DNA of 64,000 bases from Thiobacillus denitrificans ATCC 25259 (GTDB lineage Bacteria; Pseudomonadota; Gammaproteobacteria; Burkholderiales; Thiobacillaceae), in the NCBI RefSeq assembly GCF_000012745.1, contig NC_007404.1, forward strand, positions 868,001 through 932,000, in the 5' to 3' direction. Shown here in pieces: positions 1-64,000 of the stretch. A program made the translations under genes and the position numbers. The notes below the pieces were generated by a model that saw nothing but the letters and a program-made list of their open reading frames with translations, did not search any database and was not told where the DNA came from. Numbering within the stretch: position 1 is the stretch's first letter; every line of letters begins with the position of its first letter.

Positions 1-1
1 G

Positions 2-1000
2 GCGCGGCTGGTCCACAGCCCCGGCGCTGCGCGCGAAGCCTTCGAGGCAAGCGATCCGCCGCCACGGCTCGAAAGCGCGGCGGACACCGCACTGCCGCCC
101 TGTGCATTCAGCTACCCGGAATGGGATTGCCGCACGAGTCGTTACCGTGAAAACGCTGTTGCACTTTTCTCGCATCCGGCGAAACCGGGCGGCGCGAAAT
201 GGGTCGCCGACGCGTTGCAGCGCAACGCCGGCCTGCTCGCACAGATCCGCCGGCGGCTCGGCGCGATTCGTCCCGACCGCACGATCCTGCGCGGGCAGAC
301 CGCGGGGGACGAGATCGACCTCGACGCGGTCGTCGCCGCGCGGGGCGAGCGCCGGGCCGGCGCGACAGGCGACGCGCGCTTCTACCGCTCCCGTCGTCCG
401 GCGCCGCGCACGCTCGCGCTTGTGCTCCTGGTCGACGCGAGCGCGTCGACCGACGCATGGGTGACGCGCAAGGACCGCGTCATCGACATCGAGAAGGAGG
501 CGGCGCTGCTCGCCGCGGCGGGGCTCGAGACCTTGCGAACGCGCTTCGCGGTGCTCGCGTTTTCGGGCGAAGGCCCGGCCGGCGTGCAGATACGCGAGAT
601 CAAGCGTTTCGACGAGACCTGGGATGCAAGCGCACAGCGTCGCCTCGCCGGCCTCGAGCCCGACCGCTACACCCGGCTCGGCGCCGCCCTACGCCACGCC
701 AACGCCTTGCTCGCGGCGTGCGCGGCTGACCACCGGCTGTTGCTACTTTTGTCGGACGGGCGGCCCAACGACTGCGACCGCTACGCGAGCCGCTACGGCA
801 TCGAAGACGCGCGCCAAGCGCTCACCGAGGCGCGGCTCAAGCGCATTTCGCCCTACTGCTTCACGGTCGACCGCGCCGGCGGCAGTTATCTGCCGACGAT
901 TTTCGGCAGCGAGGGCTACACAGTGGTGCAGCACCCGCAACAGCTGCCGGTCGCGTTCATCAACTGGCTGCGGCGCGCGGCGCGCGTGTGCATGCGCTAG
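2..1000 (+). CDS. norD: NorD, nitric oxide reductase activation protein (3' part)
   Basis: The gene is open from the left edge, so only the last 332 residues are seen. NorD works with the MoxR ATPase NorQ to mature membrane nitric oxide reductase in denitrifiers. The fragment has the YPEWD motif typical of NorD (fragment residues 38-42), then a von Willebrand A domain with a DASAS metal-binding site (145-149) and an LSDGRPND segment (250-257). This is the normal C-terminal layout of the NorD/CbbO family. A second family member (49132-51249) lies in this window. The NorD assignment over CbbO rests on the YPEWDCRTSRYRENAV region. Family certain, subtype likely; the norCBQ genes would lie to the left, outside the window. 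Confidence 0.88.
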   Translation, partial: ARLVHSPGAAREAFEASDPPPRLESAADTALPPCAFSYPEWDCRTSRYRENAVALFSHPAKPGGAKWVADALQRNAGLLAQIRRRLGAIRPDRTILRGQTAGDEIDLDAVVAARGERRAGATGDARFYRSRRPAPRTLALVLLVDASASTDAWVTRKDRVIDIEKEAALLAAAGLETLRTRFAVLAFSGEGPAGVQIREIKRFDETWDASAQRRLAGLEPDRYTRLGAALRHANALLAACAADHRLLLLLSDGRPNDCDRYASRYGIEDARQALTEARLKRISPYCFTVDRAGGSYLPTIFGSEGYTVVQHPQQLPVAFINWLRRAARVCMR

Positions 1001-1013
1001 ACGCGCCGCTGGC

Positions 1014-1322
1014 TCAGCCTTCGTCGTAGCCTTCGTCGACCGGGTTGTCGACCAGATGGAACGGATGGTCGATCGGCATATCCATGAATTCCTTGCGCGT
1101 CGACTCGTTCTCGAAATAGATCGTGAGATTGCCGTCGACGAGCGTCGGCAGTCCGGACGGATCGTCGATCTTGCGTCCGGTGATCGGGTCGGCGCGGCTG
1201 ACGATCCAGTTCGGTTCGTGCAGATGCGTGCTCTGCCCCTGGTCGCGCGGCAAGGGGTCGGTCGCAATGTAGTTGCTGGTCGAATAATTGTGAATGGTCG
1301 AATCCTGACGAGCGATGTCCAT
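1014..1322 (-). CDS. Conserved-looking hypothetical protein next to norD
   Basis: A 102-residue protein that I do not recognise. It has no signal peptide or membrane segment, is rich in Asp, Ser and Thr, and ends in an acidic tail. It contains an NWIVSRADPITGRKIDDPSG stretch that reads like a folded domain rather than random translation. The ATG is preceded by AAGGAG at good spacing. Its amino acid use is unlike the Arg/Ala-rich antisense frames around it, which supports a real gene. It converges on norD, with stop codons 13 bp apart, so it is a separate transcript. A role in denitrification is only a guess from position. Confidence 0.72.
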   Translation of the reverse strand: MDIARQDSTIHNYSTSNYIATDPLPRDQGQSTHLHEPNWIVSRADPITGRKIDDPSGLPTLVDGNLTIYFENESTRKEFMDMPIDHPFHLVDNPVDEGYDEG

Positions 1323-1457
1323 GTTTGGCTCCTTGGGAGGATTGAATGGCCGACCGCTGCGGACAGCGGTCCCGTGTCCGGCTTTTTCTTCGAGCTTTAT
1401 TGATAGACGATCGTGGGGACTTGGGGTTCCGCCCCGACCATCAGAAGCGGACGCGGA

Positions 1458-2870
1458 CTACAGGGCGCGGATCGTGAACTTCGACTTGGCGAGTTGCGTC
1501 TTGAGCAGCTTGTAGGTGTCGAGATCGAAGGGCGCGCGTGCCGCGTGTTCGAGCAGTTCGCCGATCTCGGCTTCGCTCTTCGCGGTGCCCAGATAGCGCC
1601 AGGCGTGCACGACGTGGACTTCCTCGACGTCGAGAAAGTCGTCGCGCTCGACGAGTCCGATCGCGCCGGGGTAGGCCCAGCTTTTCATTTTCGTTTTCGC
1701 GAGCGCGGCCATCAGCCGGGCGCTGTGAAGGCCGGCCGTCTCCTTGCCCGCGCAGGCGCCGCGGCATTTTTGTACCTGAAAGGCGAAGCAGGGGCTGTCG
1801 GGGCGCGCGGGTTTCTCGAGCCCGAGGACGACCGGGCAGAGTTGATGCGCGTCGGCGATCTTGCGCAAGGCGAGCGTCGCCTGGCGGCGGCTCGAGAACG
1901 GGCCGAAGAGGTCGCCGTCGCGGCCGAAGTCCGGGTCGTCGGCGGTCACGAGCACCGGGCGGAAGTCGCCGGGCGCGACTTCGTCGAGCCGCCAGGCGCA
2001 GAGTTCGGACGCGCGGCGCAGCCGCCGGTTGTGTGCGGGCGCGCCTTCCTTGATGAGCCGCGATTCGAGCAAGAGCGCGCCGAGTTCGCCGACCGTTTCG
2101 CGCCACTCGACGCGGCGCACCTGCTGGGTCAATTGCATCGCCTTGTATTCGCGGGTGTCGGCCGCGAAGTGCGAGAACACGCGCTGGCGCAGATTGACGC
2201 TCTTGCCGACGTAGAGCAGCACGTCGTTTTCGCCATAGAAGAGATACACCCCCGGCGACTCGGGCAGGTCTTCGAGCAGGGCGGGATCGAGGTGCGGCGG
2301 CAGCGCGGGGCGCAGGAGTTGGTGCGCGACGGCCTCGGCGAGCGCCTGCGCCTCGTGTTCGCGCTGCAGCGTGCGCCAAAACTGCCAGATCAGGTCGGCG
2401 TCGGCGAGCGCACGGTGGCGGTCGCCCTCGGTTGCCAGGCCGTGGCGCGCGATCAGGCTGTCGAGGTTGTGGCGGTAGTGTTCGGGAAAGAGCCGGCGCG
2501 ACAGGCGCACCGTGCACAGCACGTCGGCGCGGAAGCGGCGGCCGAGGCGCTGGTATTCGTGCTTGAGAAAGCCGTAGTCGAAGCGCGCGTTATGCGCGAT
2601 GAAGAGGCGCCCGTCGAGCCGCTCGGCGAGTTCGTCGGCGACGCGTGCGAAGGTCGGCGCGTCGGCGACCATCTCGTTGCTGATGCCGGTGAGCTGCTGG
2701 ATGAATTGCGGAATCGCGCGCTCGGGGTTGACGAGCGTGCTCCAGGTCTCGACCCGGTCGCCGTCGACGACGACGACGCCGATTTCGGTCACGCGGTCAC
2801 GCGCGGCGTTGGCGCCGGTGGTTTCGAGGTCGACGAAGGCGAGGCGCTGGGGAATCACGGTGGTGTGCAA
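1458..2870 (-). CDS. DnaQ-type 3'-5' exonuclease fused to a GIY-YIG (UvrC/Cho-like) nuclease
   Basis: The 470-residue protein carries a DEDDh exonuclease domain: VDLETTG at 13-19 (D14, E16), HNARFD at 93-98 and HRALADAD at 152-159. This is followed by a GIY-YIG endonuclease domain (GVYLFYG 207-213, LYVGKS 219-224, Arg228) and a C-terminal region like the UvrC homologue Cho. The exonuclease half resembles the PolIII epsilon subunit. The fusion is known in proteobacteria and is thought to act in DNA repair. It starts 54 bp after dnaE2 on the same strand, so it could be read from the SOS-controlled imu transcript. The longest frame begins with TTG at 2870; GTG at 2858 is an alternative. Neither has a clear ribosome site. 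Confidence 0.85.
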   Translation of the reverse strand: MHTTVIPQRLAFVDLETTGANAARDRVTEIGVVVVDGDRVETWSTLVNPERAIPQFIQQLTGISNEMVADAPTFARVADELAERLDGRLFIAHNARFDYGFLKHEYQRLGRRFRADVLCTVRLSRRLFPEHYRHNLDSLIARHGLATEGDRHRALADADLIWQFWRTLQREHEAQALAEAVAHQLLRPALPPHLDPALLEDLPESPGVYLFYGENDVLLYVGKSVNLRQRVFSHFAADTREYKAMQLTQQVRRVEWRETVGELGALLLESRLIKEGAPAHNRRLRRASELCAWRLDEVAPGDFRPVLVTADDPDFGRDGDLFGPFSSRRQATLALRKIADAHQLCPVVLGLEKPARPDSPCFAFQVQKCRGACAGKETAGLHSARLMAALAKTKMKSWAYPGAIGLVERDDFLDVEEVHVVHAWRYLGTAKSEAEIGELLEHAARAPFDLDTYKLLKTQLAKSKFTIRAL

Positions 2871-2924
2871 AGGAATGGCGTGTCAGAGGGCGAAGCGCGT
2901 CGCGAGTTCCGCGTGCATGAAGCG

Positions 2925-5900
2925 TCAGTGAAAGTCGCGCGAATGCGTCACAAGGCGGCCGAGCAGCGGGGTCAGGTCCTGCAGGCGGCCGGCGACGAGA
3001 TGCACGACCTCGCCCTGGCGTTCGAGCACACCATACACCGCCAGCAGCCGTGCGCCCAGCAGTTCGCGCCGCTGCCGTTCGGCGAGGTCGCGCCAGACGA
3101 TGACGTTGGTCGGCCCGGTCTCGTCCTCGAGCGTTAGAAAGGTCACGCCGCTCGCCGTGCCCGGGCGCTGCCGCGTGACGACGAGTCCGGCCGTGCACGC
3201 GAAGCGGCCGTGCGCCAGCCTGCCCAGGGCTTCGGCCGGGGCGAGCCGGCGCCGCGCCAGCAGCGGGCGCAAGAGCGCCAGCGGATGGCGGCCAAGCGTG
3301 AGTCCGAGGGCCGCGTAGTCGGCGGCGACGTCCTGGCCTTCGCTCAGCGGAAGCAGCTCGGGCTGGACGTCCTCGCTCACGTCGAGGGCGAGCGGCGCGT
3401 TCTGCTCGATGCCGGCGACCTGCCACGCGGCCTGCCTGCGGTGCCCCGAGAGGGCCGCGAGCGCGCCGGCGCGCGCGAGATGCTTGAGGTCGCGTGGCGC
3501 GAGGCCGCCGCGGCGGGCGAGGTCTTCGACGCTTGCAAAGGGCTGTTGCGCACGCGCCGCGGCGACGCGCGCGCCGCATTCGAGCGAGAGGCCCTTGACC
3601 ATGCGCAGGCCGAGACGCAGTGCCGGCTTCCGACTCCCGGCGGCCGGCTCGAGCGTGCAGTCCCAGGCGCTCGCGGTGACGTCGACCGACAACACCTCGA
3701 CGGCGTGGCGCCGCGCGTCCTGCACGAGCTGGGCTGGCGCGTAGAAGCCCATCGGCTGGCTGTTCAGCAGCGCGCAGGTGAAGGCCGCCGGCTCGTGGCG
3801 CTTGAGCCACGCCGAGACGTAGACCAGGAGCGCGAAGCTCGCGGCGTGCGACTCGGGGAAGCCGTATTCGCCGAAGCCGAGGATCTGCTGGAAGATCTGC
3901 TGCGCGAAGCTCTCGTCGTAGCCGCGTTCGCGCATGCCGTCGATGAGGCGGCGCTCGAAGTGTTCGAGCCCGCCGCGCCGGCGCCATGCCGCCATCGAAC
4001 GCCGCACCTGATCGGCCTCGCCCGGCGTGAAGCCCGCGGCGACGATCGCGAGCTGCATGACCTGCTCCTGGAAGATCGGCACGCCGAGCGTGCGTTCGAG
4101 CACGCCGCGCACGGCCTCGCTTGGATAGGTCACGGGTTCGAGCCCCTGGCGACGGCGCAGATAGGGATGAATCATGCCGCCCTGGATCGGGCCGGGCCGC
4201 ACGATCGCGACTTCGATCACCAGGTCGTAGAAGTTGCGCGGCCGCATGCGCGGCAGCATCGACATCTGCGCGCGCGACTCGATCTGGAACACGCCGATGG
4301 TGTCGGCGCGGCCGAGCATGTCGTAGACCGCCGGGTCTTCGGACGGGATGTCCGACAGCTCGAGGCGCCGGCCGCGCAGCCGGCCGAGTTCGTCGAGCGC
4401 GCGCCGGATCGCCGAGAGCATGCCGAGCGCGAGCACGTCGACTTTCAACAGACCGAGCGCGTCGAGGTCGTCTTTGTCCCACTGGATGATCGTGCGCTCG
4501 GGCATCGCCGCGTTCTCGATCGGCACCAGTTGCGAAAGCTGGCCGCGCGCGATCACGAAGCCGCCGACGTGCTGCGAGAGATGGCGCGGAAAGCCGAGCA
4601 ATTCCTCGACGCGGTCGAGCAGCAGGCGGACCTTGGGGTGGGCGGGATCGAAGCCGGCCTCGACGAGCCGCTGCGGCGCGACCTTGCGGCCGTCCCACCA
4701 CGAGGTCGACCGCGCCAGCCGGTCGACCTGATCGAGGTCGAAGCCGAGCGCCTTGCCGACGTCCCGGAGTGCGCTCTTGGGCCGGTAGGTGATGACGGTC
4801 GCGGCGAGTGCGGCGCGGTCGCGGCCATATTTCGTGTACAGATACTGGATCACTTCCTCGCGCCGCTCGTGCTCGAAGTCGACGTCGATGTCGGGCGGTT
4901 CGTTGCGCTCCTTGGAGATGAAGCGCTCGAACAGCATGTCCATGCAGGCCGGGTTCACTTCGGTGATGAAGAGCGCGTAGCACACCGCCGAATTGGCCGC
5001 CGAGCCGCGCCCCTGGCAGAGGATGCCGCGGCTGCGCGCAAAGCGCACGATGTCGTGCACGGTCAGGAAATACGGCTCGTAGCGCAGTTCCTCGATGAGC
5101 GCGAGTTCGTGCTCGACGAGCGTACGCACCTTGGCGGGCGGGCCGTCGGGAAAGCGCCGGACGAGACCGTCTTCGGTCAGCCGGCGCAGGTGCGAAATCG
5201 GCGTTTCGCCTTCGGGTACGAGCTCCTCGGGATATTCATAGCGCAGCTCGTCGAGCGAGAAACTGCAGCGCGCGGCGACCACGAGCGTCTCGGCGAGCCA
5301 GGCGGCGGGATAGAGCGTGGCGAGGTCGGACGGCGCGCGCAGATGGCGTTCGCCGTTGGGGTGAAGCGCGGCGCCGGCCTCCGCGAGCGGCACGCCCAGT
5401 CGAATCGCGGTGAGCGTGTCCTGCAGCGCGCGGCGACCCGCGACGTGCATGTGCACGTCGCCCGCGGCGACGCGCGGCAGGCCGGCGGCTTCGCCCAGTT
5501 CATCGAGCGCGGCGAGGCGCGCGGCGTCGTCGGACGCGCGAAAGCGCTCGGCGGCGAGCCAGGCGCGCCGCGGGAAGCGCGCCACGATCTGGCGCGCCTG
5601 CGCGAGCGTCGGCAGCGGCTCGGGCAGCAGCACGACGAGGCAGCCGGGCAGGCCGCTCGCGAGGAGGTCGTCGAGGCCCAGTCGATAACGGCCCTTGAGG
5701 GCATTGCGACGGCCATGGGTGATGAAGGCGGAAAGCGCGCCGTAGCCCGCGCGGTCGGTCGCGAGCACGACGAGGCGCAGGCCTTCGACGAGCGTGAATT
5801 CGCTGCCGACGATCAGCTTCATGCCGCAGGCCTTGGCCGCCGTGTGCGCGCGCACGACGCCGGCGAGCGAGCATTCGTCGGTCAATGCCAGCGCCGCGTA

Positions 5901-5996
5901 GCCGAGCTCGGCCGCGCGCGCGACGAGTTCTTCCGGATGCGACGCGCCGCGCAGGAAGGTGAAGTTGCTCAGGCAGTGCAGCTCGGCGTAGGGCAT
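2925..5996 (-). CDS. dnaE2: Error-prone DNA polymerase III alpha subunit DnaE2 (ImuC)
   Basis: This 1023-residue C-family polymerase is the catalytic enzyme of the ImuA-ImuB-DnaE2 translesion mutasome. It has an N-terminal PHP domain (starting [20 protein letters not shown]), the GRGSAANS segment at 329-336, and the catalytic PDIDVDF motif at 368-374 that supplies the metal-binding aspartates. It is shorter than the replicative DnaE also present here (1141 aa at 38765) and lacks its long C-terminal tail, as DnaE2 proteins do. It lies downstream of imuA and imuB on the same strand, so it should belong to the LexA-controlled cassette. A block of heptamer repeats separates it from imuB. Confidence 0.95.
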
Positions 5997-6000
5997 GTTG

Positions 6001-6150
6001 GGGGCTAGGGGCTAGGGGCTAGGGGCTAGGGTCAGGGGTCAGGGGTCAGGGGTCAGGGGTCAGGGATCAGGGATCAGGGATCAGGGATCAGGGAGGCGCG
6101 GGCATCGCCCGCACTTCCCCTGACCCCTGAATCCCGACCCCTGACCCCTC
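6001..6150. repeat. Heptanucleotide tandem repeat block between imuB and dnaE2
   Basis: Three variants of a G-rich 7-bp unit run in series on the plus strand: GGGGCTA about four times from 6001, then GGGGTCA about five times, then GGGATCA about four times to near 6094. After a short GC-rich spacer, units of the opposite orientation (CCCCTGA-like) follow at about 6116-6150. The block sits exactly in the gap between the imuB stop and the dnaE2 start. Such arrays resemble the short tandem heptamers known from cyanobacteria and some proteobacteria. Copy number is likely to vary between strains. The inverted copies could form a long imperfect hairpin in the mRNA. Confidence 0.9.
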
Positions 6151-6153
6151 CTC

Positions 6154-7557
6154 TCAGGCGAACAACCCGTGCACGAACCATTCGCCGGTCGCGCGTTCGC
6201 AGTAGACCCAGAGCCGGGCGCCGGCGCGGTCCTGGGCGACGTAGTAGTCGCGCGTTGCGTCGCGGCCGTCCCACCAGCCGCTCTCGATGCGTTCGACAGC
6301 GCCTTTGAGGACGAGGTCGCCGTTGCGGCAGGGGAGGGGACGCGGCAGCAGCCACAGCGGACGCTTGGGGGCCGCGGCAGGCTTCGTCCGGGTGCCGGCT
6401 TCGCAGCGGCGCCAGGCGCGCTCGGGGCGGTGGTCGGCCACGGCTTCGACGCCGTAGACCGCGTCGCGGCCGAGGCGGACGCGCAGGCGTTCGAGCAGAA
6501 GGTCGCCGTCGCCGGCTTCCTCGCCGCGCTGGAACAGGTCCGGGCTCGACCCGTGCAAAGGCTGGAGCCGACGCGCCCTGAGCCGCACCGCATATACCGG
6601 CGCCGGCAGGACGGTGCGTTCGAGCGTTTCGCGCAGCAGGAGCAGCATGCGGCTCGCCGCGCGCACCGGCTTGACGAAGCCGAGCTTGAGGACGGTATCC
6701 GGCCGGCCTTCGTGGCGGCAGACGTATTCGAGTGCCTGCACGCCGGCCTGGCGCAGCGCGAGATAGCCTTCGAGCTCCGGCAGCAGGCGGCGCGCGACGA
6801 AGAGCAGGGCTTCGGCGTGCTCGACCGGCGCCGGCAGTTCGAGGCGGCGCTCGAAACGCGGCGGCGGCGCGAAAAAGGCGCGTGGTTCGGGCAGGCGGCC
6901 GAGCGCCCGGTCGAGCTGGTCGAGCAGGCCCTGGCCGTAGCGGCGCGCGAGACCGGCCCGTGGCAGCTTCAGGCAATCGCCGAGGGTGTGCGCGCCGACG
7001 AGGTCGAGGCTTTCGCGCGTGTCGGGGGAAAGATCGAGCAGGCCGACCGGCAGGCGGGCGAGCCTGGCTTCGAGTGCGTTTGCGTCGACGGCGGTTTCCT
7101 CGCCGGCCTGCGCGAGCAGCCAGGCGCCGAGCGCGGTCGGCGCGCAGGCGGAAGTGGCGCTATAGGCCATGGCGTCGACGCCTTCGCGAACCCGGGCCCG
7201 CAGGTTGTCGAGGCCGCGGTGCAGGGTCAGGCAAGTGCCGACTTCGAGCAGCAAGCCGTCGGGCGCCTGCAGGCTCACTGAAGGAGTGAATCGCCCCGCC
7301 CAGGCTGCAAGTCCCGTCAGGGCCGCCTGTTCGTCCCCGGGGTCGCGCTGGCGCACGACGAGTTCGTCCGCCAGCGCCTGCGCGGCGGAAGCGGCCATCC
7401 CGGGGCGCACGCCGCGCTCGGCGGCCGGGTCGTTGCGGGCGATCACCCAGGTGCGGTTGCCCTGCTTCTCGACGACGGCGAGCGGCAGGGCGGACGCGCT
7501 GCCCCGGGTGAAGACTTCGAGGGAAAGCGCCGGGAAATGGAGGGCGAGCCACAACAT
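6154..7557 (-). CDS. imuB: ImuB, Y-family polymerase-like mutasome subunit
   Basis: A 467-residue protein of the DinB/UmuC superfamily. It begins MLWLALHFPALSLEVF, where active Y-family polymerases have their first catalytic Asp; that residue is missing, as in known ImuB proteins, which act as a scaffold rather than a polymerase. ImuB ties DnaE2 and ImuA to the beta clamp. It starts 21 bp after the imuA stop and is followed by dnaE2, giving the standard imuA-imuB-dnaE2 order. Expression should follow the SOS promoter upstream of imuA. Confidence 0.93.
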   Translation of the reverse strand: MLWLALHFPALSLEVFTRGSASALPLAVVEKQGNRTWVIARNDPAAERGVRPGMAASAAQALADELVVRQRDPGDEQAALTGLAAWAGRFTPSVSLQAPDGLLLEVGTCLTLHRGLDNLRARVREGVDAMAYSATSACAPTALGAWLLAQAGEETAVDANALEARLARLPVGLLDLSPDTRESLDLVGAHTLGDCLKLPRAGLARRYGQGLLDQLDRALGRLPEPRAFFAPPPRFERRLELPAPVEHAEALLFVARRLLPELEGYLALRQAGVQALEYVCRHEGRPDTVLKLGFVKPVRAASRMLLLLRETLERTVLPAPVYAVRLRARRLQPLHGSSPDLFQRGEEAGDGDLLLERLRVRLGRDAVYGVEAVADHRPERAWRRCEAGTRTKPAAAPKRPLWLLPRPLPCRNGDLVLKGAVERIESGWWDGRDATRDYYVAQDRAGARLWVYCERATGEWFVHGLFA

Positions 7558-7578
7558 GAGACTTACTCACACCCTGCT

Positions 7579-8265
7579 TCAGGAAGCGTGCGAAGCGGTT
7601 TTCCGTGCAGGGCCTGTCGACAGCGTGGAGGCCGGGCCACTGCCCGCAGGCCGCAGGTCGAGATGGAGCGGCCGCCCCAGCGGATTGCCGCGGCGCTTGA
7701 GGATGTGTACGGCGAGCCCGTCGGGGCGGGGTTCGAGGCGCAGCCGCAGGCCGGCGGGGGAGCGTTCCTGAGCGGCCGCCGCGCTGCGGAACAGCACGCC
7801 CCAGCTGCGCCCCGATTCGGCGCCGAGCTGCAGGCGGCGCATGCGTTTTTCGTCGGGCATTTCGAGCCAGTTCAGCACCGCGCCGCAGGCGCCGGAGCGC
7901 AGCGCCTGTTCGGCCGTCCACCAGGCGTCGGCCGGCGATTGCGGGCGCGCGATCAGGAGCCGTTCGAGGCGGATGCCGGACGCGGCCAGCGCCGGGGCAT
8001 AGGGCACGTGTGGCGGCGCGACCCAGGCGAGCCAGGCGCTTTGCCCGGATACGCGCGCAAGGGCGGGAAGCAGCAGGCGCAATTCGCCGATGCCTTCGCG
8101 TTCGAGCAGGATTTCGGTCAACGTGCCGCGTGGCCAGCCGCCGCCCGGCAGCTCGGCGTCGAGCTCTGCGAACCCGGTCGACAGCGTCTCCTCGCTCGCC
8201 TGCGCGAGCTGCTTGCCGCGCCAGATGCCCGGGTGCTGCAGCACGCTTTCGAGGGCGGCGCTCAT
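7579..8265 (-). CDS. imuA: ImuA, RecA-like SOS mutagenesis protein
   Basis: A 228-residue ImuA protein (often labelled SulA-like or RecA-like). Its start MSAALESVLQHPGIWRGKQL is typical of the family, and a RecA-fold core follows (LSTGFAELDAELPGGGWPRGTLTEIL). ImuA interacts with ImuB and RecA in translesion synthesis. The ATG at 8265 overlaps the stop of a 52-codon leader ORF in an ATGA arrangement. The only strong promoter upstream carries a perfect LexA box (8438-8457), so SOS induction is strongly supported. Confidence 0.93.
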   Translation of the reverse strand: MSAALESVLQHPGIWRGKQLAQASEETLSTGFAELDAELPGGGWPRGTLTEILLEREGIGELRLLLPALARVSGQSAWLAWVAPPHVPYAPALAASGIRLERLLIARPQSPADAWWTAEQALRSGACGAVLNWLEMPDEKRMRRLQLGAESGRSWGVLFRSAAAAQERSPAGLRLRLEPRPDGLAVHILKRRGNPLGRPLHLDLRPAGSGPASTLSTGPARKTASHAS

Positions 8266-8420
8266 CGCGGGGCGGGGCGGGTCGCGCCCCGCTTGAAACC
8301 GAGCCCGGCGTCGGGCGAGCCAAGCCCGCAGCGCGGCCCGATCCGGGCACGCGGGCCGCGGGCTTCGCGGTCGCGGGTCCGGTGCCGGATTTCCTGCGGA
8401 CGGGGGGTGAGAGGGGACAT
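8262..8420 (-). CDS. Possible 52-aa leader ORF coupled to imuA
   Basis: This is the first start codon on the predicted SOS transcript. ATG at 8420 has an AGGAG ribosome site six bases upstream, and the frame runs to a TGA that overlaps the imuA ATG. The predicted peptide is rich in Arg, Pro and Gly, with no recognisable domain, so it may be only a vehicle for translational coupling. It could also be a chance frame in GC-rich DNA. The ribosome site and the ATGA overlap are its only support. Confidence 0.4.
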   Translation of the reverse strand: MSPLTPRPQEIRHRTRDREARGPRARIGPRCGLGSPDAGLGFKRGATRPAPR

Positions 8421-8437
8421 GCGGGCTCCTGCAAAAC

Positions 8438-8457
8438 TACTGTTGATTTATACAGTA
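8438..8457. promoter_or_regulatory. LexA (SOS) box of the imu cassette
   Basis: The 20-mer TACTGTTGATTTATACAGTA fits the CTGT-N8-ACAG LexA consensus exactly (core 8440-8455). It covers the -10 element of the minus-strand imu promoter, which is how LexA repression normally works. It lies in the divergent gap between imuA and phosphoketolase. Confidence 0.9.
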
Positions 8458-8475
8458 TTCTGGGCGCGATTCCAA
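8447..8475 (-). promoter_or_regulatory. Sigma-70 promoter of imuA-imuB-dnaE2
   Basis: On the minus strand TTGGAA (8475-8470) and TATAAA (8452-8447) are separated by exactly 17 bp. The -10 hexamer lies inside the LexA box. Transcription should start near 8440, about 20 bases before the leader ORF start. The rest of the 346-bp gap between imuA and phosphoketolase (8266-8611) shows only the leader ORF and the phosphoketolase ribosome site. Confidence 0.75.
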
Positions 8476-8611
8476 GCCGCAAAAAATCCTGCGCGACGGC
8501 GCGAACTCGCTCGCGCCGCGTCCACGGCGGGGCGCCGCCATGTATTCCTTTGAACCATATACCGGGCGTCCAATCAGACTTGATCTGCTCGTGCACAAAG
8601 GGGAGACCAGC

Positions 8612-10978
8612 ATGGACGCGCCGACACCCGCCACGGCCCTGACATCGGTGGAACTCGAACAGCTGGACGCCTACTGGCGCGCGGCCAATTACCTCTCGGT
8701 CGGGCAGATTTATCTGTTCGACAATCCGCTGCTCAAACAGCCGCTTGACCGCGCCCACATCAAGCCGCGCCTGCTCGGCCACTGGGGAACGACGCCGGGC
8801 CTGAACTTCATCTATGCCCACATGAACCGCGCGATCCGCGCCCACGATCTCGACATGATCTTCATCACGGGCCCCGGACACGGCGGCCCGGCTGTCGTCG
8901 CGAACACCTATCTCGAAGGCAGCTACAGCGAGCTCTATCCCAACATCACCCGCGACGAGGCCGGCCTGCGCCAGCTGTTCCGCCAGTTTTCCTTCCCCGG
9001 CGGCATCCCGAGCCACGCGGCGCCCGAGACGCCGGGCTCGATCAACGAAGGCGGCGAGCTCGGCTATTCGCTGCTGCACGCCTACGGCGCCGTGTTTGAC
9101 AATCCCGACCTGATCGCCTGCTGCGTGATCGGCGATGGGGAGGCCGAAACCGGCGCGCTCGCGACGTCGTGGCATTCCAACAAGTTTCTCGACCCGCGCG
9201 GCGACGGCGCGGTGCTGCCGGTCCTGCATCTGAACGGCTACAAGATCGCGAATCCCGCGTTCCTCGCGCGCATCCCGCGCCACGAACTCGAAAGCCTGCT
9301 GACGGGCTACGGCTACCGGCCGATTTTCGTCGAGGGCGACGAGCCAAGCGACATGCATCAGAAGATGGCCGCTGCGGTCGACCAGGCGCTTGCCGAGATT
9401 CGCGGTATCCAGCGCCGGGCGCGCGACGGCGGGGAGACCACGCGTCCGACATGGCCGATGATCGTGCTCGACTCGCCCAAGGGCTGGACCGGACCGAAGG
9501 AAGTCGACGGCAAGAAGACCGAGGACTACTGGCGTTCGCACCAGGTGCCGTTCGGCGACCTCGACAATCCCGCGCACGTGCGCCTGCTCGATGACTGGAT
9601 GCGCAGCTACCGTCCCGAAGAACTGTTCGACGCCGGCGGCGCGTTAAAGCCCGAGCTCGCCGCGCTCGCACCGACGGGCGAGCGGCGCATGGGCGCCAAC
9701 CCGCACGCCAACGGCGGCAAGCTCCTGCGCGACCTGCGGCTGCCGGATTTCCGCGACTACCGGGTCGAGCTGGACGCGCCCGGCAGCGTCGTCAGCGAGA
9801 CGACGCGCACGCTCGGCGCCTATCTGCGCGACGTCGTGCGCGACAATCCCGACAATTTCCGTCTCTTCGGTCCCGACGAGACGCATTCGAACCGGCTTTC
9901 GGCGGTCTTCGAGGTCACCGACCGCACCTGGGTCGCCGAACGCTACCCCTACGACGACCATCTCGCGGCCGACGGCCGGGTCATGGAGATCCTCTCGGAA
10001 CACGCCTGCGAAGGCTGGCTCGAGGGCTATCTGCTGAGCGGGCGCCACGGCCTCTTCTCGTGCTACGAGGCCTTCATCCACATCATCGGGTCGATGTTCA
10101 ACCAGCACGCCAAATGGCTCAAGGTCTGTAACGAGATTCCGTGGCGCGTGCCGGTTGCCTCGCTCAACATCCTGCTCACCTCGCACGTCTGGCGCCAGGA
10201 CCACAACGGCTTCTCGCACCAGGACCCGGGCTTCATCGACCACGTCGTCAACAAGAAGGCCGACGTCATCCGCGTCTATCTGCCGCCCGACGCCAACACG
10301 CTGCTCGTCGTCGCCGACAAGTGCCTGAGGAGCCGCAATCTCGTCAACGTCATCGTCGCCGGCAAGCAGCCCGAGCAGCAGTGGCTCGACATGGACGCCG
10401 CGGTCACTCACGCTGGCGTCGGCGTCGGCATCTGGGACTGGGCGTGCAACGACCAGGGCGGCGAGCCCGACATCGTGCTCGCGGCCGCGGGCGACGTGCC
10501 GACCATGGAAATGCTCGCCGCGATCGACCTCCTGCGCACGCTCGTCCCCGACCTCAAAATTCGCTTCATCAACGTCGTCGACCTGATGACGCTGCAGCCT
10601 GCAGAGGAGCACCCGCACGGCCTGCCGGACGAGGAATTCGACCTTCTGTTCACGACCGACAAGCCCATCCTCTTCGGCTATCACGGCTATCCGTGGCTGA
10701 TCCATCGCCTCACCTACCGCCGCACCAACCACGACAACCTGCACGTGCGCGGCTACAAGGAGGAGGGCACGACGACGACGCCCTTCGACATGGTCGTGCT
10801 GAACGAGCTGGATCGCTTCCATCTCGTCATCGACGTCGCGCGCCGCGTGCCGAAGCTGCAGGCCCAGGCGGCGCACCTGCAGCAGCAGATGCTCGACAAG
10901 CTCGGCGCGCACACGCAATACATCCACGCCCACGGCGAGGACATGCCCGAGATCCGGGACTGGAAATGGGCGCGCTAA
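8612..10978 (+). CDS. xfp: Phosphoketolase (xylulose-5-phosphate/fructose-6-phosphate)
   Basis: The enzyme splits xylulose-5-P (and fructose-6-P) with phosphate into acetyl phosphate plus glyceraldehyde-3-P (or erythrose-4-P), using thiamine diphosphate. The 788-residue protein shows GPGHGGPA (87-94) and the cofactor-binding GDGEAETG motif (174-181) followed by the NGYKI segment, as in family members. I chose ATG 8612 because AAGGGGAG lies just before it; the frame is open to an ATG at 8540, but that would add 24 unconserved-looking residues. It overlaps the acetate kinase start by 13 bp, so the two are one unit converting pentose phosphate to acetate with ATP gain. In an autotroph it may drain Calvin-cycle sugar phosphates to acetyl units. 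Confidence 0.95.
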
Positions 10979-12057
10979 CCCGCAGCGTACTGACGCTCAA
11001 CAGCGGCTCGTCGAGCCTCAAGGTGAGTCTGTTCCGCGCCGACGGCACGCGCAGCAACTGGCATTACCGCGCGCGCAGCGGCGCCGACGACGAGGCCTTC
11101 GCCGGCCTGCTGCGCGACCTCGACGGCGAGGCGCCGGACGCGGTCGGGCACCGCTTCGTCCACGGCGGCGAGATTGCCGAGGCCGCCCGCCTGCTCGACG
11201 ACGCCGAGCTCGCGCGATTGGGTCAACTCGTCCCGCTCGCGCCGCTGCACCTGCCCGGCAACCTGCACGGCGTCGAATGGTGCCGCGCGCACTTCGATCT
11301 GCCGCAGGTCGCGTGCTTCGATACCGCCTTCCACCACACGCTGCCCGAACTCGCGCGCCGGTTGCCGATCCCGCGCGAACTCGGGCTGCGACGCTACGGT
11401 TTCCACGGCCTCAACTACAGCTACGTCGCCGCGCGCCTGCCCGCGCTGCTCGGCGCGGCGGCGCACGGGCGCGTCGTCGTCGCCCATCTCGGTTCCGGCG
11501 CGAGCCTGTGCCTGCTCGAAAATCTGCGCTCGGCCGACACGACCATGGGCTGGTCGCCGGCAGGCGGCATCCCGATGGCGACGCGCAGCGGCGACCTCGA
11601 CCCCGGCGTCATGCTCGAACTCGCCGGGCGCTTCGACGGCGAGGCCTTGCGCGAACTCGTCTACCGGCGGATGGGACTTCTCGCCCTGTCGGATGGCGAA
11701 AGCGCCGAAATGTCGGCCCTGCTCGCAAGCGAAAGCGCGGCGGCGGCGTTCGCGGTCGACTACTTCTGCCGCCAGGTGCGTGCCGCGATCGGCGCCTTCG
11801 CCGCGAAGAGCGGGGGCATCGACGCGTTGGTGTTCACCGGCGGCATCGGCGAGCACGCGCCCGAGGTGCGCGCCCGCGTCTGCGCGCCGCTCGGCTTCCT
11901 CGGTTTCGCGCTCGACGCCGCTGCGAACGAAGCCGGGCGCGAGGCGCTTCGTGCGCCGGGGTCGAAGCCGGTGCTGAAGATCGCGGCCGGCGAGGAGGAC
12001 GTCATACGGGACGAGGTGGAACGCGTACTCGACGGCGCACCGTGCCCTGAACCCTAG
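10966..12057 (+). CDS. ackA: Acetate kinase
   Basis: It transfers phosphate between acetyl phosphate and ADP. The 363-residue protein keeps the family landmarks: NSGSSSLK at 12-19, FDTAFH at 118-123, HLGSGAS at 174-180, [15 protein letters not shown] at 200-214, and an [13 protein letters not shown] segment near the C-terminus. It is about 35 residues shorter than E. coli AckA, as in compact forms that partner phosphoketolase. The ATG lies inside the end of the phosphoketolase gene, which indicates translational coupling and a joint pathway from xylulose-5-P to acetate. Confidence 0.94.
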
Positions 12058-12136
12058 CCCCGCGGGCTCCTTCGCGCGCCGGCGCCCGAGCCTCCCCGGT
12101 CTTGGGCGCGAGCCCGCGTGCCCCTAGAATTGAAAA

Positions 12137-13894
12137 GTGCCCACCTCCACCGCGCCTGCCGTCGTGCCCCGCCTGCTCAAGACGCTGCTGTTGCTGGCGG
12201 CGCTGCACGCGTCGGCGGCGCGCGCGCTCAGCGTCGAGGTGCAGGCGCCCGAGGAGATCGCGGCGCTGCTGCGCGAGCATCTGGAGACCGCCCGCGCGGC
12301 GCGCCTCGGCGAGAAGCCCGATGCTGACGAAATCGCGCGCCTGCAGCGCAAGAGCGAAGAGACGGCGCGCGACCTGCTCGCGACCGAGGGGTATTTTTCT
12401 CCGCGCATCGACAGCGTCGTGACGCCCGTGGGCGACGACTGGCGCGTGTCCTACCGGGTCGAGCCGGGGCCCCGCACGACGGTGCGCCGCGCCGTGCTCC
12501 GCTTCGAAGGCGCGGTCGCGCGCGATGAGGCCCGCGGCCTGCGCGCCCGGCTCGCGCGCGCGTTTGCCGAGAACGCAGGCAAGCCGTTCCGCCAGGCCGA
12601 ATGGGAAGCCGCGAAGCTCGCGGTGCTGCGCCTCCTGCTCGCGAACGCCTACCTCGCCGCCCGCATCGCGACGAGCGAGGCGCGCGTCGACCCCGCGGCG
12701 CGCGCCGCCGATCTCAGCGTCACGATCGACAGCGGACCCGCGTTCCACTACGGCGCCCCCGTCGTCAGCGGAACCGCGCGCTATCCCGAATCGATCGTGC
12801 GCAACCTCAATCCGGCGGCACCCGGCAAGCCCGTGCGCCAGCAGGACCTGCTCGACTACCAGATGGCCCTCGAGGCGAGCGGCTATTTCGCGCAGGCGAC
12901 GGTGCGCGTCGAGCCCGACCCGGCACGCGCGGCGGCGATCCCGATCGAGGTCACGGTCGTCGAGCGTCCGCTCAAGCGCTTCAGCGTCGGCGCGGGGGTG
13001 AGTACCGACACCGGCGCGCGCGTGCAGGCCGCGTGGCTGCATCGCGACATCCTCGACCGCGGCATGCGCCTGCGGCTCGAGTCGCGGCTCGAGACGACGC
13101 GGCAAAGCGGGCTCGCCGAGCTGACCTGGCCGCGCAACACCAAGCGTTACGAACACAGCCTCGGCCTGCAGCTCAGGCAGGAGGAAATCGAAGGCCAGGA
13201 GACGCATGCGACCGTGCTCGCGGCGCGGCGCAATCTGCTGCGCGGCAAGATCGAGACCAACCTGACGCTGCAATACCAGACCGAGGAGCAGTCGGTCGGC
13301 GATGCCCCGGAGGTCCGCAACCAGGCCCTGACCGCGAACTACGCGTGGACCAAGCGCGCGATCGGGCGCGCCTTCTATCCGCGGCGCGGCTACGTCCTCA
13401 GCCTGCAGGGCGGCGGGGCCTCGGAAGCGCTGTTGTCCGACACCAGCTTCGTTCGCCTCTACGGCCGCCATATCCATTACCTGCCGGCCGGTGACCGCGG
13501 CCGCCTCGTGCTGCGCGGCGAATTCGGCAGCGTGCTCGCCGATACGCGCGACGGCATTCCGACCGATTTCCTGTTCCGCGCCGGCGGCGACAACTCGGTG
13601 CGCGGCTACGCCTACCAGAGTCTCGGCGAACCGGTCGACGGCGGCGTCGCCTCGGTGCGCTATCTCGCGACCGGCAGCGTCGAATACAACTATTTCTTCA
13701 CGCGCAACTGGGGCGCGGCGGTCTTCGTCGACGCCGGTGACGCTGCCGACAGCACAGCGGCGCTGTCGCCGGTATTCGGCTACGGCGTCGGCGCCCGCTA
13801 TCGTTCACCGGTGGGTCCGGTCAACGTCGACGTCGCCTACGGCGAGGCGACCGACGAGGTCCGCCTGCATTTCTCGCTCGGGGTGTCGTTTTGA
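12137..13894 (+). CDS. tamA: TamA, outer membrane translocation and assembly factor
   Basis: A 585-residue Omp85-family protein. It starts with a signal peptide (hydrophobic stretch about 12-30), has POTRA-like repeats in the first half, and a membrane beta-barrel in the second half with the conserved RGY segment (within GGDNSVRGYAYQ). It ends in Phe, the usual barrel signature. TamA in the outer membrane and TamB from the inner membrane help insert outer membrane proteins. The frame opens at GTG 12137, with a stop six bases upstream; GTG 12164 is an alternative. Neither has a strong ribosome site. tamB follows with a start overlapping its stop. Confidence 0.9.
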   Translation: MPTSTAPAVVPRLLKTLLLLAALHASAARALSVEVQAPEEIAALLREHLETARAARLGEKPDADEIARLQRKSEETARDLLATEGYFSPRIDSVVTPVGDDWRVSYRVEPGPRTTVRRAVLRFEGAVARDEARGLRARLARAFAENAGKPFRQAEWEAAKLAVLRLLLANAYLAARIATSEARVDPAARAADLSVTIDSGPAFHYGAPVVSGTARYPESIVRNLNPAAPGKPVRQQDLLDYQMALEASGYFAQATVRVEPDPARAAAIPIEVTVVERPLKRFSVGAGVSTDTGARVQAAWLHRDILDRGMRLRLESRLETTRQSGLAELTWPRNTKRYEHSLGLQLRQEEIEGQETHATVLAARRNLLRGKIETNLTLQYQTEEQSVGDAPEVRNQALTANYAWTKRAIGRAFYPRRGYVLSLQGGGASEALLSDTSFVRLYGRHIHYLPAGDRGRLVLRGEFGSVLADTRDGIPTDFLFRAGGDNSVRGYAYQSLGEPVDGGVASVRYLATGSVEYNYFFTRNWGAAVFVDAGDAADSTAALSPVFGYGVGARYRSPVGPVNVDVAYGEATDEVRLHFSLGVSF

Positions 13895-16800
13895 AGCGCG
13901 CTGGCTGGGTGCTCGCGGGTTTGCTCGGACTCCTGGCGCTGCTGCTTGGGGCTGCCGCCACGCTGGCGACGACGGCAACGGGTTTTCGCTGGCTCGCCGA
14001 CGCGGCGAGCGCGCTCTCCGGCGAGCGGCTGAAATTGGAAGGCGTCAGCGGCCATCTCGGCGCACCGATCGCGGTCAAGCGTCTCACACTGGTCACGCAG
14101 TTGAGGCGTATCGAAGCCGAAGACCTTCGCCTGCGCTGGCAGCCGCGTGCCCTATGGGAGCGCCGTCTCGAAGTCGAGCTGCTCGCCGCGCGGGTCGTGC
14201 GCGTCGACGTCCTGCGCGAGGACCCGAGGCCGCCCCAGCTTCCGGCAAGCCTGCGCCTGCCGCTCGACGTGCGCGTGCACGCCTTCGATCTCGGCCGGCT
14301 CGAGATGACGAACGCGGCGTCGATGCAGATCTTCCGTCGCCTCCACGCGCGCCTCGACGGTCGCGGCGACCGCTATCGCGTGTCCGGCGCGCGCGTGCTC
14401 ACGCCCTGGGCCGACGTAACGGGGCGTTTTGAGCTCGGCAAGGACGCGCCATTCGCCCTGCAGGGCAGCTTCGACGCGACCCGCCGCGAGCCGCTGCCGC
14501 TGCATGCGCGGCTGCGCCTGGCCGGCTCGCTCGCTGCGCTGCGCTTCGAGGGCGACGCGACGGCCGAAGGCATGAGCGTGGTCGCCAGCGGCGAGGCGGC
14601 GCCGTTCGCCGAGGTGCGGCTGCGGCGGGTGCTGCTCGCCGGGCAGGGCATCGACCCGCGCCGCCTTGCCCCCGGCGCGCCGACGGCCGACCTTGCCTTT
14701 TCCGGCGTGTTCGAGGGCCGCGCGGGCGAACGGCTGATCGGAACGTTCAGCCTCAGCAACGCGCTCGCCGGGCGCCTCGATCAGGAGCGGCTGCCCTTGG
14801 CCAATCTCAGCGGTGCCGTCTTCGGCGACGTCGCGGCGGCCGACTTCAGGGCGCTGACTGTCGATCTCGGCGCCGCCGGACGGTTCAGCGGCGCGGGGCA
14901 GTGGCGCAACGGCCGCGCCGTGCTCGACCTCGTCAGTCCGCGCGTCGATCTCGCCGCGCTGCACGGCAAGCTCTATCCGACGCGCATGGCGACACGCTTG
15001 CAGTTCGCCGGCGACCTGGCCCGGCAGACGCTCGACGGGACATTCTCCGAGCGCTGGGGCGAAGGCCGCTTCGCGCTCAGCCGCGACGCGGCGCGCCTGC
15101 GTCTCGAGACCCTGCAGTTTCGCGGGCGGGCCGGACAGCTGACCGCGTCGGGCGAAATGCAGTCCGACGCCACGCGCGCGTTCGCCGCCCGCTTCGACGC
15201 CACGCGGATCGACCCCGCGCAATTCGGCAAGCTGCCGCGCGCGCGGCTGAATCTGCGCGGCGCGCTCAGCGGTGCGCTGGCCCCGCAGCCGCGGCTTCTC
15301 GCCGAGTTCACCCTGCCCACGGGGGAGCTCGAAGGCAGCCCGATACGCGGCCATGGGCGCCTGCGTTACGCCGAGGGGCATCTCGCGGACGCCGACATCG
15401 ATCTCGATCTCGCCGGTAACCGCGCAACGTTTACCGGCGCTTATGGCCGCGCCGGGGACCGGCTCGACTGGAACGTCGATGCACCCGACCTCGGGCGGCT
15501 CAAGTTCGGCCTGGACGGGCAGCTGACGAGCCGCGGCAGCGTCGCCGGCGATCCGGCCGCGCCGCAGGTCGAGATGCAACTCGCCGCCCGCGCCTTGCGG
15601 CTGCCCGGCGGCGTCGCGGTCGAGCACGCCGATCTCGCACTCACATTGCAGGCGACCGCGCGCGGCGCCTTCGAGGGCCGGGTCGACGCGCGCGGCGTGC
15701 GCGTCGCCGGGCAGCGCATCGCCACGCTCAGCGCCACGCTCGACGGGCAGCGCGCGGCGCATACGCTGGCGCTCGACGCGTCCTTGCCGCAGGGGCGGCT
15801 CAACGCGACGCTCGCCGGCGGCCTCGGCGCCGACTCGGTCTGGCGCGGTCAGTTGCAGAAGGCCGCGCTGCAGGGCGAATGGCCGATCGTGCTCACGGCG
15901 CCGGCGACGCTCGTGCTCGGCCGCGCGCAGCAACAGGTCGACGGGCTCGTGCTGTCGGTGGCAGGGGGCCGGGTGGCCATCGAGCACTTCAGCCGCCGCG
16001 GCACGCAGCTCGCGAGCCGCGGCAGCGTCGATCGATTTCCGCTCGCGCCGCTGCGCGATCTGCTCGAGGAGGGGCCGCGCTTCACGACCGACCTGCGCTT
16101 TGCCGGCAACTGGAAGCTGCGCGCCGACGAAACGCTCGACGGCACGCTGAGCCTGCGCCGCCAGTCGGGCGATCTGCGGCTCGCCGAGCCTGCGCTGCAG
16201 CTGGGTCTGGAGGCGCTGCAGCTCGATCTCGTCGCCGCCGCGAATCGCGTCGACGCGCGCCTGGCGGTCGAAAGTACGCGCGCCGGCCAGTTGCACGCCA
16301 CGGCGCGTGCGGCACTCGTGCGCGAGGGTGCGGCGTTCACGCTGAACCGCGCCGCGCCGCTGGCGTGGAATGCCCGCTTCGACGTTCCCGATCTGCGCCT
16401 GGCCAAGGCATTTCTTCCGGTCGGCATCCGGCTCGACGCGCACCTCGTCGGTCGACTCGACGGCAGCGGCAGCATCGCCGCACCGCGCATCGACGGCGTC
16501 GTCGACGCGCAGCAGATCCGTTTCGCGATGCCAGAGCAAGGCGTCGCGATCAGCGATGGCACGCTCAGGCTCGCGCTTGCGGGGGATCGCGTGCGCGTGC
16601 AGCAGGGCGAATTGAAAGGCGCCGGCGGGGGCGGGCGCATCCGCGTGAGCGGCGAGGCGCAGCTCAGAAATCCACAGGCGGGGCTTACGCTCGAATTCGA
16701 GAAATTCGCCGCGATTCAGCGCAGCGACAGGCAGGTGATCGTGTCGGGCACCACGCGGCTGGTGATCGATCCGCGTCACCTGGAACTCCGCGGCGAACTG

Positions 16801-17622
16801 ACGGCCGACCGCGCCCGGCTCGAAATGCCCGGGGCGAGCCGGCCGATGTTGTCGGACGACGTCGTCGTGGTCGGCCGGCCGCCGCGCGAAAAGCCCGCCG
16901 CGCAACGGTTTCCGCTCGCGCTCGACCTGCGGCTGCGGCTCGGCAGCGATTTCCTGTTCGACGGCGGGGGGCTCGACGCCCGCCTCGGCGGCGAACTGCG
17001 CGTCTTCACGGTCGACAAGGTCGTGCGCGGCGAGGGCACGATCCGGGTCGAGGAGGGGCGGTATTCGGCCTACGGCCAGACGCTTGCGATCGAGCGCGGC
17101 GTGCTGCGCTTCGTCGGACCGATCGACAACCCGGGGCTTGACGTGCTCGCGGTCCGCGTGACGCCGGCGGTCAAGGTCGGCGTGCAGGTCGGCGGAACCG
17201 TACAGCGCCCGCTCGTCAAGCTGTATTCGGATCCGCCGCTGCCCGACACCGAGAAGCTCGCCTGGCTCGTGCTCGGTCACGGCCTCGAAGGCAGCGGGCA
17301 GGAAGAGTTCGTGCTGATGCAGGTCGCCGCCGGCGCGCTGCTGTCGCAGGCCGAGTCGGTCAACGTGCAGGCGAAGCTCGCCGAGACGCTCGGCATCGAC
17401 ACCTTCGACGTGCGCTCGGGCGGGGGCGAAGACCTCACCAGCACCGTGGTCAGCCTCGGCAAGCGGCTGTCGTCGCGCGCAACCCTCAGCTACGAGCAAA
17501 GCCTCGACGGCCTGCACCAGTTCGTCAAGGTGCTGTACCAGCTGACGCCGCACGTGAGGCTCGAGGCGCAGGCAGGACAGCAAAGCAGTTTCGACGCGTT
17601 TTACACGCTCGAATACGATTAG
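13891..17622 (+). CDS. tamB: TamB, inner-membrane-anchored translocation and assembly protein
   Basis: A 1243-residue protein with one N-terminal membrane anchor (about 4-30), a very long beta-helical middle, and the conserved TamB C-terminal domain ending FDAFYTLEYD. It bridges the periplasm to TamA. The start is the TTG that overlaps the tamA stop (TTGA), so the pair is translationally coupled. The last two bases of its TAG stop are also the first two bases of the inverted repeat of the MITE-like element at 17621. An insertion may therefore have reshaped the gene end, although the C-terminus still looks complete. Confidence 0.92.
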   Translation: MKRAGWVLAGLLGLLALLLGAAATLATTATGFRWLADAASALSGERLKLEGVSGHLGAPIAVKRLTLVTQLRRIEAEDLRLRWQPRALWERRLEVELLAARVVRVDVLREDPRPPQLPASLRLPLDVRVHAFDLGRLEMTNAASMQIFRRLHARLDGRGDRYRVSGARVLTPWADVTGRFELGKDAPFALQGSFDATRREPLPLHARLRLAGSLAALRFEGDATAEGMSVVASGEAAPFAEVRLRRVLLAGQGIDPRRLAPGAPTADLAFSGVFEGRAGERLIGTFSLSNALAGRLDQERLPLANLSGAVFGDVAAADFRALTVDLGAAGRFSGAGQWRNGRAVLDLVSPRVDLAALHGKLYPTRMATRLQFAGDLARQTLDGTFSERWGEGRFALSRDAARLRLETLQFRGRAGQLTASGEMQSDATRAFAARFDATRIDPAQFGKLPRARLNLRGALSGALAPQPRLLAEFTLPTGELEGSPIRGHGRLRYAEGHLADADIDLDLAGNRATFTGAYGRAGDRLDWNVDAPDLGRLKFGLDGQLTSRGSVAGDPAAPQVEMQLAARALRLPGGVAVEHADLALTLQATARGAFEGRVDARGVRVAGQRIATLSATLDGQRAAHTLALDASLPQGRLNATLAGGLGADSVWRGQLQKAALQGEWPIVLTAPATLVLGRAQQQVDGLVLSVAGGRVAIEHFSRRGTQLASRGSVDRFPLAPLRDLLEEGPRFTTDLRFAGNWKLRADETLDGTLSLRRQSGDLRLAEPALQLGLEALQLDLVAAANRVDARLAVESTRAGQLHATARAALVREGAAFTLNRAAPLAWNARFDVPDLRLAKAFLPVGIRLDAHLVGRLDGSGSIAAPRIDGVVDAQQIRFAMPEQGVAISDGTLRLALAGDRVRVQQGELKGAGGGGRIRVSGEAQLRNPQAGLTLEFEKFAAIQRSDRQVIVSGTTRLVIDPRHLELRGELTADRARLEMPGASRPMLSDDVVVVGRPPREKPAAQRFPLALDLRLRLGSDFLFDGGGLDARLGGELRVFTVDKVVRGEGTIRVEEGRYSAYGQTLAIERGVLRFVGPIDNPGLDVLAVRVTPAVKVGVQVGGTVQRPLVKLYSDPPLPDTEKLAWLVLGHGLEGSGQEEFVLMQVAAGALLSQAESVNVQAKLAETLGIDTFDVRSGGGEDLTSTVVSLGKRLSSRATLSYEQSLDGLHQFVKVLYQLTPHVRLEAQAGQQSSFDAFYTLEYD

Positions 17623-17886
17623 GGCCTGTTGACGCTATTTTCACGCCTGCGGCGAGGTCGATTCGGGATGCGGCCCGCGAAGCACGCCGCGCCGCTGTGC
17701 GAGCACAGCAAGCGGACTGCGACAAAAGGATGCGCCCGAATCGGCCCGCCCCTCCGGGTTGCTGCGAGAAAGCGTGCGTGCGGCGTTACGCCGCCTGGCA
17801 AGAGATTTCCCTTGCCAGCGCGACGTGCCCTGCACTCACCGCTTTCTCGCGGCAACGCAGACGCGAAAATAGCGTCAACAGGCCCT
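17621..17886. mobile_element. MITE-like element with 31-bp terminal inverted repeats
   Basis: The ends 17621-17651 and 17856-17886 are inverted copies of each other, with 29 of 31 positions matching and the outer 22 perfect (outer end AGGGCCTGTTGACGCTATTT). The 266-bp interior has no convincing gene. It contains smaller inverted pairs: CGAGAAAGCG/CGCTTTCTCG, and CTGGCAAG/CTTGCCAG around an 8-base loop. No clear target duplication is visible at the borders. This fills most of the gap between tamB and surE; the remaining 17887-17984 shows only a TAGAAT -10-like hexamer and the surE ribosome site. Confidence 0.75.
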
Positions 17887-17984
17887 GGATCGCGCAAGAC
17901 CCGTTGTAGAATCGGGCGCATGTTCGACGCCCGCTTTACGCCATCCCCGTCCCGATCGTCCGTTTCGCGGGGAGGCTGCCGCTG

Positions 17985-18728
17985 ATGCGCATCCTGCTTT
18001 CCAACGACGACGGTTATTTCGCCCCGGGCCTGGCGGCGCTGGCCGAGGCGCTGGCGCCACTCGCCGAGGTCACGGTCGTCGCGCCCGAGCGCGACCGCAG
18101 CGGCGCGTCCAATTCGCTCACGCTCGATCGTCCGCTCATGCTGCGGCAGGCCCCGAGCGGTTTCTATTACGTCAACGGTACGCCGACCGATTGCGTCCAC
18201 CTCGCCGTCACCGGCATGCTCGACCATCTGCCCGACATGGTGATCTCGGGCATCAATCACGGCGCGAACATGGGCGACGACACGATTTATTCGGGCACGG
18301 TCGCCGCGGCGACCGAGGGCTATCTGCTCGGCATCCCGTCGATCGCCGTCTCGCTCGCGAACCACAACGCCCTGTATTTCGACACGGCCGCGCGCGTCGT
18401 CAGCGACCTCGTGCGGCGTCTGCAGAACAATCCGCCGACCGAGCCGACGCTGCTCAATGTCAACGTTCCCGATCGCGCCTGGGATGCGGTCAGGGGGATC
18501 AGCGTGACGCGGCTCGGCAAGCGGCACAAGGCCGAGTCCGTCGTCAAGACGTCCAATCCCCGCGGGCAGACCGTCTACTGGGTCGGCGCGGCCGGCGCCG
18601 CGCAGGACGCCGGCGAGGGCACGGACTTCCATGCCGTCGCCAACGGCTATGTTTCGATCACCCCGCTGCAAATGGACCTCACCCGTTTCAGCCAGATGGA
18701 AAGCGTGACGGCGTGGCTGAAACCCTGA
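17985..18728 (+). CDS. surE: SurE, 5'/3'-nucleotidase
   Basis: A 247-residue stationary-phase survival nucleotidase that hydrolyses nucleoside monophosphates. The N-terminal [10 protein letters not shown] holds the metal-binding Asp8 and Asp9, followed by [10 protein letters not shown] and the [10 protein letters not shown] segment, all standard for SurE. GGGGAGG lies upstream of the ATG. It is first in surE-pcm-nlpD-rpoS, a stress and stationary-phase operon found widely in beta- and gammaproteobacteria. The pcm start lies inside its 3' end. Confidence 0.96.
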
Positions 18729-19393
18729 ACCCGCGCGCCGGCATCGGCATGACCTCGGCGCGGACCCGCGGCCGCATGGTCGAGCGTCTGCGCGAGCAGG
18801 GCATCAAGGACGAAATGGTGCTGGCGGCGATGGGCATGGTCCCGCGTCACCTCTACGTCGACCAGGCGCTCGAGTCGCGCGCCTACGAGGACACGGCCCT
18901 GCCGATCGGCTTCGGCCAGACCATATCCAATCCCTACATCGTCGCGCGCATGGCCGAGCTCGCCCGCCACGGCGAAAACGGCAAGGGGCAGACGCTCGGC
19001 CGCGTGCTCGAGATCGGCCTCGGCTGCGGCTACCAGGCCGCGGTGCTCGGCAAGCTTGCGCGCGAGGTGGTGTCGATCGAGCGCATCGCTGCGCTCGTCG
19101 GCAAGACGCGCGCCCGCCTGCGCGAACTGCGCGTCAACAACGTCAAGCCGAAGCACGGCGACGGCATGAACGGCGCCCGGGATTTCGCGCCCTTCGATGC
19201 CATCGTGCTCGCGGCGGCCTTCGCCGAGGTCCCGCAGGCCTTGCTTGCGCAGCTGGCCGATGGCGGCCGCCTGGTGATGCCGCTCGGCAACGCCACCCAG
19301 ACGCTGTGCCTGATCGAGCGTCAAGGCGAAGCCTTCGTCGAACAGCGCCTCGAAGGGGTGAAATTCGTGCCGCTGCTGCCGGGGGTCGCGTGA
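18713..19393 (+). CDS. pcm: Protein-L-isoaspartate O-methyltransferase
   Basis: It methylates isoaspartyl residues in damaged proteins using S-adenosylmethionine, starting their repair. The protein is 226 residues from GTG 18713, or 214 from ATG 18749. It has the family block [13 protein letters not shown] (69-81) and the SAM-binding [11 protein letters not shown] (98-108). The Cys in that loop replaces a more usual Ser. The start overlaps the end of surE, and its stop overlaps the nlpD start (GTGA), indicating coupled translation. Confidence 0.93.
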
Positions 19394-20319
19394 AGGGCCT
19401 GGCCGTCGCCTTGGCGCTGCTGCTCGGGCTGGCCGGTTGTGCGGCGCCCGGCTACGCGCCGGTCAGCGACCGGACCTCCGGCCGCGGGGCGGCGCGGGTC
19501 GAGGCCCCGCGGCCGACGCCCCAGATCGCGCCGTCCAGGAACGGCTTGCACACCGTGCAAAGCGGCCACACCTTGTACGCGATCGCCTTCGCGAACGGGC
19601 TCGATTACCGCGAGATCGCGATCTGGAACAAGCTCGAGTCGGCCGACCGCATCCTGGTCGGGCAGGTGCTGCGGCTGACGCCGCCCCCGGGCGAGGTCGA
19701 AATCGCGCCGCTCGACGACGAGCCCGCCCCGGCCGCGCAACCGCTCACCGAGGCGCGCGTGCTGCGCGAACCGCAGGCCGTGCTGATGCCGTACTCCGAA
19801 GCCAACTGGGCGCAGGTATCGAAACCCGCGGTCGCGGCCGCGCCCGAACCTCCGCCGTCCGCCCCCCCGGCGACCGCTCCCGCGGCGACCGCTCCCGCGG
19901 CGACCGCCCCCGCCGGGCCGGCGTCGCAGAACCCGGTGCCCACCGCACCGGTCGAAGCCTGGCTCTGGCCGGTCGAGGGCAGGCTCGCCGGACGCTTCGG
20001 CGCAGCAGGAGGCAAAGGAATAGACATTGTCGGACAACGGAATGCGCCCGTAATAGCGGTCGCGCCGGGTAAAGTGGTTTACAGTGGCAGCGGCCTCCGT
20101 GGATACGGACGGCTGCTGATCGTCAAACATGCGGGCGAATACCTTTCGGCGTACGCTCACAACGAGACGATCCTGGTGAAGGAAGGCGACGCGGTCGCGG
20201 CAGGTCAGAAGATCGCCCTCATGGGCGACAGCGACGCCGACCGCGTGAAACTGCATTTCGAGATCCGCCGTTATGGCAAACCGCTTGACCCACTGAATTA
20301 TCTGCCGGAGCGTTCATGA
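19390..20319 (+). CDS. nlpD: NlpD-type lipoprotein (LysM and degenerate M23 domains)
   Basis: A 309-residue outer membrane lipoprotein. The lipobox LAGC puts the lipidated Cys at 17; a LysM peptidoglycan-binding domain follows (about 53-97), then a Pro/Ala linker with three ATAPA-type repeats (161-175), and an M23/LytM domain (about 208-305). The metal ligands are lost (GKGID instead of HxxxD, KLHFE instead of HLHFE), as in E. coli NlpD, which activates the amidase AmiC rather than cutting wall itself. I chose the GTG at 19390 that overlaps the pcm stop because the lipoprotein signal begins there. In other bacteria the main rpoS promoter lies inside nlpD. Confidence 0.93.
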
Positions 20320-21266
20320 GCCGCGAACACAGCGATGAATCGGATGACTTGACGCCTGACGAAACCGAGGCCGACGAGGAACGTCACGCCGCCTCGGACA
20401 GCAACGAGGAATTGGCCTCGGCCATCCTCGACGAACCGCAGGTCGACGTCACCCAACTGTATCTCAACGAAATCGGTCAGGCGCCGCTCTTGACCGCGGC
20501 GGAGGAAGTCGCGCTGGCCCGCCGCACCGTGCTTGGCGACTTCGAAGCGCGCCAGACCATGATCGAGCGCAACCTGCGCCTGGTCGTCAACATCGCCAAG
20601 CACTACGCCAACCGCGGCCTCACCCTGCTCGACCTGGTCGAGGAGGGCAACCTCGGGCTGATCCACGCACTCGAGAAATTCGATCCCGAGCGCGGCTTCC
20701 GCTTCTCGACCTACGCGACCTGGTGGATCCGCCAGAACATCGAGCGCGCGATCATGAACCAGTCGCGCACGATCCGGCTGCCGGTTCACATCATCAAGGA
20801 ACTCAACATCTATCTGCGCGCCCAGCGCCATCTCGAGACCCACGGCGTCACCGACGCGACGTCCGACGACATCGCCGCGCTGACCGGACACCCGGTCGCC
20901 GACGTGCGCCGCATCATGCAGCTGAACGAGCGGATCGCCTCGCTCGACGCGCCGCTCGACGTCGACCCCACGCTCTCCCTCGGCGAGGCGATCGCGGACG
21001 ACAACGCGCATCTCCCCGACGAGATGCTGCAACTCGAGGAGATCGAGAACCACGTCCAGGAATGGCTGACCCAGCTCAACGACAAGCAGCGCTGGGTGAT
21101 CGAGCGCCGTTTCGGGCTCAACGGCTGCGAGGCCTGCACGCTCGAAGACCTGGCCCTCGAACTCGAAGTGACGCGCGAACGCGTGCGCCAGATCCAGATG
21201 GAATCGCTGCGTGTGCTGCGGCAGCTGCTGCGGCGCCGCGGCGTGACCAAGGACGAGCTGTTCTAG
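20316..21266 (+). CDS. rpoS: RNA polymerase sigma factor RpoS
   Basis: A 316-residue stationary-phase and general stress sigma factor. Region 1.2 (about 44-70, DVTQLYLNEIGQAPLL) and region 2 (about 84-158) are clear, with FRFSTYATWWIRQNIERAI at 128-146 recognising the -10 element and the RTIRLPVHIIKELN segment characteristic of RpoS. Region 4 follows at the C-terminus (LEVTRERVRQIQMESL). The acidic N-terminus (about 1-40) is longer than in E. coli. The ATG overlaps the nlpD stop as ATGA, so it is read at least partly with nlpD. Confidence 0.96.
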   Translation: MSREHSDESDDLTPDETEADEERHAASDSNEELASAILDEPQVDVTQLYLNEIGQAPLLTAAEEVALARRTVLGDFEARQTMIERNLRLVVNIAKHYANRGLTLLDLVEEGNLGLIHALEKFDPERGFRFSTYATWWIRQNIERAIMNQSRTIRLPVHIIKELNIYLRAQRHLETHGVTDATSDDIAALTGHPVADVRRIMQLNERIASLDAPLDVDPTLSLGEAIADDNAHLPDEMLQLEEIENHVQEWLTQLNDKQRWVIERRFGLNGCEACTLEDLALELEVTRERVRQIQMESLRVLRQLLRRRGVTKDELF

Positions 21267-21306
21267 GGCGGGCGCCTGCGTCCCGCGCGGCGTCGAGGAA
21301 TCCGCC

Positions 21307-21966
21307 ATGATCGACTGGTCCCGCATCGGCACCGTGTTTCTCGACATGGACGGCACGCTGCTCGATCTTTATTTCGACAATCACTTCTGGCGCGAGCACA
21401 TGCCGCGCCGCTATGCCGAATACCACGGGCTCGACGAGGCCGTCGCGCGCGCGCATCTCGATGCCCATTACGAACGCCACGCCGGCACCCTCAACTGGTA
21501 TTGCCTGGATTTCTGGACCAGCGAGCTTGCGCTCGACATCGTGCAGCTGAAACAGGAGGTCGCCCACCTGATCGCCGTACGCCCCGACGTCCCCGCGTTT
21601 CTGCGCGCGCTGCGCGACTCGGGCCGGCGCGTGGTGATGGTGACCAACGCCCACCCCAAGAGCCTCGACCTCAAGATGCGCGAGACCCGGCTCGACCCCT
21701 ATTTCGACGCGCTGATTTCTTCGCATCAGGTCGGCTTGCCGAAGGAACATCCCGATTTCTGGCAGGGCCTGCAGGCGATCGAGCCGTTCGACAGGCTGCG
21801 CACGCTCTTCGTCGACGACAGTCTGCCGGTGCTCGAGAGTGCGCGAGCCTACGGCATCGCGCAGTTGCTGGCGATCGCCAACCCGGACTCGCGACAGGCG
21901 CACAAGGACTGCGGGCCGTTCGACGCGATCACGAGTTTCGAAGCCGTGATGCCGCCAGCCGGCTGA
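21307..21966 (+). CDS. yrfG: HAD-family nucleotidase (YrfG-type, GMP/IMP)
   Basis: A 219-residue haloacid dehalogenase phosphatase. Motif I is FLDMDGTLLD (11-20), motif II is the VMVTNAH region, and motif III/IV contains FVDDSLPVL. The sequence as a whole, including the opening MIDWSRIGTVFLDMDG, matches the YrfG group that dephosphorylates GMP and IMP. It follows rpoS by 40 bp and precedes a cytochrome gene. Substrate assignment is by family only. Confidence 0.85.
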   Translation: MIDWSRIGTVFLDMDGTLLDLYFDNHFWREHMPRRYAEYHGLDEAVARAHLDAHYERHAGTLNWYCLDFWTSELALDIVQLKQEVAHLIAVRPDVPAFLRALRDSGRRVVMVTNAHPKSLDLKMRETRLDPYFDALISSHQVGLPKEHPDFWQGLQAIEPFDRLRTLFVDDSLPVLESARAYGIAQLLAIANPDSRQAHKDCGPFDAITSFEAVMPPAG

Positions 21967-22028
21967 GCGCCGTCGCCGGACTCGGTCCGGCCGCCCGGAA
22001 AGACAAAAAAAGTGAAAGGGGAGCACGA

Positions 22029-22502
22029 ATGAAAGAACGAGACGTCTTGCTGGCCGCAATGCTCGGCCTCGCGATCGGCGGGTGCAGCGCGCCGCCTCAG
22101 CGGGCCGGGCAGGCTACCCCTGCTCCTGACGTCGCCGCCCCGGCCGCCGGCAAGGCGGCGCTCAATAGCGGCGAGCAGGTCTACCGCGAGGTATGCATGG
22201 CCTGCCACGCCACGGGGATCGCCGGGGCGCCGAAGTTCGGCAATCGCGGCGACTGGGAAAAACTGATCGCCGAGGGTCAGGCGATCGTGACCGCGCACGG
22301 CTGGGTCGGCGTGCGCGCGATGCCGCCGCGCGGCGGCCGGCCCGATCTCACCCAGGAAGAATTTGCCCGCGCGGTCGTCTGGATGGCACGCAGCGCGGGC
22401 GCCGACTGGCAGGACCCGGACGCGGCGATGCTGCACGCGATCCACGAGGAGGCGGAAGACCGCCGCGAGGAACTGGAGAAGAAGGAACACGATGACGACT
22501 GA
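22029..22502 (+). CDS. c5-type cytochrome c, probable lipoprotein
   Basis: A 157-residue periplasmic electron carrier. It has an N-terminal export signal with a possible lipobox (IGGC, Cys19), one haem site CMACH (56-60), and the axial Met in AMPPRGG (Met98), with spacing like cytochrome c5/c552. The C-terminus is a run of Glu, Lys and Asp not usual for the family. The ATG has AAAGGGGAG upstream. In a sulfur-oxidising denitrifier it may feed electrons to an oxidase or to denitrification enzymes; the partner is not shown here. Confidence 0.88.
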   Translation: MKERDVLLAAMLGLAIGGCSAPPQRAGQATPAPDVAAPAAGKAALNSGEQVYREVCMACHATGIAGAPKFGNRGDWEKLIAEGQAIVTAHGWVGVRAMPPRGGRPDLTQEEFARAVVWMARSAGADWQDPDAAMLHAIHEEAEDRREELEKKEHDDD

Positions 22503-22514
22503 CGCCCTCCGGCG

Positions 22515-22895
22515 TCAGCCCGCTTCGATCAGGACGGCCGCGCCGACTTGCCGGCCTTCGCCGGCGAGGATGTTGTAGGTCCGGCAAAGCGCGCCGATAT
22601 CCATGACCTCGAGCCCTATCCTCGCCTCGACCAGCGCGCGCGTCAGCGCGGGATGGGGAAAGCGCAGCCGCGTGCCGGTGCCGAACAGCAGAATGTCGAG
22701 GTCGTGGCCGGCGATCCATTCGAAGTGCGCCGCCACGAGCGTCTCGAAGCGCGCGTCGGCCCAGGGCGCAGGCTCGACGCCCGCCGGGGTCAGCAGCAGG
22801 CCCGACTCGTAGCGCCGGTCGTTGATGAGGACGTGGTCGGCGCCATAGCCGGTGAAGAGCGGCTGGCCGGCGTCGCTGTGAAGATGGAGCTTCAT
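22515..22895 (-). CDS. DUF498 (Mth938/Xcc1710-like) family protein
   Basis: A 126-residue small protein of the DUF498 family. The family includes the mitochondrial complex I assembly factor NDUFAF3, and its bacterial members have a beta/alpha fold of unclear function. The typical features are the SGLLLTPAGVEPAPW segment and the LLFGTGTRLRFP motif. It converges on the cytochrome gene and diverges from the aminotransferase gene. No function is claimed beyond family. Confidence 0.85.
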   Translation of the reverse strand: MKLHLHSDAGQPLFTGYGADHVLINDRRYESGLLLTPAGVEPAPWADARFETLVAAHFEWIAGHDLDILLFGTGTRLRFPHPALTRALVEARIGLEVMDIGALCRTYNILAGEGRQVGAAVLIEAG

Positions 22896-22962
22896 GCCGC
22901 AACCTTAGCAGATTCGGCTTCCGCCCGAGCGTTGCGAAGCGCCCCGCCGGACGCGGTTTCGT

Positions 22963-22991
22963 TTGCCCGCGCAGGGCCCGTCCGGTAAAAT
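22963..22991 (+). promoter_or_regulatory. Promoter of the aminotransferase-hom-thrC genes
   Basis: TTGCCC (22963-22968) and TAAAAT (22986-22991) are 17 bp apart, upstream of the aminotransferase start at 23046. No other good hexamer pair is seen in the 150-bp gap. Confidence 0.6.
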
Positions 22992-23045
22992 CGCGCGTTT
23001 TACAAGGCTTTGTTTTGCCTTGAATTTACCCACTGGGAAATCGCC

Positions 23046-24290
23046 GTGACGGCCGACAAGAAGCCCCGCTTACGCACCATCCAGAAATCGACCAAGCTCG
23101 ACAACGTCTGCTACGACATCCGCGGGCCGGTCATGGCGCGCGCGCGCCAGATGGAGGAGGAGGGGCAGCGCATCATCAAGCTGAACATCGGCAATCCTGC
23201 GCCGTTCGGCTTCGAGGCGCCCGAGGAGATCGTGCAGGACGTGATCCTCAACCTGCCCAATGCCTCCGGCTACAGCGATTCGAAGGGCCTGTTCGCCGCG
23301 CGCAAGGCGATCATGCACGAAACCCAGCGCAAGGGCATCGCCGGCGTGACGATCGACGACATCATCGTCGGCAACGGCGTGTCCGAACTGATCGTGATGG
23401 CGATGCAGGCGCTGCTCAACAACGGCGACGAGGTGCTCGTGCCGGCGCCTGACTACCCGCTGTGGACGGCGGCCGTCAGCCTCGGCGGCGGTAAGCCGCG
23501 CCACTACCTGTGCGACGAGGGCGCCGGCTGGCTACCCGACCTCGACGACATCCGCGCCAAGATCACGCCCAGCACGCGCGCCATCGTCATCATCAACCCC
23601 AACAATCCGACCGGCGCGCTCTACCCGACCGAATTGCTGCGCGAAATCCTCGAAATCGCGCGCCAGCACCAACTCATCGTCTACGCCGACGAAATCTACG
23701 ACAAGGTGTTGTTCGACGGCGTCGTCCACACCTCGATCGCCTCGCTCGCCGACGATCTCCTGATCGTCACGTTTAACGGCCTGTCGAAGAACTACCGTGC
23801 CTGCGGCTACCGCTCGGGCTGGCTCGTCGTCTCCGGCGACAAGCGCCACGCCAAGGATTATCTCGAAGGCCTCAACATGCTCGCGTCGATGCGGCTGTGC
23901 TCGAACGTGCCCGGCCAGCATGCGATCCAGACCGCGCTCGGCGGCTACCAGAGCATCAACGACCTCGTCGCGCCGAGCGGGCGGCTGACGCGGCAGCGCG
24001 ACCTCGCGCACGAACTCCTGACGCTGATTCCGGGCGTGAGCTGCGTCAAGCCCAAGGCCGCGATGTACCTGTTCCCGCGGCTCGACCCCAAGCTCTACCC
24101 GATCCACGACGACCAGAAGTTCATCCTCAATCTGCTCGAGGAAGAGCGCGTGCTCGTCGTGCAGGGCACGGGCTTCAACTGGCCGCGGCCCGATCATCTG
24201 CGCGTCGTGTTCCTGCCGCACGAAGAGGATTTGACCGAGGCGATCGGACGCATGAGCCGTTTCCTCGATCGCCAGCGCGCGCATCGCTGA
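23046..24290 (+). CDS. alaA: PLP-dependent aminotransferase, AlaA-like (pyruvate-forming)
   Basis: A class I/II aminotransferase of 414 residues, similar overall to the AlaA/YfbQ group that interconverts alanine and pyruvate with glutamate. NPNNPTG (184-190) and the PLP-binding Lys248 in FNGLSKNYR are visible. The frame is open to 23010, but GTG 23046 fits better after the -10 hexamer at 22986 and removes an unlikely hydrophobic leader. The threonine genes hom and thrC follow 25 bp later, so it may share their transcript. Substrate preference is inferred. Confidence 0.85.
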   Translation: MTADKKPRLRTIQKSTKLDNVCYDIRGPVMARARQMEEEGQRIIKLNIGNPAPFGFEAPEEIVQDVILNLPNASGYSDSKGLFAARKAIMHETQRKGIAGVTIDDIIVGNGVSELIVMAMQALLNNGDEVLVPAPDYPLWTAAVSLGGGKPRHYLCDEGAGWLPDLDDIRAKITPSTRAIVIINPNNPTGALYPTELLREILEIARQHQLIVYADEIYDKVLFDGVVHTSIASLADDLLIVTFNGLSKNYRACGYRSGWLVVSGDKRHAKDYLEGLNMLASMRLCSNVPGQHAIQTALGGYQSINDLVAPSGRLTRQRDLAHELLTLIPGVSCVKPKAAMYLFPRLDPKLYPIHDDQKFILNLLEEERVLVVQGTGFNWPRPDHLRVVFLPHEEDLTEAIGRMSRFLDRQRAHR

Positions 24291-24315
24291 CTTTTACCGG
24301 AACCAGACGAGAACA

Positions 24316-25629
24316 ATGAAGCCCATCCATGTCGGCCTCCTAGGCCTTGGAACCGTCGGCGGCGGCACGCTCACCGTGCTGCGCCGCAACGCCGAAGAAA
24401 TTACCCGCCGCGCCGGCCGCGAGATTCGCGTCGTGCGCGCGGCCGTCCGCAACCTCGACAAAGCCGAGGCGCTCGCAGGCGGCCTGCCGCTGACGACCAA
24501 TCCCTTCGACGTCGTCGACGATCCCGAGATAGACATCGTCGTCGAACTGATCGGCGGGCTCGAGCCGGCGCGCGAACTCGTCATGCAGGCGATCGCCAAC
24601 GGCAAGCACGTCGTCACCGCCAACAAGCACCTCGTCGCCAAGTACGGCAACGAGATCTTCGCGGCGGCGCAGGCCAAGGGCGTGATGGTCACCTTCGAGG
24701 CCGCCGTCGCAGGCGGCATCCCGATCATCAAGGCCTTGCGCGAAGGTCTCACGGCCAACCGCATCGAGTGGCTCGCCGGCATCATCAACGGCACCAGTAA
24801 TTTCATCCTGAGCGAAATGCGCGACAAGGGCGCGGCCTTCGACGACGTGTTGAAGGAAGCGCAGCGCCTCGGCTACGCGGAAGCCGACCCGACCTTCGAC
24901 ATCGAGGGCATCGATGCGGCGCACAAGCTCACGATCCTCTCCGCGATCGCGTTCGGCATCCCGATGCAGTTCGAACGTGCCTATACCGAGGGGATTTCGC
25001 AGCTGACGCGCGAGGACGTGCGCTACGCCGAGGAACTCGGCTACCGCATCAAGCTTCTCGGCATCGCGCGTCGCGCCGAAAACGGCATCGAACTGCGCGT
25101 GCACCCGACGCTGATTCCCGAGCGCCGCCTGATCGCCAACGTCGACGGCGCGATGAACGCGGTGCTCGTCAAGGGCGACGCGGTCGGGCCGACGCTCTAC
25201 TACGGCGCAGGTGCCGGCAGCGAGCCGACGGCGTCGGCCGTCGTCGCCGATCTCGTCGACGTGACGCGTCTGCACACGGCCGATCCGCATCACCGCGTGC
25301 CGCATCTGGCGTTCCAGCCGGACCAGCTGGCCGACACGCCGATCCTGCCGATGGAAGCGGTGCGCACCGCGTATTACCTGCGGCTGCGTGCTTTCGACCG
25401 GCCCGGCGTGCTCGCCGACATCACGCGCATCCTCGCCGACAGCAGTATTTCGATCGACGCGATGGTGCAGAAAGAGCCCGCCGAGGGCGAGGAGCAGGTC
25501 GACATCATCCTGCTGACCCACGTCACGCTCGAGAAGAACGTCAACGCCGCGATCGCGAAGATCGAAGCGCTCGACGCCGTGGCGGGCAAGGTCATGCGCA
25601 TCCGACTCGAGGACCTGGGCGCCAAATGA
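24316..25629 (+). CDS. hom: Homoserine dehydrogenase
   Basis: It reduces aspartate semialdehyde to homoserine, the branch step to threonine and methionine. The 437-residue protein has the NAD(P)-binding GLGTVGGG (10-17), the central catalytic domain (GGIPIIKALREGLTAN, IINGTSNFILSEM), and a C-terminal ACT domain (about 350-430, RAFDRPGVLADITRILAD) that usually gives threonine feedback control. Its stop overlaps the thrC start as ATGA. Confidence 0.97.
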   Translation: MKPIHVGLLGLGTVGGGTLTVLRRNAEEITRRAGREIRVVRAAVRNLDKAEALAGGLPLTTNPFDVVDDPEIDIVVELIGGLEPARELVMQAIANGKHVVTANKHLVAKYGNEIFAAAQAKGVMVTFEAAVAGGIPIIKALREGLTANRIEWLAGIINGTSNFILSEMRDKGAAFDDVLKEAQRLGYAEADPTFDIEGIDAAHKLTILSAIAFGIPMQFERAYTEGISQLTREDVRYAEELGYRIKLLGIARRAENGIELRVHPTLIPERRLIANVDGAMNAVLVKGDAVGPTLYYGAGAGSEPTASAVVADLVDVTRLHTADPHHRVPHLAFQPDQLADTPILPMEAVRTAYYLRLRAFDRPGVLADITRILADSSISIDAMVQKEPAEGEEQVDIILLTHVTLEKNVNAAIAKIEALDAVAGKVMRIRLEDLGAK

Positions 25630-27068
25630 ACTACCTCAGCACGCGGGGCCTCGCGCCGCAACTCCGCTTTTCCGACATCCTGCTCGGCGGGCTGGCCGAC
25701 GACGGCGGCCTCTACGTGCCCGAGGCGTACCCGCGTTTCACGGCGGCCGAGCTCGAGGCGATGCGGGCGATGAACTACCGCGAACTCGCGTTCGCGGTGC
25801 TGTCGCGACTCGTCGACGACATTCCGGCGGACGACCTGCGCGCGCTGATCGACAAGACCTATACCGCCGACGTCTACCGCTATGTCGGCCGCGGCGAGAA
25901 TGCTGCCGACATCACGCCGCTCAAGACGCTGGAGCCCGGTCTGCACGTGCTCGCGCTGTCGAACGGCCCGACGCTCGCGTTCAAGGACATGGCGATGCAG
26001 CTCCTCGGCAACCTGTTCGAGTACGTGCTCGGCAAGACCGGGGGCGAACTCAACATCGTCGGCGCGACCTCGGGCGACACGGGTTCGGCGGCCGAATACG
26101 CCATGCGCGGCAAGAAGGGCGTGCGCGTCTTCATGCTGTCGCCGGAGCATGGCATGACGCGCTTCCAGCAGGCGCAGATGTACGCGCTGCGCGACGACAA
26201 CATCCACAACCTCGTGATTCGCGGCGTCTTCGACCAATGCCAGGACATGGTCAAGGCCGTGGCGAACGACCTGCCGTTCAAGGCGAAATACCATATCGGC
26301 GCGGTCAACTCGATCAACTGGGCGCGCGTCGCGGCGCAGAGCGTCTACTACTTCAAGGCGTATTTCGCGGCGACCCACAGCAACACGCAAAGCGTTTCGT
26401 TCTCGGTGCCGTCGGGCAATTTCGGCAACGTCTATGCCGGGCACGTCGCGCGCCAGATGGGCCTGCCGATCAACAAGCTGATCGTCGCGACCAACGAGAA
26501 CGACGTGCTCGACGAATTCTTCAAGACCGGCGTCTACCGTCCGCGCCCGGAGACAAAACACACGTCGAGCCCCTCGATGGATATTTCCAAGGCATCGAAT
26601 TTCGAACGCTTCGTCTTCGACCTGAGCGGCCGCGACGTCGCGAAGGTGCGCGACCTCTGGCGCGCGGTCGAGTCGGGCGGCAGCTTCGATCTCAAGACCC
26701 ACGCCGCGCCGGGCGGCGGCAGCTTGTTCGAGCGCATCGCCGATTTCGGCATGGTCTCGGGTTCGAGCAACCATGCCAACCGCATCGACACGATCCGTAC
26801 GGTCTACGAGGTCTACGGCACGATGATCGATCCACACACGGCCGACGGCCTCAAGGTCGGGCTCGAGCACCGCGAGCCGGGCGTGCCGCTCGTGTGCATG
26901 GAAACGGCGCAGCCCGCCAAGTTCGAGGACGCGATTCGCGAAGCGCTCGGCATCGACCCGGTCCGTCCGGCCGAGCTCGCCGACCTCGAAACCCAGCCGC
27001 AGAAGAAGCACGTCATGGACGCCGACGTCGATGCGGTCAAGCGCTTCCTCGTCGAACACGCCGGCTGA
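25626..27068 (+). CDS. thrC: Threonine synthase
   Basis: This 480-residue PLP enzyme makes threonine from O-phosphohomoserine. The cofactor Lys120 lies in SNGPTLAFKDMAMQ, and the phosphate-binding region includes GATSGDTGSAAEYAM. Length and sequence match the longer bacterial/fungal class of threonine synthase rather than the short plant-like class. Translation is coupled to hom by a 4-bp overlap. thrB (homoserine kinase) is not in this window. Confidence 0.97.
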   Translation: MNYLSTRGLAPQLRFSDILLGGLADDGGLYVPEAYPRFTAAELEAMRAMNYRELAFAVLSRLVDDIPADDLRALIDKTYTADVYRYVGRGENAADITPLKTLEPGLHVLALSNGPTLAFKDMAMQLLGNLFEYVLGKTGGELNIVGATSGDTGSAAEYAMRGKKGVRVFMLSPEHGMTRFQQAQMYALRDDNIHNLVIRGVFDQCQDMVKAVANDLPFKAKYHIGAVNSINWARVAAQSVYYFKAYFAATHSNTQSVSFSVPSGNFGNVYAGHVARQMGLPINKLIVATNENDVLDEFFKTGVYRPRPETKHTSSPSMDISKASNFERFVFDLSGRDVAKVRDLWRAVESGGSFDLKTHAAPGGGSLFERIADFGMVSGSSNHANRIDTIRTVYEVYGTMIDPHTADGLKVGLEHREPGVPLVCMETAQPAKFEDAIREALGIDPVRPAELADLETQPQKKHVMDADVDAVKRFLVEHAG

Positions 27069-27717
27069 GCCGCACGGCACGGGCACGGTGCCGCGCGGGC
27101 AGTCTGCCGCCGGCGGCGCCTTCGCCGACCTGCTCGCGCGCGTCGCCGCCTGCACCGCCTGCGCCGAACATCTCCCGCATCCACCGCGCCCCGTTCTGCG
27201 CGCCTCGCCGAGCGCCCGGCTGCTGATCGTCGGGCAGGCGCCGGGCCGGCGCGTGCACGCCACCGGCATTCCCTGGAACGATCCGTCGGGCGACCGCCTG
27301 CGCGACTGGCTGGGCCTGACGCGCGACGCGTTCTACGATGCGTCGCGCATCGCGATCGTCCCTGCGGGCCTGTGCTATCCCGGCACCGTCGGCGGCAGCG
27401 ACCTGCCGCCGCGCGCCGAGTGCGCGTCGCGCTGGCAGCCGCCGCTGCGCGCCGCGATGCCGAAGATCGGCCTCACGCTCCTGATCGGCGCCTACGCGCA
27501 GGCCTACTACCTCGGCCGGCAACGCCGCACGACGCTCACCGAAACCGTCGAAGCCTGGCGCGACCTCGATCCCGCGCTTTTTCCGCTGCCGCATCCGAGC
27601 CCGCGCAATCGTCGCTGGTTCAAGCAACACCCGTGGTTCGACGCCGAGGTCGTCCCGGCCCTGCGCGCGCGGGTTGGAGCGCTGCTGGGCACAGGCGATA
27701 ATGAGCCGGACCAATAA
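27031..27717 (+). CDS. Uracil-DNA glycosylase superfamily protein
   Basis: A 228-residue protein with the UDG fold signatures: VGQAPG (67-72) as motif A and HPSPRN (188-193) near the C-terminus. Two N-terminal Cys (C41, C44) could take part in an Fe-S cluster or may be incidental. It looks like the unnamed UDG-superfamily group rather than family 1 Ung. The activity (uracil or other damaged bases) is not fixed by the sequence. The start is uncertain: ATG 27031 overlaps the thrC end by 38 bp, and GTG 27088 is an alternative. The recognisable domain begins about residue 31 either way. Confidence 0.8.
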   Translation: MRSSASSSNTPAEPHGTGTVPRGQSAAGGAFADLLARVAACTACAEHLPHPPRPVLRASPSARLLIVGQAPGRRVHATGIPWNDPSGDRLRDWLGLTRDAFYDASRIAIVPAGLCYPGTVGGSDLPPRAECASRWQPPLRAAMPKIGLTLLIGAYAQAYYLGRQRRTTLTETVEAWRDLDPALFPLPHPSPRNRRWFKQHPWFDAEVVPALRARVGALLGTGDNEPDQ

Positions 27718-27750
27718 TCGGCGCCGTCGGAGCGCCTCCAGGGAAACTGC

Positions 27751-28359
27751 ATGAAACTCATCACTTCGCTCACGAGCCCCTACGGCCGCAAGGTTCGCGT
27801 CGTCCTCGCCGAAAAGAAAATCCCCTGCCATCTCCAGGTCGAAAATCCCTGGAGCGCAGACAGCGTCGTGCGGGAATACAACCCGCTCGGCAAGGTGCCC
27901 GTCCTCGTGCTCGAAGACGGCGTCAGCATGTTCGACTCGCGCGTCATCGTCGAATACCTCGACAACGCGAGCCCCGTCGCCCACCTGATCCCGAGCGAGC
28001 AGAAGTCGCGCATGGTCGTGCGTGGCGTCGAGGCACTCGCCGACGGCGTGACCGAGGCCGCAGTCGCCCTTTATCTCGAAAGAAAACGCGCACCCGAGCA
28101 ACAGAGCGCCGACTGGATCGCCCTGCAGGAGAAGACCCTGGTCAGCGGATTCGACGCGCTCTCCGAGGCGCTCGGCGAAAAGCCCTGGTATCTCGGCAAC
28201 GGCATGACGCTCGCCGACGTCGCCTGCGGCTGCGCCCTCGGTTATCTCGACCTGCGCTTTCCCGAGCTTGACTGGCGCGCCGCCCACCCTAATCTGGAAA
28301 AGCTGTACGACAAGCTGATGACGCGCGCCTCGTTCAAGGATTCGGTGCCCGTCGCCTGA
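27751..28359 (+). CDS. Glutathione S-transferase family protein (YibF-like)
   Basis: A 202-residue cytosolic GST-fold protein. It has an N-terminal thioredoxin-like domain starting MKLITSLTSPYGRKVRVVLAEKK, the glutathione-contacting FDSRVIVEYLD segment (about 71-81), and an all-helical C-terminal domain with LADVACGCALGYLDLR. The pattern is closest to the E. coli YibF group, whose role is poorly defined. The msrA gene follows, a loose hint of redox stress function. Confidence 0.88.
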   Translation: MKLITSLTSPYGRKVRVVLAEKKIPCHLQVENPWSADSVVREYNPLGKVPVLVLEDGVSMFDSRVIVEYLDNASPVAHLIPSEQKSRMVVRGVEALADGVTEAAVALYLERKRAPEQQSADWIALQEKTLVSGFDALSEALGEKPWYLGNGMTLADVACGCALGYLDLRFPELDWRAAHPNLEKLYDKLMTRASFKDSVPVA

Positions 28360-28415
28360 GTCGCATGGCCGCGCCGTTCGCGGACGGCGCGAATTCCACT
28401 TCGCGGGAGTCGATC

Positions 28416-28949
28416 ATGGCGCATGAAATCGCAACGCTGGCGGGCGGCTGCTTCTGGTGCATCGAGACCGTCTTCAATCGCCTGCAAGGCGTCGAATCCG
28501 CCGTCTCGGGCTACATGGGCGGGCATACCGAAACGCCCAGCTACGAAGCCGTCTGCAACGGCGACACCGGCCACGCTGAAGTCGTACAGATCACGTTCGA
28601 CCCCGACGTGATTTCCTATCGCGACCTGCTCGATGTCTTCTTCACGATCCACGACCCGACCCAGCTCAACCGGCAAGGCAACGACGTCGGCACGCAATAC
28701 CGCTCGGCGATCTTCTGGCATACGCCCGCGCAGAAGGCCGAAGCCGAAGCTGCAATCGCGGCCCTCGACGCATCGAAACAATACGGCTCGCCCGTCGTCA
28801 CCGAAGTCGCCGAGGCGACGACGTTCTACCCCGCCGAGACCTATCACCAGCGCTACTACGAGGCCAACCCGCGGCAGCCGTATTGCCAGTATGTCGTCGC
28901 ACCCAAGGTCGCGAAGGCCGAGCAGAAATTCGCGGACCGGCTCAAATAG
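28416..28949 (+). CDS. msrA: Peptide methionine sulfoxide reductase MsrA
   Basis: It reduces the S form of methionine sulfoxide in proteins. The 177-residue protein has GGCFWCIE (10-17) with catalytic Cys12, then YMGGHTETPSYEAVCNGDTGHAEVV spread over the next region, as in all MsrA. I chose ATG 28416 since GCGGGAG precedes it and the frame upstream would add a non-homologous leader from 28365. It is convergent with the TonB-like gene, with stops almost touching. Confidence 0.96.
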   Translation: MAHEIATLAGGCFWCIETVFNRLQGVESAVSGYMGGHTETPSYEAVCNGDTGHAEVVQITFDPDVISYRDLLDVFFTIHDPTQLNRQGNDVGTQYRSAIFWHTPAQKAEAEAAIAALDASKQYGSPVVTEVAEATTFYPAETYHQRYYEANPRQPYCQYVVAPKVAKAEQKFADRLK

Positions 28950-28950
28950 C

Positions 28951-29790
28951 TCACTCGCCGAGCGAGCCCCACTCCTTGAACTGGCGTTCCATATCCTTTT
29001 CCTCGGCCTCGATCGAGTCCGGTCCGGCGTCGGGACATTCGGTCGGCGCGGCCTCGCGTGATGCGGCCGTATTTTCTCGAGGCGCCCGAGAAGCAGGCTG
29101 CGGCGACGAGCCGTCCCACGCGAACCGGTTGCTGAAAGACGGCGGATCGGGCAGACAGTCGTACTTGTAGATCGGCGGCCAGCCGGTCTCGAAGGGCATG
29201 AGCGAAATCGTCTTCTCGAACACCAGAGGTTTCCCCGTTGGCGTCCGCGGCAATGATGGCATCGAGCGGATCGCCTGCAGCGCGAGCGTCTCCGCGATCT
29301 CCGACGTCGACCACAGCACGTCCGCCTTCACCAGCTTGCCGTCGGGCGCGATCTCGATCCGCAAGCGCACCATCCCCTGCCGCTCGCCCTCGATCGCCGT
29401 CCCCATCATGCTGCGCACCTGCTGGCCCCAGGCGTAACGGTAGCGCTTGCTGTTCTTGGGCGTGTAGGTCGAGGCGAGCGCCCATTCCTCGGCTGTCGGG
29501 GCGGGCGGCGCGGCCAGCTCCGCAGGCGTCTTCTCGTCCGCGGGAGGCGAGGGCATCTCGGGCGCGTGAACGGGCTTTGTGGGTTTTGTTTCTAGACGGG
29601 GCGTCGCAGGGGCGGGCCGGGCGGGCTTTACCGGCTGCGCGGGCACCAGGGTGAGATCGACCCGTAATGGTTCCTCTGTTGCCGCGGGCGGAGGAGGAAC
29701 CGCCTGCACCTTGCCCAGCACCAGCAGGCTGGTATGAGCCCCCAGCGAGAGCGCGAGGGCCAACAGCAACCGGTAGCTGACGGGGGGCAT
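28951..29790 (-). CDS. TonB-like energy transducer protein
   Basis: A 279-residue protein with a single N-terminal membrane segment (about 6-27), a Pro/Ala/Lys-rich linker across the periplasm, and a TonB-type C-terminal domain (region MVRLRIEIAPDGKLVKADVLWSTSEIAETLALQAIRS). A hydrophilic tail of about 80 residues extends past the usual end. Such proteins can pass proton-motive energy to outer membrane transporters, but no ExbB/ExbD or receptor gene is here, so the partner is unknown. The frame is open as far as 30039; I prefer ATG 29790, where the membrane anchor starts. No strong ribosome site is visible. Confidence 0.75.
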   Translation of the reverse strand: MPPVSYRLLLALALSLGAHTSLLVLGKVQAVPPPPAATEEPLRVDLTLVPAQPVKPARPAPATPRLETKPTKPVHAPEMPSPPADEKTPAELAAPPAPTAEEWALASTYTPKNSKRYRYAWGQQVRSMMGTAIEGERQGMVRLRIEIAPDGKLVKADVLWSTSEIAETLALQAIRSMPSLPRTPTGKPLVFEKTISLMPFETGWPPIYKYDCLPDPPSFSNRFAWDGSSPQPASRAPRENTAASREAAPTECPDAGPDSIEAEEKDMERQFKEWGSLGE

Positions 29791-30331
29791 GAGTGGAGGG
29801 GAAGTCCATCCCGGCGTGCCAGGGACGGGAGCGCGGAATCCAGGGGCCTGAATTGTCGCTGAAGGACTCGCAGGCGCTAATGGGCTCTTCTTACTGCCTT
29901 CCCCGCCGCGTTTTATCTTGGCCGGCCTGGAATCATCGGTGACCGGACGCTCTCGACCCGTTGCTGTCACTTCGCTCAGGTCTAAAAGCCCGGGCCCGAA
30001 CAGGCCATTTTGTCTGCATGAGATCGCCGGGTTAAGCAATGGCCCTGATCTACCCGGAGGAAGCAGATGGCAAGGACGGGTGCCGGTTTGCTCCGGAGAT
30101 GGTTACCACGATACCGGGCTACAAGGAAGGCGGTGCCGGCATTTGGCGATCGTGTGCTTCCCAGGGCCCGCCTCATCATTCTCTCGACGAGATACCTCGC
30201 TTGTCGGGATTTCTTACGCTGGACTCCTATTGAAGCAGCGCCACTCAAGCAAATCAATGAATTAGATCGCCGGCATGCACTTTGCGTGCGGTGCCTCTGG
30301 CAGGAGGACCTGTCCGGACGAGGAGAGCGGG
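29791..30331. other. 541-bp gap without a confident gene
   Basis: The base composition is lower in GC than the flanks. An ATG at 30067 is preceded by GGAGG at ideal spacing and opens a 115-codon plus-strand frame, but the predicted product is Arg-rich, matches nothing I know, and runs into the next gene. A shorter frame at 30039 has no ribosome site. Near the right end a possible sigma-54 promoter is seen (30272-30285). The rest is unexplained and may be decayed DNA. Confidence 0.5.
30271..30286 (+). promoter_or_regulatory. Possible sigma-54 (-24/-12) promoter
   Basis: CGGCATGCACTTTGCG has GG at 30272-30273 and GC at 30284-30285, the GG-N10-GC spacing of RpoN promoters, with a fair match to TGGCA-N6-TTGC. 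It lies about 46 bp before the start of a PEP-CTERM gene. Many PEP-CTERM genes are controlled by the PrsK/PrsR system with RpoN. No activator-binding repeat was identified. Confidence 0.4.
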
Positions 30332-30916
30332 ATGAAGCCGATGCTTGCGATTTTGACGCCCGTCGTGGTTCTGCTCACCGTTCCCGTGGCCAATGCGACC
30401 ATTCTGACCTATGAGGCGAATCTGTCGGGCCTGAACGAGAATCCGCCGGTGGCGTCGCCCGGGACCGGTGAGGTGACCGTCAAGTACGACGATCTGGCCC
30501 GAACGCTCTGGATCGAAGCCGTGTTCTCTGGTTTGGTCGGCGATACCACCGCCGCCCATATCCATTGTTGCGCCCCCACGCCGCAGGACAACGCCGGGGT
30601 CGCGACGACAACGCCGAGTTTCTTGAGCTTCCCGCTCGGGGTGACCGCCGGCACGTTCAACATCCTGCTTGACCTGACAGCGGCCTCGTCGTGGAATCCC
30701 GCGTTCATCACGGCAAACGGTGGTACCGCCGCAGGCGCGGAAGCCAGGTTGGCGGCTGGCCTAGTGGACGGAGAGGCATACTTCAATATTCACACGTCGT
30801 TCGCAGGTGGCGGCGAGATCCGCGGCAACCTTGCGGCGGTCCCCGAACCCGCCACGTTAGCGCTCATGGGGCTTGGCCTCGCCGGCTTCTGGGCCGCGCG
30901 TCGACGCGAGGAGTAA
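30332..30916 (+). CDS. CHRD-domain protein with PEP-CTERM sorting signal
   Basis: A 194-residue exported protein. The signal peptide covers about 1-22, a CHRD domain fills 25-168 (LSGLNENPPVASPGTG, AHIHCCAP at 75-82, GEIRGNL near its end), and the tail is a PEP-CTERM anchor: VPEPATL at 170-176, a hydrophobic span, then RRREE. Such tails are processed by exosortase in biofilm- and exopolysaccharide-producing Gram-negatives. The function of the CHRD domain is unknown. GAGGAGAG precedes the ATG. No exosortase gene is in the window. Confidence 0.93.
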   Translation: MKPMLAILTPVVVLLTVPVANATILTYEANLSGLNENPPVASPGTGEVTVKYDDLARTLWIEAVFSGLVGDTTAAHIHCCAPTPQDNAGVATTTPSFLSFPLGVTAGTFNILLDLTAASSWNPAFITANGGTAAGAEARLAAGLVDGEAYFNIHTSFAGGGEIRGNLAAVPEPATLALMGLGLAGFWAARRREE

Positions 30917-30935
30917 CCTGAACCACTTCAAGACA

Positions 30936-30955
30936 AGCCCTGCTCGGGCGGGGCT
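30936..30955 (+). terminator. Hairpin after the PEP-CTERM gene
   Basis: AGCCCTGC-TCGG-GCGGGGCT forms an 8-bp stem with a tetraloop 19 bases after the stop. There is no clear T run, so termination strength is uncertain. The remaining gap to 31112 holds no gene. Confidence 0.45.
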
Positions 30956-31112
30956 CGTCTATCTGTGAATGCGGCGGTCACATTACGGTGTCGTCGCTGT
31001 AAGGCGGGACTTCCATTCTTGGCAAATGGCTCACTGATGAGCGGTAGGTCATTTCGTCTGCTTTGGCCGAGAAGTGCGGTTCGACGCGAGCGGTCAGGCT
31101 GCAACCGACAGG

Positions 31113-32810
31113 CTAACTGCCAACCTTCACCCACGAATCCTTCAACGTCACGGTCCGGTTGAACACCGGCGCGCCCGGCTGCGTATCGACCCGATCCGCG
31201 ACGAAGTAGCCGTGCCGCTCGAACTGAAACGAAGCTTCGGGCGCGGCGTCCTTGAGCGCCGGTTCCAGTTGCGCGCGGATGACCTTCACCGAGTCGGCGT
31301 TGAGGTCGTCGAGGAAGTTGCCGGTTTCGGCGCCGGGCTGCGCGGTCTTGAACAGGCGGTCGTAGAGACGGACTTCTGCGTCGTGGGCGTGGGCCGCGCT
31401 CACCCAATGGATATTTCCCTTGACCTTGACCGAGTCGGCGCCGGGGGTGCCGGACTTGGTGTCGGGCAGGTATTCGCAGTGCACGGCTGCGATGTTGCCG
31501 TCGGCGTCGCGGTCAAAGCCGGTGCACTTGACGACGTAGCCGTAGCGTAGACGCACCGAGTTGCCTGGGAAGAGGCGGAAGTAGCCCTTGGGCGGCGTCT
31601 CCTCGAAGTCCTCGCGCTCGATCCACAGTTCTTTCGAGAACGGAATCGCGCGCTTGCCGAGCTCCGGCTGCTGCGGGTGGTTGGGGGCGAAGCAGTCTTC
31701 GCTCTGGCCTTCGGGGTAGTTGTCGATGACGAGCTTGACCGGGTCGAGGACGGCGACGCGACGCGGCGCGGAATCGTTCAAGACATCGCGCTGGCAGGCT
31801 TCGAACACGCTGTAGTCGATCCAGCCGTCGGACTTCGACACGCCGATCTGGTCGGTGAAGCGGCGGAGGCCTTCGGGCGTGTAGCCGCGCCGCCGCGCGC
31901 CGACGAGGGTCGGCATGCGCGGGTCGTCCCAGCCGGAGACGTGCTTCTCTTCGACCAATTGGATCAGCTTGCGCTTCGAAAGCATGACGTAGGTGAGGTT
32001 GAGCCGCGCGAACTCGATCTGCTGCGGCAGCGGGCGGCTGAAGAAGCCGCCGATGGCGAGCTTGTCCAGCAGCCAGTCGTAGAACGGGCGCTGGTCCTCG
32101 AATTCGAGGGTGCAGATCGAGTGGGTGATGTGCTCGATCGCATCTTCAATTGGATGCGCGTAGGTGTACATCGGGTAGATGCACCATTTGTCGCCGGTGT
32201 TGTGGTGGTGGGCGCGCTTGATGCGATAGATCGCCGGATCGCGCAGGTTGATGTTGGGCGAGGCCATGTCGATCTTGGCCCGCAGCACATGCGCGCCATC
32301 GGGGAATTCGCCGGCGCGCATTTTGCGGAAGAGGTCCAGGTTCTCCTCGATTGAACGACTCCGATAGGGGCTGTCCTTGCCCTTTTCCGTGAGCGTGCCG
32401 CGGTATTCGCGCATCTCCTCGGCCGTGAGCGAATCGACGTACGCGTGGCCGGCCGTGATCAGGTGCTCGGCGCAGGCATACATGGTGTCGAAGTAGTTCG
32501 ACGCATAGTAAAGATGCTCGCCCCAGTCGAAGCCGAGCCACTTTACCGATTCAGTGATCGCGTCGACATATTCCTGCTCTTCCTTCTCGGGGTTGGTGTC
32601 GTCGAAGCGCAGGTGGCAGACGCCGCCGTAGTCGCGCGCAAGCCCGAAGTTGAGGAAGATGGACTTCGCGTGGCCGAGGTGCAGGTAGCCGTTCGGCTCG
32701 GGCGGGAAGCGCGTCTCGACGCGGCCGCCCCATTTTCCTTCGGCGTTCTGCTCGTCGATGATGTTGCGGATGAAGTTGGCGGCGGGCGCGGGAGCGTTGT
32801 CGTGCGACAT
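31113..32810 (-). CDS. glnS: Glutaminyl-tRNA synthetase
   Basis: A class I synthetase of 565 residues that charges tRNA-Gln directly. [14 protein letters not shown] (37-50) holds the HIGH motif and VMLSKR (275-280) is the KMSKS counterpart; [13 protein letters not shown] and the C-terminal anticodon-binding beta barrels are also as in GlnRS. It lies downstream of mnmA on the same strand, in a tRNA-modification neighbourhood (mnmA, rluE). Confidence 0.97.
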
Positions 32811-32849
32811 GGCGGAATGCAGGTCTGGAATGCGTGGATTGTAGCGGGT

Positions 32850-33926
32850 TCAGCAGATGATGCCGCCGCCCAGACAGACGTCGCCGTCGTAGAGAACGAC
32901 CGACTGGCCGGGCGTGACGGCCCATTGCGGGGCGTCGAACACGAGTTCGAGCGTGTCGTCGTAAAGCGTGGTGATGTGGCAGGCGGCGTCGGTCTGGCGG
33001 TAGCGGGTCTTCGCCGTGTACGGGCGCTCGGGGTCGGGGGCGACGCCGGCGATCCACGAGAGCTGGCCGGCGCCGACACCGAACCGCTGCAGCAGCGGGT
33101 GGTCGTGACCCTGCACGACGACGAGCGTGTTCGTCGCCATGTCCTTGGCGGCGACGAACCACGGCGCATCGCTGCCGCCTTTCTGTCCGCCGATGCCAAG
33201 CCCCTGACGCTGCCCGAGCGTGTAATACATCAGCCCCTGATGCTGGCCGACGACGCGGCCCTCGGGTGTCGTCATGTCGCCCGGGTCGCGCGGCAGGTAG
33301 CGCTCGAGGAATTCGCGGAAGTTGCGCTCGCCGATGAAGCAGATGCCGGTCGAGTCCTTCTTCGCCGCGTTGGGCAGGCCGATCCTGCGCGCGATCTCCC
33401 GCACCTCGGGCTTGGGCAGCCGCGCGAGCGGGAAGAGGGCGGGGGAGAGCTGCGCCTGGTTCAGCCGATAGAGGAAATAGCTCTGGTCCTTGTTGGCGTC
33501 GCGCGCCCGCAGCAGGGCGGCGCGGCCGAAGGTGTCGTGGCCCTTGCCGACGTAGTGGCCGGTCGCGATGTAGTCCGCGCCGCGCGCGATCGCGTCGTCG
33601 AGGAAGGCCTTGAACTTGATCTCGGCGTTGCAGAGTACGTCGGGGTTGGGCGTGCGGCCGGCCTGGTACTCGGCGAGGAAGTAGCTGAACACGCGTTCCT
33701 TGTACTCGGCCGCGAAGTTGACCGCCTCGACCTCGATGCCGAGTACGTCGGCGACAGCGAGCACATCGAGAAAATCCTGGCGCGCGGTGCAGTGCTCGGT
33801 ATTGTCGTCGTCGTCCCAGTTCTTCATGAAGACGCCGAGCACGTCGTAGCCCTGCTGTTTCAACAGATACGCGGCGACGGCCGAATCGACACCGCCGGAG
33901 AGGCCCACGACGACGCGCGTGCTCAT
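32850..33926 (-). CDS. mnmA: tRNA-specific 2-thiouridylase MnmA
   Basis: It adds sulfur to the wobble uridine (U34) of tRNA-Lys, -Glu and -Gln. The 358-residue protein has the PP-loop SGGVDS (10-15), catalytic Cys99 in PNPDVLCN, and the second Cys196 in [11 protein letters not shown], which forms the persulfide. The start ATG 33926 overlaps the stop of the upstream Nudix gene (ATGA). One of its tRNA-Gln substrates is charged by glnS directly downstream. Confidence 0.97.
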
Positions 33927-34378
33927 GCGTGGCTCACGAAGTCGAGCGGGAAGCGCCGCCCGGCGCGGTGGTCGTCGACGCAGCGCATGACGAGCGGGCT
34001 GCGATGCGGCACGGCGCTTGCGGCGAGTTCTTCGGGCGTGAGCCACACTGCGCGCACGATGCCGGTGTCGAGCGCGTTATCCGCCTCGTGGCCGGTGACC
34101 TCGCAGACATAGGCGAAGCGCAGGTAGGTGATGTCTTTTCCCGGGTAATAGGTCGAATAGCAGCCGAGCAGGGCGCGCGGCTCGACGCGGTGCGCGGTCT
34201 CCTCGAGCGCTTCGCGGCGTACCGCGTCGATCAGCGTCTCGCCGCGTTCCCAGTGGCCGGCGGGCTGGTTGAGCCGCAGGCCCTCGGCCGTGTGTTCCTC
34301 GACGAAGAGGTAGCGGCCGTCGCGCTCGACGATCGCGGCGACGACGACGTGGGGCAGCCATCGAAGCGGTTCAGACAT
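33923..34378 (-). CDS. nudJ: Nudix hydrolase (NudJ-type phosphatase)
   Basis: A 151-residue Nudix enzyme. The Nudix box runs from [20 protein letters not shown] (41-60) to about residue 63, with the expected REALEE core. The opening [28 protein letters not shown] resembles NudJ, which removes phosphate from thiamine pyrophosphate precursors and nucleotides. Its place between rluE and mnmA, with overlaps on both sides, is the common betaproteobacterial arrangement. Confidence 0.92.
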
Positions 34379-34913
34379 GCAGTTCCTTCCATTGGCCGGG
34401 CTGTAGCCCGTTCAGATTCCATTCGCCGACCGCCGCGCGGATCAGGCGCAGCGTCGGAAAGCCGACCTTCGCCGTCATGCGCCGCACCTGGCGGTTCTTG
34501 CCCTCGGCGATCACAAGTTCGATCCAGGCCGTCGGAATGTTCGCGCGAAAGCGGATCGGCGGGTTACGCGGCCAGAGGCTGGGCGGTTCGGCGATGATGC
34601 GCGCCCCTGCCGGACGGGTGACGAAGTCGCCGAGGTCGACACCGCGGCGCAACGGCTCGAGGTCGGCGTCGGCCGGCGCGCCTTCCACCTGCGCCCAGTA
34701 GGTCTTCGGCAACTTGTGCCGGGGGTCGGCGATGCGGGCTTGGGTCGGGCCGTCATCGGTTAAAATCAGCAGGCCTTCGCTGTCGGCGTCCAGACGTCCT
34801 GCCGCGTAGACGCCCGGCAGCGCGAGATGATCGCGCAAACCCTGCCAGCGCCCCTCGGGCGTGAACTGGCTCAGCACGCCATAGGGTTTGTTGAACAAAA
34901 TCAATCGCGCCAC
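34371..34913 (-). CDS. rluE: 23S rRNA pseudouridine synthase RluE
   Basis: A 180-residue synthase of the RsuA/RluB/E/F family, without an S4 domain, which fits RluE (modifies U2457 in E. coli 23S rRNA). The active-site GRLD (39-42) contains catalytic Asp42. FNKPYGVLSQF at 7-17 and GKNRQVRRM near 145 are family blocks. It is the first gene of the rluE-nudJ-mnmA-glnS run and overlaps nudJ by 8 bp. Confidence 0.93.
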   Translation of the reverse strand: MARLILFNKPYGVLSQFTPEGRWQGLRDHLALPGVYAAGRLDADSEGLLILTDDGPTQARIADPRHKLPKTYWAQVEGAPADADLEPLRRGVDLGDFVTRPAGARIIAEPPSLWPRNPPIRFRANIPTAWIELVIAEGKNRQVRRMTAKVGFPTLRLIRAAVGEWNLNGLQPGQWKELHV

Positions 34914-34999
34914 GCTGGAAAAACGAACGTCGGAAAAGACGCCATTTTAACGTTAGCCACGCGCCGCCCCGCCTCTAATTCACCCAGCATTTACTCGCC

Positions 35000-36241
<1,242 letters not shown>

Positions 36242-36268
36242 GTGACGCTGTCCTGCGGACGAAAAAAA

Positions 36269-36355
36269 CCCCCGTCGAGGCGGGGGCGGTAGCAAAAGAA
36301 AACTCCGCTGTGGCGGGGCCGTATCAAAAGAAAACCCCGCCGAGGCGGGGTTTTT
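36269..36355. terminator. Three tandem terminator hairpins between icd and the cold-shock gene
   Basis: Three similar 32-bp units follow one another, each an A-rich lead followed by a GC hairpin: CCCCCG...CGGGGG (36269-36286), CTCCGC...GCGGGG (36303-36318) and ACCCCGC...GCGGGGT (36334-36351). The last is followed by a T run on the plus strand and, read on the minus strand, by a T-rich run as well. They end the convergent transcripts of icd and cspA. The regular spacing points to tandem duplication of one terminator. Confidence 0.85.
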
Positions 36356-36372
36356 GTTGTTGCCTGCTCAAC

Positions 36373-36579
36373 TCAACCTTGCGGCTGGATGTTGGAAGCC
36401 TGCTTGCCTTTGGGGCCTTGGCTGACTTCGAAGCTGACTTTCTGGCCTTCCTTCAAGGTCTTGAAGCCGTTGGTCTGGATCGCCGAGAAATGCGCGAAGA
36501 CATCCTCGCCGCCGTCATCGGGCGTGATGAAACCAAAGCCTTTGGCGTCGCTGAACCATTTGACTGTACCTGTTGCCAT
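36373..36579 (-). CDS. Cold-shock protein, CspA family
   Basis: A 68-residue single cold-shock domain that binds single-stranded RNA/DNA. RNP1 KGFGFI (13-18) and RNP2 VFAHF (27-31) are present. GAGGAGGG precedes the ATG. The 328-bp gap upstream (36580-36907) is lower in GC and would hold its promoter and a possibly long leader, as usual for csp genes. A TTGTCA hexamer occurs on the minus strand near 36640, but the -10 is not clear. Confidence 0.95.
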
Positions 36580-36810
36580 TCAAACTCCCTCCTCTGGGCA
36601 TAACACTAAAACAAAACCGCGGTAGCAGAATGCATTGGCGGATTGACAAGGCGGCCTGATTTTTTTAGCCGTCGGTCTGAATTCAAGCGCGCTACCCGGT
36701 ATTGCCCTGTGGTAATGCCAAACCTGCACGGTTCTTGAAACCAAACTTCTGGCTTTGTACTACCGTAAATGAGTTTTTTCAAGGGGGAAACCGCGAAAAT
36801 CGGCGCGTCG

Positions 36811-36838
36811 TTGACTTCCGTGATTTATATGCTATCTG
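36811..36838 (+). promoter_or_regulatory. Promoter of earP-efp
   Basis: TTGACT (36811-36816), a 16-bp spacer ending in TGC, and TATCTG (36833-36838) form an extended -10 promoter about 70 bp before earP. Confidence 0.5.
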
Positions 36839-36907
36839 GGCGTTTTTTGCGGCTTCGGATCGCCCCGGGTCCCGTCGTCGGCGAGGGGCTGGGGTAGGAT
36901 TCCGGCG

Positions 36908-38053
36908 ATGCGTGCGACCTGGGACGTCTTCTGCAACGTCATCGACAATTACGGCGATATCGGCATCGCGTGGCGGCTTGCCCGCGAGCTTGCGCGCCAA
37001 CCCGATCTCGACGTGCGGCTGTGGGTCGACGACCTCGAAGCATTTCGACGGATCTGGCCCAGCATCGACGCGGATCGGAGCGAGCAACTCGACGCGGGGG
37101 TGACCGTCCGCGCCTGGCGTACGCCGTTCGACGACACGGCGGCCGCCGACGTCGTGATCGAGGCCTTCGGCTGTGCGCTGCCCGAGAGCTACCTGCACGC
37201 GATGAGCGCGCGCGCGTCCGCGCCGGTCTGGATCAATCTCGAATACCTGACCGCGGAATCCTGGGCGGACGCGCATCACGGCTTGCCGTCGCCGCATCCG
37301 AGCCTGCCGCTGACCAAGCACTTCTTCTTTCCGGGTTACACCGAGGCGACCGGGGGCTTGCTGATCGAGCCTGATCTTGCCGAGAGGAGGCGTGCCTTTC
37401 TCGACGACGGCGTCGCCGATTTCTGGCGTCGGCTCGACGTCGTGTCGCCGCGGCCGGACGAACTGCGCGTGTCGCTCTTCGCCTACCAAAACGCGGCGCT
37501 GCCGGCGCTGCTCGACGCCTGGGCAGGCGACCCCGCGCCCGTGAGCTGCATCGTGCCCGAAGGCCGCGTCATTCCGCAACTCGCGGCGTGGCTCGGCGTC
37601 GCGGGCTTGCGCGCCGGCGAGACGCACCGGCGCGGCGCGCTCCAGGTGTACGTCCTGCCCTTCCTGAGCCAGGACGATTACGACCGCTTGTTGTGGGCGT
37701 GTGCCGTCAACTTCGTGCGCGGCGAGGATTCGTGCGTGCACGCGCAACTCGCGGCGAGGCCGCTCGTGTGGCAGGCCTATCCGCAGACAGAAGGCGCGCA
37801 CGCGCAAAAGGTCGAGGCCCTGCTCGCGCGCTACAGCGAAGGTCTGGACGCAGCGTCGGCCGCCGCAATCGGCGGACTTTGGCGGCACTGGAACGGCACC
37901 CCCGCAGCGCCGGAGCTCGCTTCCTGCTGGCGTACCTTCAGGGTGCGCCACGAGACGATGACGCGGCACGCCGACGCGTGGGCTGCGCGCCTGAGCGGGC
38001 AGGGGCGGCTGACTGGAAAGCTGTTGGAGTTTGTGGAAAAAAGGATAAAATAG
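36908..38053 (+). CDS. earP: EarP, protein-arginine rhamnosyltransferase for EF-P
   Basis: It transfers rhamnose from dTDP-rhamnose to Arg32 of elongation factor P, which EF-P needs to rescue ribosomes at proline runs. The 381-residue GT-B protein has the N-terminal [20 protein letters not shown], with Asp13 and Asp17 that are catalytic or substrate-binding in Pseudomonas EarP, and the [12 protein letters not shown] nucleotide-sugar region near the C-terminus. efp, with Arg at position 32, follows 46 bp downstream, confirming the pair. Confidence 0.96.
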
Positions 38054-38099
38054 CGGGTTTTCTAAAATCCCCACCAGCTCTCGCAGCGGATATACAGCC

Positions 38100-38660
38100 A
38101 TGAAAATCGCACAGGAACTCCGGGCCGGCAACGTCGTGATGATCGGGAAGGACCCGATGGTCGTGCAGAAGGCCGAATTCTCGAAATCGGGCCGCAACGC
38201 CTCGGTGGTCAAGATGAAGCTCAAGAACCTGCTCACCGGCGCCGGCATGGAGTCGGTCTACCGCGCCGACGACAAGTTCGACACCGTGACGCTCGACCGC
38301 AAGGAGTGCACCTATTCGTACTTCGCCGATCCGCTCTACGTGTTCATGGACAGCGACTACAACCAGTACGAAGTCGAAGGCGACAACCTCGGCGACGCGC
38401 TGAACTATCTCGACGACGGCATGCCGGTCGAAGTGGTGTTCTACGAGGGCAAGGCAATCTCGGTCGAGATGCCGACGACGGTCATTCGCGAAGTCGAATA
38501 CACCGAGCCGGCGGTGCGTGGCGACACCTCGGGCAAGGTCATGAAGCCTGCGCGCATCAAGCCGACCGGCTTCGAACTGCCGGTCGCGGCTTTCGTCGAA
38601 ATCGGCGACATGATCGAAATCGACACCCGCACGAACGAATTCAAGCGCCGCGCCAACTGA
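38100..38660 (+). CDS. efp: Translation elongation factor P
   Basis: A 186-residue three-domain protein that helps ribosomes form bonds at consecutive prolines. The acceptor loop reads FSKSGRNAS, with Arg32 in place of the Lys used by the EpmA pathway, matching the EarP gene just upstream. Domains II/III end with the [12 protein letters not shown] type tail. A strong terminator follows. Confidence 0.97.
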
Positions 38661-38681
38661 GCGGCCCACGCCCCGTACACG

Positions 38682-38712
38682 AAGGCAGCCTCGGCTGCCT
38701 TTTTGTTTTTTT
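38682..38712 (+). terminator. Rho-independent terminator after efp
   Basis: AAGGCAGC-CTCG-GCTGCCTT forms an 8-bp stem followed by TTTG and seven T. It lies 22 bases after the efp stop. Confidence 0.9.
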
Positions 38713-38764
38713 GCACGCCCCGGTGCGGGCGTAAAATACCGCTCTGCAATTTCGCCGCGTTGCC

Positions 38765-41700
38765 ATGACCGACCCCCGCTTCATCCATCTTCGTCTGCAC
38801 ACCGAGTATTCGATCGTCGACGGCCTGGTGCGGGTCGACGAGGCGGTCAAACGGGCCCGCGAGATCGCGATGCCGGCGCTCGGCGTCTCCGACCTGTCCA
38901 ACACCTTCGGCTGGGTCAAGTTCTACCGCGCGGCGCGCGGCGCGGGCGTCAAGCCGATCTTCGGCTGCGACGTCTGGGTGAGCAATGCGACCGACCGCAA
39001 CCGGCCCTCGCGCCTGCTGCTCCTGGTGCAGCACCGCGAAGGCTACCGCCGACTGTGCGAGCTGCTGACGCGCGCCTACCAGGAGAATCTCCACCGCGGT
39101 CGCGCCGAGATCGACCCGTCCTGGCTCGCCGAGAACAACGGAGGACTTCTGGCGCTGTCGGGCGGCGACGGCGGCAACGTCGCGCAGGCGATCATCGACG
39201 ACAAGCCCGCTGTGGCACGCGCGGCGGCCGAGGCCTGGGCCGCGCTCTTCCCGGGCCGTTACTACCTCGAACTGCAGCGCTTCGGCCAGGCGCACACCGA
39301 ACGGCTGATCGACGGGCTGCTCGACATCGGCGCCGAGCTCGGCCTGCCGGCGGTCGCGACGCATCCGATCCAGTTCCTCGCGGCCGACGATTTCAAGGCG
39401 CACGAGGCGCGCGTGTGCATTGCCGAAGGCATGATGCTCGGCGATCCGCGCCGGCCGCGGCCCTTCACGGCGGAACAGTACTTCAAGACCCCCGACGAGA
39501 TGGCGGCGCTTTTCGCCGACCTGCCCGAGGCGCTCGCCAACAGCGTCGAAATCGCCAAGCGCTGCAATCTCACGCTCGAACTCGGCAAGAGCAAGTTGCC
39601 CGACTTCCCGACGCCGGATGGCATGGGCCTCGACGACTACATGCGGCAGCGCGCGTACGAAGGGCTCGCCGAGCGCATGGCCCACCTCTATCCGGACGAA
39701 GCCGAGCGCGCGGCGAAGCGGCCCGAATATACCGAGCGGCTCGAATTCGAGCTCGGGACGATCATCCAGATGGGGTTTCCAGGCTATTTCCTGATCGTCG
39801 CCGACTTCATCAACTGGGCCAAGAACAATGGCGTGCCGGTCGGGCCGGGGCGCGGCTCGGGCGCGGGTTCGCTGGTCGCCTACTGTCTGCGCATCACCGA
39901 CCTCGATCCGCTCGCCTACGACCTGCTGTTCGAGCGCTTTCTCAACCCCGAGCGGGTGTCGATGCCCGACTTCGATATCGACTTCTGCCAGGACGGCCGC
40001 GACCGCGTCATCCAGTACGTCAAGGACAAATACGGCCATGCGGCAGTGTCGCAGATCGCGACCTTCGGCACGATGGCGGCCAAGGCCGTATTGCGCGACG
40101 TCGGCCGCGTGCTCGACCTGCCTTATCTTTTCGTCGACAAGTTCGTCAAGCTCGTGCCGAACGAACTCGGCATCTCGCTCGCCGAGGCGCGCGAAAAGGA
40201 ACCGCAGATCGACGAGCGGGCGAGGAACGAGGAAGAACTCGCGGAATTGCTGCCGCTCGCGGAAAAGCTCGAGGGCATCACGCGCAACGTCGGCATGCAC
40301 GCGGGCGGCGTGCTGATCGCGCCGGGCAAGCTCACCGATTTCTGTCCGCTCTACCAGGCCGAAGGCTCGGACGCCGCGGTGTCGCAGTTCGACAAGGACG
40401 ACGTCGAGGCGATCGGTCTCGTCAAGTTCGACTTCCTCGGCTTGCGCACGCTGACGATCCTGGCCGAGGCGGTCCGCTTCGTGCAGCGCCACGAAGACCG
40501 CAAGGACTTCAGGCTGGAGGATCTGCCGCTCGACGACCCGGCGGTGTACCGCCTGTTTGCCGACGGCAACACGACCGCGGTCTTCCAGTCCGAATCGCGC
40601 TCGGCGAAGGACCTCGAAAAGCGACTCAAGGGCGACTGCTTCGAGGACATCATCGCGCTGATGGCGTTGAACCGGCCGGGGCCGCTCGGTTCGGGCATGG
40701 TCGACGACTTCATCGCGCGCAAGCAGGGCAAGCAGAAACCCGAGTATTTCCATCCCGATCTCGAGCCGGTGCTGAAGTCGACCTACGGCATCATCGTCTA
40801 CCAGGAGCAGGTCATGCTCGTGGCGCAGATCCTCGCCGGCTACAGCCTGGGTGGCGCCGACATGCTGCGGCGCGCGATGGGCAAGAAGAAGCCCGAGGAG
40901 ATGGCCAAGCAGCGGGCGATCTTTCTCGAAGGGGCCGACAAGCGCGGGGTCGACGTCAAGATCGCCGAGCGCCTGTTCGACCTGATGGAGAAGTTCGCGG
41001 AATATGGCTTCAACAAGTCGCACTCCGCGGCCTACGCGCTGGTCGCCTATCACACGGCCTGGCTCAAGGCCTATTACCCGGCCGAGTTCATGGCGGCGAC
41101 GATGTCGTCGGAAATGTCGGACACCGACAAGGTGCGGATCTTCTACGAAGACTGCCGGGCCAACGGGCTGACGATGTTGCCGCCCGACATCAACCTCTCC
41201 GGCTATCGCTTCGATCCGGTCAGCCGAACCGAGATCCGCTACGGCCTCGGCGCGATCAAGGGCAGCGGCGAAGCCGCGATCGGCGCGATCGTCGCCGAGC
41301 GTGGGGCGAACGGCCCGTACAAGGGTCTTTTCGACCTTGCGCGGCGGGTCGACAAGCGCTATCTGAACCGCCGCGTGCTCGAGGCGCTGGTCAAGGCGGG
41401 CGCGTTCGACAGCCTCAGCGACCACCGCGCGAGCCTCATGGCGTCGATCGGCGTCGCCCTCGAGACCGCTGACCGCGCGGCCCGCAGCGGCGGGCAAGTC
41501 GGGCTGTTCGGCGAAGTGCTCGAAGGCGGCGGTGAGGATCTGGTCGACGTGCCGTACTGGCCCGAGCAGGAAAAGCTGCTGCAGGAAAAGTCCGCGCTCG
41601 GCTATTTTTTCAGCGGGCACCCGTTCACCGCCTACCTTGCCGAAGTGTCCGGTTTCGCCAAGCGGCGGCTCGACAGCCTCGAACCCGCGCGCGAACCCGT

Positions 41701-42190
41701 GATGCTCGCCGGCGTCGCGGTGTCTTTGCGCACGCAGATGACGCGGCGCGGCAAGATGCTGATCCTGCTGCTCGACGACGCGACAGCCCAGGTCGAAGTC
41801 GTGATCTTCAATGAGCTCTACGAGCAGAGCCGCCATCTCCTCAAGGACGACGCGCTGCTCGTCATCGAAGGCAAGGTCAGCCGCGACGACTATTCAGGCG
41901 GCGTGCGGGTGACGGCCGAGCGCATCTACGATCTCGCCGGCGCGCGCACGCGCTTCGCCCAGGGGCTCCGGCTGGTCTGCAACGGCCAGTCCAGCGGGAG
42001 AGCACTGAGCGAGCTGCTCGCGCCCTATGCGATGGAGGAGGGCGGCTGCCCCGTCTGGATCGAATACCACAACCACAACGCGCGTTGCCGCGTGCGCCTG
42101 GGCGAGCGCTGGCGCGTCCGTCTCGACGACCGCCTGATCGAGTCGCTCGGCGGCTGGCTCAAGCCCGAGGCCGTCAGCGTCATCTACTGA
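38765..42190 (+). CDS. dnaE: DNA polymerase III alpha subunit (replicative)
   Basis: The catalytic subunit of the replicative polymerase, 1141 residues. It has the PHP domain (FIHLRLHTEYSIVDGLV at the start), GRGSGAGSLV, the catalytic motif PDFDIDF (401-407), fingers and clamp-binding regions, and an OB fold near 965-1060 (VMLAGVAVSLRTQMTRRGKMLILLLDD). This is the essential DnaE1, distinct from the shorter error-prone DnaE2 at 2925. It follows efp and its terminator by about 50 bp and has its own transcript. Confidence 0.97.
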   Translation: MTDPRFIHLRLHTEYSIVDGLVRVDEAVKRAREIAMPALGVSDLSNTFGWVKFYRAARGAGVKPIFGCDVWVSNATDRNRPSRLLLLVQHREGYRRLCELLTRAYQENLHRGRAEIDPSWLAENNGGLLALSGGDGGNVAQAIIDDKPAVARAAAEAWAALFPGRYYLELQRFGQAHTERLIDGLLDIGAELGLPAVATHPIQFLAADDFKAHEARVCIAEGMMLGDPRRPRPFTAEQYFKTPDEMAALFADLPEALANSVEIAKRCNLTLELGKSKLPDFPTPDGMGLDDYMRQRAYEGLAERMAHLYPDEAERAAKRPEYTERLEFELGTIIQMGFPGYFLIVADFINWAKNNGVPVGPGRGSGAGSLVAYCLRITDLDPLAYDLLFERFLNPERVSMPDFDIDFCQDGRDRVIQYVKDKYGHAAVSQIATFGTMAAKAVLRDVGRVLDLPYLFVDKFVKLVPNELGISLAEAREKEPQIDERARNEEELAELLPLAEKLEGITRNVGMHAGGVLIAPGKLTDFCPLYQAEGSDAAVSQFDKDDVEAIGLVKFDFLGLRTLTILAEAVRFVQRHEDRKDFRLEDLPLDDPAVYRLFADGNTTAVFQSESRSAKDLEKRLKGDCFEDIIALMALNRPGPLGSGMVDDFIARKQGKQKPEYFHPDLEPVLKSTYGIIVYQEQVMLVAQILAGYSLGGADMLRRAMGKKKPEEMAKQRAIFLEGADKRGVDVKIAERLFDLMEKFAEYGFNKSHSAAYALVAYHTAWLKAYYPAEFMAATMSSEMSDTDKVRIFYEDCRANGLTMLPPDINLSGYRFDPVSRTEIRYGLGAIKGSGEAAIGAIVAERGANGPYKGLFDLARRVDKRYLNRRVLEALVKAGAFDSLSDHRASLMASIGVALETADRAARSGGQVGLFGEVLEGGGEDLVDVPYWPEQEKLLQEKSALGYFFSGHPFTAYLAEVSGFAKRRLDSLEPAREPVMLAGVAVSLRTQMTRRGKMLILLLDDATAQVEVVIFNELYEQSRHLLKDDALLVIEGKVSRDDYSGGVRVTAERIYDLAGARTRFAQGLRLVCNGQSSGRALSELLAPYAMEEGGCPVWIEYHNHNARCRVRLGERWRVRLDDRLIESLGGWLKPEAVSVIY

Positions 42191-42259
42191 CACCCCGCCG
42201 TCTATCGACGCGGCCTCTGGCATAAAACTACCAATTCGTGAATTGCCCGTGAATAAGGC

Positions 42260-42288
42260 TTGACATGCATTTCGTTATATTAGAGAAT
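42260..42288 (+). promoter_or_regulatory. Promoter of the candidate small RNA, with overlapping dyad
   Basis: A perfect TTGACA (42260-42265) is followed after 17 bp by GAGAAT (42283-42288). The dyad TATTAG-AGAATT-CTAATA overlaps the -10 and could be an operator. The stretch is AT-rich, unlike the neighbouring coding DNA. Confidence 0.55.
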
Positions 42289-42294
42289 TCTAAT

Positions 42295-42392
42295 AACACG
42301 AAGCGACTGCAACGGTCACTGAGTGTTGTCTCCTCCAATCCTCCTCCTTTGGTGGATACTCTGCCCGGCTCTCGCGAGCTGGGCATTTTTTT
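42295..42392 (+). ncRNA. Candidate small RNA of about 98 nt
   Basis: Between the promoter at 42260 and a strong terminator at 42363 there is no open frame. The predicted RNA has unpaired-looking C/U runs (TCTCCTCC near 42330 and CCTCCTCC near 42340) complementary to Shine-Dalgarno sequences. It ends in a GC hairpin with a T run suited to Hfq binding. This layout is typical of small RNAs that block ribosome binding sites. No family is recognised, and expression is inferred only from sequence. Confidence 0.5.
42363..42392 (+). terminator. Terminator of the candidate small RNA (and dnaE read-through)
   Basis: GCCCGGCTC-TCGC-GAGCTGGGC forms a 9-bp stem with one G-T pair, then A and seven T (42386-42392). 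It lies about 170 bp past the dnaE stop and just before the convergent acyP stop. Confidence 0.88.
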
Positions 42393-42413
42393 GTCCTTTT
42401 TTGGTGGCGGTGG

Positions 42414-42683
42414 CTAGTCGCTGCGCTTCTCGAAGCCGCTGTATTCGCCTTCCGTCTCGCTGAGGTCGACGCGTTCGACGTGCGCGAGCGGCGGCCCCAT
42501 TTTCGCCCAGGCGACAAGCGCCGCGACGGCTTCGTCGGTCCCCTGGACGACTGCTTCCACTGAGCCGTCCGGCCGGTTCCTTACCCAGCCGTCGACGCCG
42601 AGGCGCTCGGCCTCGCGCCGCATCGATTCGCGGAACCATACCCCCTGGACGCGGCCCTCGATCTGCAGGTGCAGCGTCTTCAC
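42414..42683 (-). CDS. acyP: Acylphosphatase
   Basis: An 89-residue enzyme that hydrolyses acyl phosphates such as acetyl phosphate or carbamoyl phosphate. The phosphate-binding loop [12 protein letters not shown] carries catalytic Arg18, and Asn36 in GWVRNRPDG is the second active residue. Trp16 replaces the more usual Gly-Val/Phe-Tyr residue, a tolerated variant. It sits 4 bp after the metG stop. Confidence 0.95.
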
Positions 42684-42687
42684 CGGC

Positions 42688-44760
42688 TTACTTGACCTTC
42701 ATGCCCGGCTCGGCGCCGCTGTCGGGCGAGAGGATGAAGAGGCCGGGCACGTCGTCTTTATGCCCGTCGGGGTTGGAGGCGGCGAGCACCATGCCCTCGC
42801 TCATGCCGAACTTCATCTTGCGCGGCGCGAGGTTGGCGACCATGACGGTCAGCCGGCCGACCAGCGCTTCGGGCGCGTAGGCCGACTTGATGCCGGCGAA
42901 TACCTGGCGGGGGCCGAGTTCACCGACGTCGAGCGTCAAGCGCAGCAGCTTGTCGGCGCCTTCGACGTGCTCCGCGTTGGCGATGCGCGCGATGCGCAGG
43001 TCGACCTTCGCGAAGTCGTCGATCGAGATCGTCTCGGTCTTCGGTGCTTCGACGGCCTGCGCGGCATGCGCCTGCGCCTCGGCGTGGCGGGCGGGGGCCG
43101 GGGCGGGAGTGGGTTCGAGGTTCTGCTTGTTGGCGTCTACCATGGCTTCGATGGATTTGGGATCGATGCGGGTCATGAGATGGCTGTATGCGTTGATGGC
43201 CTGGCGGATGAAAAGACTTCGCGCGTCTTTCCACGTGAGGGCGGGGATGTCGAGGAAGCGCTCGACTTCGCCGGCGAGCTTGGGCAACACGGGCTTGAGG
43301 TAAAGCGTGAGCAGGCGGAACAGGTTGAGCGCGACCGTGCAGACCTCGTGCAGGCGGTAGACCGCTGCGTCGTCCTTGGCCAGTTCCCACGGCTTTTCGT
43401 CGGCAACATACTGGTTCGCGCGGTCGGCGAGCGCCATGATCTCCCTGAGCGCCTTGGCGTAGTCGCGCGCCTCGTAGTGCGCGGCGATCGTGTCGGCCGC
43501 GGCCTGGAATTCGCCGATTAGTTCAATGTTGCCGACGCCGTCGGCGAGCTTGCCGTCGAACTTCTTGTGGATGAAGCCGGCCGTGCGGCTCGCGATATTG
43601 ATGAACTTGCCGACGAGGTCCGAGTTCACGCGCGCGACGAAGTCGTCGAGGTTGAGATCGATGTCCTCCATCGTGCCGTTGAGCTTCGCAGCGTAGTAGT
43701 AGCGCAGCCACTCGGGGTTGAGGCCTTGGTCGAGATAGCTCGACGCGGTGATGAAGGTGCCGCGCGACTTCGACATCTTCTGGCCGTTGACGGTCAGGAA
43801 GCCGTGCGCGTAGACGGCGGTCGGCAGGCGGTGGCCGGAGAACTTGAGCATCGCCGGCCAGAACAAGGCGTGGAAATACAGGATGTCTTTGCCGATGAAG
43901 TGCACGAGTTCGGTCTTCGAATCCTTGCCCCACCAGGCGTCGAAGTCGAGGCCGTGGTCCTTCGCATATCTGGCGAAGCTCGCCATGTAGCCGACCGGCG
44001 CGTCGAGCCAGACGTAGAAATACTTGCCCGGCGCGTCGGGGATCTCGAAGCCGAAGTAGGGCGCGTCGCGGCTGATGTCCCAGTTGTTGAGTCCCGCCGC
44101 GAACCACTCCTGCATCTTGTTAGCGGCCTCGGCCTGCAGCGTCCCTGAGGTGGTCCACTCGCGCAGAAAGGCCTCGCAGTCGCCGAGCTTGAAGAAGTAG
44201 TGCTCGGAATCCTTGTGCACCGGCGTCGCGCCCGACACCGCCGAGACGGGGTTCTTGAGCTCGGTCGGGCTGTAGGTCGCGCCGCAGACCTCGCAGTTGT
44301 CGCCGTACTGGTCCGCCGCGCCGCACTTCGGGCATTCGCCCTTGATGAAGCGGTCGGGCAGGAAGAGGTTCTTCACCGGGTCGTACAGCTGCGCGATCGT
44401 CTTCACCTCGATCAGCCCGGCGTCCTTCAAGGCCAGGTAGATCTTCGATGCGTGTTCGCGGTTCTCGTCCGAGTGCGTCGAGTAATAGTGATCGAAGCCG
44501 ATGTGGAAGCCCGCGAAATCGCGCGTGTGTTCGGCCCACACGCGCTGGATCAGCGCCTCGGGTGTGATGGCTTCCTTCTCGGCGCGCAGCATGATCGCGG
44601 TGCCGTGCGTGTCGTCGGCGCACATGTAGCGGCAGTTGGTGCCCCGCATTTTCTGGAAACGCACCCAAATGTCGGTCTGGATGTACTCGACCAGATGACC
44701 CAGATGAATGCTGCCGTTGGCGTAGGGCAGCGCAGAGGTGACGAGGATTTGACGGGACAT
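42688..44760 (-). CDS. metG: Methionyl-tRNA synthetase
   Basis: A 690-residue class I synthetase of the MetG1 type. [11 protein letters not shown] (12-22) and KMSKS (328-332) are the nucleotide-binding motifs. Zinc is held by C143, C146, C156 and C159. The C-terminal 105 residues (from about 585) are the EMAP-II-like tRNA-binding domain used for dimerisation in bacteria. acyP is directly downstream. Confidence 0.97.
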
Positions 44761-44831
44761 GAACAGCGGACGGGTCGCTCAGGAAGCCGCAATTTTAGCG
44801 CGAGCGGCCGCCGGCGCTGGATGAGCTTCGC

Positions 44832-45434
44832 CTAAAAACCCGAGCCCGGCTGCTTGAGGAATTCGATTTCGGCCGGTGACGACGCGCGGCCGAGGATCGC
44901 GTTGCGGTGCGGAAAGCGACCGAAGCGCGCGACGACGTCGCGATGTCGCCGCGCGTAATTGAGAAAATCATCGAACACGGCGCGCTCGGGCGGCGCCGCC
45001 TCGCCGGCCAGCGTTTCGAATAGCGACACCGCCTGCTCCTGCACCGCGAGCGACTCGGCATGCTCGAGCGGCAGGTACAGGAATACGCGTTCGAGGGGCG
45101 CAAGTTCCCGGTCTTCCCCCGTAGCGATCGCCGCGAGGCTCAGCGTCAGCGCCTGCGCGTCGCAGGCGAAGGCCTCGCGCCGGCCGCGGTAGACGTGATG
45201 CGGGAACTGGTCGAGGACGATCACCAGCGCGAGCCTTCCGCGCGGCGTCTTTGCCCAGGCGTCAAGCGCCCCGTGCGCGGCTTGTTCGAGCGTCTGGCCG
45301 AACCGCTCGCTTACCGCGACATCGTTCTCAGGGGTTTTACCGAACCACAGCTTGCGCTGGCGCGCCGCGGTCTCGGCCGCGCTGCCCGGCGGGCCGAACC
45401 AGAACGCGAGCACGCTTTCCGGAGTCGACCCCAC
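44832..45434 (-). CDS. DUF924 family protein
   Basis: A protein of about 200 residues whose family (DUF924) has a TPR-like all-helical fold and no firm function. Family features are VLAFWFGPPG at the start, LVIVLDQFPHHVYRG in the middle, and RFGRFPHRNAILGR near the end. The conserved part begins right after GTG 45434, eight bases past the stop of the CDGSH gene, so I place the start there although the frame is open to 45626. The two are probably co-transcribed. Confidence 0.85.
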   Translation of the reverse strand: MGSTPESVLAFWFGPPGSAAETAARQRKLWFGKTPENDVAVSERFGQTLEQAAHGALDAWAKTPRGRLALVIVLDQFPHHVYRGRREAFACDAQALTLSLAAIATGEDRELAPLERVFLYLPLEHAESLAVQEQAVSLFETLAGEAAPPERAVFDDFLNYARRHRDVVARFGRFPHRNAILGRASSPAEIEFLKQPGSGF

Positions 45435-45439
45435 GGGGC

Positions 45440-45691
45440 TCAGAAAATGTCGTCGGGCAATTGCTCGTGCGTGCCGTCGCAGAACGGCTTGTCCTTCGTA
45501 TGCTTGCAATTGCAGAGCCAGACCGTAGTTTTTTCGTTGATGACGAAGGAAACCGGCTCGAGTCCTGTACCTTCGTGCGAGCCGTCGCAGAACGGCTGGG
45601 TCATCGAACGCCCGCAGGAACACCACCAGTATTCGCCGGGCTCGAGTTCGAGTTCGGCAGGATTGCGATCGTAGACGACGGGTTCGGACAT
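45440..45691 (-). CDS. Double-CDGSH iron-sulfur protein
   Basis: An 83-residue protein with two CDGSH motifs, each C-X-C-X8-C-X3-H: C24/C26/C35/H39 and C60/C62/C71/H75. Each should bind a 2Fe-2S cluster, as in prokaryotic mitoNEET relatives. Without a membrane segment it is cytosolic. Its role may be electron transfer or Fe-S or redox sensing; it is not known for this type. It precedes the DUF924 gene by a few bases. Confidence 0.92.
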   Translation of the reverse strand: MSEPVVYDRNPAELELEPGEYWWCSCGRSMTQPFCDGSHEGTGLEPVSFVINEKTTVWLCNCKHTKDKPFCDGTHEQLPDDIF

Positions 45692-45833
45692 GCTGGCTCC
45701 AGGGCGAAAAACCTCATTCTAGCCGTGACCGTCGCGCGCAAATCCGCGTCGGGTGTAGGCCAATTCGCTTCGTACGGGGAGAATGTCCCTTGGCAGGGAG
45801 ATTGAGATCCACGCCCCGAGAGAGGGGAATTCG

Positions 45834-45910
<77 letters not shown>

Positions 45911-45980
45911 AGGCAGATGGACGGTCAATAGTGGGTACTGAACCGATTTTGTAACTACCGGGAAACACCAGATTTCGTGG

Positions 45981-47012
45981 TCAAAAACTTCGCTCGACCG
46001 CGAAAGCCGCCAATTGTAGCAAAGCTGTTTTGGAATTTGAATCCGGCAGACGAGAAATTGCTGCATTGGCCGTCTGCACTTCGCGCTGTGCGACTTCACG
46101 CGTGTATTGCAGCGCGTTGGTATCCTTGATCGCGGCGAGCACGCTCTGGAATTCGGTCAGGCCGCCGTGTTCGATCGCGTGACGAATGCTCGCGGCCTGC
46201 GCCGCGCTGCCGTGCTTCATGGCATAGAGGAGCGGCAGCGTGGGCTTGCCTTCGGCGAGGTCGTCGCCGATGTTCTTTCCGGTCTTGAGGAAGTCGCCCG
46301 AGTAGTCGAGCACGTCGTCGATCAACTGGAAGGCAGTGCCGAGGTGCATGCCGTAGCGCGCCAGTGCGTCCTTGTCGGCTTCGCTGCCGCCGCCGATGAC
46401 AGCGCCGAGGCGTCCCGCGGCCTCGAACAGCTTCGCGGTCTTGTAGCGGATCACGCGCAGATAGTTTTCTTCGTCGATGTCGGGGTCGTGGCAGTTGAGC
46501 AGCTGCAGGACCTCGCCTTCGGCGATGGTATTGGTCGCATCGGACAGGATGCGCATGACTTCCATGTTGTCGACGCCGACCATCATCTGGAACGCGCGCG
46601 AATAGAGGAAGTCGCCCACCAGCACGCTCGCCGCGTTGCCGAACAGCGCGTTGGCGGTTTCGCGGCCGCGACGGAGTTCAGATTCGTCGACGACGTCGTC
46701 GTGCAGCAAGGTGGCCGTGTGGATGAACTCGACGACCGCGGCGAGTTCGTGATGCGCCTGTCCGCGGTAGCCGAAGCAACCGGCCGACAGCAGCACGAGC
46801 GCCGGACGCAGGCGTTTGCCCCCGCTGTTGATGATGTATTCCGAGACCTGGCGGATCAGCACCACGTCGGAATACAGGCGCTCGCGGATGACATGATCGA
46901 CGGCGCGCATATCATCGGCCAGAAACGATTGCAGGCTTTCCAGGGACACGATAGGGGATGGGGGAGCGGTTGCGAAATCAGCAATGGTAGCAGTGTGGGC
47001 GCCGTTTTTCAT
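45981..47012 (-). CDS. ispB: Octaprenyl diphosphate synthase
   Basis: It builds the long prenyl side chain of ubiquinone from farnesyl and isopentenyl diphosphates. The 343-residue protein has both Asp-rich motifs, DDVVD (105-109) and DDVLD (232-236), and GGKRLRP (64-70). It diverges from rplU, the common ispB/rplU-rpmA-obgE arrangement. ispA, which makes its farnesyl primer, lies at 62350. Confidence 0.95.
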   Translation of the reverse strand: MKNGAHTATIADFATAPPSPIVSLESLQSFLADDMRAVDHVIRERLYSDVVLIRQVSEYIINSGGKRLRPALVLLSAGCFGYRGQAHHELAAVVEFIHTATLLHDDVVDESELRRGRETANALFGNAASVLVGDFLYSRAFQMMVGVDNMEVMRILSDATNTIAEGEVLQLLNCHDPDIDEENYLRVIRYKTAKLFEAAGRLGAVIGGGSEADKDALARYGMHLGTAFQLIDDVLDYSGDFLKTGKNIGDDLAEGKPTLPLLYAMKHGSAAQAASIRHAIEHGGLTEFQSVLAAIKDTNALQYTREVAQREVQTANAAISRLPDSNSKTALLQLAAFAVERSF

Positions 47013-47059
47013 TTGCGCGAGCGACCGATTGACGCATCGTGCCGAGCGCCCGAAAGCGT

Positions 47060-47088
47060 TTGACTCGGCGGAGGGGAGCCGCTAGAAT
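47060..47088 (+). promoter_or_regulatory. Promoter of rplU-rpmA
   Basis: TTGACT (47060-47065), a 17-bp spacer, and TAGAAT (47083-47088) form a near-consensus promoter about 40 bp before rplU. Confidence 0.8.
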
Positions 47089-47127
47089 CTCGCGTTTTCC
47101 TGGGTTCGTATTGGTTGGAGACCCCCC

Positions 47128-47439
47128 ATGTACGCAGTCATCAAAACCGGCGGCAAGCAATACCGCGTGAGCGCCGGCGACAAACTTAAAATTGAGAAGC
47201 TCGAAGCCGAAGTCGGCAGCGAGATCACCTTCGACCAAGTGTTGATGGTTGGCGACGGGGCCGACATCAAGATGGGCGCGCCCCTGCTGCGCGGCGCAAC
47301 CGTCAGCGCCACCGTGCTGAACCAGGCCCGCGGCGACAAGATCAAGATTTTCAAGATGCGCCGCCGCAAGCACTACCGCAAGAGCCAGGGCCATCGCCAG
47401 TACTTCACCGAAGTGCAAATCGGCGGCATCACTGCATAA
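47128..47439 (+). CDS. rplU: Ribosomal protein L21
   Basis: A 103-residue 50S protein. It starts [18 protein letters not shown] and has the [14 protein letters not shown]-like basic stretch near the C-terminus (here [15 protein letters not shown]), both universal for L21. It is followed by rpmA after 12 bp. Confidence 0.98.
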
Positions 47440-47451
47440 GGAGCACACGAC

Positions 47452-47715
47452 ATGGCACACAAGAAAGCAGGCGGCAGCTCGCGTAACGGCCGCGATTCCG
47501 AGTCGAAGCGTCTGGGCGTGAAGCGTTTCGGCGGTCAAGTGGTTCTGGCCGGAAACATCCTCGTGCGTCAGCGCGGCACCCAATTCCACCCCGGCGACAA
47601 CGTCGGCATCGGCAAGGATCACACCTTGTTCGCGAAGACCGACGGCACGGTCAAGTTCGAGATCAAGGGTGCGGCGCGTCGGAAAGTGGTTCGTATCGAG
47701 CCGCTCGCGGCCTGA
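47452..47715 (+). CDS. rpmA: Ribosomal protein L27
   Basis: An 87-residue 50S protein whose N-terminal tail reaches the peptidyl transferase centre. The [24 protein letters not shown] start is the standard form, without the leader that Firmicutes cleave. A terminator follows between it and obgE. Confidence 0.98.
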
Positions 47716-47749
47716 TCGCGCTTGAACTGAAGCGCCTCCCGCGAAAAAA

Positions 47750-48847
<1,098 letters not shown>

Positions 48848-48874
48848 CTCCGGCTGGCGGCGGGTGCACCGCCT

Positions 48875-49135
48875 TCAGGACGTCGCGGGTTCGTCGGGTG
48901 CGCGCTTCCAGTCGTTTTCCAGCAGTTCGACCCGGTGCTTCGCCCACTGTGCGAATTCTGCCGGACTGCAGTGGCCTTTCTTGCGGCGACATACGCCCGC
49001 CACGCCGCGGAAGCGGGCGCGGGGCGCGCCGCTGCCATCGTCGGTCAGGATTTCGAGGAGCTGACGCACGCCCCAGGTCCTGCCGTAGGCGCCGTTGCTG
49101 TAGAAACAGCCTACCTTGAGTTCGTCCAGGCTCAT
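48875..49135 (-). CDS. Unknown 86-aa protein coupled to cbbO
   Basis: I do not recognise this small protein. It is hydrophilic with three Cys (10, 49, 56), a basic segment CRRKKGHC (49-56), and an amphipathic-looking C-terminal helix (PAEFAQWAKHRVELLENDWKR). Its ATG overlaps the cbbO stop as ATGA, and cbbO in turn overlaps cbbQ, so it is the third gene of a coupled unit. The tight coupling suggests a role with the CbbQ/CbbO ATPase complex, but there is no direct evidence. Confidence 0.8.
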   Translation of the reverse strand: MSLDELKVGCFYSNGAYGRTWGVRQLLEILTDDGSGAPRARFRGVAGVCRRKKGHCSPAEFAQWAKHRVELLENDWKRAPDEPATS

Positions 49136-51249
49136 GTCGTGATGCGTCGATAGATGTCGGTGACCTTGAGCGGCAATTGTCGCACGTCGTCGAGAAGGAC
49201 GTAGCGCGCGGCGCCGTACATGTGCGGAAGGTAATCGCGCGCCTCGCGGTCGAGCGTGATGCAGAAGGGGTGGATGCCGGTCCGGCTCGCCTCGAGCAGC
49301 GCCATGCGCGTGTCCTCGACACCGTACTCGCCGCGGTAGACGTCGAAGTAATCGTCCGGACGGCCGTCCGAAAGCGTCACGAGCACCCGGGTCCGAGCGT
49401 CGACCTGGTTGAGCAGTTTGCTGAGGTGACGCAGCGCGAAGCCCATGCGCGTGTATTCCTGCGGGCGTATCCCAGAGATGCGCGCCTTCACCTCGTCGTC
49501 ATAGGGCTCGTCGAAGGTCTTGATCCGGAAGAGTTCGCAGCGTTTGCGCGTGGTGCCCGAGAAACCGTAGATCGCGTAGCGGTCGCCGAGCAGTTCGAGG
49601 GCTTCGCACAGCAGGATCAGCGCCTCGCGTTCGGCCTCGTTGATCCAGCCTTTGGTCGAGCCGCTCATGTCGACCAGGAACGCGACGGCGATGTTGCGTT
49701 CGGCGCGGTGCAGCCGGACGAACAGCCGGTCGCTCATTTCGCGTCCGTCCTTCGCGTCGGCGAGGGCCTCGACCAGCGCGTCGAGGTCGATCTCGTCGCC
49801 CTGCGTCTGTCGCCGGTCGAGCCGGTTCTCGTCGCGCAGGGCTTCGAATTTCCGGCGCAGCTGCTTGACCGCGCCTTGATGCTTGACCAGCGTCTGGCGG
49901 TAGAAATCGTCCTGGATCGGCGGCACGGTCTTTTCCCGCATCACGCACCAGTTCTTGCGGTAATGCTGACGGCCGTGATCCCATTCCGGATACAGTTCCG
50001 CGCCTTTCTCGTGATAGGTGCCGTGCCACACCGCGTCGGGGTCCTCGGGCCGGTCGAAGACCAGGTTGGGATCGTATTCGCCCTCGCCGGCCGGCGTGAG
50101 GTATTCGGGTGGGATCTCGCCGAAATCGAGGTAGACCGAGGTGAGCAGTTGGCGGACGTCGTCGGGCGGCGCGAGCGGAACGCCGTCGAGCGTGATGTCG
50201 AAGTCGAGCTGGCCGCCTTCGTCGCGCGGCTCGACCTCGGCCGCTGGCGGATGCGTATCTTGGGAAGCGGCCGACGCGCGGTTTTCGGCCTGCTCCTCGA
50301 GGAGTTCGGCGAGCCGCACGCGCAGCCGCGCCTTTTCCTTGTCCAGGCGTGCCGCGCGGGCCGCGGCGACGGCGTCGGGGCGCAGGTCGAGCTGACCAGT
50401 CCAGCGCGGAGACTCAGGTTCGGCGTAAGCCGCAGCGAGAAGCGCGAGGCTGTCGTCGATGCTCGCATCGTCCCGCGTGAGCCGCGCCGCGAAGGCCTGC
50501 CACGCGGGAGTCAGAGGCTCGGCGACGCGCGCCAGACGCTGCATCTCGCGGTGGAGTCCCGGCAGGTCGCGCGCGATGCGGGCGCTCAAGCGAAGCGTCT
50601 CGAGCGCGTTGAGCCGGCTCAACGCGCGCTCGGGGTCGGCATAGCCCGCCGCGATCTGCGCATGGTCGACGCGCAAGGTGCCGAAGCGGGTCTGCGCCCA
50701 GGCGAGCGCGACCATGACCTTGGCGAGCTGAAAGTTGTCGTCGCGGTCGGAAAATTCGGCGACGAGCGGCGGCAGCACGATCCGTTCGCCGTCGGTCCAT
50801 GCCTTGTCGCCTTCCTCGATGCGCAACCGGCGTCCCGACAGGCCGCAGACGAAATTGCCGAGGACCGGCGCAAAATCCTCGAACAGTGCGCCGGCGGCGT
50901 CGTGTTTGTGCTGCGCCGGGTCGAAGCTGTCGACCTGCTCCATGACCCGGAGCGCGGTCTGCAGGCCGGTGCGGTCGAAGACGTCGCAGGTGTGCACGGC
51001 CCATGCCTCGAGCAGGCGCCGTTCCATGCGCGGCAACAGGGCCGGCGCGCGGCGTCCGAATTGCCAGGCGAGCGTGATGTGCGTCGACGCGATCCGCCGG
51101 ATCCAGCCGAGGATGAAGTCCTGGTCGTCGCGCGCAAGCGCCGCGAGTTCGCCGGCCAGCTCCTCGACCTTGAAGTAGGTGAACTCGGTTTCCAGCCAGG
51201 TATGGAGGCTGGCTTCCATGTCGGCGGCGGAAAGCGGCGGCCGCGCCAT
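49132..51249 (-). CDS. cbbO: CbbO-type VWA protein (RubisCO activase adaptor)
   Basis: A 705-residue protein of the CbbO/NorD family. The MIDAS motif DMSGS is at 527-531 in a C-terminal VWA domain, with LSDGRPDD further on. A long helical N-terminal part and a central acidic, Pro-rich linker precede it. CbbO binds RubisCO and recruits the hexameric CbbQ ATPase to remove inhibitory sugar phosphates. The ATG at 51249 overlaps the cbbQ stop (TGATG). NorD is the alternative identity, but a separate norD lies at the left edge. No RubisCO gene is in the window, so its form is unknown. Confidence 0.85.
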   Translation of the reverse strand: MARPPLSAADMEASLHTWLETEFTYFKVEELAGELAALARDDQDFILGWIRRIASTHITLAWQFGRRAPALLPRMERRLLEAWAVHTCDVFDRTGLQTALRVMEQVDSFDPAQHKHDAAGALFEDFAPVLGNFVCGLSGRRLRIEEGDKAWTDGERIVLPPLVAEFSDRDDNFQLAKVMVALAWAQTRFGTLRVDHAQIAAGYADPERALSRLNALETLRLSARIARDLPGLHREMQRLARVAEPLTPAWQAFAARLTRDDASIDDSLALLAAAYAEPESPRWTGQLDLRPDAVAAARAARLDKEKARLRVRLAELLEEQAENRASAASQDTHPPAAEVEPRDEGGQLDFDITLDGVPLAPPDDVRQLLTSVYLDFGEIPPEYLTPAGEGEYDPNLVFDRPEDPDAVWHGTYHEKGAELYPEWDHGRQHYRKNWCVMREKTVPPIQDDFYRQTLVKHQGAVKQLRRKFEALRDENRLDRRQTQGDEIDLDALVEALADAKDGREMSDRLFVRLHRAERNIAVAFLVDMSGSTKGWINEAEREALILLCEALELLGDRYAIYGFSGTTRKRCELFRIKTFDEPYDDEVKARISGIRPQEYTRMGFALRHLSKLLNQVDARTRVLVTLSDGRPDDYFDVYRGEYGVEDTRMALLEASRTGIHPFCITLDREARDYLPHMYGAARYVLLDDVRQLPLKVTDIYRRITT

Positions 51250-52061
51250 CAGAAGACGGACGAGGAGAGTTCCTGAATCGCCTTGAGCATGTCCGCGTCG
51301 TCCGTCACCGCTTGTGCGACGGCCGATTTGCACGCCGTAACCGGGCTGATCCCGTCGCTGATCAGTTTCCCGGCGTGCACGAGCAGGCGCGTCGACGCGC
51401 CTTCCTCGAGCCCGCTGCCTTTGAGGTTGCGCGTCATCTGCGCAAACCGCACGAGCTTGTCGGCGACGGCGTCGGACACGCCGGACTCGGTGGCGACGAT
51501 ACGCTGCTCCAATGCGGCGGAGGGATAGTCGAATTCGAGCGCGACGAAACGCTGCCGCGTCGACTGCTTGAGGTCCTTCAACACGCTCTGGTAGCCCGGG
51601 TTGTAGGAAATCGCCAGGCAGAATTCTGCGGGCGCCTCGAGCATCTGGCCGAGCTTCTCCATCGCCAGGGTGCGGCGGTCGTCGGCGAGCGGATGGATCA
51701 CGACCATCGTGTCCTTACGCGCCTCGACGATTTCGTCGAGATAGCAGATGCCGCCGCAACGCACGGCGCGCGTCAGCGGCCCGTCGACCCAGACCGTTTC
51801 GCCGCCCTTGACCAGATAACGCCCGACGAGGTCCGACGCGGTGAGATCGTCATGGCAGGAAACGGTGATCAGCGGCCGCTGCAGGCGCCACGCCATGTGT
51901 TCCATGAAACGGGTCTTGCCGCAGCCGGTCGGGCCTTTCAGCAGTACGGGAATCCGCTGTCGATAGGCGGCCTCGAAGAGCGCGATTTCCTCGCCGACAG
52001 GCTCGTAATAGGGCTCCTTCTCGATCAGGCGCTCGGTCGGGTCGAGAGTGCGCGCATTCAT
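51249..52061 (-). CDS. cbbQ: CbbQ, MoxR-type AAA+ ATPase
   Basis: A 270-residue AAA+ ATPase of the CbbQ/NorQ group. Walker A is GPTGCGKT (43-50) and Walker B is CYLDE (106-110). The C-terminal domain is short, as in CbbQ. The opening [23 protein letters not shown] is the family signature. It forms a RubisCO activase with CbbO. NorQ is nearly identical in pattern, so the assignment rests on CbbO beside it and on the likely autotrophic host. Confidence 0.88.
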
Positions 52062-52065
52062 GGAC

Positions 52066-52506
52066 TCAGAAACAGCCAGCCTGCTGCTTTTTGCGTTGGA
52101 GATCCTTGATTTCGCGCCCCCATTTGTCCGCCTCGTCGAGGGTGTAGCCCTTGCGTCGCGCCTGGTCCATCGTGTCCGTCACGCGGCCGAGTTTCTCAGT
52201 GATCGCGTCGCAGCGTCGTGCGTCGCTCGTCGCGACCCGGCGCATGCGGATGCCTGCCGCCGCCGGCTGGCCGGTCTCACGATCGAGCGTCGGTGTGGCC
52301 GTGACGACGGGCGCCGCCTTGGCCCCGGCGGGCGGCTCGGGTGGCGGGTCGATCGGCAGTGCCTCGACGTGCCGGGCGCCGCGGCATGGGAGATTCGAAT
52401 AGGTCACCTCGCCCGCCGCGCCGACGCACTTGTTGAGGCTCTCGGCGCCGGCTACAGGCGGCAGCAGCAGAGCGGCGAGGACGGCAGAGGCGAGCAGGCG
52501 GCGCAT
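52066..52506 (-). CDS. DUF4124-domain exported protein
   Basis: A 146-residue periplasmic protein. Residues 1-21 form a signal peptide. A short DUF4124 unit follows ([18 protein letters not shown], 24-41), then a Pro-rich linker and a charged helical C-terminus ending near a final Cys. Function unknown. It lies 4 bp before cbbQ on the same strand (stop 52066, cbbQ start 52061), which places it in the same transcript, and directly after the Cys-cluster gene. Confidence 0.82.
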
Positions 52507-52510
52507 GGTC

Positions 52511-53422
52511 TCAGTGATCGGCTGAATATTTGTCGTCCTCCAGCGCCATCTTCTGCTGGAATGCGGCTTCCTTCTCCTGCTCGGCCAGAGCCCGGCGACG
52601 GGCGAGACGCTTCTCGTAGGCGTCCGGCCGCTCCTCGACGAATTTTTCGCCGAACAGCGCGTGGCGCAGGAAGTTCAGGCCGAAATCGAGCAGGGCTTCG
52701 TCGTCGGCGATGAGCGTCGCCATGATTTCGACCGGAATGTCGTAGGTGTCGTTGAAACTCGGGCTCATGACGAAGGCACGGAAGCGGTCGACGTCGTAGC
52801 TCGCCATGAAGAACAACTGGTTGGAAACCGGAGTCGGCTTGCCGATGGCAGGGCCGGCCGATTTGCGCTTGACCACCAGCTGGCGCCATGCATGCCCTTT
52901 CCGGTCGTACTCGTCAACGCCCTGTTCGTGGCGGTATTCCTCGATGGTCTGGATCTTATCCTCGAAGTGGCCAAGGCAGTGGGGTTCCCTCACCAGCGCG
53001 TAGGCGCTGCGGTCGACGTACTCGTCCGAACGGCGCATGGTCAACAGCGCCACCGGGTAATAGCGGCAGGCGGTGGGGCGGTCTTCGTAGACGCCGCAGC
53101 CTTCCGGCGTCATGAACTGGCAGGCAGTACCGCCTTCGACCGGGTTCAGTTTGATGCCGGGCATGCCGTCCTTGTCCATCTCGAACGGCACCGAGTACTG
53201 CTTGAGGAATTCGCCGGACGACATGTCCAGGCGCTTTTTCAGACGCAGGACGTCGTAGGGGGTCAAAGGAATGTCGATGTTGCTGCAGCAGGCATTCCAG
53301 CACTTGACGTCGCGATGGCAGCGGAACTGCAGCTTGGCGTCTTCGGCCAGCATGGTGGGTTTGACCGGGCTGCCCGCGAACGGGGAGTCTTCGATCAGGT
53401 CTTTGAATTCGGCTTCATTCAT
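52511..53422 (-). CDS. YkgJ-family cysteine-cluster protein
   Basis: A 303-residue protein with the zinc/iron-chelating YkgJ domain: C35, C41, C45, C46 in FRCHRDVKCWNACCSNID, then C101, C109 and C119 in the CQFMTPEGCGVYEDRPTACRYYP region. The C-terminal half is longer than in minimal family members and ends in a charged coiled stretch. The role is unknown; the Cys set suggests metal binding or transfer. It lies between aprA and the cbbQO unit and starts after the aprA terminator, so it probably has its own promoter. Confidence 0.85.
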   Translation of the reverse strand: MNEAEFKDLIEDSPFAGSPVKPTMLAEDAKLQFRCHRDVKCWNACCSNIDIPLTPYDVLRLKKRLDMSSGEFLKQYSVPFEMDKDGMPGIKLNPVEGGTACQFMTPEGCGVYEDRPTACRYYPVALLTMRRSDEYVDRSAYALVREPHCLGHFEDKIQTIEEYRHEQGVDEYDRKGHAWRQLVVKRKSAGPAIGKPTPVSNQLFFMASYDVDRFRAFVMSPSFNDTYDIPVEIMATLIADDEALLDFGLNFLRHALFGEKFVEERPDAYEKRLARRRALAEQEKEAAFQQKMALEDDKYSADH

Positions 53423-53549
53423 GGTTCAACCTCATGGGGCACGGCCCCTCACTTCAAAAATCAAATAACACACAGTCGGGAGTGCGTAGGGTACGCGCTT
53501 TCGGCTGGATGCTGAACAACCTTGCTCGCATTGCAGCTATTGAAGCCGG

Positions 53550-53579
53550 AAAAAAACCGGGCGCCATGGAGGCGCCCGG
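53550..53579 (-). terminator. Terminator of the sat-apr transcript
   Basis: CCGGGCGCC-TCCAT-GGCGCCCGG (read on the minus strand) is a 9-bp perfect stem followed by seven T. It lies about 20 bases past the aprA stop. Confidence 0.9.
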
Positions 53580-53601
53580 AGTTCACTGCAATACTAAGCG
53601 A

Positions 53602-55623
53602 TTAGTGGGCAGCGGGCTTGAACAGCTTGGACTTGTCGACCAGATCCACGTGGGCACGCTTGAAGCAGTTCCACTGCTTGGAGTTCTTGTCGTAGACCGA
53701 GTTCACGAAGCAGTGCCAGTTTTCCTCATCGACGAAGTTCTTGTCCATGCGGTAGTAGAAGCCGGGGTAACGGCTTTCTTCGCGGAACTGGATGTGCTTC
53801 ATGTGGGCTTCGGCCGTCAGGATGCGGTGGTAGTTTTCCCACGCGCGCAGCAGCTCGTGCAGGTCCTTCGCACGCATCTTCTCGGCGTCTTCCTTCAGCA
53901 TGCCGAGCTTGTCTTCGGCCACGGCCAGCATGTTGGCGTTGGTCTTGTAGTAGGTCGCGACGCCGGCAACATACTCGTCCATGATTTTCTGCAGACGGAA
54001 CTGCAGCATCTTGGGGGTGATGTAGTTGGGGTTGACGTCGATCGCCGTGGTGTAGTCCTTGTGCTCGAGGAAGGTGCGCACCGGCTTGTAGATCTCTTCC
54101 ACCAGTTGCTCGACGGGGGTGTCGAGTTCCGGCTTCCAGTCCTTGTTGTCGATGCAGTACTTGACCATGGACTTGGCGCACATGCGACCTTCGGCGTGCG
54201 AGCCGGAGGAGAACTTGTGGCCGGATGCGCCCACGCCGTCGCCGGCGGTGAACAGACCCTTGACCGTGGTCATCGAGCGATAGCCCCAGTTCCAGCCCTT
54301 GGGCAAGTGAGCCGGGATCTTGGCCGCATCGGCGTGGGCTTCGTCGGTGGGAGCGCCGACGTCCTCGGGGCCCGACACCCAGATGCCGCAGCAGCCGGAG
54401 TGGGAACCCAGCAGGTAGGGCTCGGTCGGCATCAATTCGGAGTTCTTCTTCTCCGGCTCGATGTTCTCGCCCACCCAGATGCCGCACTGGCCGACGCACA
54501 TGTCGAGGAAGTCTTCCCAGGCTTCGGCCTCGAGGTGCTTCACTTCGCGCGGGGTCAGGGTTTCACGCAGCTTCGCCAACGCGGTCACGGTGTCCATGTA
54601 GATGGGGCCGCGGCCTTCCTGCATTTCCTTCAGCATCAGGTGGTTGCGCAGACAGGAGGCCGGCACCGCAGCCTGGCCGTAGGGGGGGTAGTCGTTCAGC
54701 AGTTCCTTGTTCTTCTGCATGTAGACTTCGCCGTAGGCGTTGACGGCCTGGGCCTTGAACAGCAGGAACCAGGCGCCGACCGGGCCGTAACCGTCCTTGA
54801 AGCGGGCGGGAACGAAACGGTTTTCCATCATCGTCAGCTCGGCGCCGGCTTCGGCAGCCATGGCGTAGGTCGAGCCGGCGTTCCACACCGGGTACCAGGC
54901 ACGGCCGGTACCTTCGCCGACGGAGCGCGGGCGGAAGATGTTCACGCAGCCACCGGCAGCCAGCAGGATGGCCTTGGCCTTGTAGACGACGACCTTGTGG
55001 TCGCGGGTCGAGAAACCGACGGCACCGGCGATGCGGCTCGGGTCGTTCTTGTCGTTGACCAGCTTGACGATGAAGATGCGCTCTTCGATGCGATCCATGC
55101 CGAGCGCTTTTTTGGTGGCTTCTGCAACGATCCATTTGTAGGACTCGCCGTTGATCATGATCTGCCATTTGCCGGAACGTACGGGCTTGCCGCCGTCCTT
55201 CAGCGCGGGCAGGCCCTGGGCGCCGTCGTGGCGCTCGCCGTTTTCGTCGGTTTTCCAGATCGGCAGGCCCCATTCTTCGAACAGGTGCACCGAATCGTCG
55301 ACGTTGCGGCCCAGGTCGTAGGCCAGGTCGTCGCGGGTGATGCCCATCAGGTCGTTGGAGACCATGCGGGCATAGTCGGCGGGATCCTGCTCGGAACCGA
55401 TGTAGGTGTTGATCGCGGACAGGCCCTGCGCCACGGCGCCGGAACGGTCCATCGCGGCCTTGTCGACCAGCTTGATCTTGAGGTCCATGCCCAGCTCCGC
55501 CTTGGCGGCGTCGGCCCAGCGCATGATTTCGTAACCGGCGCCGCAGCATGCCATGCCACCACCGATCAGAAGGACGTCGACGTCCTCTTGGACAACTTCG
55601 GGATTACCAAATTCTCCAGCCAT
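53602..55623 (-). CDS. aprA: Adenylylsulfate (APS) reductase alpha subunit
   Basis: The FAD-containing subunit of dissimilatory APS reductase, running here in the oxidative direction (sulfite plus AMP to APS) if the host oxidises sulfur. The 673-residue protein has the FAD-binding VDVLLIGGGMACCGAGYEI (15-33), the GRNVDDSVHLFEEWGLPIW region, and FTAGDGVGASGHKFSSGSHAEGR. It follows aprB by 18 bp, with GAGAGG before the ATG. No electron-acceptor genes (aprM or qmoABC) are adjacent. Confidence 0.97.
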   Translation of the reverse strand: MAGEFGNPEVVQEDVDVLLIGGGMACCGAGYEIMRWADAAKAELGMDLKIKLVDKAAMDRSGAVAQGLSAINTYIGSEQDPADYARMVSNDLMGITRDDLAYDLGRNVDDSVHLFEEWGLPIWKTDENGERHDGAQGLPALKDGGKPVRSGKWQIMINGESYKWIVAEATKKALGMDRIEERIFIVKLVNDKNDPSRIAGAVGFSTRDHKVVVYKAKAILLAAGGCVNIFRPRSVGEGTGRAWYPVWNAGSTYAMAAEAGAELTMMENRFVPARFKDGYGPVGAWFLLFKAQAVNAYGEVYMQKNKELLNDYPPYGQAAVPASCLRNHLMLKEMQEGRGPIYMDTVTALAKLRETLTPREVKHLEAEAWEDFLDMCVGQCGIWVGENIEPEKKNSELMPTEPYLLGSHSGCCGIWVSGPEDVGAPTDEAHADAAKIPAHLPKGWNWGYRSMTTVKGLFTAGDGVGASGHKFSSGSHAEGRMCAKSMVKYCIDNKDWKPELDTPVEQLVEEIYKPVRTFLEHKDYTTAIDVNPNYITPKMLQFRLQKIMDEYVAGVATYYKTNANMLAVAEDKLGMLKEDAEKMRAKDLHELLRAWENYHRILTAEAHMKHIQFREESRYPGFYYRMDKNFVDEENWHCFVNSVYDKNSKQWNCFKRAHVDLVDKSKLFKPAAH

Positions 55624-55641
55624 TTCGTTTACCTCTCTAAA

Positions 55642-56127
55642 TTACTTGCGAATCAGTTCAGCGGGATTGCCCGGACGGTAGCCCTTGGTGATGCCGCCGT
55701 CGGCCGAGCCGGTGAAGAAGCCGGTTGCCGTGAGGTCGGCGAGCTTGGCCGTGGGCTTGCCGCCGAAGGGATCGATCGAGCCTTCGGGCGTCGTGCGGAT
55801 CGGGAACTTGAAGCGCTTGAGCGTGCCGTTGCGGAACTTGATGGTCCACATGATCGAGTCGGAGCCGCGCAGGGGCTGCACCATGCCACCCAGAGGCACG
55901 ACGTCGGCGTAGTGACGGGCTTCGATCGCTTGCTGCGGGCAGATCTTGACGCAGGAATAGCACTCCCAGCACTGCTCGGGCTCCTGGTTGAAGGCGCGCA
56001 TGGCGTGGCCAGTTTCCGAACCGTCCTTGTCCAGCTTCATCAGATCGTGCGGGCAGATGTACATGCAAGCGGTCTTGTCCTGACCTTTGCAGCCGTCGCA
56101 CTTGTCGGTACGAACGTAGGTTGGCAT
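55642..56127 (-). CDS. aprB: APS reductase beta subunit (two 4Fe-4S clusters)
   Basis: A 161-residue electron-transfer subunit. The first cluster uses C10, C13, C21 and the C63 region, and the second C25, C53, C56, C59 in the usual crossed ferredoxin way; all eight Cys are present. The C-terminal tail, which wraps around AprA in known structures, is complete (ending NPAELIRK). TAGGAGACTGTA precedes the ATG. A 170-bp gap with a CCTGTCC/GGACAGG hairpin separates it from sat. Confidence 0.97.
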   Translation of the reverse strand: MPTYVRTDKCDGCKGQDKTACMYICPHDLMKLDKDGSETGHAMRAFNQEPEQCWECYSCVKICPQQAIEARHYADVVPLGGMVQPLRGSDSIMWTIKFRNGTLKRFKFPIRTTPEGSIDPFGGKPTAKLADLTATGFFTGSADGGITKGYRPGNPAELIRK

Positions 56128-56297
56128 TACAGTCTCCTAAAGTTAGCTAACAATCCGCGTACGTCGCGGTCCATTTAGAACTGAACCCGTCCTTGGCCGG
56201 GGCGTGTCGCGAATCCGCTTCCGGTAGGCTCGTGTCCTAAAACTCTCCCTGTCCCCGATCCCGGACAGGCAACGGGTGGCCGCAGCCGCCCGAAAAT

Positions 56298-57506
56298 TCA
56301 CGCCGCCGAATGTCCCTTCAATTCGACCTTGACGTTCTGCTCTGCAGAGAGCCCCGCGTAGTATTTCTGCAAGACCTTCGCGACTTCGGGGCGGCTGAAT
56401 TCGACCGGCAGATCCTGCCCTTCGGAGAGCATCGCGCGGACCTTGGTGCCGGACAGCAGGATGCGGTCGTCCTTGGTGTGCGGGCAGGTGCGCTGGCTGG
56501 CCATGCCGCCGCACTTCTTGCACCAGAAGGTCCAGTCGATGTTCATGTTCACGGTCTCGAGCGAACCCTTGGGGATCTCGTCGAAGATCTTCTGCGCGTC
56601 GAAGGGGCCGTAGTAATCGCCGACACCGGCGTGGTCGCGGCCAACGATCAGGTGCGAGCAGCCGTAATTCTGGCGGAACAGGGCGTGCAGCAGGGCCTCG
56701 CGCGGACCGGCGTAGCGCATGTCGAGCGGGTAGCCGGCCTGGATCACGGTGTTGGGGGCGAAGTAGTTGTCGATCAGGGTCGCGATCGCTTCCGAGCGCA
56801 CCTCGGCCGGGATGTCGCCGGGCTTGAGCGCGCCGAGCAGCGAGTGGACCAGCACGCCATCCATCGTCTCGATCGCGATCTTCGCCAGATATTCATGGCT
56901 GCGGTGCATCGGGTTGCGGGTCTGGAAGGCGGCGACGCGGCTCCATCCCATCTGTTCGAACTTGGCGCGGGTCTCCGCGGGGGTCATGAACTGCTCGCCG
57001 TACTCTTCCTTGAAGTTGCCCGTCGACAGCACCTTGACCGGGCCGGCCAGGTTGTATTTGCCCTGCGCCATGACCATCTTGACGCCGGGGTGCTCCATGT
57101 CGGTCGTCTTGTACACCTGCATGCACTCGTGGGCCTTGTCGATGGTGTACTTGTCGGTCACCTTCATCGTGCCCATGATTTCGCCGGTCTCGGCGTCGAC
57201 CAGGGCGAGCTCGTCGCCGTCCTTGATCGACTCGTCGTCGGTCGAAAGCGTGATCGGAATGGGCCAGAACAGGCCGTTGGTCATCTTGTAGCCGTCGCAT
57301 ACGCCCTGCCAGTCGGACTTGGTCATGAAGCCATCGAGCGGGGTGAAGCCGCCGATGCCCATCATGATCAGGTCGCCGGTTTCGCGGGAGCTCATCTTGA
57401 GTTGGGGCAGCGAGGCCGCGCGCGCCTTTTCGGCGGAGAGTGCGTCGCCCGTCAGCAGCAGGGGTTTGAGTTCACCGCCACCGTGGGGGCGTACGAGTTT
57501 GGACAT
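56298..57506 (-). CDS. sat: ATP sulfurylase (dissimilatory, homo-oligomeric type)
   Basis: It makes ATP and sulfate from APS and pyrophosphate in sulfur oxidisers, giving substrate-level ATP. The 402-residue protein has [10 protein letters not shown] (195-204) with the HxxH phosphate-binding site, and [18 protein letters not shown] Cys-rich [17 protein letters not shown] region is a zinc site found in bacterial dissimilatory Sat. It is first in the sat-aprB-aprA set, the complete APS branch of sulfite oxidation. Confidence 0.97.
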
Positions 57507-57631
57507 GGTGCGGGTCTCCTCAGACTGGATGGGGGTATTTCAGAGTTGGGGCAGAATAGCACCGGCCAGAACGCGTGAATAATGCTTTATTTTTATTTGA
57601 GGATAAGCGGGTTTGATTTAGTCGAGGCGAT

Positions 57632-57660
57632 AAAAAAGCCCGGATAGTCCGGGCTTTTTT
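57632..57660. terminator. Bidirectional terminator between the 137-aa gene and sat
   Basis: GCCCGGA-TAG-TCCGGGC (57638-57654) is flanked by six A on one side and six T on the other, so it works on either strand. It ends the upstream 137-aa gene before the sat transcript begins, so the two are separate units. Confidence 0.93.
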
Positions 57661-57676
57661 ATTCTGAAACAATGGC

Positions 57677-58090
57677 TTATGCGTCGAAGAACGCGGGCAT
57701 GTCCGTCGGCTCGGTCTTGATGACGTCGACCCAGGCGGGCCTGTTCGCGGCGCCCGCAGCGGCCAGTTTTTTCGTGTCCTCGTACAGCGTTTTCCAGCGG
57801 TTGTAGAGGCAATCGCTTACCTTGCGCATCCCCGAATCGAAGTAGGAATTGTGCAGGTCGCCGACGGTGCGGGTGAAGGATTCCATCTGCTCGAGCAGGT
57901 TATGCGGGTAGCCCTGGCGGTTCGGATCCGCGTATTTGACCATCTCGCGCTTGACGGCGCGGACGAAGACTTTCTGACCTTCGGTCAGGTCGGCTTCGGT
58001 ACGCGGCGCGCCGCCGTAGTTCATCAACTCGCGGACGAAGCCGTTGAGGCGTTCACCGAAATCGAAATTGGCGTAGTCGACGTTTTGCAT
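57677..58090 (-). CDS. Unknown 137-aa protein upstream of sat-aprBA
   Basis: I do not recognise this protein. It is soluble and mostly helical in look, rich in Tyr, Asn and Lys, with one Cys and no membrane segment. GGAGGAG sits before the ATG and a strong terminator follows, so it is a single-gene transcript and should be well translated. Its position beside the sulfur genes hints at a link, but the separate terminator argues against a shared operon. Confidence 0.82.
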   Translation of the reverse strand: MQNVDYANFDFGERLNGFVRELMNYGGAPRTEADLTEGQKVFVRAVKREMVKYADPNRQGYPHNLLEQMESFTRTVGDLHNSYFDSGMRKVSDCLYNRWKTLYEDTKKLAAAGAANRPAWVDVIKTEPTDMPAFFDA

Positions 58091-58192
58091 AACTCCTCCG
58101 TTTCAGATGGTGCTCAGACTGGATGTGCTTCCGATGCCTATCCTACGCCGCGCCGTGCCGCTGTCCAGCGTCTCCTCGAGCCGGCCGCACGG

Positions 58193-58903
58193 TCAGCGGC
58201 TAAGCCCTTGAATCCAGCGGGAATAAATTTTGTCGGCGAGCCTGTGAAGCGGCGCGATGCGTTCGACCGTCTCGGCTGCGATGGTTTCGGGGGCCTGCAC
58301 GGCCGGGCTTTCGCGCGCCCCGGCGATTTCGTCCGCCCCGTGTTCGCACCAGGTGGCGATGAGTTCAGGCGTCATCTCGATGTGGCACTGCATGCCGAGG
58401 TGGATGCCGTTCAGCACGTAAGCCTGGTTCGCGCACCACGCGCTTTCGAGGATGCGCGTCGCACCCGCCGGCAGCGCGAAGGTTTCGCCGTGCCAGTGGA
58501 AGACCTGTAGCGGCTCGGCGTCGTCCCCGAGCCAGGGGCCCGCGGCGGGGTCGGTGACCCGTACCTCGCCCCAGCCGATTTCCTTGACCGGATTTGCGCC
58601 GACGCCCGCGCCAAGTGCCTTGGCCATCAGTTGGCCGCCCAGGCAATGGCCGATCACGGGTATGTCCGCTGCCACTGCCTGCCGGATCAACGCGAGCAAA
58701 GGCGATATCCAGGGCAGATCGTCGTTCACGCTCATTGGTCCGCCCATCAAGCAGACGCCGGAAACGCCGTTAAGTGCGGAGGGCACGGGTTCGCCGGCGT
58801 CGATACGGACCAGGTGCCAGGGAATGTCGTGGCGGTCGAGAAAGCTCGCGAAGTAGCCGGGCCCCTCGATCGGGGAGTGCTGAAAAATCAGAACAGGATG
58901 CAT
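58193..58903 (-). CDS. Class I glutamine amidotransferase-like protein
   Basis: A 236-residue stand-alone GATase1 domain. The nucleophile Cys87 lies in GHCLGGQ, preceded by the oxyanion-strand motif GVCLMGGPMSVND (49-61); a catalytic His is in MQCHIE, and FHWHGETF is the other family block. It resembles GMP-synthase-like amidotransferases (YfeJ group) with no known partner. Its ATG overlaps that of the divergent aspartic-protease-like gene. Confidence 0.88.
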   Translation of the reverse strand: MHPVLIFQHSPIEGPGYFASFLDRHDIPWHLVRIDAGEPVPSALNGVSGVCLMGGPMSVNDDLPWISPLLALIRQAVAADIPVIGHCLGGQLMAKALGAGVGANPVKEIGWGEVRVTDPAAGPWLGDDAEPLQVFHWHGETFALPAGATRILESAWCANQAYVLNGIHLGMQCHIEMTPELIATWCEHGADEIAGARESPAVQAPETIAAETVERIAPLHRLADKIYSRWIQGLSR

Positions 58904-59552
58904 GATGGTCTTCAAGCAGGGAATCCGGGCGTTCATCTTAACCGCCGGCGTGTTTGCGTGCACCGCGGTGTCAGCGACCAGCGTGGCCGTGGTCGGCCTC
59001 TTCAGGGACAAGGCCATCGTCAGCATTGACGGCGGCAAGCCGCTCACGCTGAGCCGCGGCCAGACGGTAAGCGGCGTGACCTTGATCGCCGCCGACTCGG
59101 ACCGCGTCGCGGTGGATGTCGACGGAGAGCGCCGCAGCCTTGGCATGGGACAGTCGTTTGCCGGGGGCGCTCAGACGGCCGCGCGCCAGTCGGTTTCGCT
59201 GACGGCCGATGCGCGCGGTCACTTCGCGGCGAATGGCGCGCTGAACGGGTACCCGATCACGTTTCTGGTCGACACCGGCGCTACCGCGGTCGCGATCGGT
59301 GCGGCGGAAGCCCGCCGGCTCGGGCTCGACTACCGCAGCGGCACGGCCGCGCGCGTCAACACGGCCGCGGGCGCCGTGCCGGCTTGGCGGGTGACGTTCC
59401 ACACGGTGAAGGTGGGCGGTATCAGCGTCAATCAGGTCGAGGGGCTGGTCGTCGAAAGCGGACTCGACGTACCCCTGCTCGGCATGAGCTTTCTCAACCG
59501 GATGGACATGACGCGCGACGGCCAGACGATGACGCTGACGCGTCGCTACTGA
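58902..59552 (+). CDS. Retropepsin-like aspartic protease (clan AA, TIGR02281 type)
   Basis: A 216-residue exported protein. It has an N-terminal signal or anchor (about 5-25), an SH3-like stretch, and a retropepsin-like domain with the active-site VDTGAT (123-128) and the second family block PLLGMSFLNRM. Such bacterial single-lobe proteases are thought to act as dimers in the periplasm; substrates are unknown. Alternative start: ATG 58905. Confidence 0.87.
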   Translation: MMVFKQGIRAFILTAGVFACTAVSATSVAVVGLFRDKAIVSIDGGKPLTLSRGQTVSGVTLIAADSDRVAVDVDGERRSLGMGQSFAGGAQTAARQSVSLTADARGHFAANGALNGYPITFLVDTGATAVAIGAAEARRLGLDYRSGTAARVNTAAGAVPAWRVTFHTVKVGGISVNQVEGLVVESGLDVPLLGMSFLNRMDMTRDGQTMTLTRRY

Positions 59553-59585
59553 CGACGACCGCTGTAGCGGCCAGGTCGCAGGCGC

Positions 59586-60395
59586 CTATTTTTTGCGCTT
59601 GTCGTGCTCGATCAGCGCGTAGGCGCTGTGGTTATGGATCGACTCGAAGTTCTCCGCCTCGACCACGTAGGCGTCGATCAGCGGCTCGGCATTCATCGCC
59701 GCCGCGACGTCGCGCACGATGTCCTCGACGAACTTCGGATTGTCGTAGGCGCGCTCGGTGACGTATTTCTCGTCCGGGCGCTTGAGCAGGCCGAACAGTT
59801 CGCACGACGCCTGATCCTCGACCTTGCGCACGAGATCCTCGATCCACAGGAAGCCGCGGGTTTTCGCCGTGACGGTGACGTGCGAGCGCTGGTTGTGCGC
59901 ACCGTATTCGGAAATTTTCTTCGAGCAGGGGCACAGGCTGGTCACCGGCACGACGACCTTCGTGGTGTGCGTGTACTGGCCGTTCTCGATCGCGCCGACG
60001 AAGGTGACTTCGTAGTCGAGCATGCTCTGCACGCCGGACACGGGCGCCGACTTGTTGATGAAGTAGGGGAACGTCATCTCGATGTAGCCCGATTCGGCTT
60101 CCAGGCGCTCGACCATCTGCCGCAGCATGCCCTCGAAATTCTCGACCGAGATTTCGCGCTCGCGCGTGTTGAGGATTTCGATGAAACGCGACATGTGCGT
60201 GCCCTTGAAGTTATGGGGCAGGAATACGTACATGTTGAAATTCGCGATCGTGTGCTGCACGCCGTCGGCCTTGTCGGCGACGCGGACGGGATGGCGAATG
60301 CTCTTGATGCCGACCTTGTCGATGGCGATTTGCCGGGTATCGGCCGAGCTTTGCACGTCTGGCATGCAAACGGCGGTGTCGCAAATCTCGTTCAT
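59586..60395 (-). CDS. folE2: GTP cyclohydrolase FolE2 (type IB)
   Basis: It makes dihydroneopterin triphosphate for folate without needing zinc, unlike FolE. The 269-residue protein contains the conserved active-site block [20 protein letters not shown] and the [18 protein letters not shown] region. GAGGAG lies before the ATG. Many FolE2 genes are induced by zinc lack through Zur, but the dyad seen in the promoter is not a Zur box. Confidence 0.96.
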
Positions 60396-60440
60396 GGAAG
60401 GCTCCTCGATGGCAATTTAGACCAAGTATAAACTGCCATA

Positions 60441-60466
60441 ATAGTTGAGTAAACTACTCGGACTTA
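60441..60466. promoter_or_regulatory. IscR/Rrf2-like dyad over the folE2 promoter
   Basis: ATAGTTGAGTAAACTACTCG contains the perfect palindrome GAGTAGTTTACTC (read on the minus strand), in the style of IscR-type operators. On the minus strand TTTACT and TATACT, 17 bp apart, form the folE2 promoter, and the dyad covers its -35. The regulator is not identified. Confidence 0.5.
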
Positions 60467-60470
60467 GCCG

Positions 60471-60488
60471 AGCCCCGCGCGCGGGGCT
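60471..60488 (-). terminator. GC hairpin after dxs
   Basis: AGCCCCG-CGCG-CGGGGCT lies directly past the dxs stop. There is no T run, so it may act weakly or as an mRNA end-stabiliser. Confidence 0.5.
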
Positions 60489-60491
60489 GCT

Positions 60492-62348
60492 TTACTCCGG
60501 TAGCGCGGCGAGGCGCTCACTCACGGCGCGCTCGATCCCGGGGGCGTCGAGGCCGCAGGCGGCGAGCATCGCGGCAGCGTCGCCGTGCTCGATGAACACG
60601 TCCGACAGTCCCAACTGCAGGACGGGGACGACGATTCCGAGCTGTGCCAGGAGTTCCGCCACGGCCGCACCGGCACCGCCGGCCACCGCGTTTTCCTCGA
60701 GCGTCACGAGCAGGCGGTGGCCCGCTGCGAGCTCGCCCACGAGGTCGACGTCGAGCGGCTTGACGAAGCGCATGTCGGCGACCGTCGCATCGAGCCGCTC
60801 CGCGGCAGTCAGGGCGGGGGCGACGAGGCTGCCGAAAGCGAGCAGGGCGACGTCGCGACCCCGGCGGCGGCACACGCCCTTGCCGATCTCGACCGGTTCG
60901 AGCCCGGGTTCGATCGCCGCACCGGTGCCGCAGCCACGCGGATAACGAACGGCCGCCGGCCCGTCGTGCAGGAAGGCCGTGCTGAGCAGGCGACGGCATT
61001 CGTTCTCGTCGGAAGGTGCGGCGATCACGAGATCGGGCACGCAGCGCAAAAACGACAGATCGAAGCTGCCGGCGTGCGTCGGCCCGTCCGCGCCGACGAG
61101 GCCGGCGCGGTCGATCGCGAGCGTCACAGGCAGATTCTGCAGCGCGATGTCGTGGATCAGTTGATCGTAGGCGCGCTGCAGGAAGGTCGAATAGATCGCG
61201 ACGACGGGCTTGACGCCCTCGCAGGCGAGGCCTGCGGCGAAGGTCAGCGCGTGCTGTTCGGCGATGCCGACGTCGAAATAGCGCTCGGGGAATTCCTGCG
61301 AAAAGCGCACCAGGCCGGAGCCTTCGCGCATCGCCGGCGTGATGCCGACGAGACGCGGGTCGGACGCCGCCATGTCGCACAGCCAGTCGCCGAATACCTC
61401 GGTGTAGCTCGGCTTGCCCGCGCGTTTTTCGGCGACGCCAGCGGCGGGGTCGAAGCGCGCGACGCCGTGGTAGAGGCAGGGATTCGTTTCGGCGGGCGTG
61501 TAACCCTTGCCCTTGCGGGTGACGACGTGCAGGAACTGCGGCCCGCGCAGGTGGCGAATATTGCGCAGCGTGTTGACCAGCACGTCGAGGTCGTGGCCGT
61601 CGATCGGTCCGATGTAGTTGAAGCCGAATTCCTCGAACAAGGTGCCGGGCGTCACCATGCCCTTCATATGTTCCTCGGCACGCTTGGCGAGCTCGCGGAT
61701 CGGCGGCGCGACCGACAAGACCTTGTCGCCGGCGCGCCGCGCGGCGGCGTAGAAGCGGCCCGACATCAGGCGCGCGAGGTAGTTGTTCAGCGCGCCGACG
61801 TTTGGCGAAATCGACATGTCGTTGTCGTTCAGGACCACGAGCAGCGGCAGTTCGGTCGCACCGGCGTTGTTGAGCGCCTCGAAGGCCATGCCCGCGGTCA
61901 TCGCGCCGTCGCCGATCACCGCAACCGCGCGCTGGTCGGAGCCGAGTTGATGGAAGGCTTCGGCCATCCCGAGGGCCGCCGAGATTGACGTGCTCGAATG
62001 TCCGGTGCCGAAGGCGTCGAACTCGCTCTCGGCCCGGCGCGGGAAACCGGCGATCCCGCCGCGTTGCCGGAGCCCCTGCATCGCGTCGCGCCGGCCGGTG
62101 AGTATCTTGTGGGTGTAGCTCTGGTGCCCGACGTCCCAGACGATGCGGTCACGCGGCGTGTCGAATACGTAATGCAGCGCGAGCGTGAGTTCCACGGCGC
62201 CGAGGTTGGAGGCGAGATGGCCGCCGGTGCCGGCGACCGAATCGATGAGGAAGGCGCGCACTTCCGCGGCGAGCCCGGGCAGCTCGGCGGCGGGCAGGGC
62301 GCGCAGATCGGCCGGGCTTTCTATCGTGTCGAGCAGCGACGCCGGCAT
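60492..62348 (-). CDS. dxs: 1-deoxy-D-xylulose-5-phosphate synthase
   Basis: The first enzyme of the MEP isoprenoid pathway, joining pyruvate and glyceraldehyde-3-P with thiamine diphosphate. The 618-residue protein has the cofactor motif [18 protein letters not shown] and the transketolase-like [15 protein letters not shown]. It starts 1 bp after the ispA stop, giving the conserved xseB-ispA-dxs order. ATG 62348 fits the family start; the open frame upstream lies within ispA. Confidence 0.97.
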
Positions 62349-62349
62349 G

Positions 62350-63240
62350 TCAGAACGTCCGCTCGACGACGAAATCCGCCAGCTCGCGCAGGCGTCGCGC
62401 GGACGGACCGAGCGGATCGAGCGCGGCGCAGGCGTCGGCGCGCAATTCCAGGGCCCGTTCGCGGGCGCGTTGGACGCCGAGCAGACTGACGTAGGTCGGC
62501 TTGTTGTTCGCCGCGTCCTTGCCCGCGGTTTTGCCGAGCGTCGCGGTCGACGCCTCGGCGTCGAGCACATCGTCGACGACCTGGAAGGCGAGGCCGATGC
62601 ATTTCGCGTAATGGTCGAGCGCCGTGCGCGCAGGCTCCGACAGCGTGCCGCACTCGGCGCCGAGCAGGACCGACGCGCGGATCAGGGCGCCCGTCTTGTG
62701 GATGTGCATGAATTCGAGTTCGGTGAGGTCGAGAGACTTGCCGACGTTCGCGAGGTCGATCGCCTGGCCGCCGGCCATGCCGCGCGAGCCGGACGCCCGG
62801 GCCAGCAGCTGCACCATCGCGAGTTGCGTCGAAGCGGCCTGCGCCAGTCCGGGGCTCGCCAGGATGTCGAAGGCGAGGCTCTGCAGCGCGTCGCCCACGA
62901 GCAGCGCGGTCGGCTCGTCGAACTCGACATGGACGGTGGGCTTGCCGCGGCGCAGCGCGTCGTCGTCCATCGCCGGCATGTCGTCGTGAACGAGCGAATA
63001 GGCGTGAATCAATTCGACCGCGGCCGCCGCGTGCTGCACCTGTTCGACGGCGGCGCCCGTGACGTCGCCGGCGGCGAACGCCAGCAGCGGACGCACGCGT
63101 TTTCCGCCGCCCAGCACCGCGTAGCGCATGGCCTCGTGCAGCCGCTTCGGTGCAATGTCGGACGGCGGCAGCCGCTCGGCCAGCACGTGTTCGATACGCG
63201 CCTGGCATGCCTGTGTCCAGGCGGAAAAATCACTCATCAC
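62350..63240 (-). CDS. ispA: Farnesyl diphosphate synthase
   Basis: A 296-residue short-chain prenyl transferase. The first Asp-rich motif [10 protein letters not shown] (85-94) has the two-residue insertion typical of bacterial FPP synthase, and DDVLD is the second. It makes FPP for ubiquinone (with ispB) and undecaprenyl phosphate. It overlaps xseB by 11 bp and is followed by dxs. Confidence 0.97.
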
Positions 63241-63472
63241 TGTCTTGGGGATTGAAAGGCTGAAGCGTTCCGTTTTCGAGAATCCGGACCTGCTGCTCGG
63301 CGTCGGCCAGCTGCTGGCGGCAGTACTGCAACAGTTCGGCGCCGCGTCGGTAGGCGACGAGCGAGGCCTCGAGCGGGAGTTGGCCCGCTTCCATCTCGGC
63401 CACGATCGCTTCGAGTTCGGCGAGCGCGGACTCGTAGTCTTTGGGTGCGGCGGCAGCCCGTGGCTTGGCCAT
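63230..63472 (-). CDS. xseB: Exodeoxyribonuclease VII small subunit
   Basis: An 80-residue helical protein with the family pattern YESALAELEAIVAEMEAGQLPLEASLVAYRRG (spans 13-44), which packs onto XseA. Its stop lies within the ispA start region. xseA is not in the window, as is usual. Confidence 0.95.
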   Translation of the reverse strand: MAKPRAAAAPKDYESALAELEAIVAEMEAGQLPLEASLVAYRRGAELLQYCRQQLADAEQQVRILENGTLQPFNPQDSDE

Positions 63473-63700
63473 TCAATTCATCCGGCTGGGGCAAAGAACG
63501 CTACTTTAACAAATTCGGCTCGCAGGGCGCGCGGGTTTGATCCGCGGGGCGGCGCGATCGGCACTTACTTCCGCCTGCCGAAGGGGGAGGCCGGCCGGGG
63601 CGCACGAATCCGTAGCAAGCGCCGCGCCCGCGCGCCGGCAAAGCGCGACAGACCTGCCGCAAGGCGCGCGCAGACAGCGCTTCGGGCGAGACGCCTATGC

Positions 63701-63706
63701 TAGAAT
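63701..63706 (+). promoter_or_regulatory. Extended -10 element upstream of the Rieske gene
   Basis: TATGCTAGAAT contains an extended -10 (TGC-TAGAAT, hexamer 63701-63706). No good -35 is seen. Transcription would start near 63714. The rest of the 344-bp gap from 63473 is GC-rich and holds no gene that I can support. Confidence 0.5.
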
Positions 63707-63713
63707 TTCGCGC

Positions 63714-63816
63714 TTGCCCTGGCTCGGAAGCCGGGGGTTCACCCGGTAAATCCGGTGGGTCACACTTGCCGCTCCGGGAATTCCTGGAGGGGGCTCGGTT
63801 CTGAGTAGGGTACGCC
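63714..63816 (+). promoter_or_regulatory. Structured leader of the Rieske-type oxygenase gene
   Basis: The leader folds on paper into a row of hairpins: GGCT/AGCC (63722-63734), ACCCGG/CCGG-GGGT around 63742-63762, CTCCGGG-AATT-CCTGGAG (about 63772-63789), and CTC/GAG near 63794-63805. Its 5' TGCCCT (63715-63720) is complementary to AGGGTA (63807-63812), which is the ribosome site six bases before the GTG start. That pairing would close the whole leader and hide the start. No known riboswitch class is recognised. Confidence 0.4.
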
Positions 63817-64000
63817 GTGAGCGATCTCGCCGAATCCAGCGCCTTGTCGCTAACTTCGCCTCAACTGCCAGTTTCCTGGTACTTCGATCCGGTCATCTAC
63901 GACCTGGAATTGACCCATCTATTCAAGCGCGGGCCGGGCTACGCCGGGCACCAGCTCATGGTGCCCGAGCCGGGCGACTATCATGCGCTCGAAATGTTCG
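63817..64000 (+). CDS. Rieske-type aromatic ring-hydroxylating dioxygenase-like protein (5' part)
   Basis: The first 61 residues are seen; the gene runs off the right edge. From the GTG the protein reads into LPVSWYFDPVIYDLELTHLF and then the KRGPGYAGHQLMVPEPGDYH segment, the standard N-terminus of the alpha subunit of Rieske non-haem-iron oxygenases just before the 2Fe-2S domain. The substrate cannot be told. An in-frame stop five codons upstream fixes the start at GTG 63817. Confidence 0.8.
   Translation, partial: MSDLAESSALSLTSPQLPVSWYFDPVIYDLELTHLFKRGPGYAGHQLMVPEPGDYHALEMF

Follow-up and report, generated by a model that had tools for sequence, protein, structure and literature searches.

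A MITE between tamB and surE of Thiobacillus denitrificans that supplies the last base of the tamB stop codon

Introduction

Among described bacterial miniature inverted-repeat transposable elements (MITEs), MITEPsy1 of Pseudomonas syringae pv. phaseolicola is thought by its authors to have an IS5-family origin and has CTAG or YTAA as its target (PMC3189936). In the accessible part of that paper the term 'stop codon' is used only for premature stops in transposase genes. QMITE2 of Coxiella burnetii is a MITE that, according to the accessible text of a review, lies mainly in gene 3' untranslated regions (PMC10969869), and the term 'stop codon' is absent from that review. A contact between an insertion and a stop codon is on record for ISLxc2/ISLxx4 of Leifsonia xyli, where a stop codon is formed in part by a target duplication of the CTAG type (PMC2516522, accessible sections). 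In searches of the open-access literature, a scope that mostly excludes subscription papers, no title or abstract opening among the matches listed concerned the element described here or MITEs that restore stop codons.

Here we analyze an element in a window of 64,000 nucleotides from T. denitrificans ATCC 25259 (NC_007404.1, positions 868,001 to 932,000), whose genome is a single contig of 2,909,809 bases. All coordinates below are those of the window. A first-pass annotation, made from the sequence of the window, had described a 266-bp MITE-like element at 17621-17886.

Results

The element proved to be a MITE with borders at 17622-17885 (264 bp, no strand assigned), two bases shorter than first described. 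Its left terminal inverted repeat (17622-17651, plus strand), which begins GGGCCTGTTGACGCTATTTTC, and its right one (17856-17885, minus strand) are each 30 bp long. The 31-bp arms reported earlier (17621-17651 and 17856-17886) are present and 94% complementary, with an outermost A/T pair that is part of the TA target duplication. When the 21-nt end was sought across the window at up to three mismatches it was found in two places only, the two ends of the element, and none of 100 shuffled sequences matched. The left copy of the TA duplication (17620-17621, plus strand) doubles as bases 1 and 2 of the tamB stop codon. Because most other copies have TA outside the conserved G on both sides (TA/GGG...CCC/TA in 50 of 97 copies), the element contributes to this TAG only its third base, the G at 17622, and not the last two bases with which it had been credited. 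The position where the right TA would be expected (17886-17887, plus strand) reads TG, so the target duplication of the window copy is imperfect, with TA on the left versus TG on the right.

Inside the ends, which pair as a stem, the body consists of two arms, each about 100 nt long, together with a small hairpin. Arm A (17656-17746, no strand) is closed by pairing of 17656-17667 with 17735-17746 and arm B (17753-17861, no strand) by pairing of 17753-17774 with 17840-17861, in agreement with the further inverted pairs that had been noted in the core. Positions 17758-17856, within arm B, match their own reverse complement at 78%. Folded as single-stranded DNA the element reaches -100.5 kcal/mol versus a shuffle mean of -61.3 (z -10.3), a value equaled by none of 200 shuffles. 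Twelve copies were folded singly, and the same plan with different stem sequences was seen in Acidovorax, Polaromonas, Dyella, a Burkholderia, a Variovorax plasmid and others, while the Reinekea and Amphritea copies gave less complete folds. The inner sequence joins 62 of the relatives' copies with 14 others, and five others stand apart. Since copy lengths vary by single bases, it would appear that no reading frame is kept through the element.

The element lies, as first proposed, between tamB and the surE operon, in the order tamB, element, surE, pcm, a LysM/M23 gene and a sigma-70-type gene. The tamB gene (13891-17622, plus strand, with its start taken from a mechanical ORF listing; Pfam TamB, E 1.5e-59) has GAT as its last codon, followed by the TAG at 17620-17622 that the element completes. 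The surE gene (17985-18728, plus strand) is the first gene downstream of the element, and the downstream genes are identified by Pfam matches to SurE, PCMT, Peptidase_M23 plus LysM, and Sigma70 r1.2-r4. The last of these we take, by gene order, to be rpoS. A -10-like box, TAGAAT, lies outside the element at 17907-17912 (plus strand), intact and 21 bp beyond it. This box is found upstream of surE in all 30 loci that were read, at -84 in 27 of them and at -81, -80 and -78 in one each, the last being the window. The DNA upstream of the box differs, being the element in the window and the end of tamB in the relatives with the shortest gaps. No sigma-70 hexamer pair upstream of surE passed a consensus scan, and an effect of the element on the surE-rpoS promoter, as suggested by the first-pass annotation, is possible.

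A search of the whole genome found no second copy of the element. The proposal to look for more copies was borne out elsewhere, with related DNA in 26 of 60 genomes, own genome included (25 of the 36 belonging to the genus and 1 of the 24 from elsewhere in the order); excluding the own genome, this is 25 of 59 others and 24 of 35 congeners. The end pattern plus TA, at up to three mismatches, is present in 23 of 56 genus genomes, and a related end pattern, at up to two mismatches, in no more than 6 of the 369 genomes sampled from the class, own included. An exact-pattern scan of public genome contigs returned 41 stretches. The 18-nt end had no exact match in viral contigs, and weak matches in nine phage records (E 0.07) were rejected as all lying outside the element. 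One-ended matches in a Desulfovibrio record (L043), a Mariprofundaceae record (L072), a gammaproteobacterial record (L038) and an Azonexaceae record (L065) were likewise set aside, with the second end absent within the length of an insertion sequence (IS) and no match to the transposase query.

The resulting set comprises 97 distinct two-ended elements, 73 from the searched relatives' genomes (among them L025, which belongs to a different genus within the order) and the remaining 24 from named contigs or plasmids (two of which, L064 and L075, are also Thiobacillus). One-ended copies, copies with ends too diverged for the script and duplicates were left out, and 26 of the 98 loci fetched from relatives (L007-L035, L077-L096, L137-L185) gave no kept copy. 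Lengths are 262-268 bp in 62 of the 97 and range overall from 46-bp fused ends to 388 bp; one congener, G031, has 13 distinct copies. Several copies of 46-50 bp have two ends fused back to back, as if the body had been lost (L079 2012-2057, L088 1997-2042, L080 2066-2115, L087 2062-2111 and L062 6060-6109). At eleven insertion sites the flanks of two to four genomes resemble each other (L013/L166, L022/L026/L157, L029/L146/L179/L181 and others), and thus some insertions are probably old and inherited. A partial copy, 73% identical, lies directly upstream of an IS630-family transposase gene on an Azotobacter plasmid (L102 2501-2656).

The site occupied in the window is empty in relatives. surE is present in 53 of the 56 genus genomes, and of the 30 loci read, which include the window, the tamB stop and the following gap were readable in 26 of the 29 others; the element, its end sought at up to two mismatches, is absent between tamB and surE from all 26. 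This is what the first-pass annotation had suggested looking for, and together with the dispersed copies it excludes the contrary case of a block without a second copy that is conserved as an ordinary intergenic region. Where the gap is shortest, tamB of the relatives ends in GAATACGACTGA and the surE box follows 19 nt later. If the element is removed from the window and one flanking TA is kept, what remains, read by eye, is GAATACGATTAG and then a sequence that can be aligned with that of the relatives, starting at the stop codon, and is one base shorter. Codons in the window and in the shortest-gap relatives both give Glu-Tyr-Asp as the end of TamB, and thus the protein end is unchanged by the element. 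The tamB stop of the relatives is TGA in 25 of 26 and TAA in one, and the window lineage must either have started with TAR there or have acquired it. In 10 of the 26 readable relatives (L104-L110, L116, L117, L120) the tamB-surE gap exceeds 200 nt and is filled by other DNA, so this gap has received other inserts; several of the long gaps carry CTTCGCGTCCCTTCGCG-like repeats, and that of L107 carries a clean 25-bp inverted repeat.

We then tabulated target sites and contacts with genes, using gene calls from our own codon model, trained on the window, rather than annotation. Among the 95 copies with long enough flanks, a Y precedes the TA in 75 and an R follows it in 86. The duplicated TA is often changed on one side to CA or TG, and CA/CA and TG/TG pairs are absent from the 97-copy tally. 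Very-short-patch repair at CTAG was considered as the cause of this decay and rejected as too weak, with changed borders at 13 of 74 in the CTAG context versus 6 of 63 in the TTA/TAA context. Of 194 element sides, 101 face a gene running toward the element. On 38 sides, in 37 of the 97 copies, such a gene has its stop exactly at the TA and the first G of the element; the count at every other offset is at most 7, and reading past an element border is seen in only four genes. Since gene breakage in random frames should produce roughly two read-throughs for each exact stop, it would not account for the exact stops. Rebuilding the empty sites for the 38 sides gave TAA or TAG in 33 and TAC in four, with one unreadable at a contig edge. 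Where the rebuilt codon was TAC, the frame had originally continued for another 4 to 106 codons, indicating that there the element shortened the gene.

Merging sites with similar flanks left 82 independent sites, with an exact stop at 30 and an insertion either at a stop or within 11 nt after it at 51. Among the 31 independent exact-stop sides, 14 originally had TAA and 17 TAG; at the 14 with TAA, the G can only be the element's own. As a null we used 464 kb of the own genome, in which 403 YTAR sites divide into 114 coding, 53 at stops, 5 just after stops and 231 elsewhere; by the same codon model this sample is 90% coding. For the 58 independent sites of the relatives, rebuilt and treated with one gene caller throughout, the corresponding division is 24 at stops, 10 near stops, 14 intergenic and 10 coding, versus 25, 7, 93 and 61 for other YTAR in the same loci. 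(Two slightly different methods give 22 or 24 exact stops among the 58.) Stops thus make up 24 of 48 non-coding insertion sites versus 25 of 125 other non-coding YTAR in the same loci (Fisher p 1.5e-4), and stops or the 11 nt downstream make up 34 of 48 versus 32 of 125 (p 7e-8). The stop share also exceeds the 53 of 289 non-coding YTAR in the own genome (p 8e-6). The coding share, 10 of 58 versus 114 of 403 YTAR in the own genome, is not significantly lower (p 0.08). Among the 10 coding cases, 8 have a site other than YTAR, and their borders may have been misjudged.

The consensus of the element ends matched an IS5-type element on a P. aeruginosa plasmid, which has profile matches to DDE_Tnp_1 (E 9e-14) and to DUF4096 of IS4/5 (E 7e-21). 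Relatives of its transposase occur in 2133 plasmid records, with an identity of at least 60% in 13 records. Of ten relatives that were fetched, seven have clear matching ends and TA duplications; matching ends were not found in L221 and L226, and in L225 only the left end was. This gave eight complete IS5-type elements of 805-824 bp with matching ends and a TA duplication on named plasmids (L217-L220, L222-L224 and L097) of Polaromonas JS666, Variovorax SRS16, Cupriavidus, Caballeronia, Paracoccus, Enterobacter and P. aeruginosa. The records assign six of these elements to the IS5 family and list no gene for the other two. In one genome of the class (G200), contig ends carry the same end beside the start of a similar reading frame, as read by eye. 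Target sites of the eight IS are CTAG in seven and TTAG in one, and none of the eight lies exactly at a modeled gene stop, in what is a small sample from plasmids only with near-stop positions left unscored. All eight being at YTAG and none exactly at a stop, the transposase therefore seems to read YTAR rather than stop codons as such.

The own genome gave no DDE_Tnp_1 profile match, with the control positive in 9 of 14 genomes, and a search of the genus yielded no IS with such ends, the transposase query matching 3 of 56 genomes at 28-35% identity. The partner transposase that had been anticipated is thus present as eight plasmid elements of other bacteria and was not found in the own genome or genus. 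The eight-IS group is the likely partner of the MITE. The tamB element is short (264 bp) with 30-bp terminal inverted repeats and has no transposase gene inside. Its family shows target duplication (the window copy having TA/TG) and is dispersed, with one copy in the own genome. Its ends are common to autonomous elements with an IS5-family DDE transposase, so it is classed as a MITE and an IS5-family derivative.

Discussion

Sequence comparison leads us to regard the tamB element as, very probably, a MITE mobilized in trans by an IS5-type DDE transposase, with the tamB copy surviving because it fell on a stop codon. This explanation draws on the copies, their ends, the TA duplication, the empty sites, the IS with matching ends and the stop-codon excess. 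The element would insert beside the TA of a Y-TA-R site and the TA would be duplicated; because the ends start with G, a TAA or TAG hit at its TA would be remade as TAG and the protein would stay the same. Stop-codon insertions would then persist because YTAR is rare inside genes of the own genome and because insertions at or just downstream of a stop would harm neither the protein nor most promoters. The tamB copy would be one such surviving insertion, in a gene that we infer had a TAR stop when it was hit, and the IS group of the eight plasmid elements would be what moved the MITE. With a sole copy found and no such transposase found at home, the tamB copy is probably a stranded, immobile relic. 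Counting against this explanation are the imperfect duplication of the window copy, the lack of an IS with these ends in the genus, the TGA stops of nearly all relatives, the genes shortened at TAC sites and the coding share that is not significantly reduced.

The excess at gene ends could also arise if the transposase or a host factor directed the element to stop codons or gene 3' ends, for which the 51 of 82 independent sites at or just after a stop, versus 58 of 289 non-coding YTAR in the own genome, is the main argument. The eight IS, though a small plasmid sample, point the other way with their CTAG and TTAG targets and not one exact modeled stop, and YTAR itself already avoids coding DNA, with only 114 of 403 sites coding in a sample that is 90% coding. 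Since none of the eight IS lies exactly in a modeled stop codon, survivorship is likelier than active targeting, which we consider unlikely, and the stop excess would reflect selection. A role in which the host keeps the element for its own benefit, for example to insulate tamB from surE or to end transcription, might be read from the very stable fold and from the neighbors, both of which point away from the element in only 3 of 62 oriented copies of at least 200 bp. Yet no terminator-like site was found on the tamB strand between 17560 and 18000, one was found on the opposite strand where shuffles averaged 0.6, all 26 readable relatives do without the element at tamB-surE, and no strand-specific RNA signature was found. 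We thus hold host benefit to be improbable.

That same signature bears on whether the body encodes a structured RNA (sRNA). The two-armed fold recurs across several genera despite different stem sequences, a Burkholderia sRNA in Rfam is matched weakly (14.1 bits versus a cut-off of 80, E 0.25), and a one-strand count in the arms gave 141 G-U versus 48 A-C. This G-U excess was rejected, as it came from the fold of one strand only and was gone in a strand-neutral recount, where 50 aligned copies of the relatives gave 34 G-U versus 34 A-C column pairs (73 versus 67 cells); stems of the element thus lack the strand-specific wobble pairs of a structured RNA gene. Nor is the more stable strand consistent, the plus strand being favored in 24 of 55 copies and in 8 of 19, and the Rfam match was not repeated in a search of nine loci, the window locus included. 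An sRNA is therefore a very remote prospect, and the equal G-U and A-C changes indicate that the body is a DNA palindrome rather than an RNA gene. Replication slippage and a DNA-binding role in transposition are both possible candidates for what keeps it.

The new point here is that stop-codon rebuilding, under our preferred explanation of survival after insertion at YTAR, is a pattern of the whole family. It offers a simple, testable reason why some mobile elements gather at gene ends, namely that target and first base together rebuild the stop codon, and it warns annotators that mobile elements can be the source of a stop codon or of a TAA-to-TAG change. The two-armed DNA palindrome common to the copies also raises the question of a DNA-level function that keeps it. 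More speculatively, stop-codon-proof insertion may be a life-history trait, in which the YTAR target, the TA duplication and the first base G make TAA and TAG stops silent landing sites (TAA becoming TAG). Lineages with this trait might spread more widely in GC-rich genomes than gene-breaking designs, and the conserved foldback might be a second part with a function, such as a signal by which the short element outcompetes the full IS; we offer this idea tentatively, as one that may well prove wrong.

Compared with described systems, the tamB element and the eight IS5-type plasmid elements share left ends of the form GGGC(C/G)TGTT(A/C)ACnCTA, similar right ends, a TA duplication and a YTAG target. 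The IS differ in being 805-824 bp long and filled by a transposase frame, in having no two-armed body and in that none lies exactly in a modeled stop. MITEPsy1 is alike as a bacterial MITE of proposed IS5-family origin with the same kind of target, and differs in its length of 100 nt, its end sequence and its 4-nt duplication, where the group of the tamB element has a TA duplication (PMC3189936, accessible part). The tamB element thus has neither the ends, compared by eye with the published table, nor the duplication of the MITEPsy1 family. QMITE2 differs in its size of about 190 bp and its 7-9-bp direct repeats, and the accessible text of the review does not describe stop-codon repair for it (PMC10969869). 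Finally, in ISLxc2/ISLxx4, as far as the accessible sections describe them, the gene terminated by the host target is the transposase gene of the element itself (PMC2516522), whereas the tamB element ends the host gene instead.
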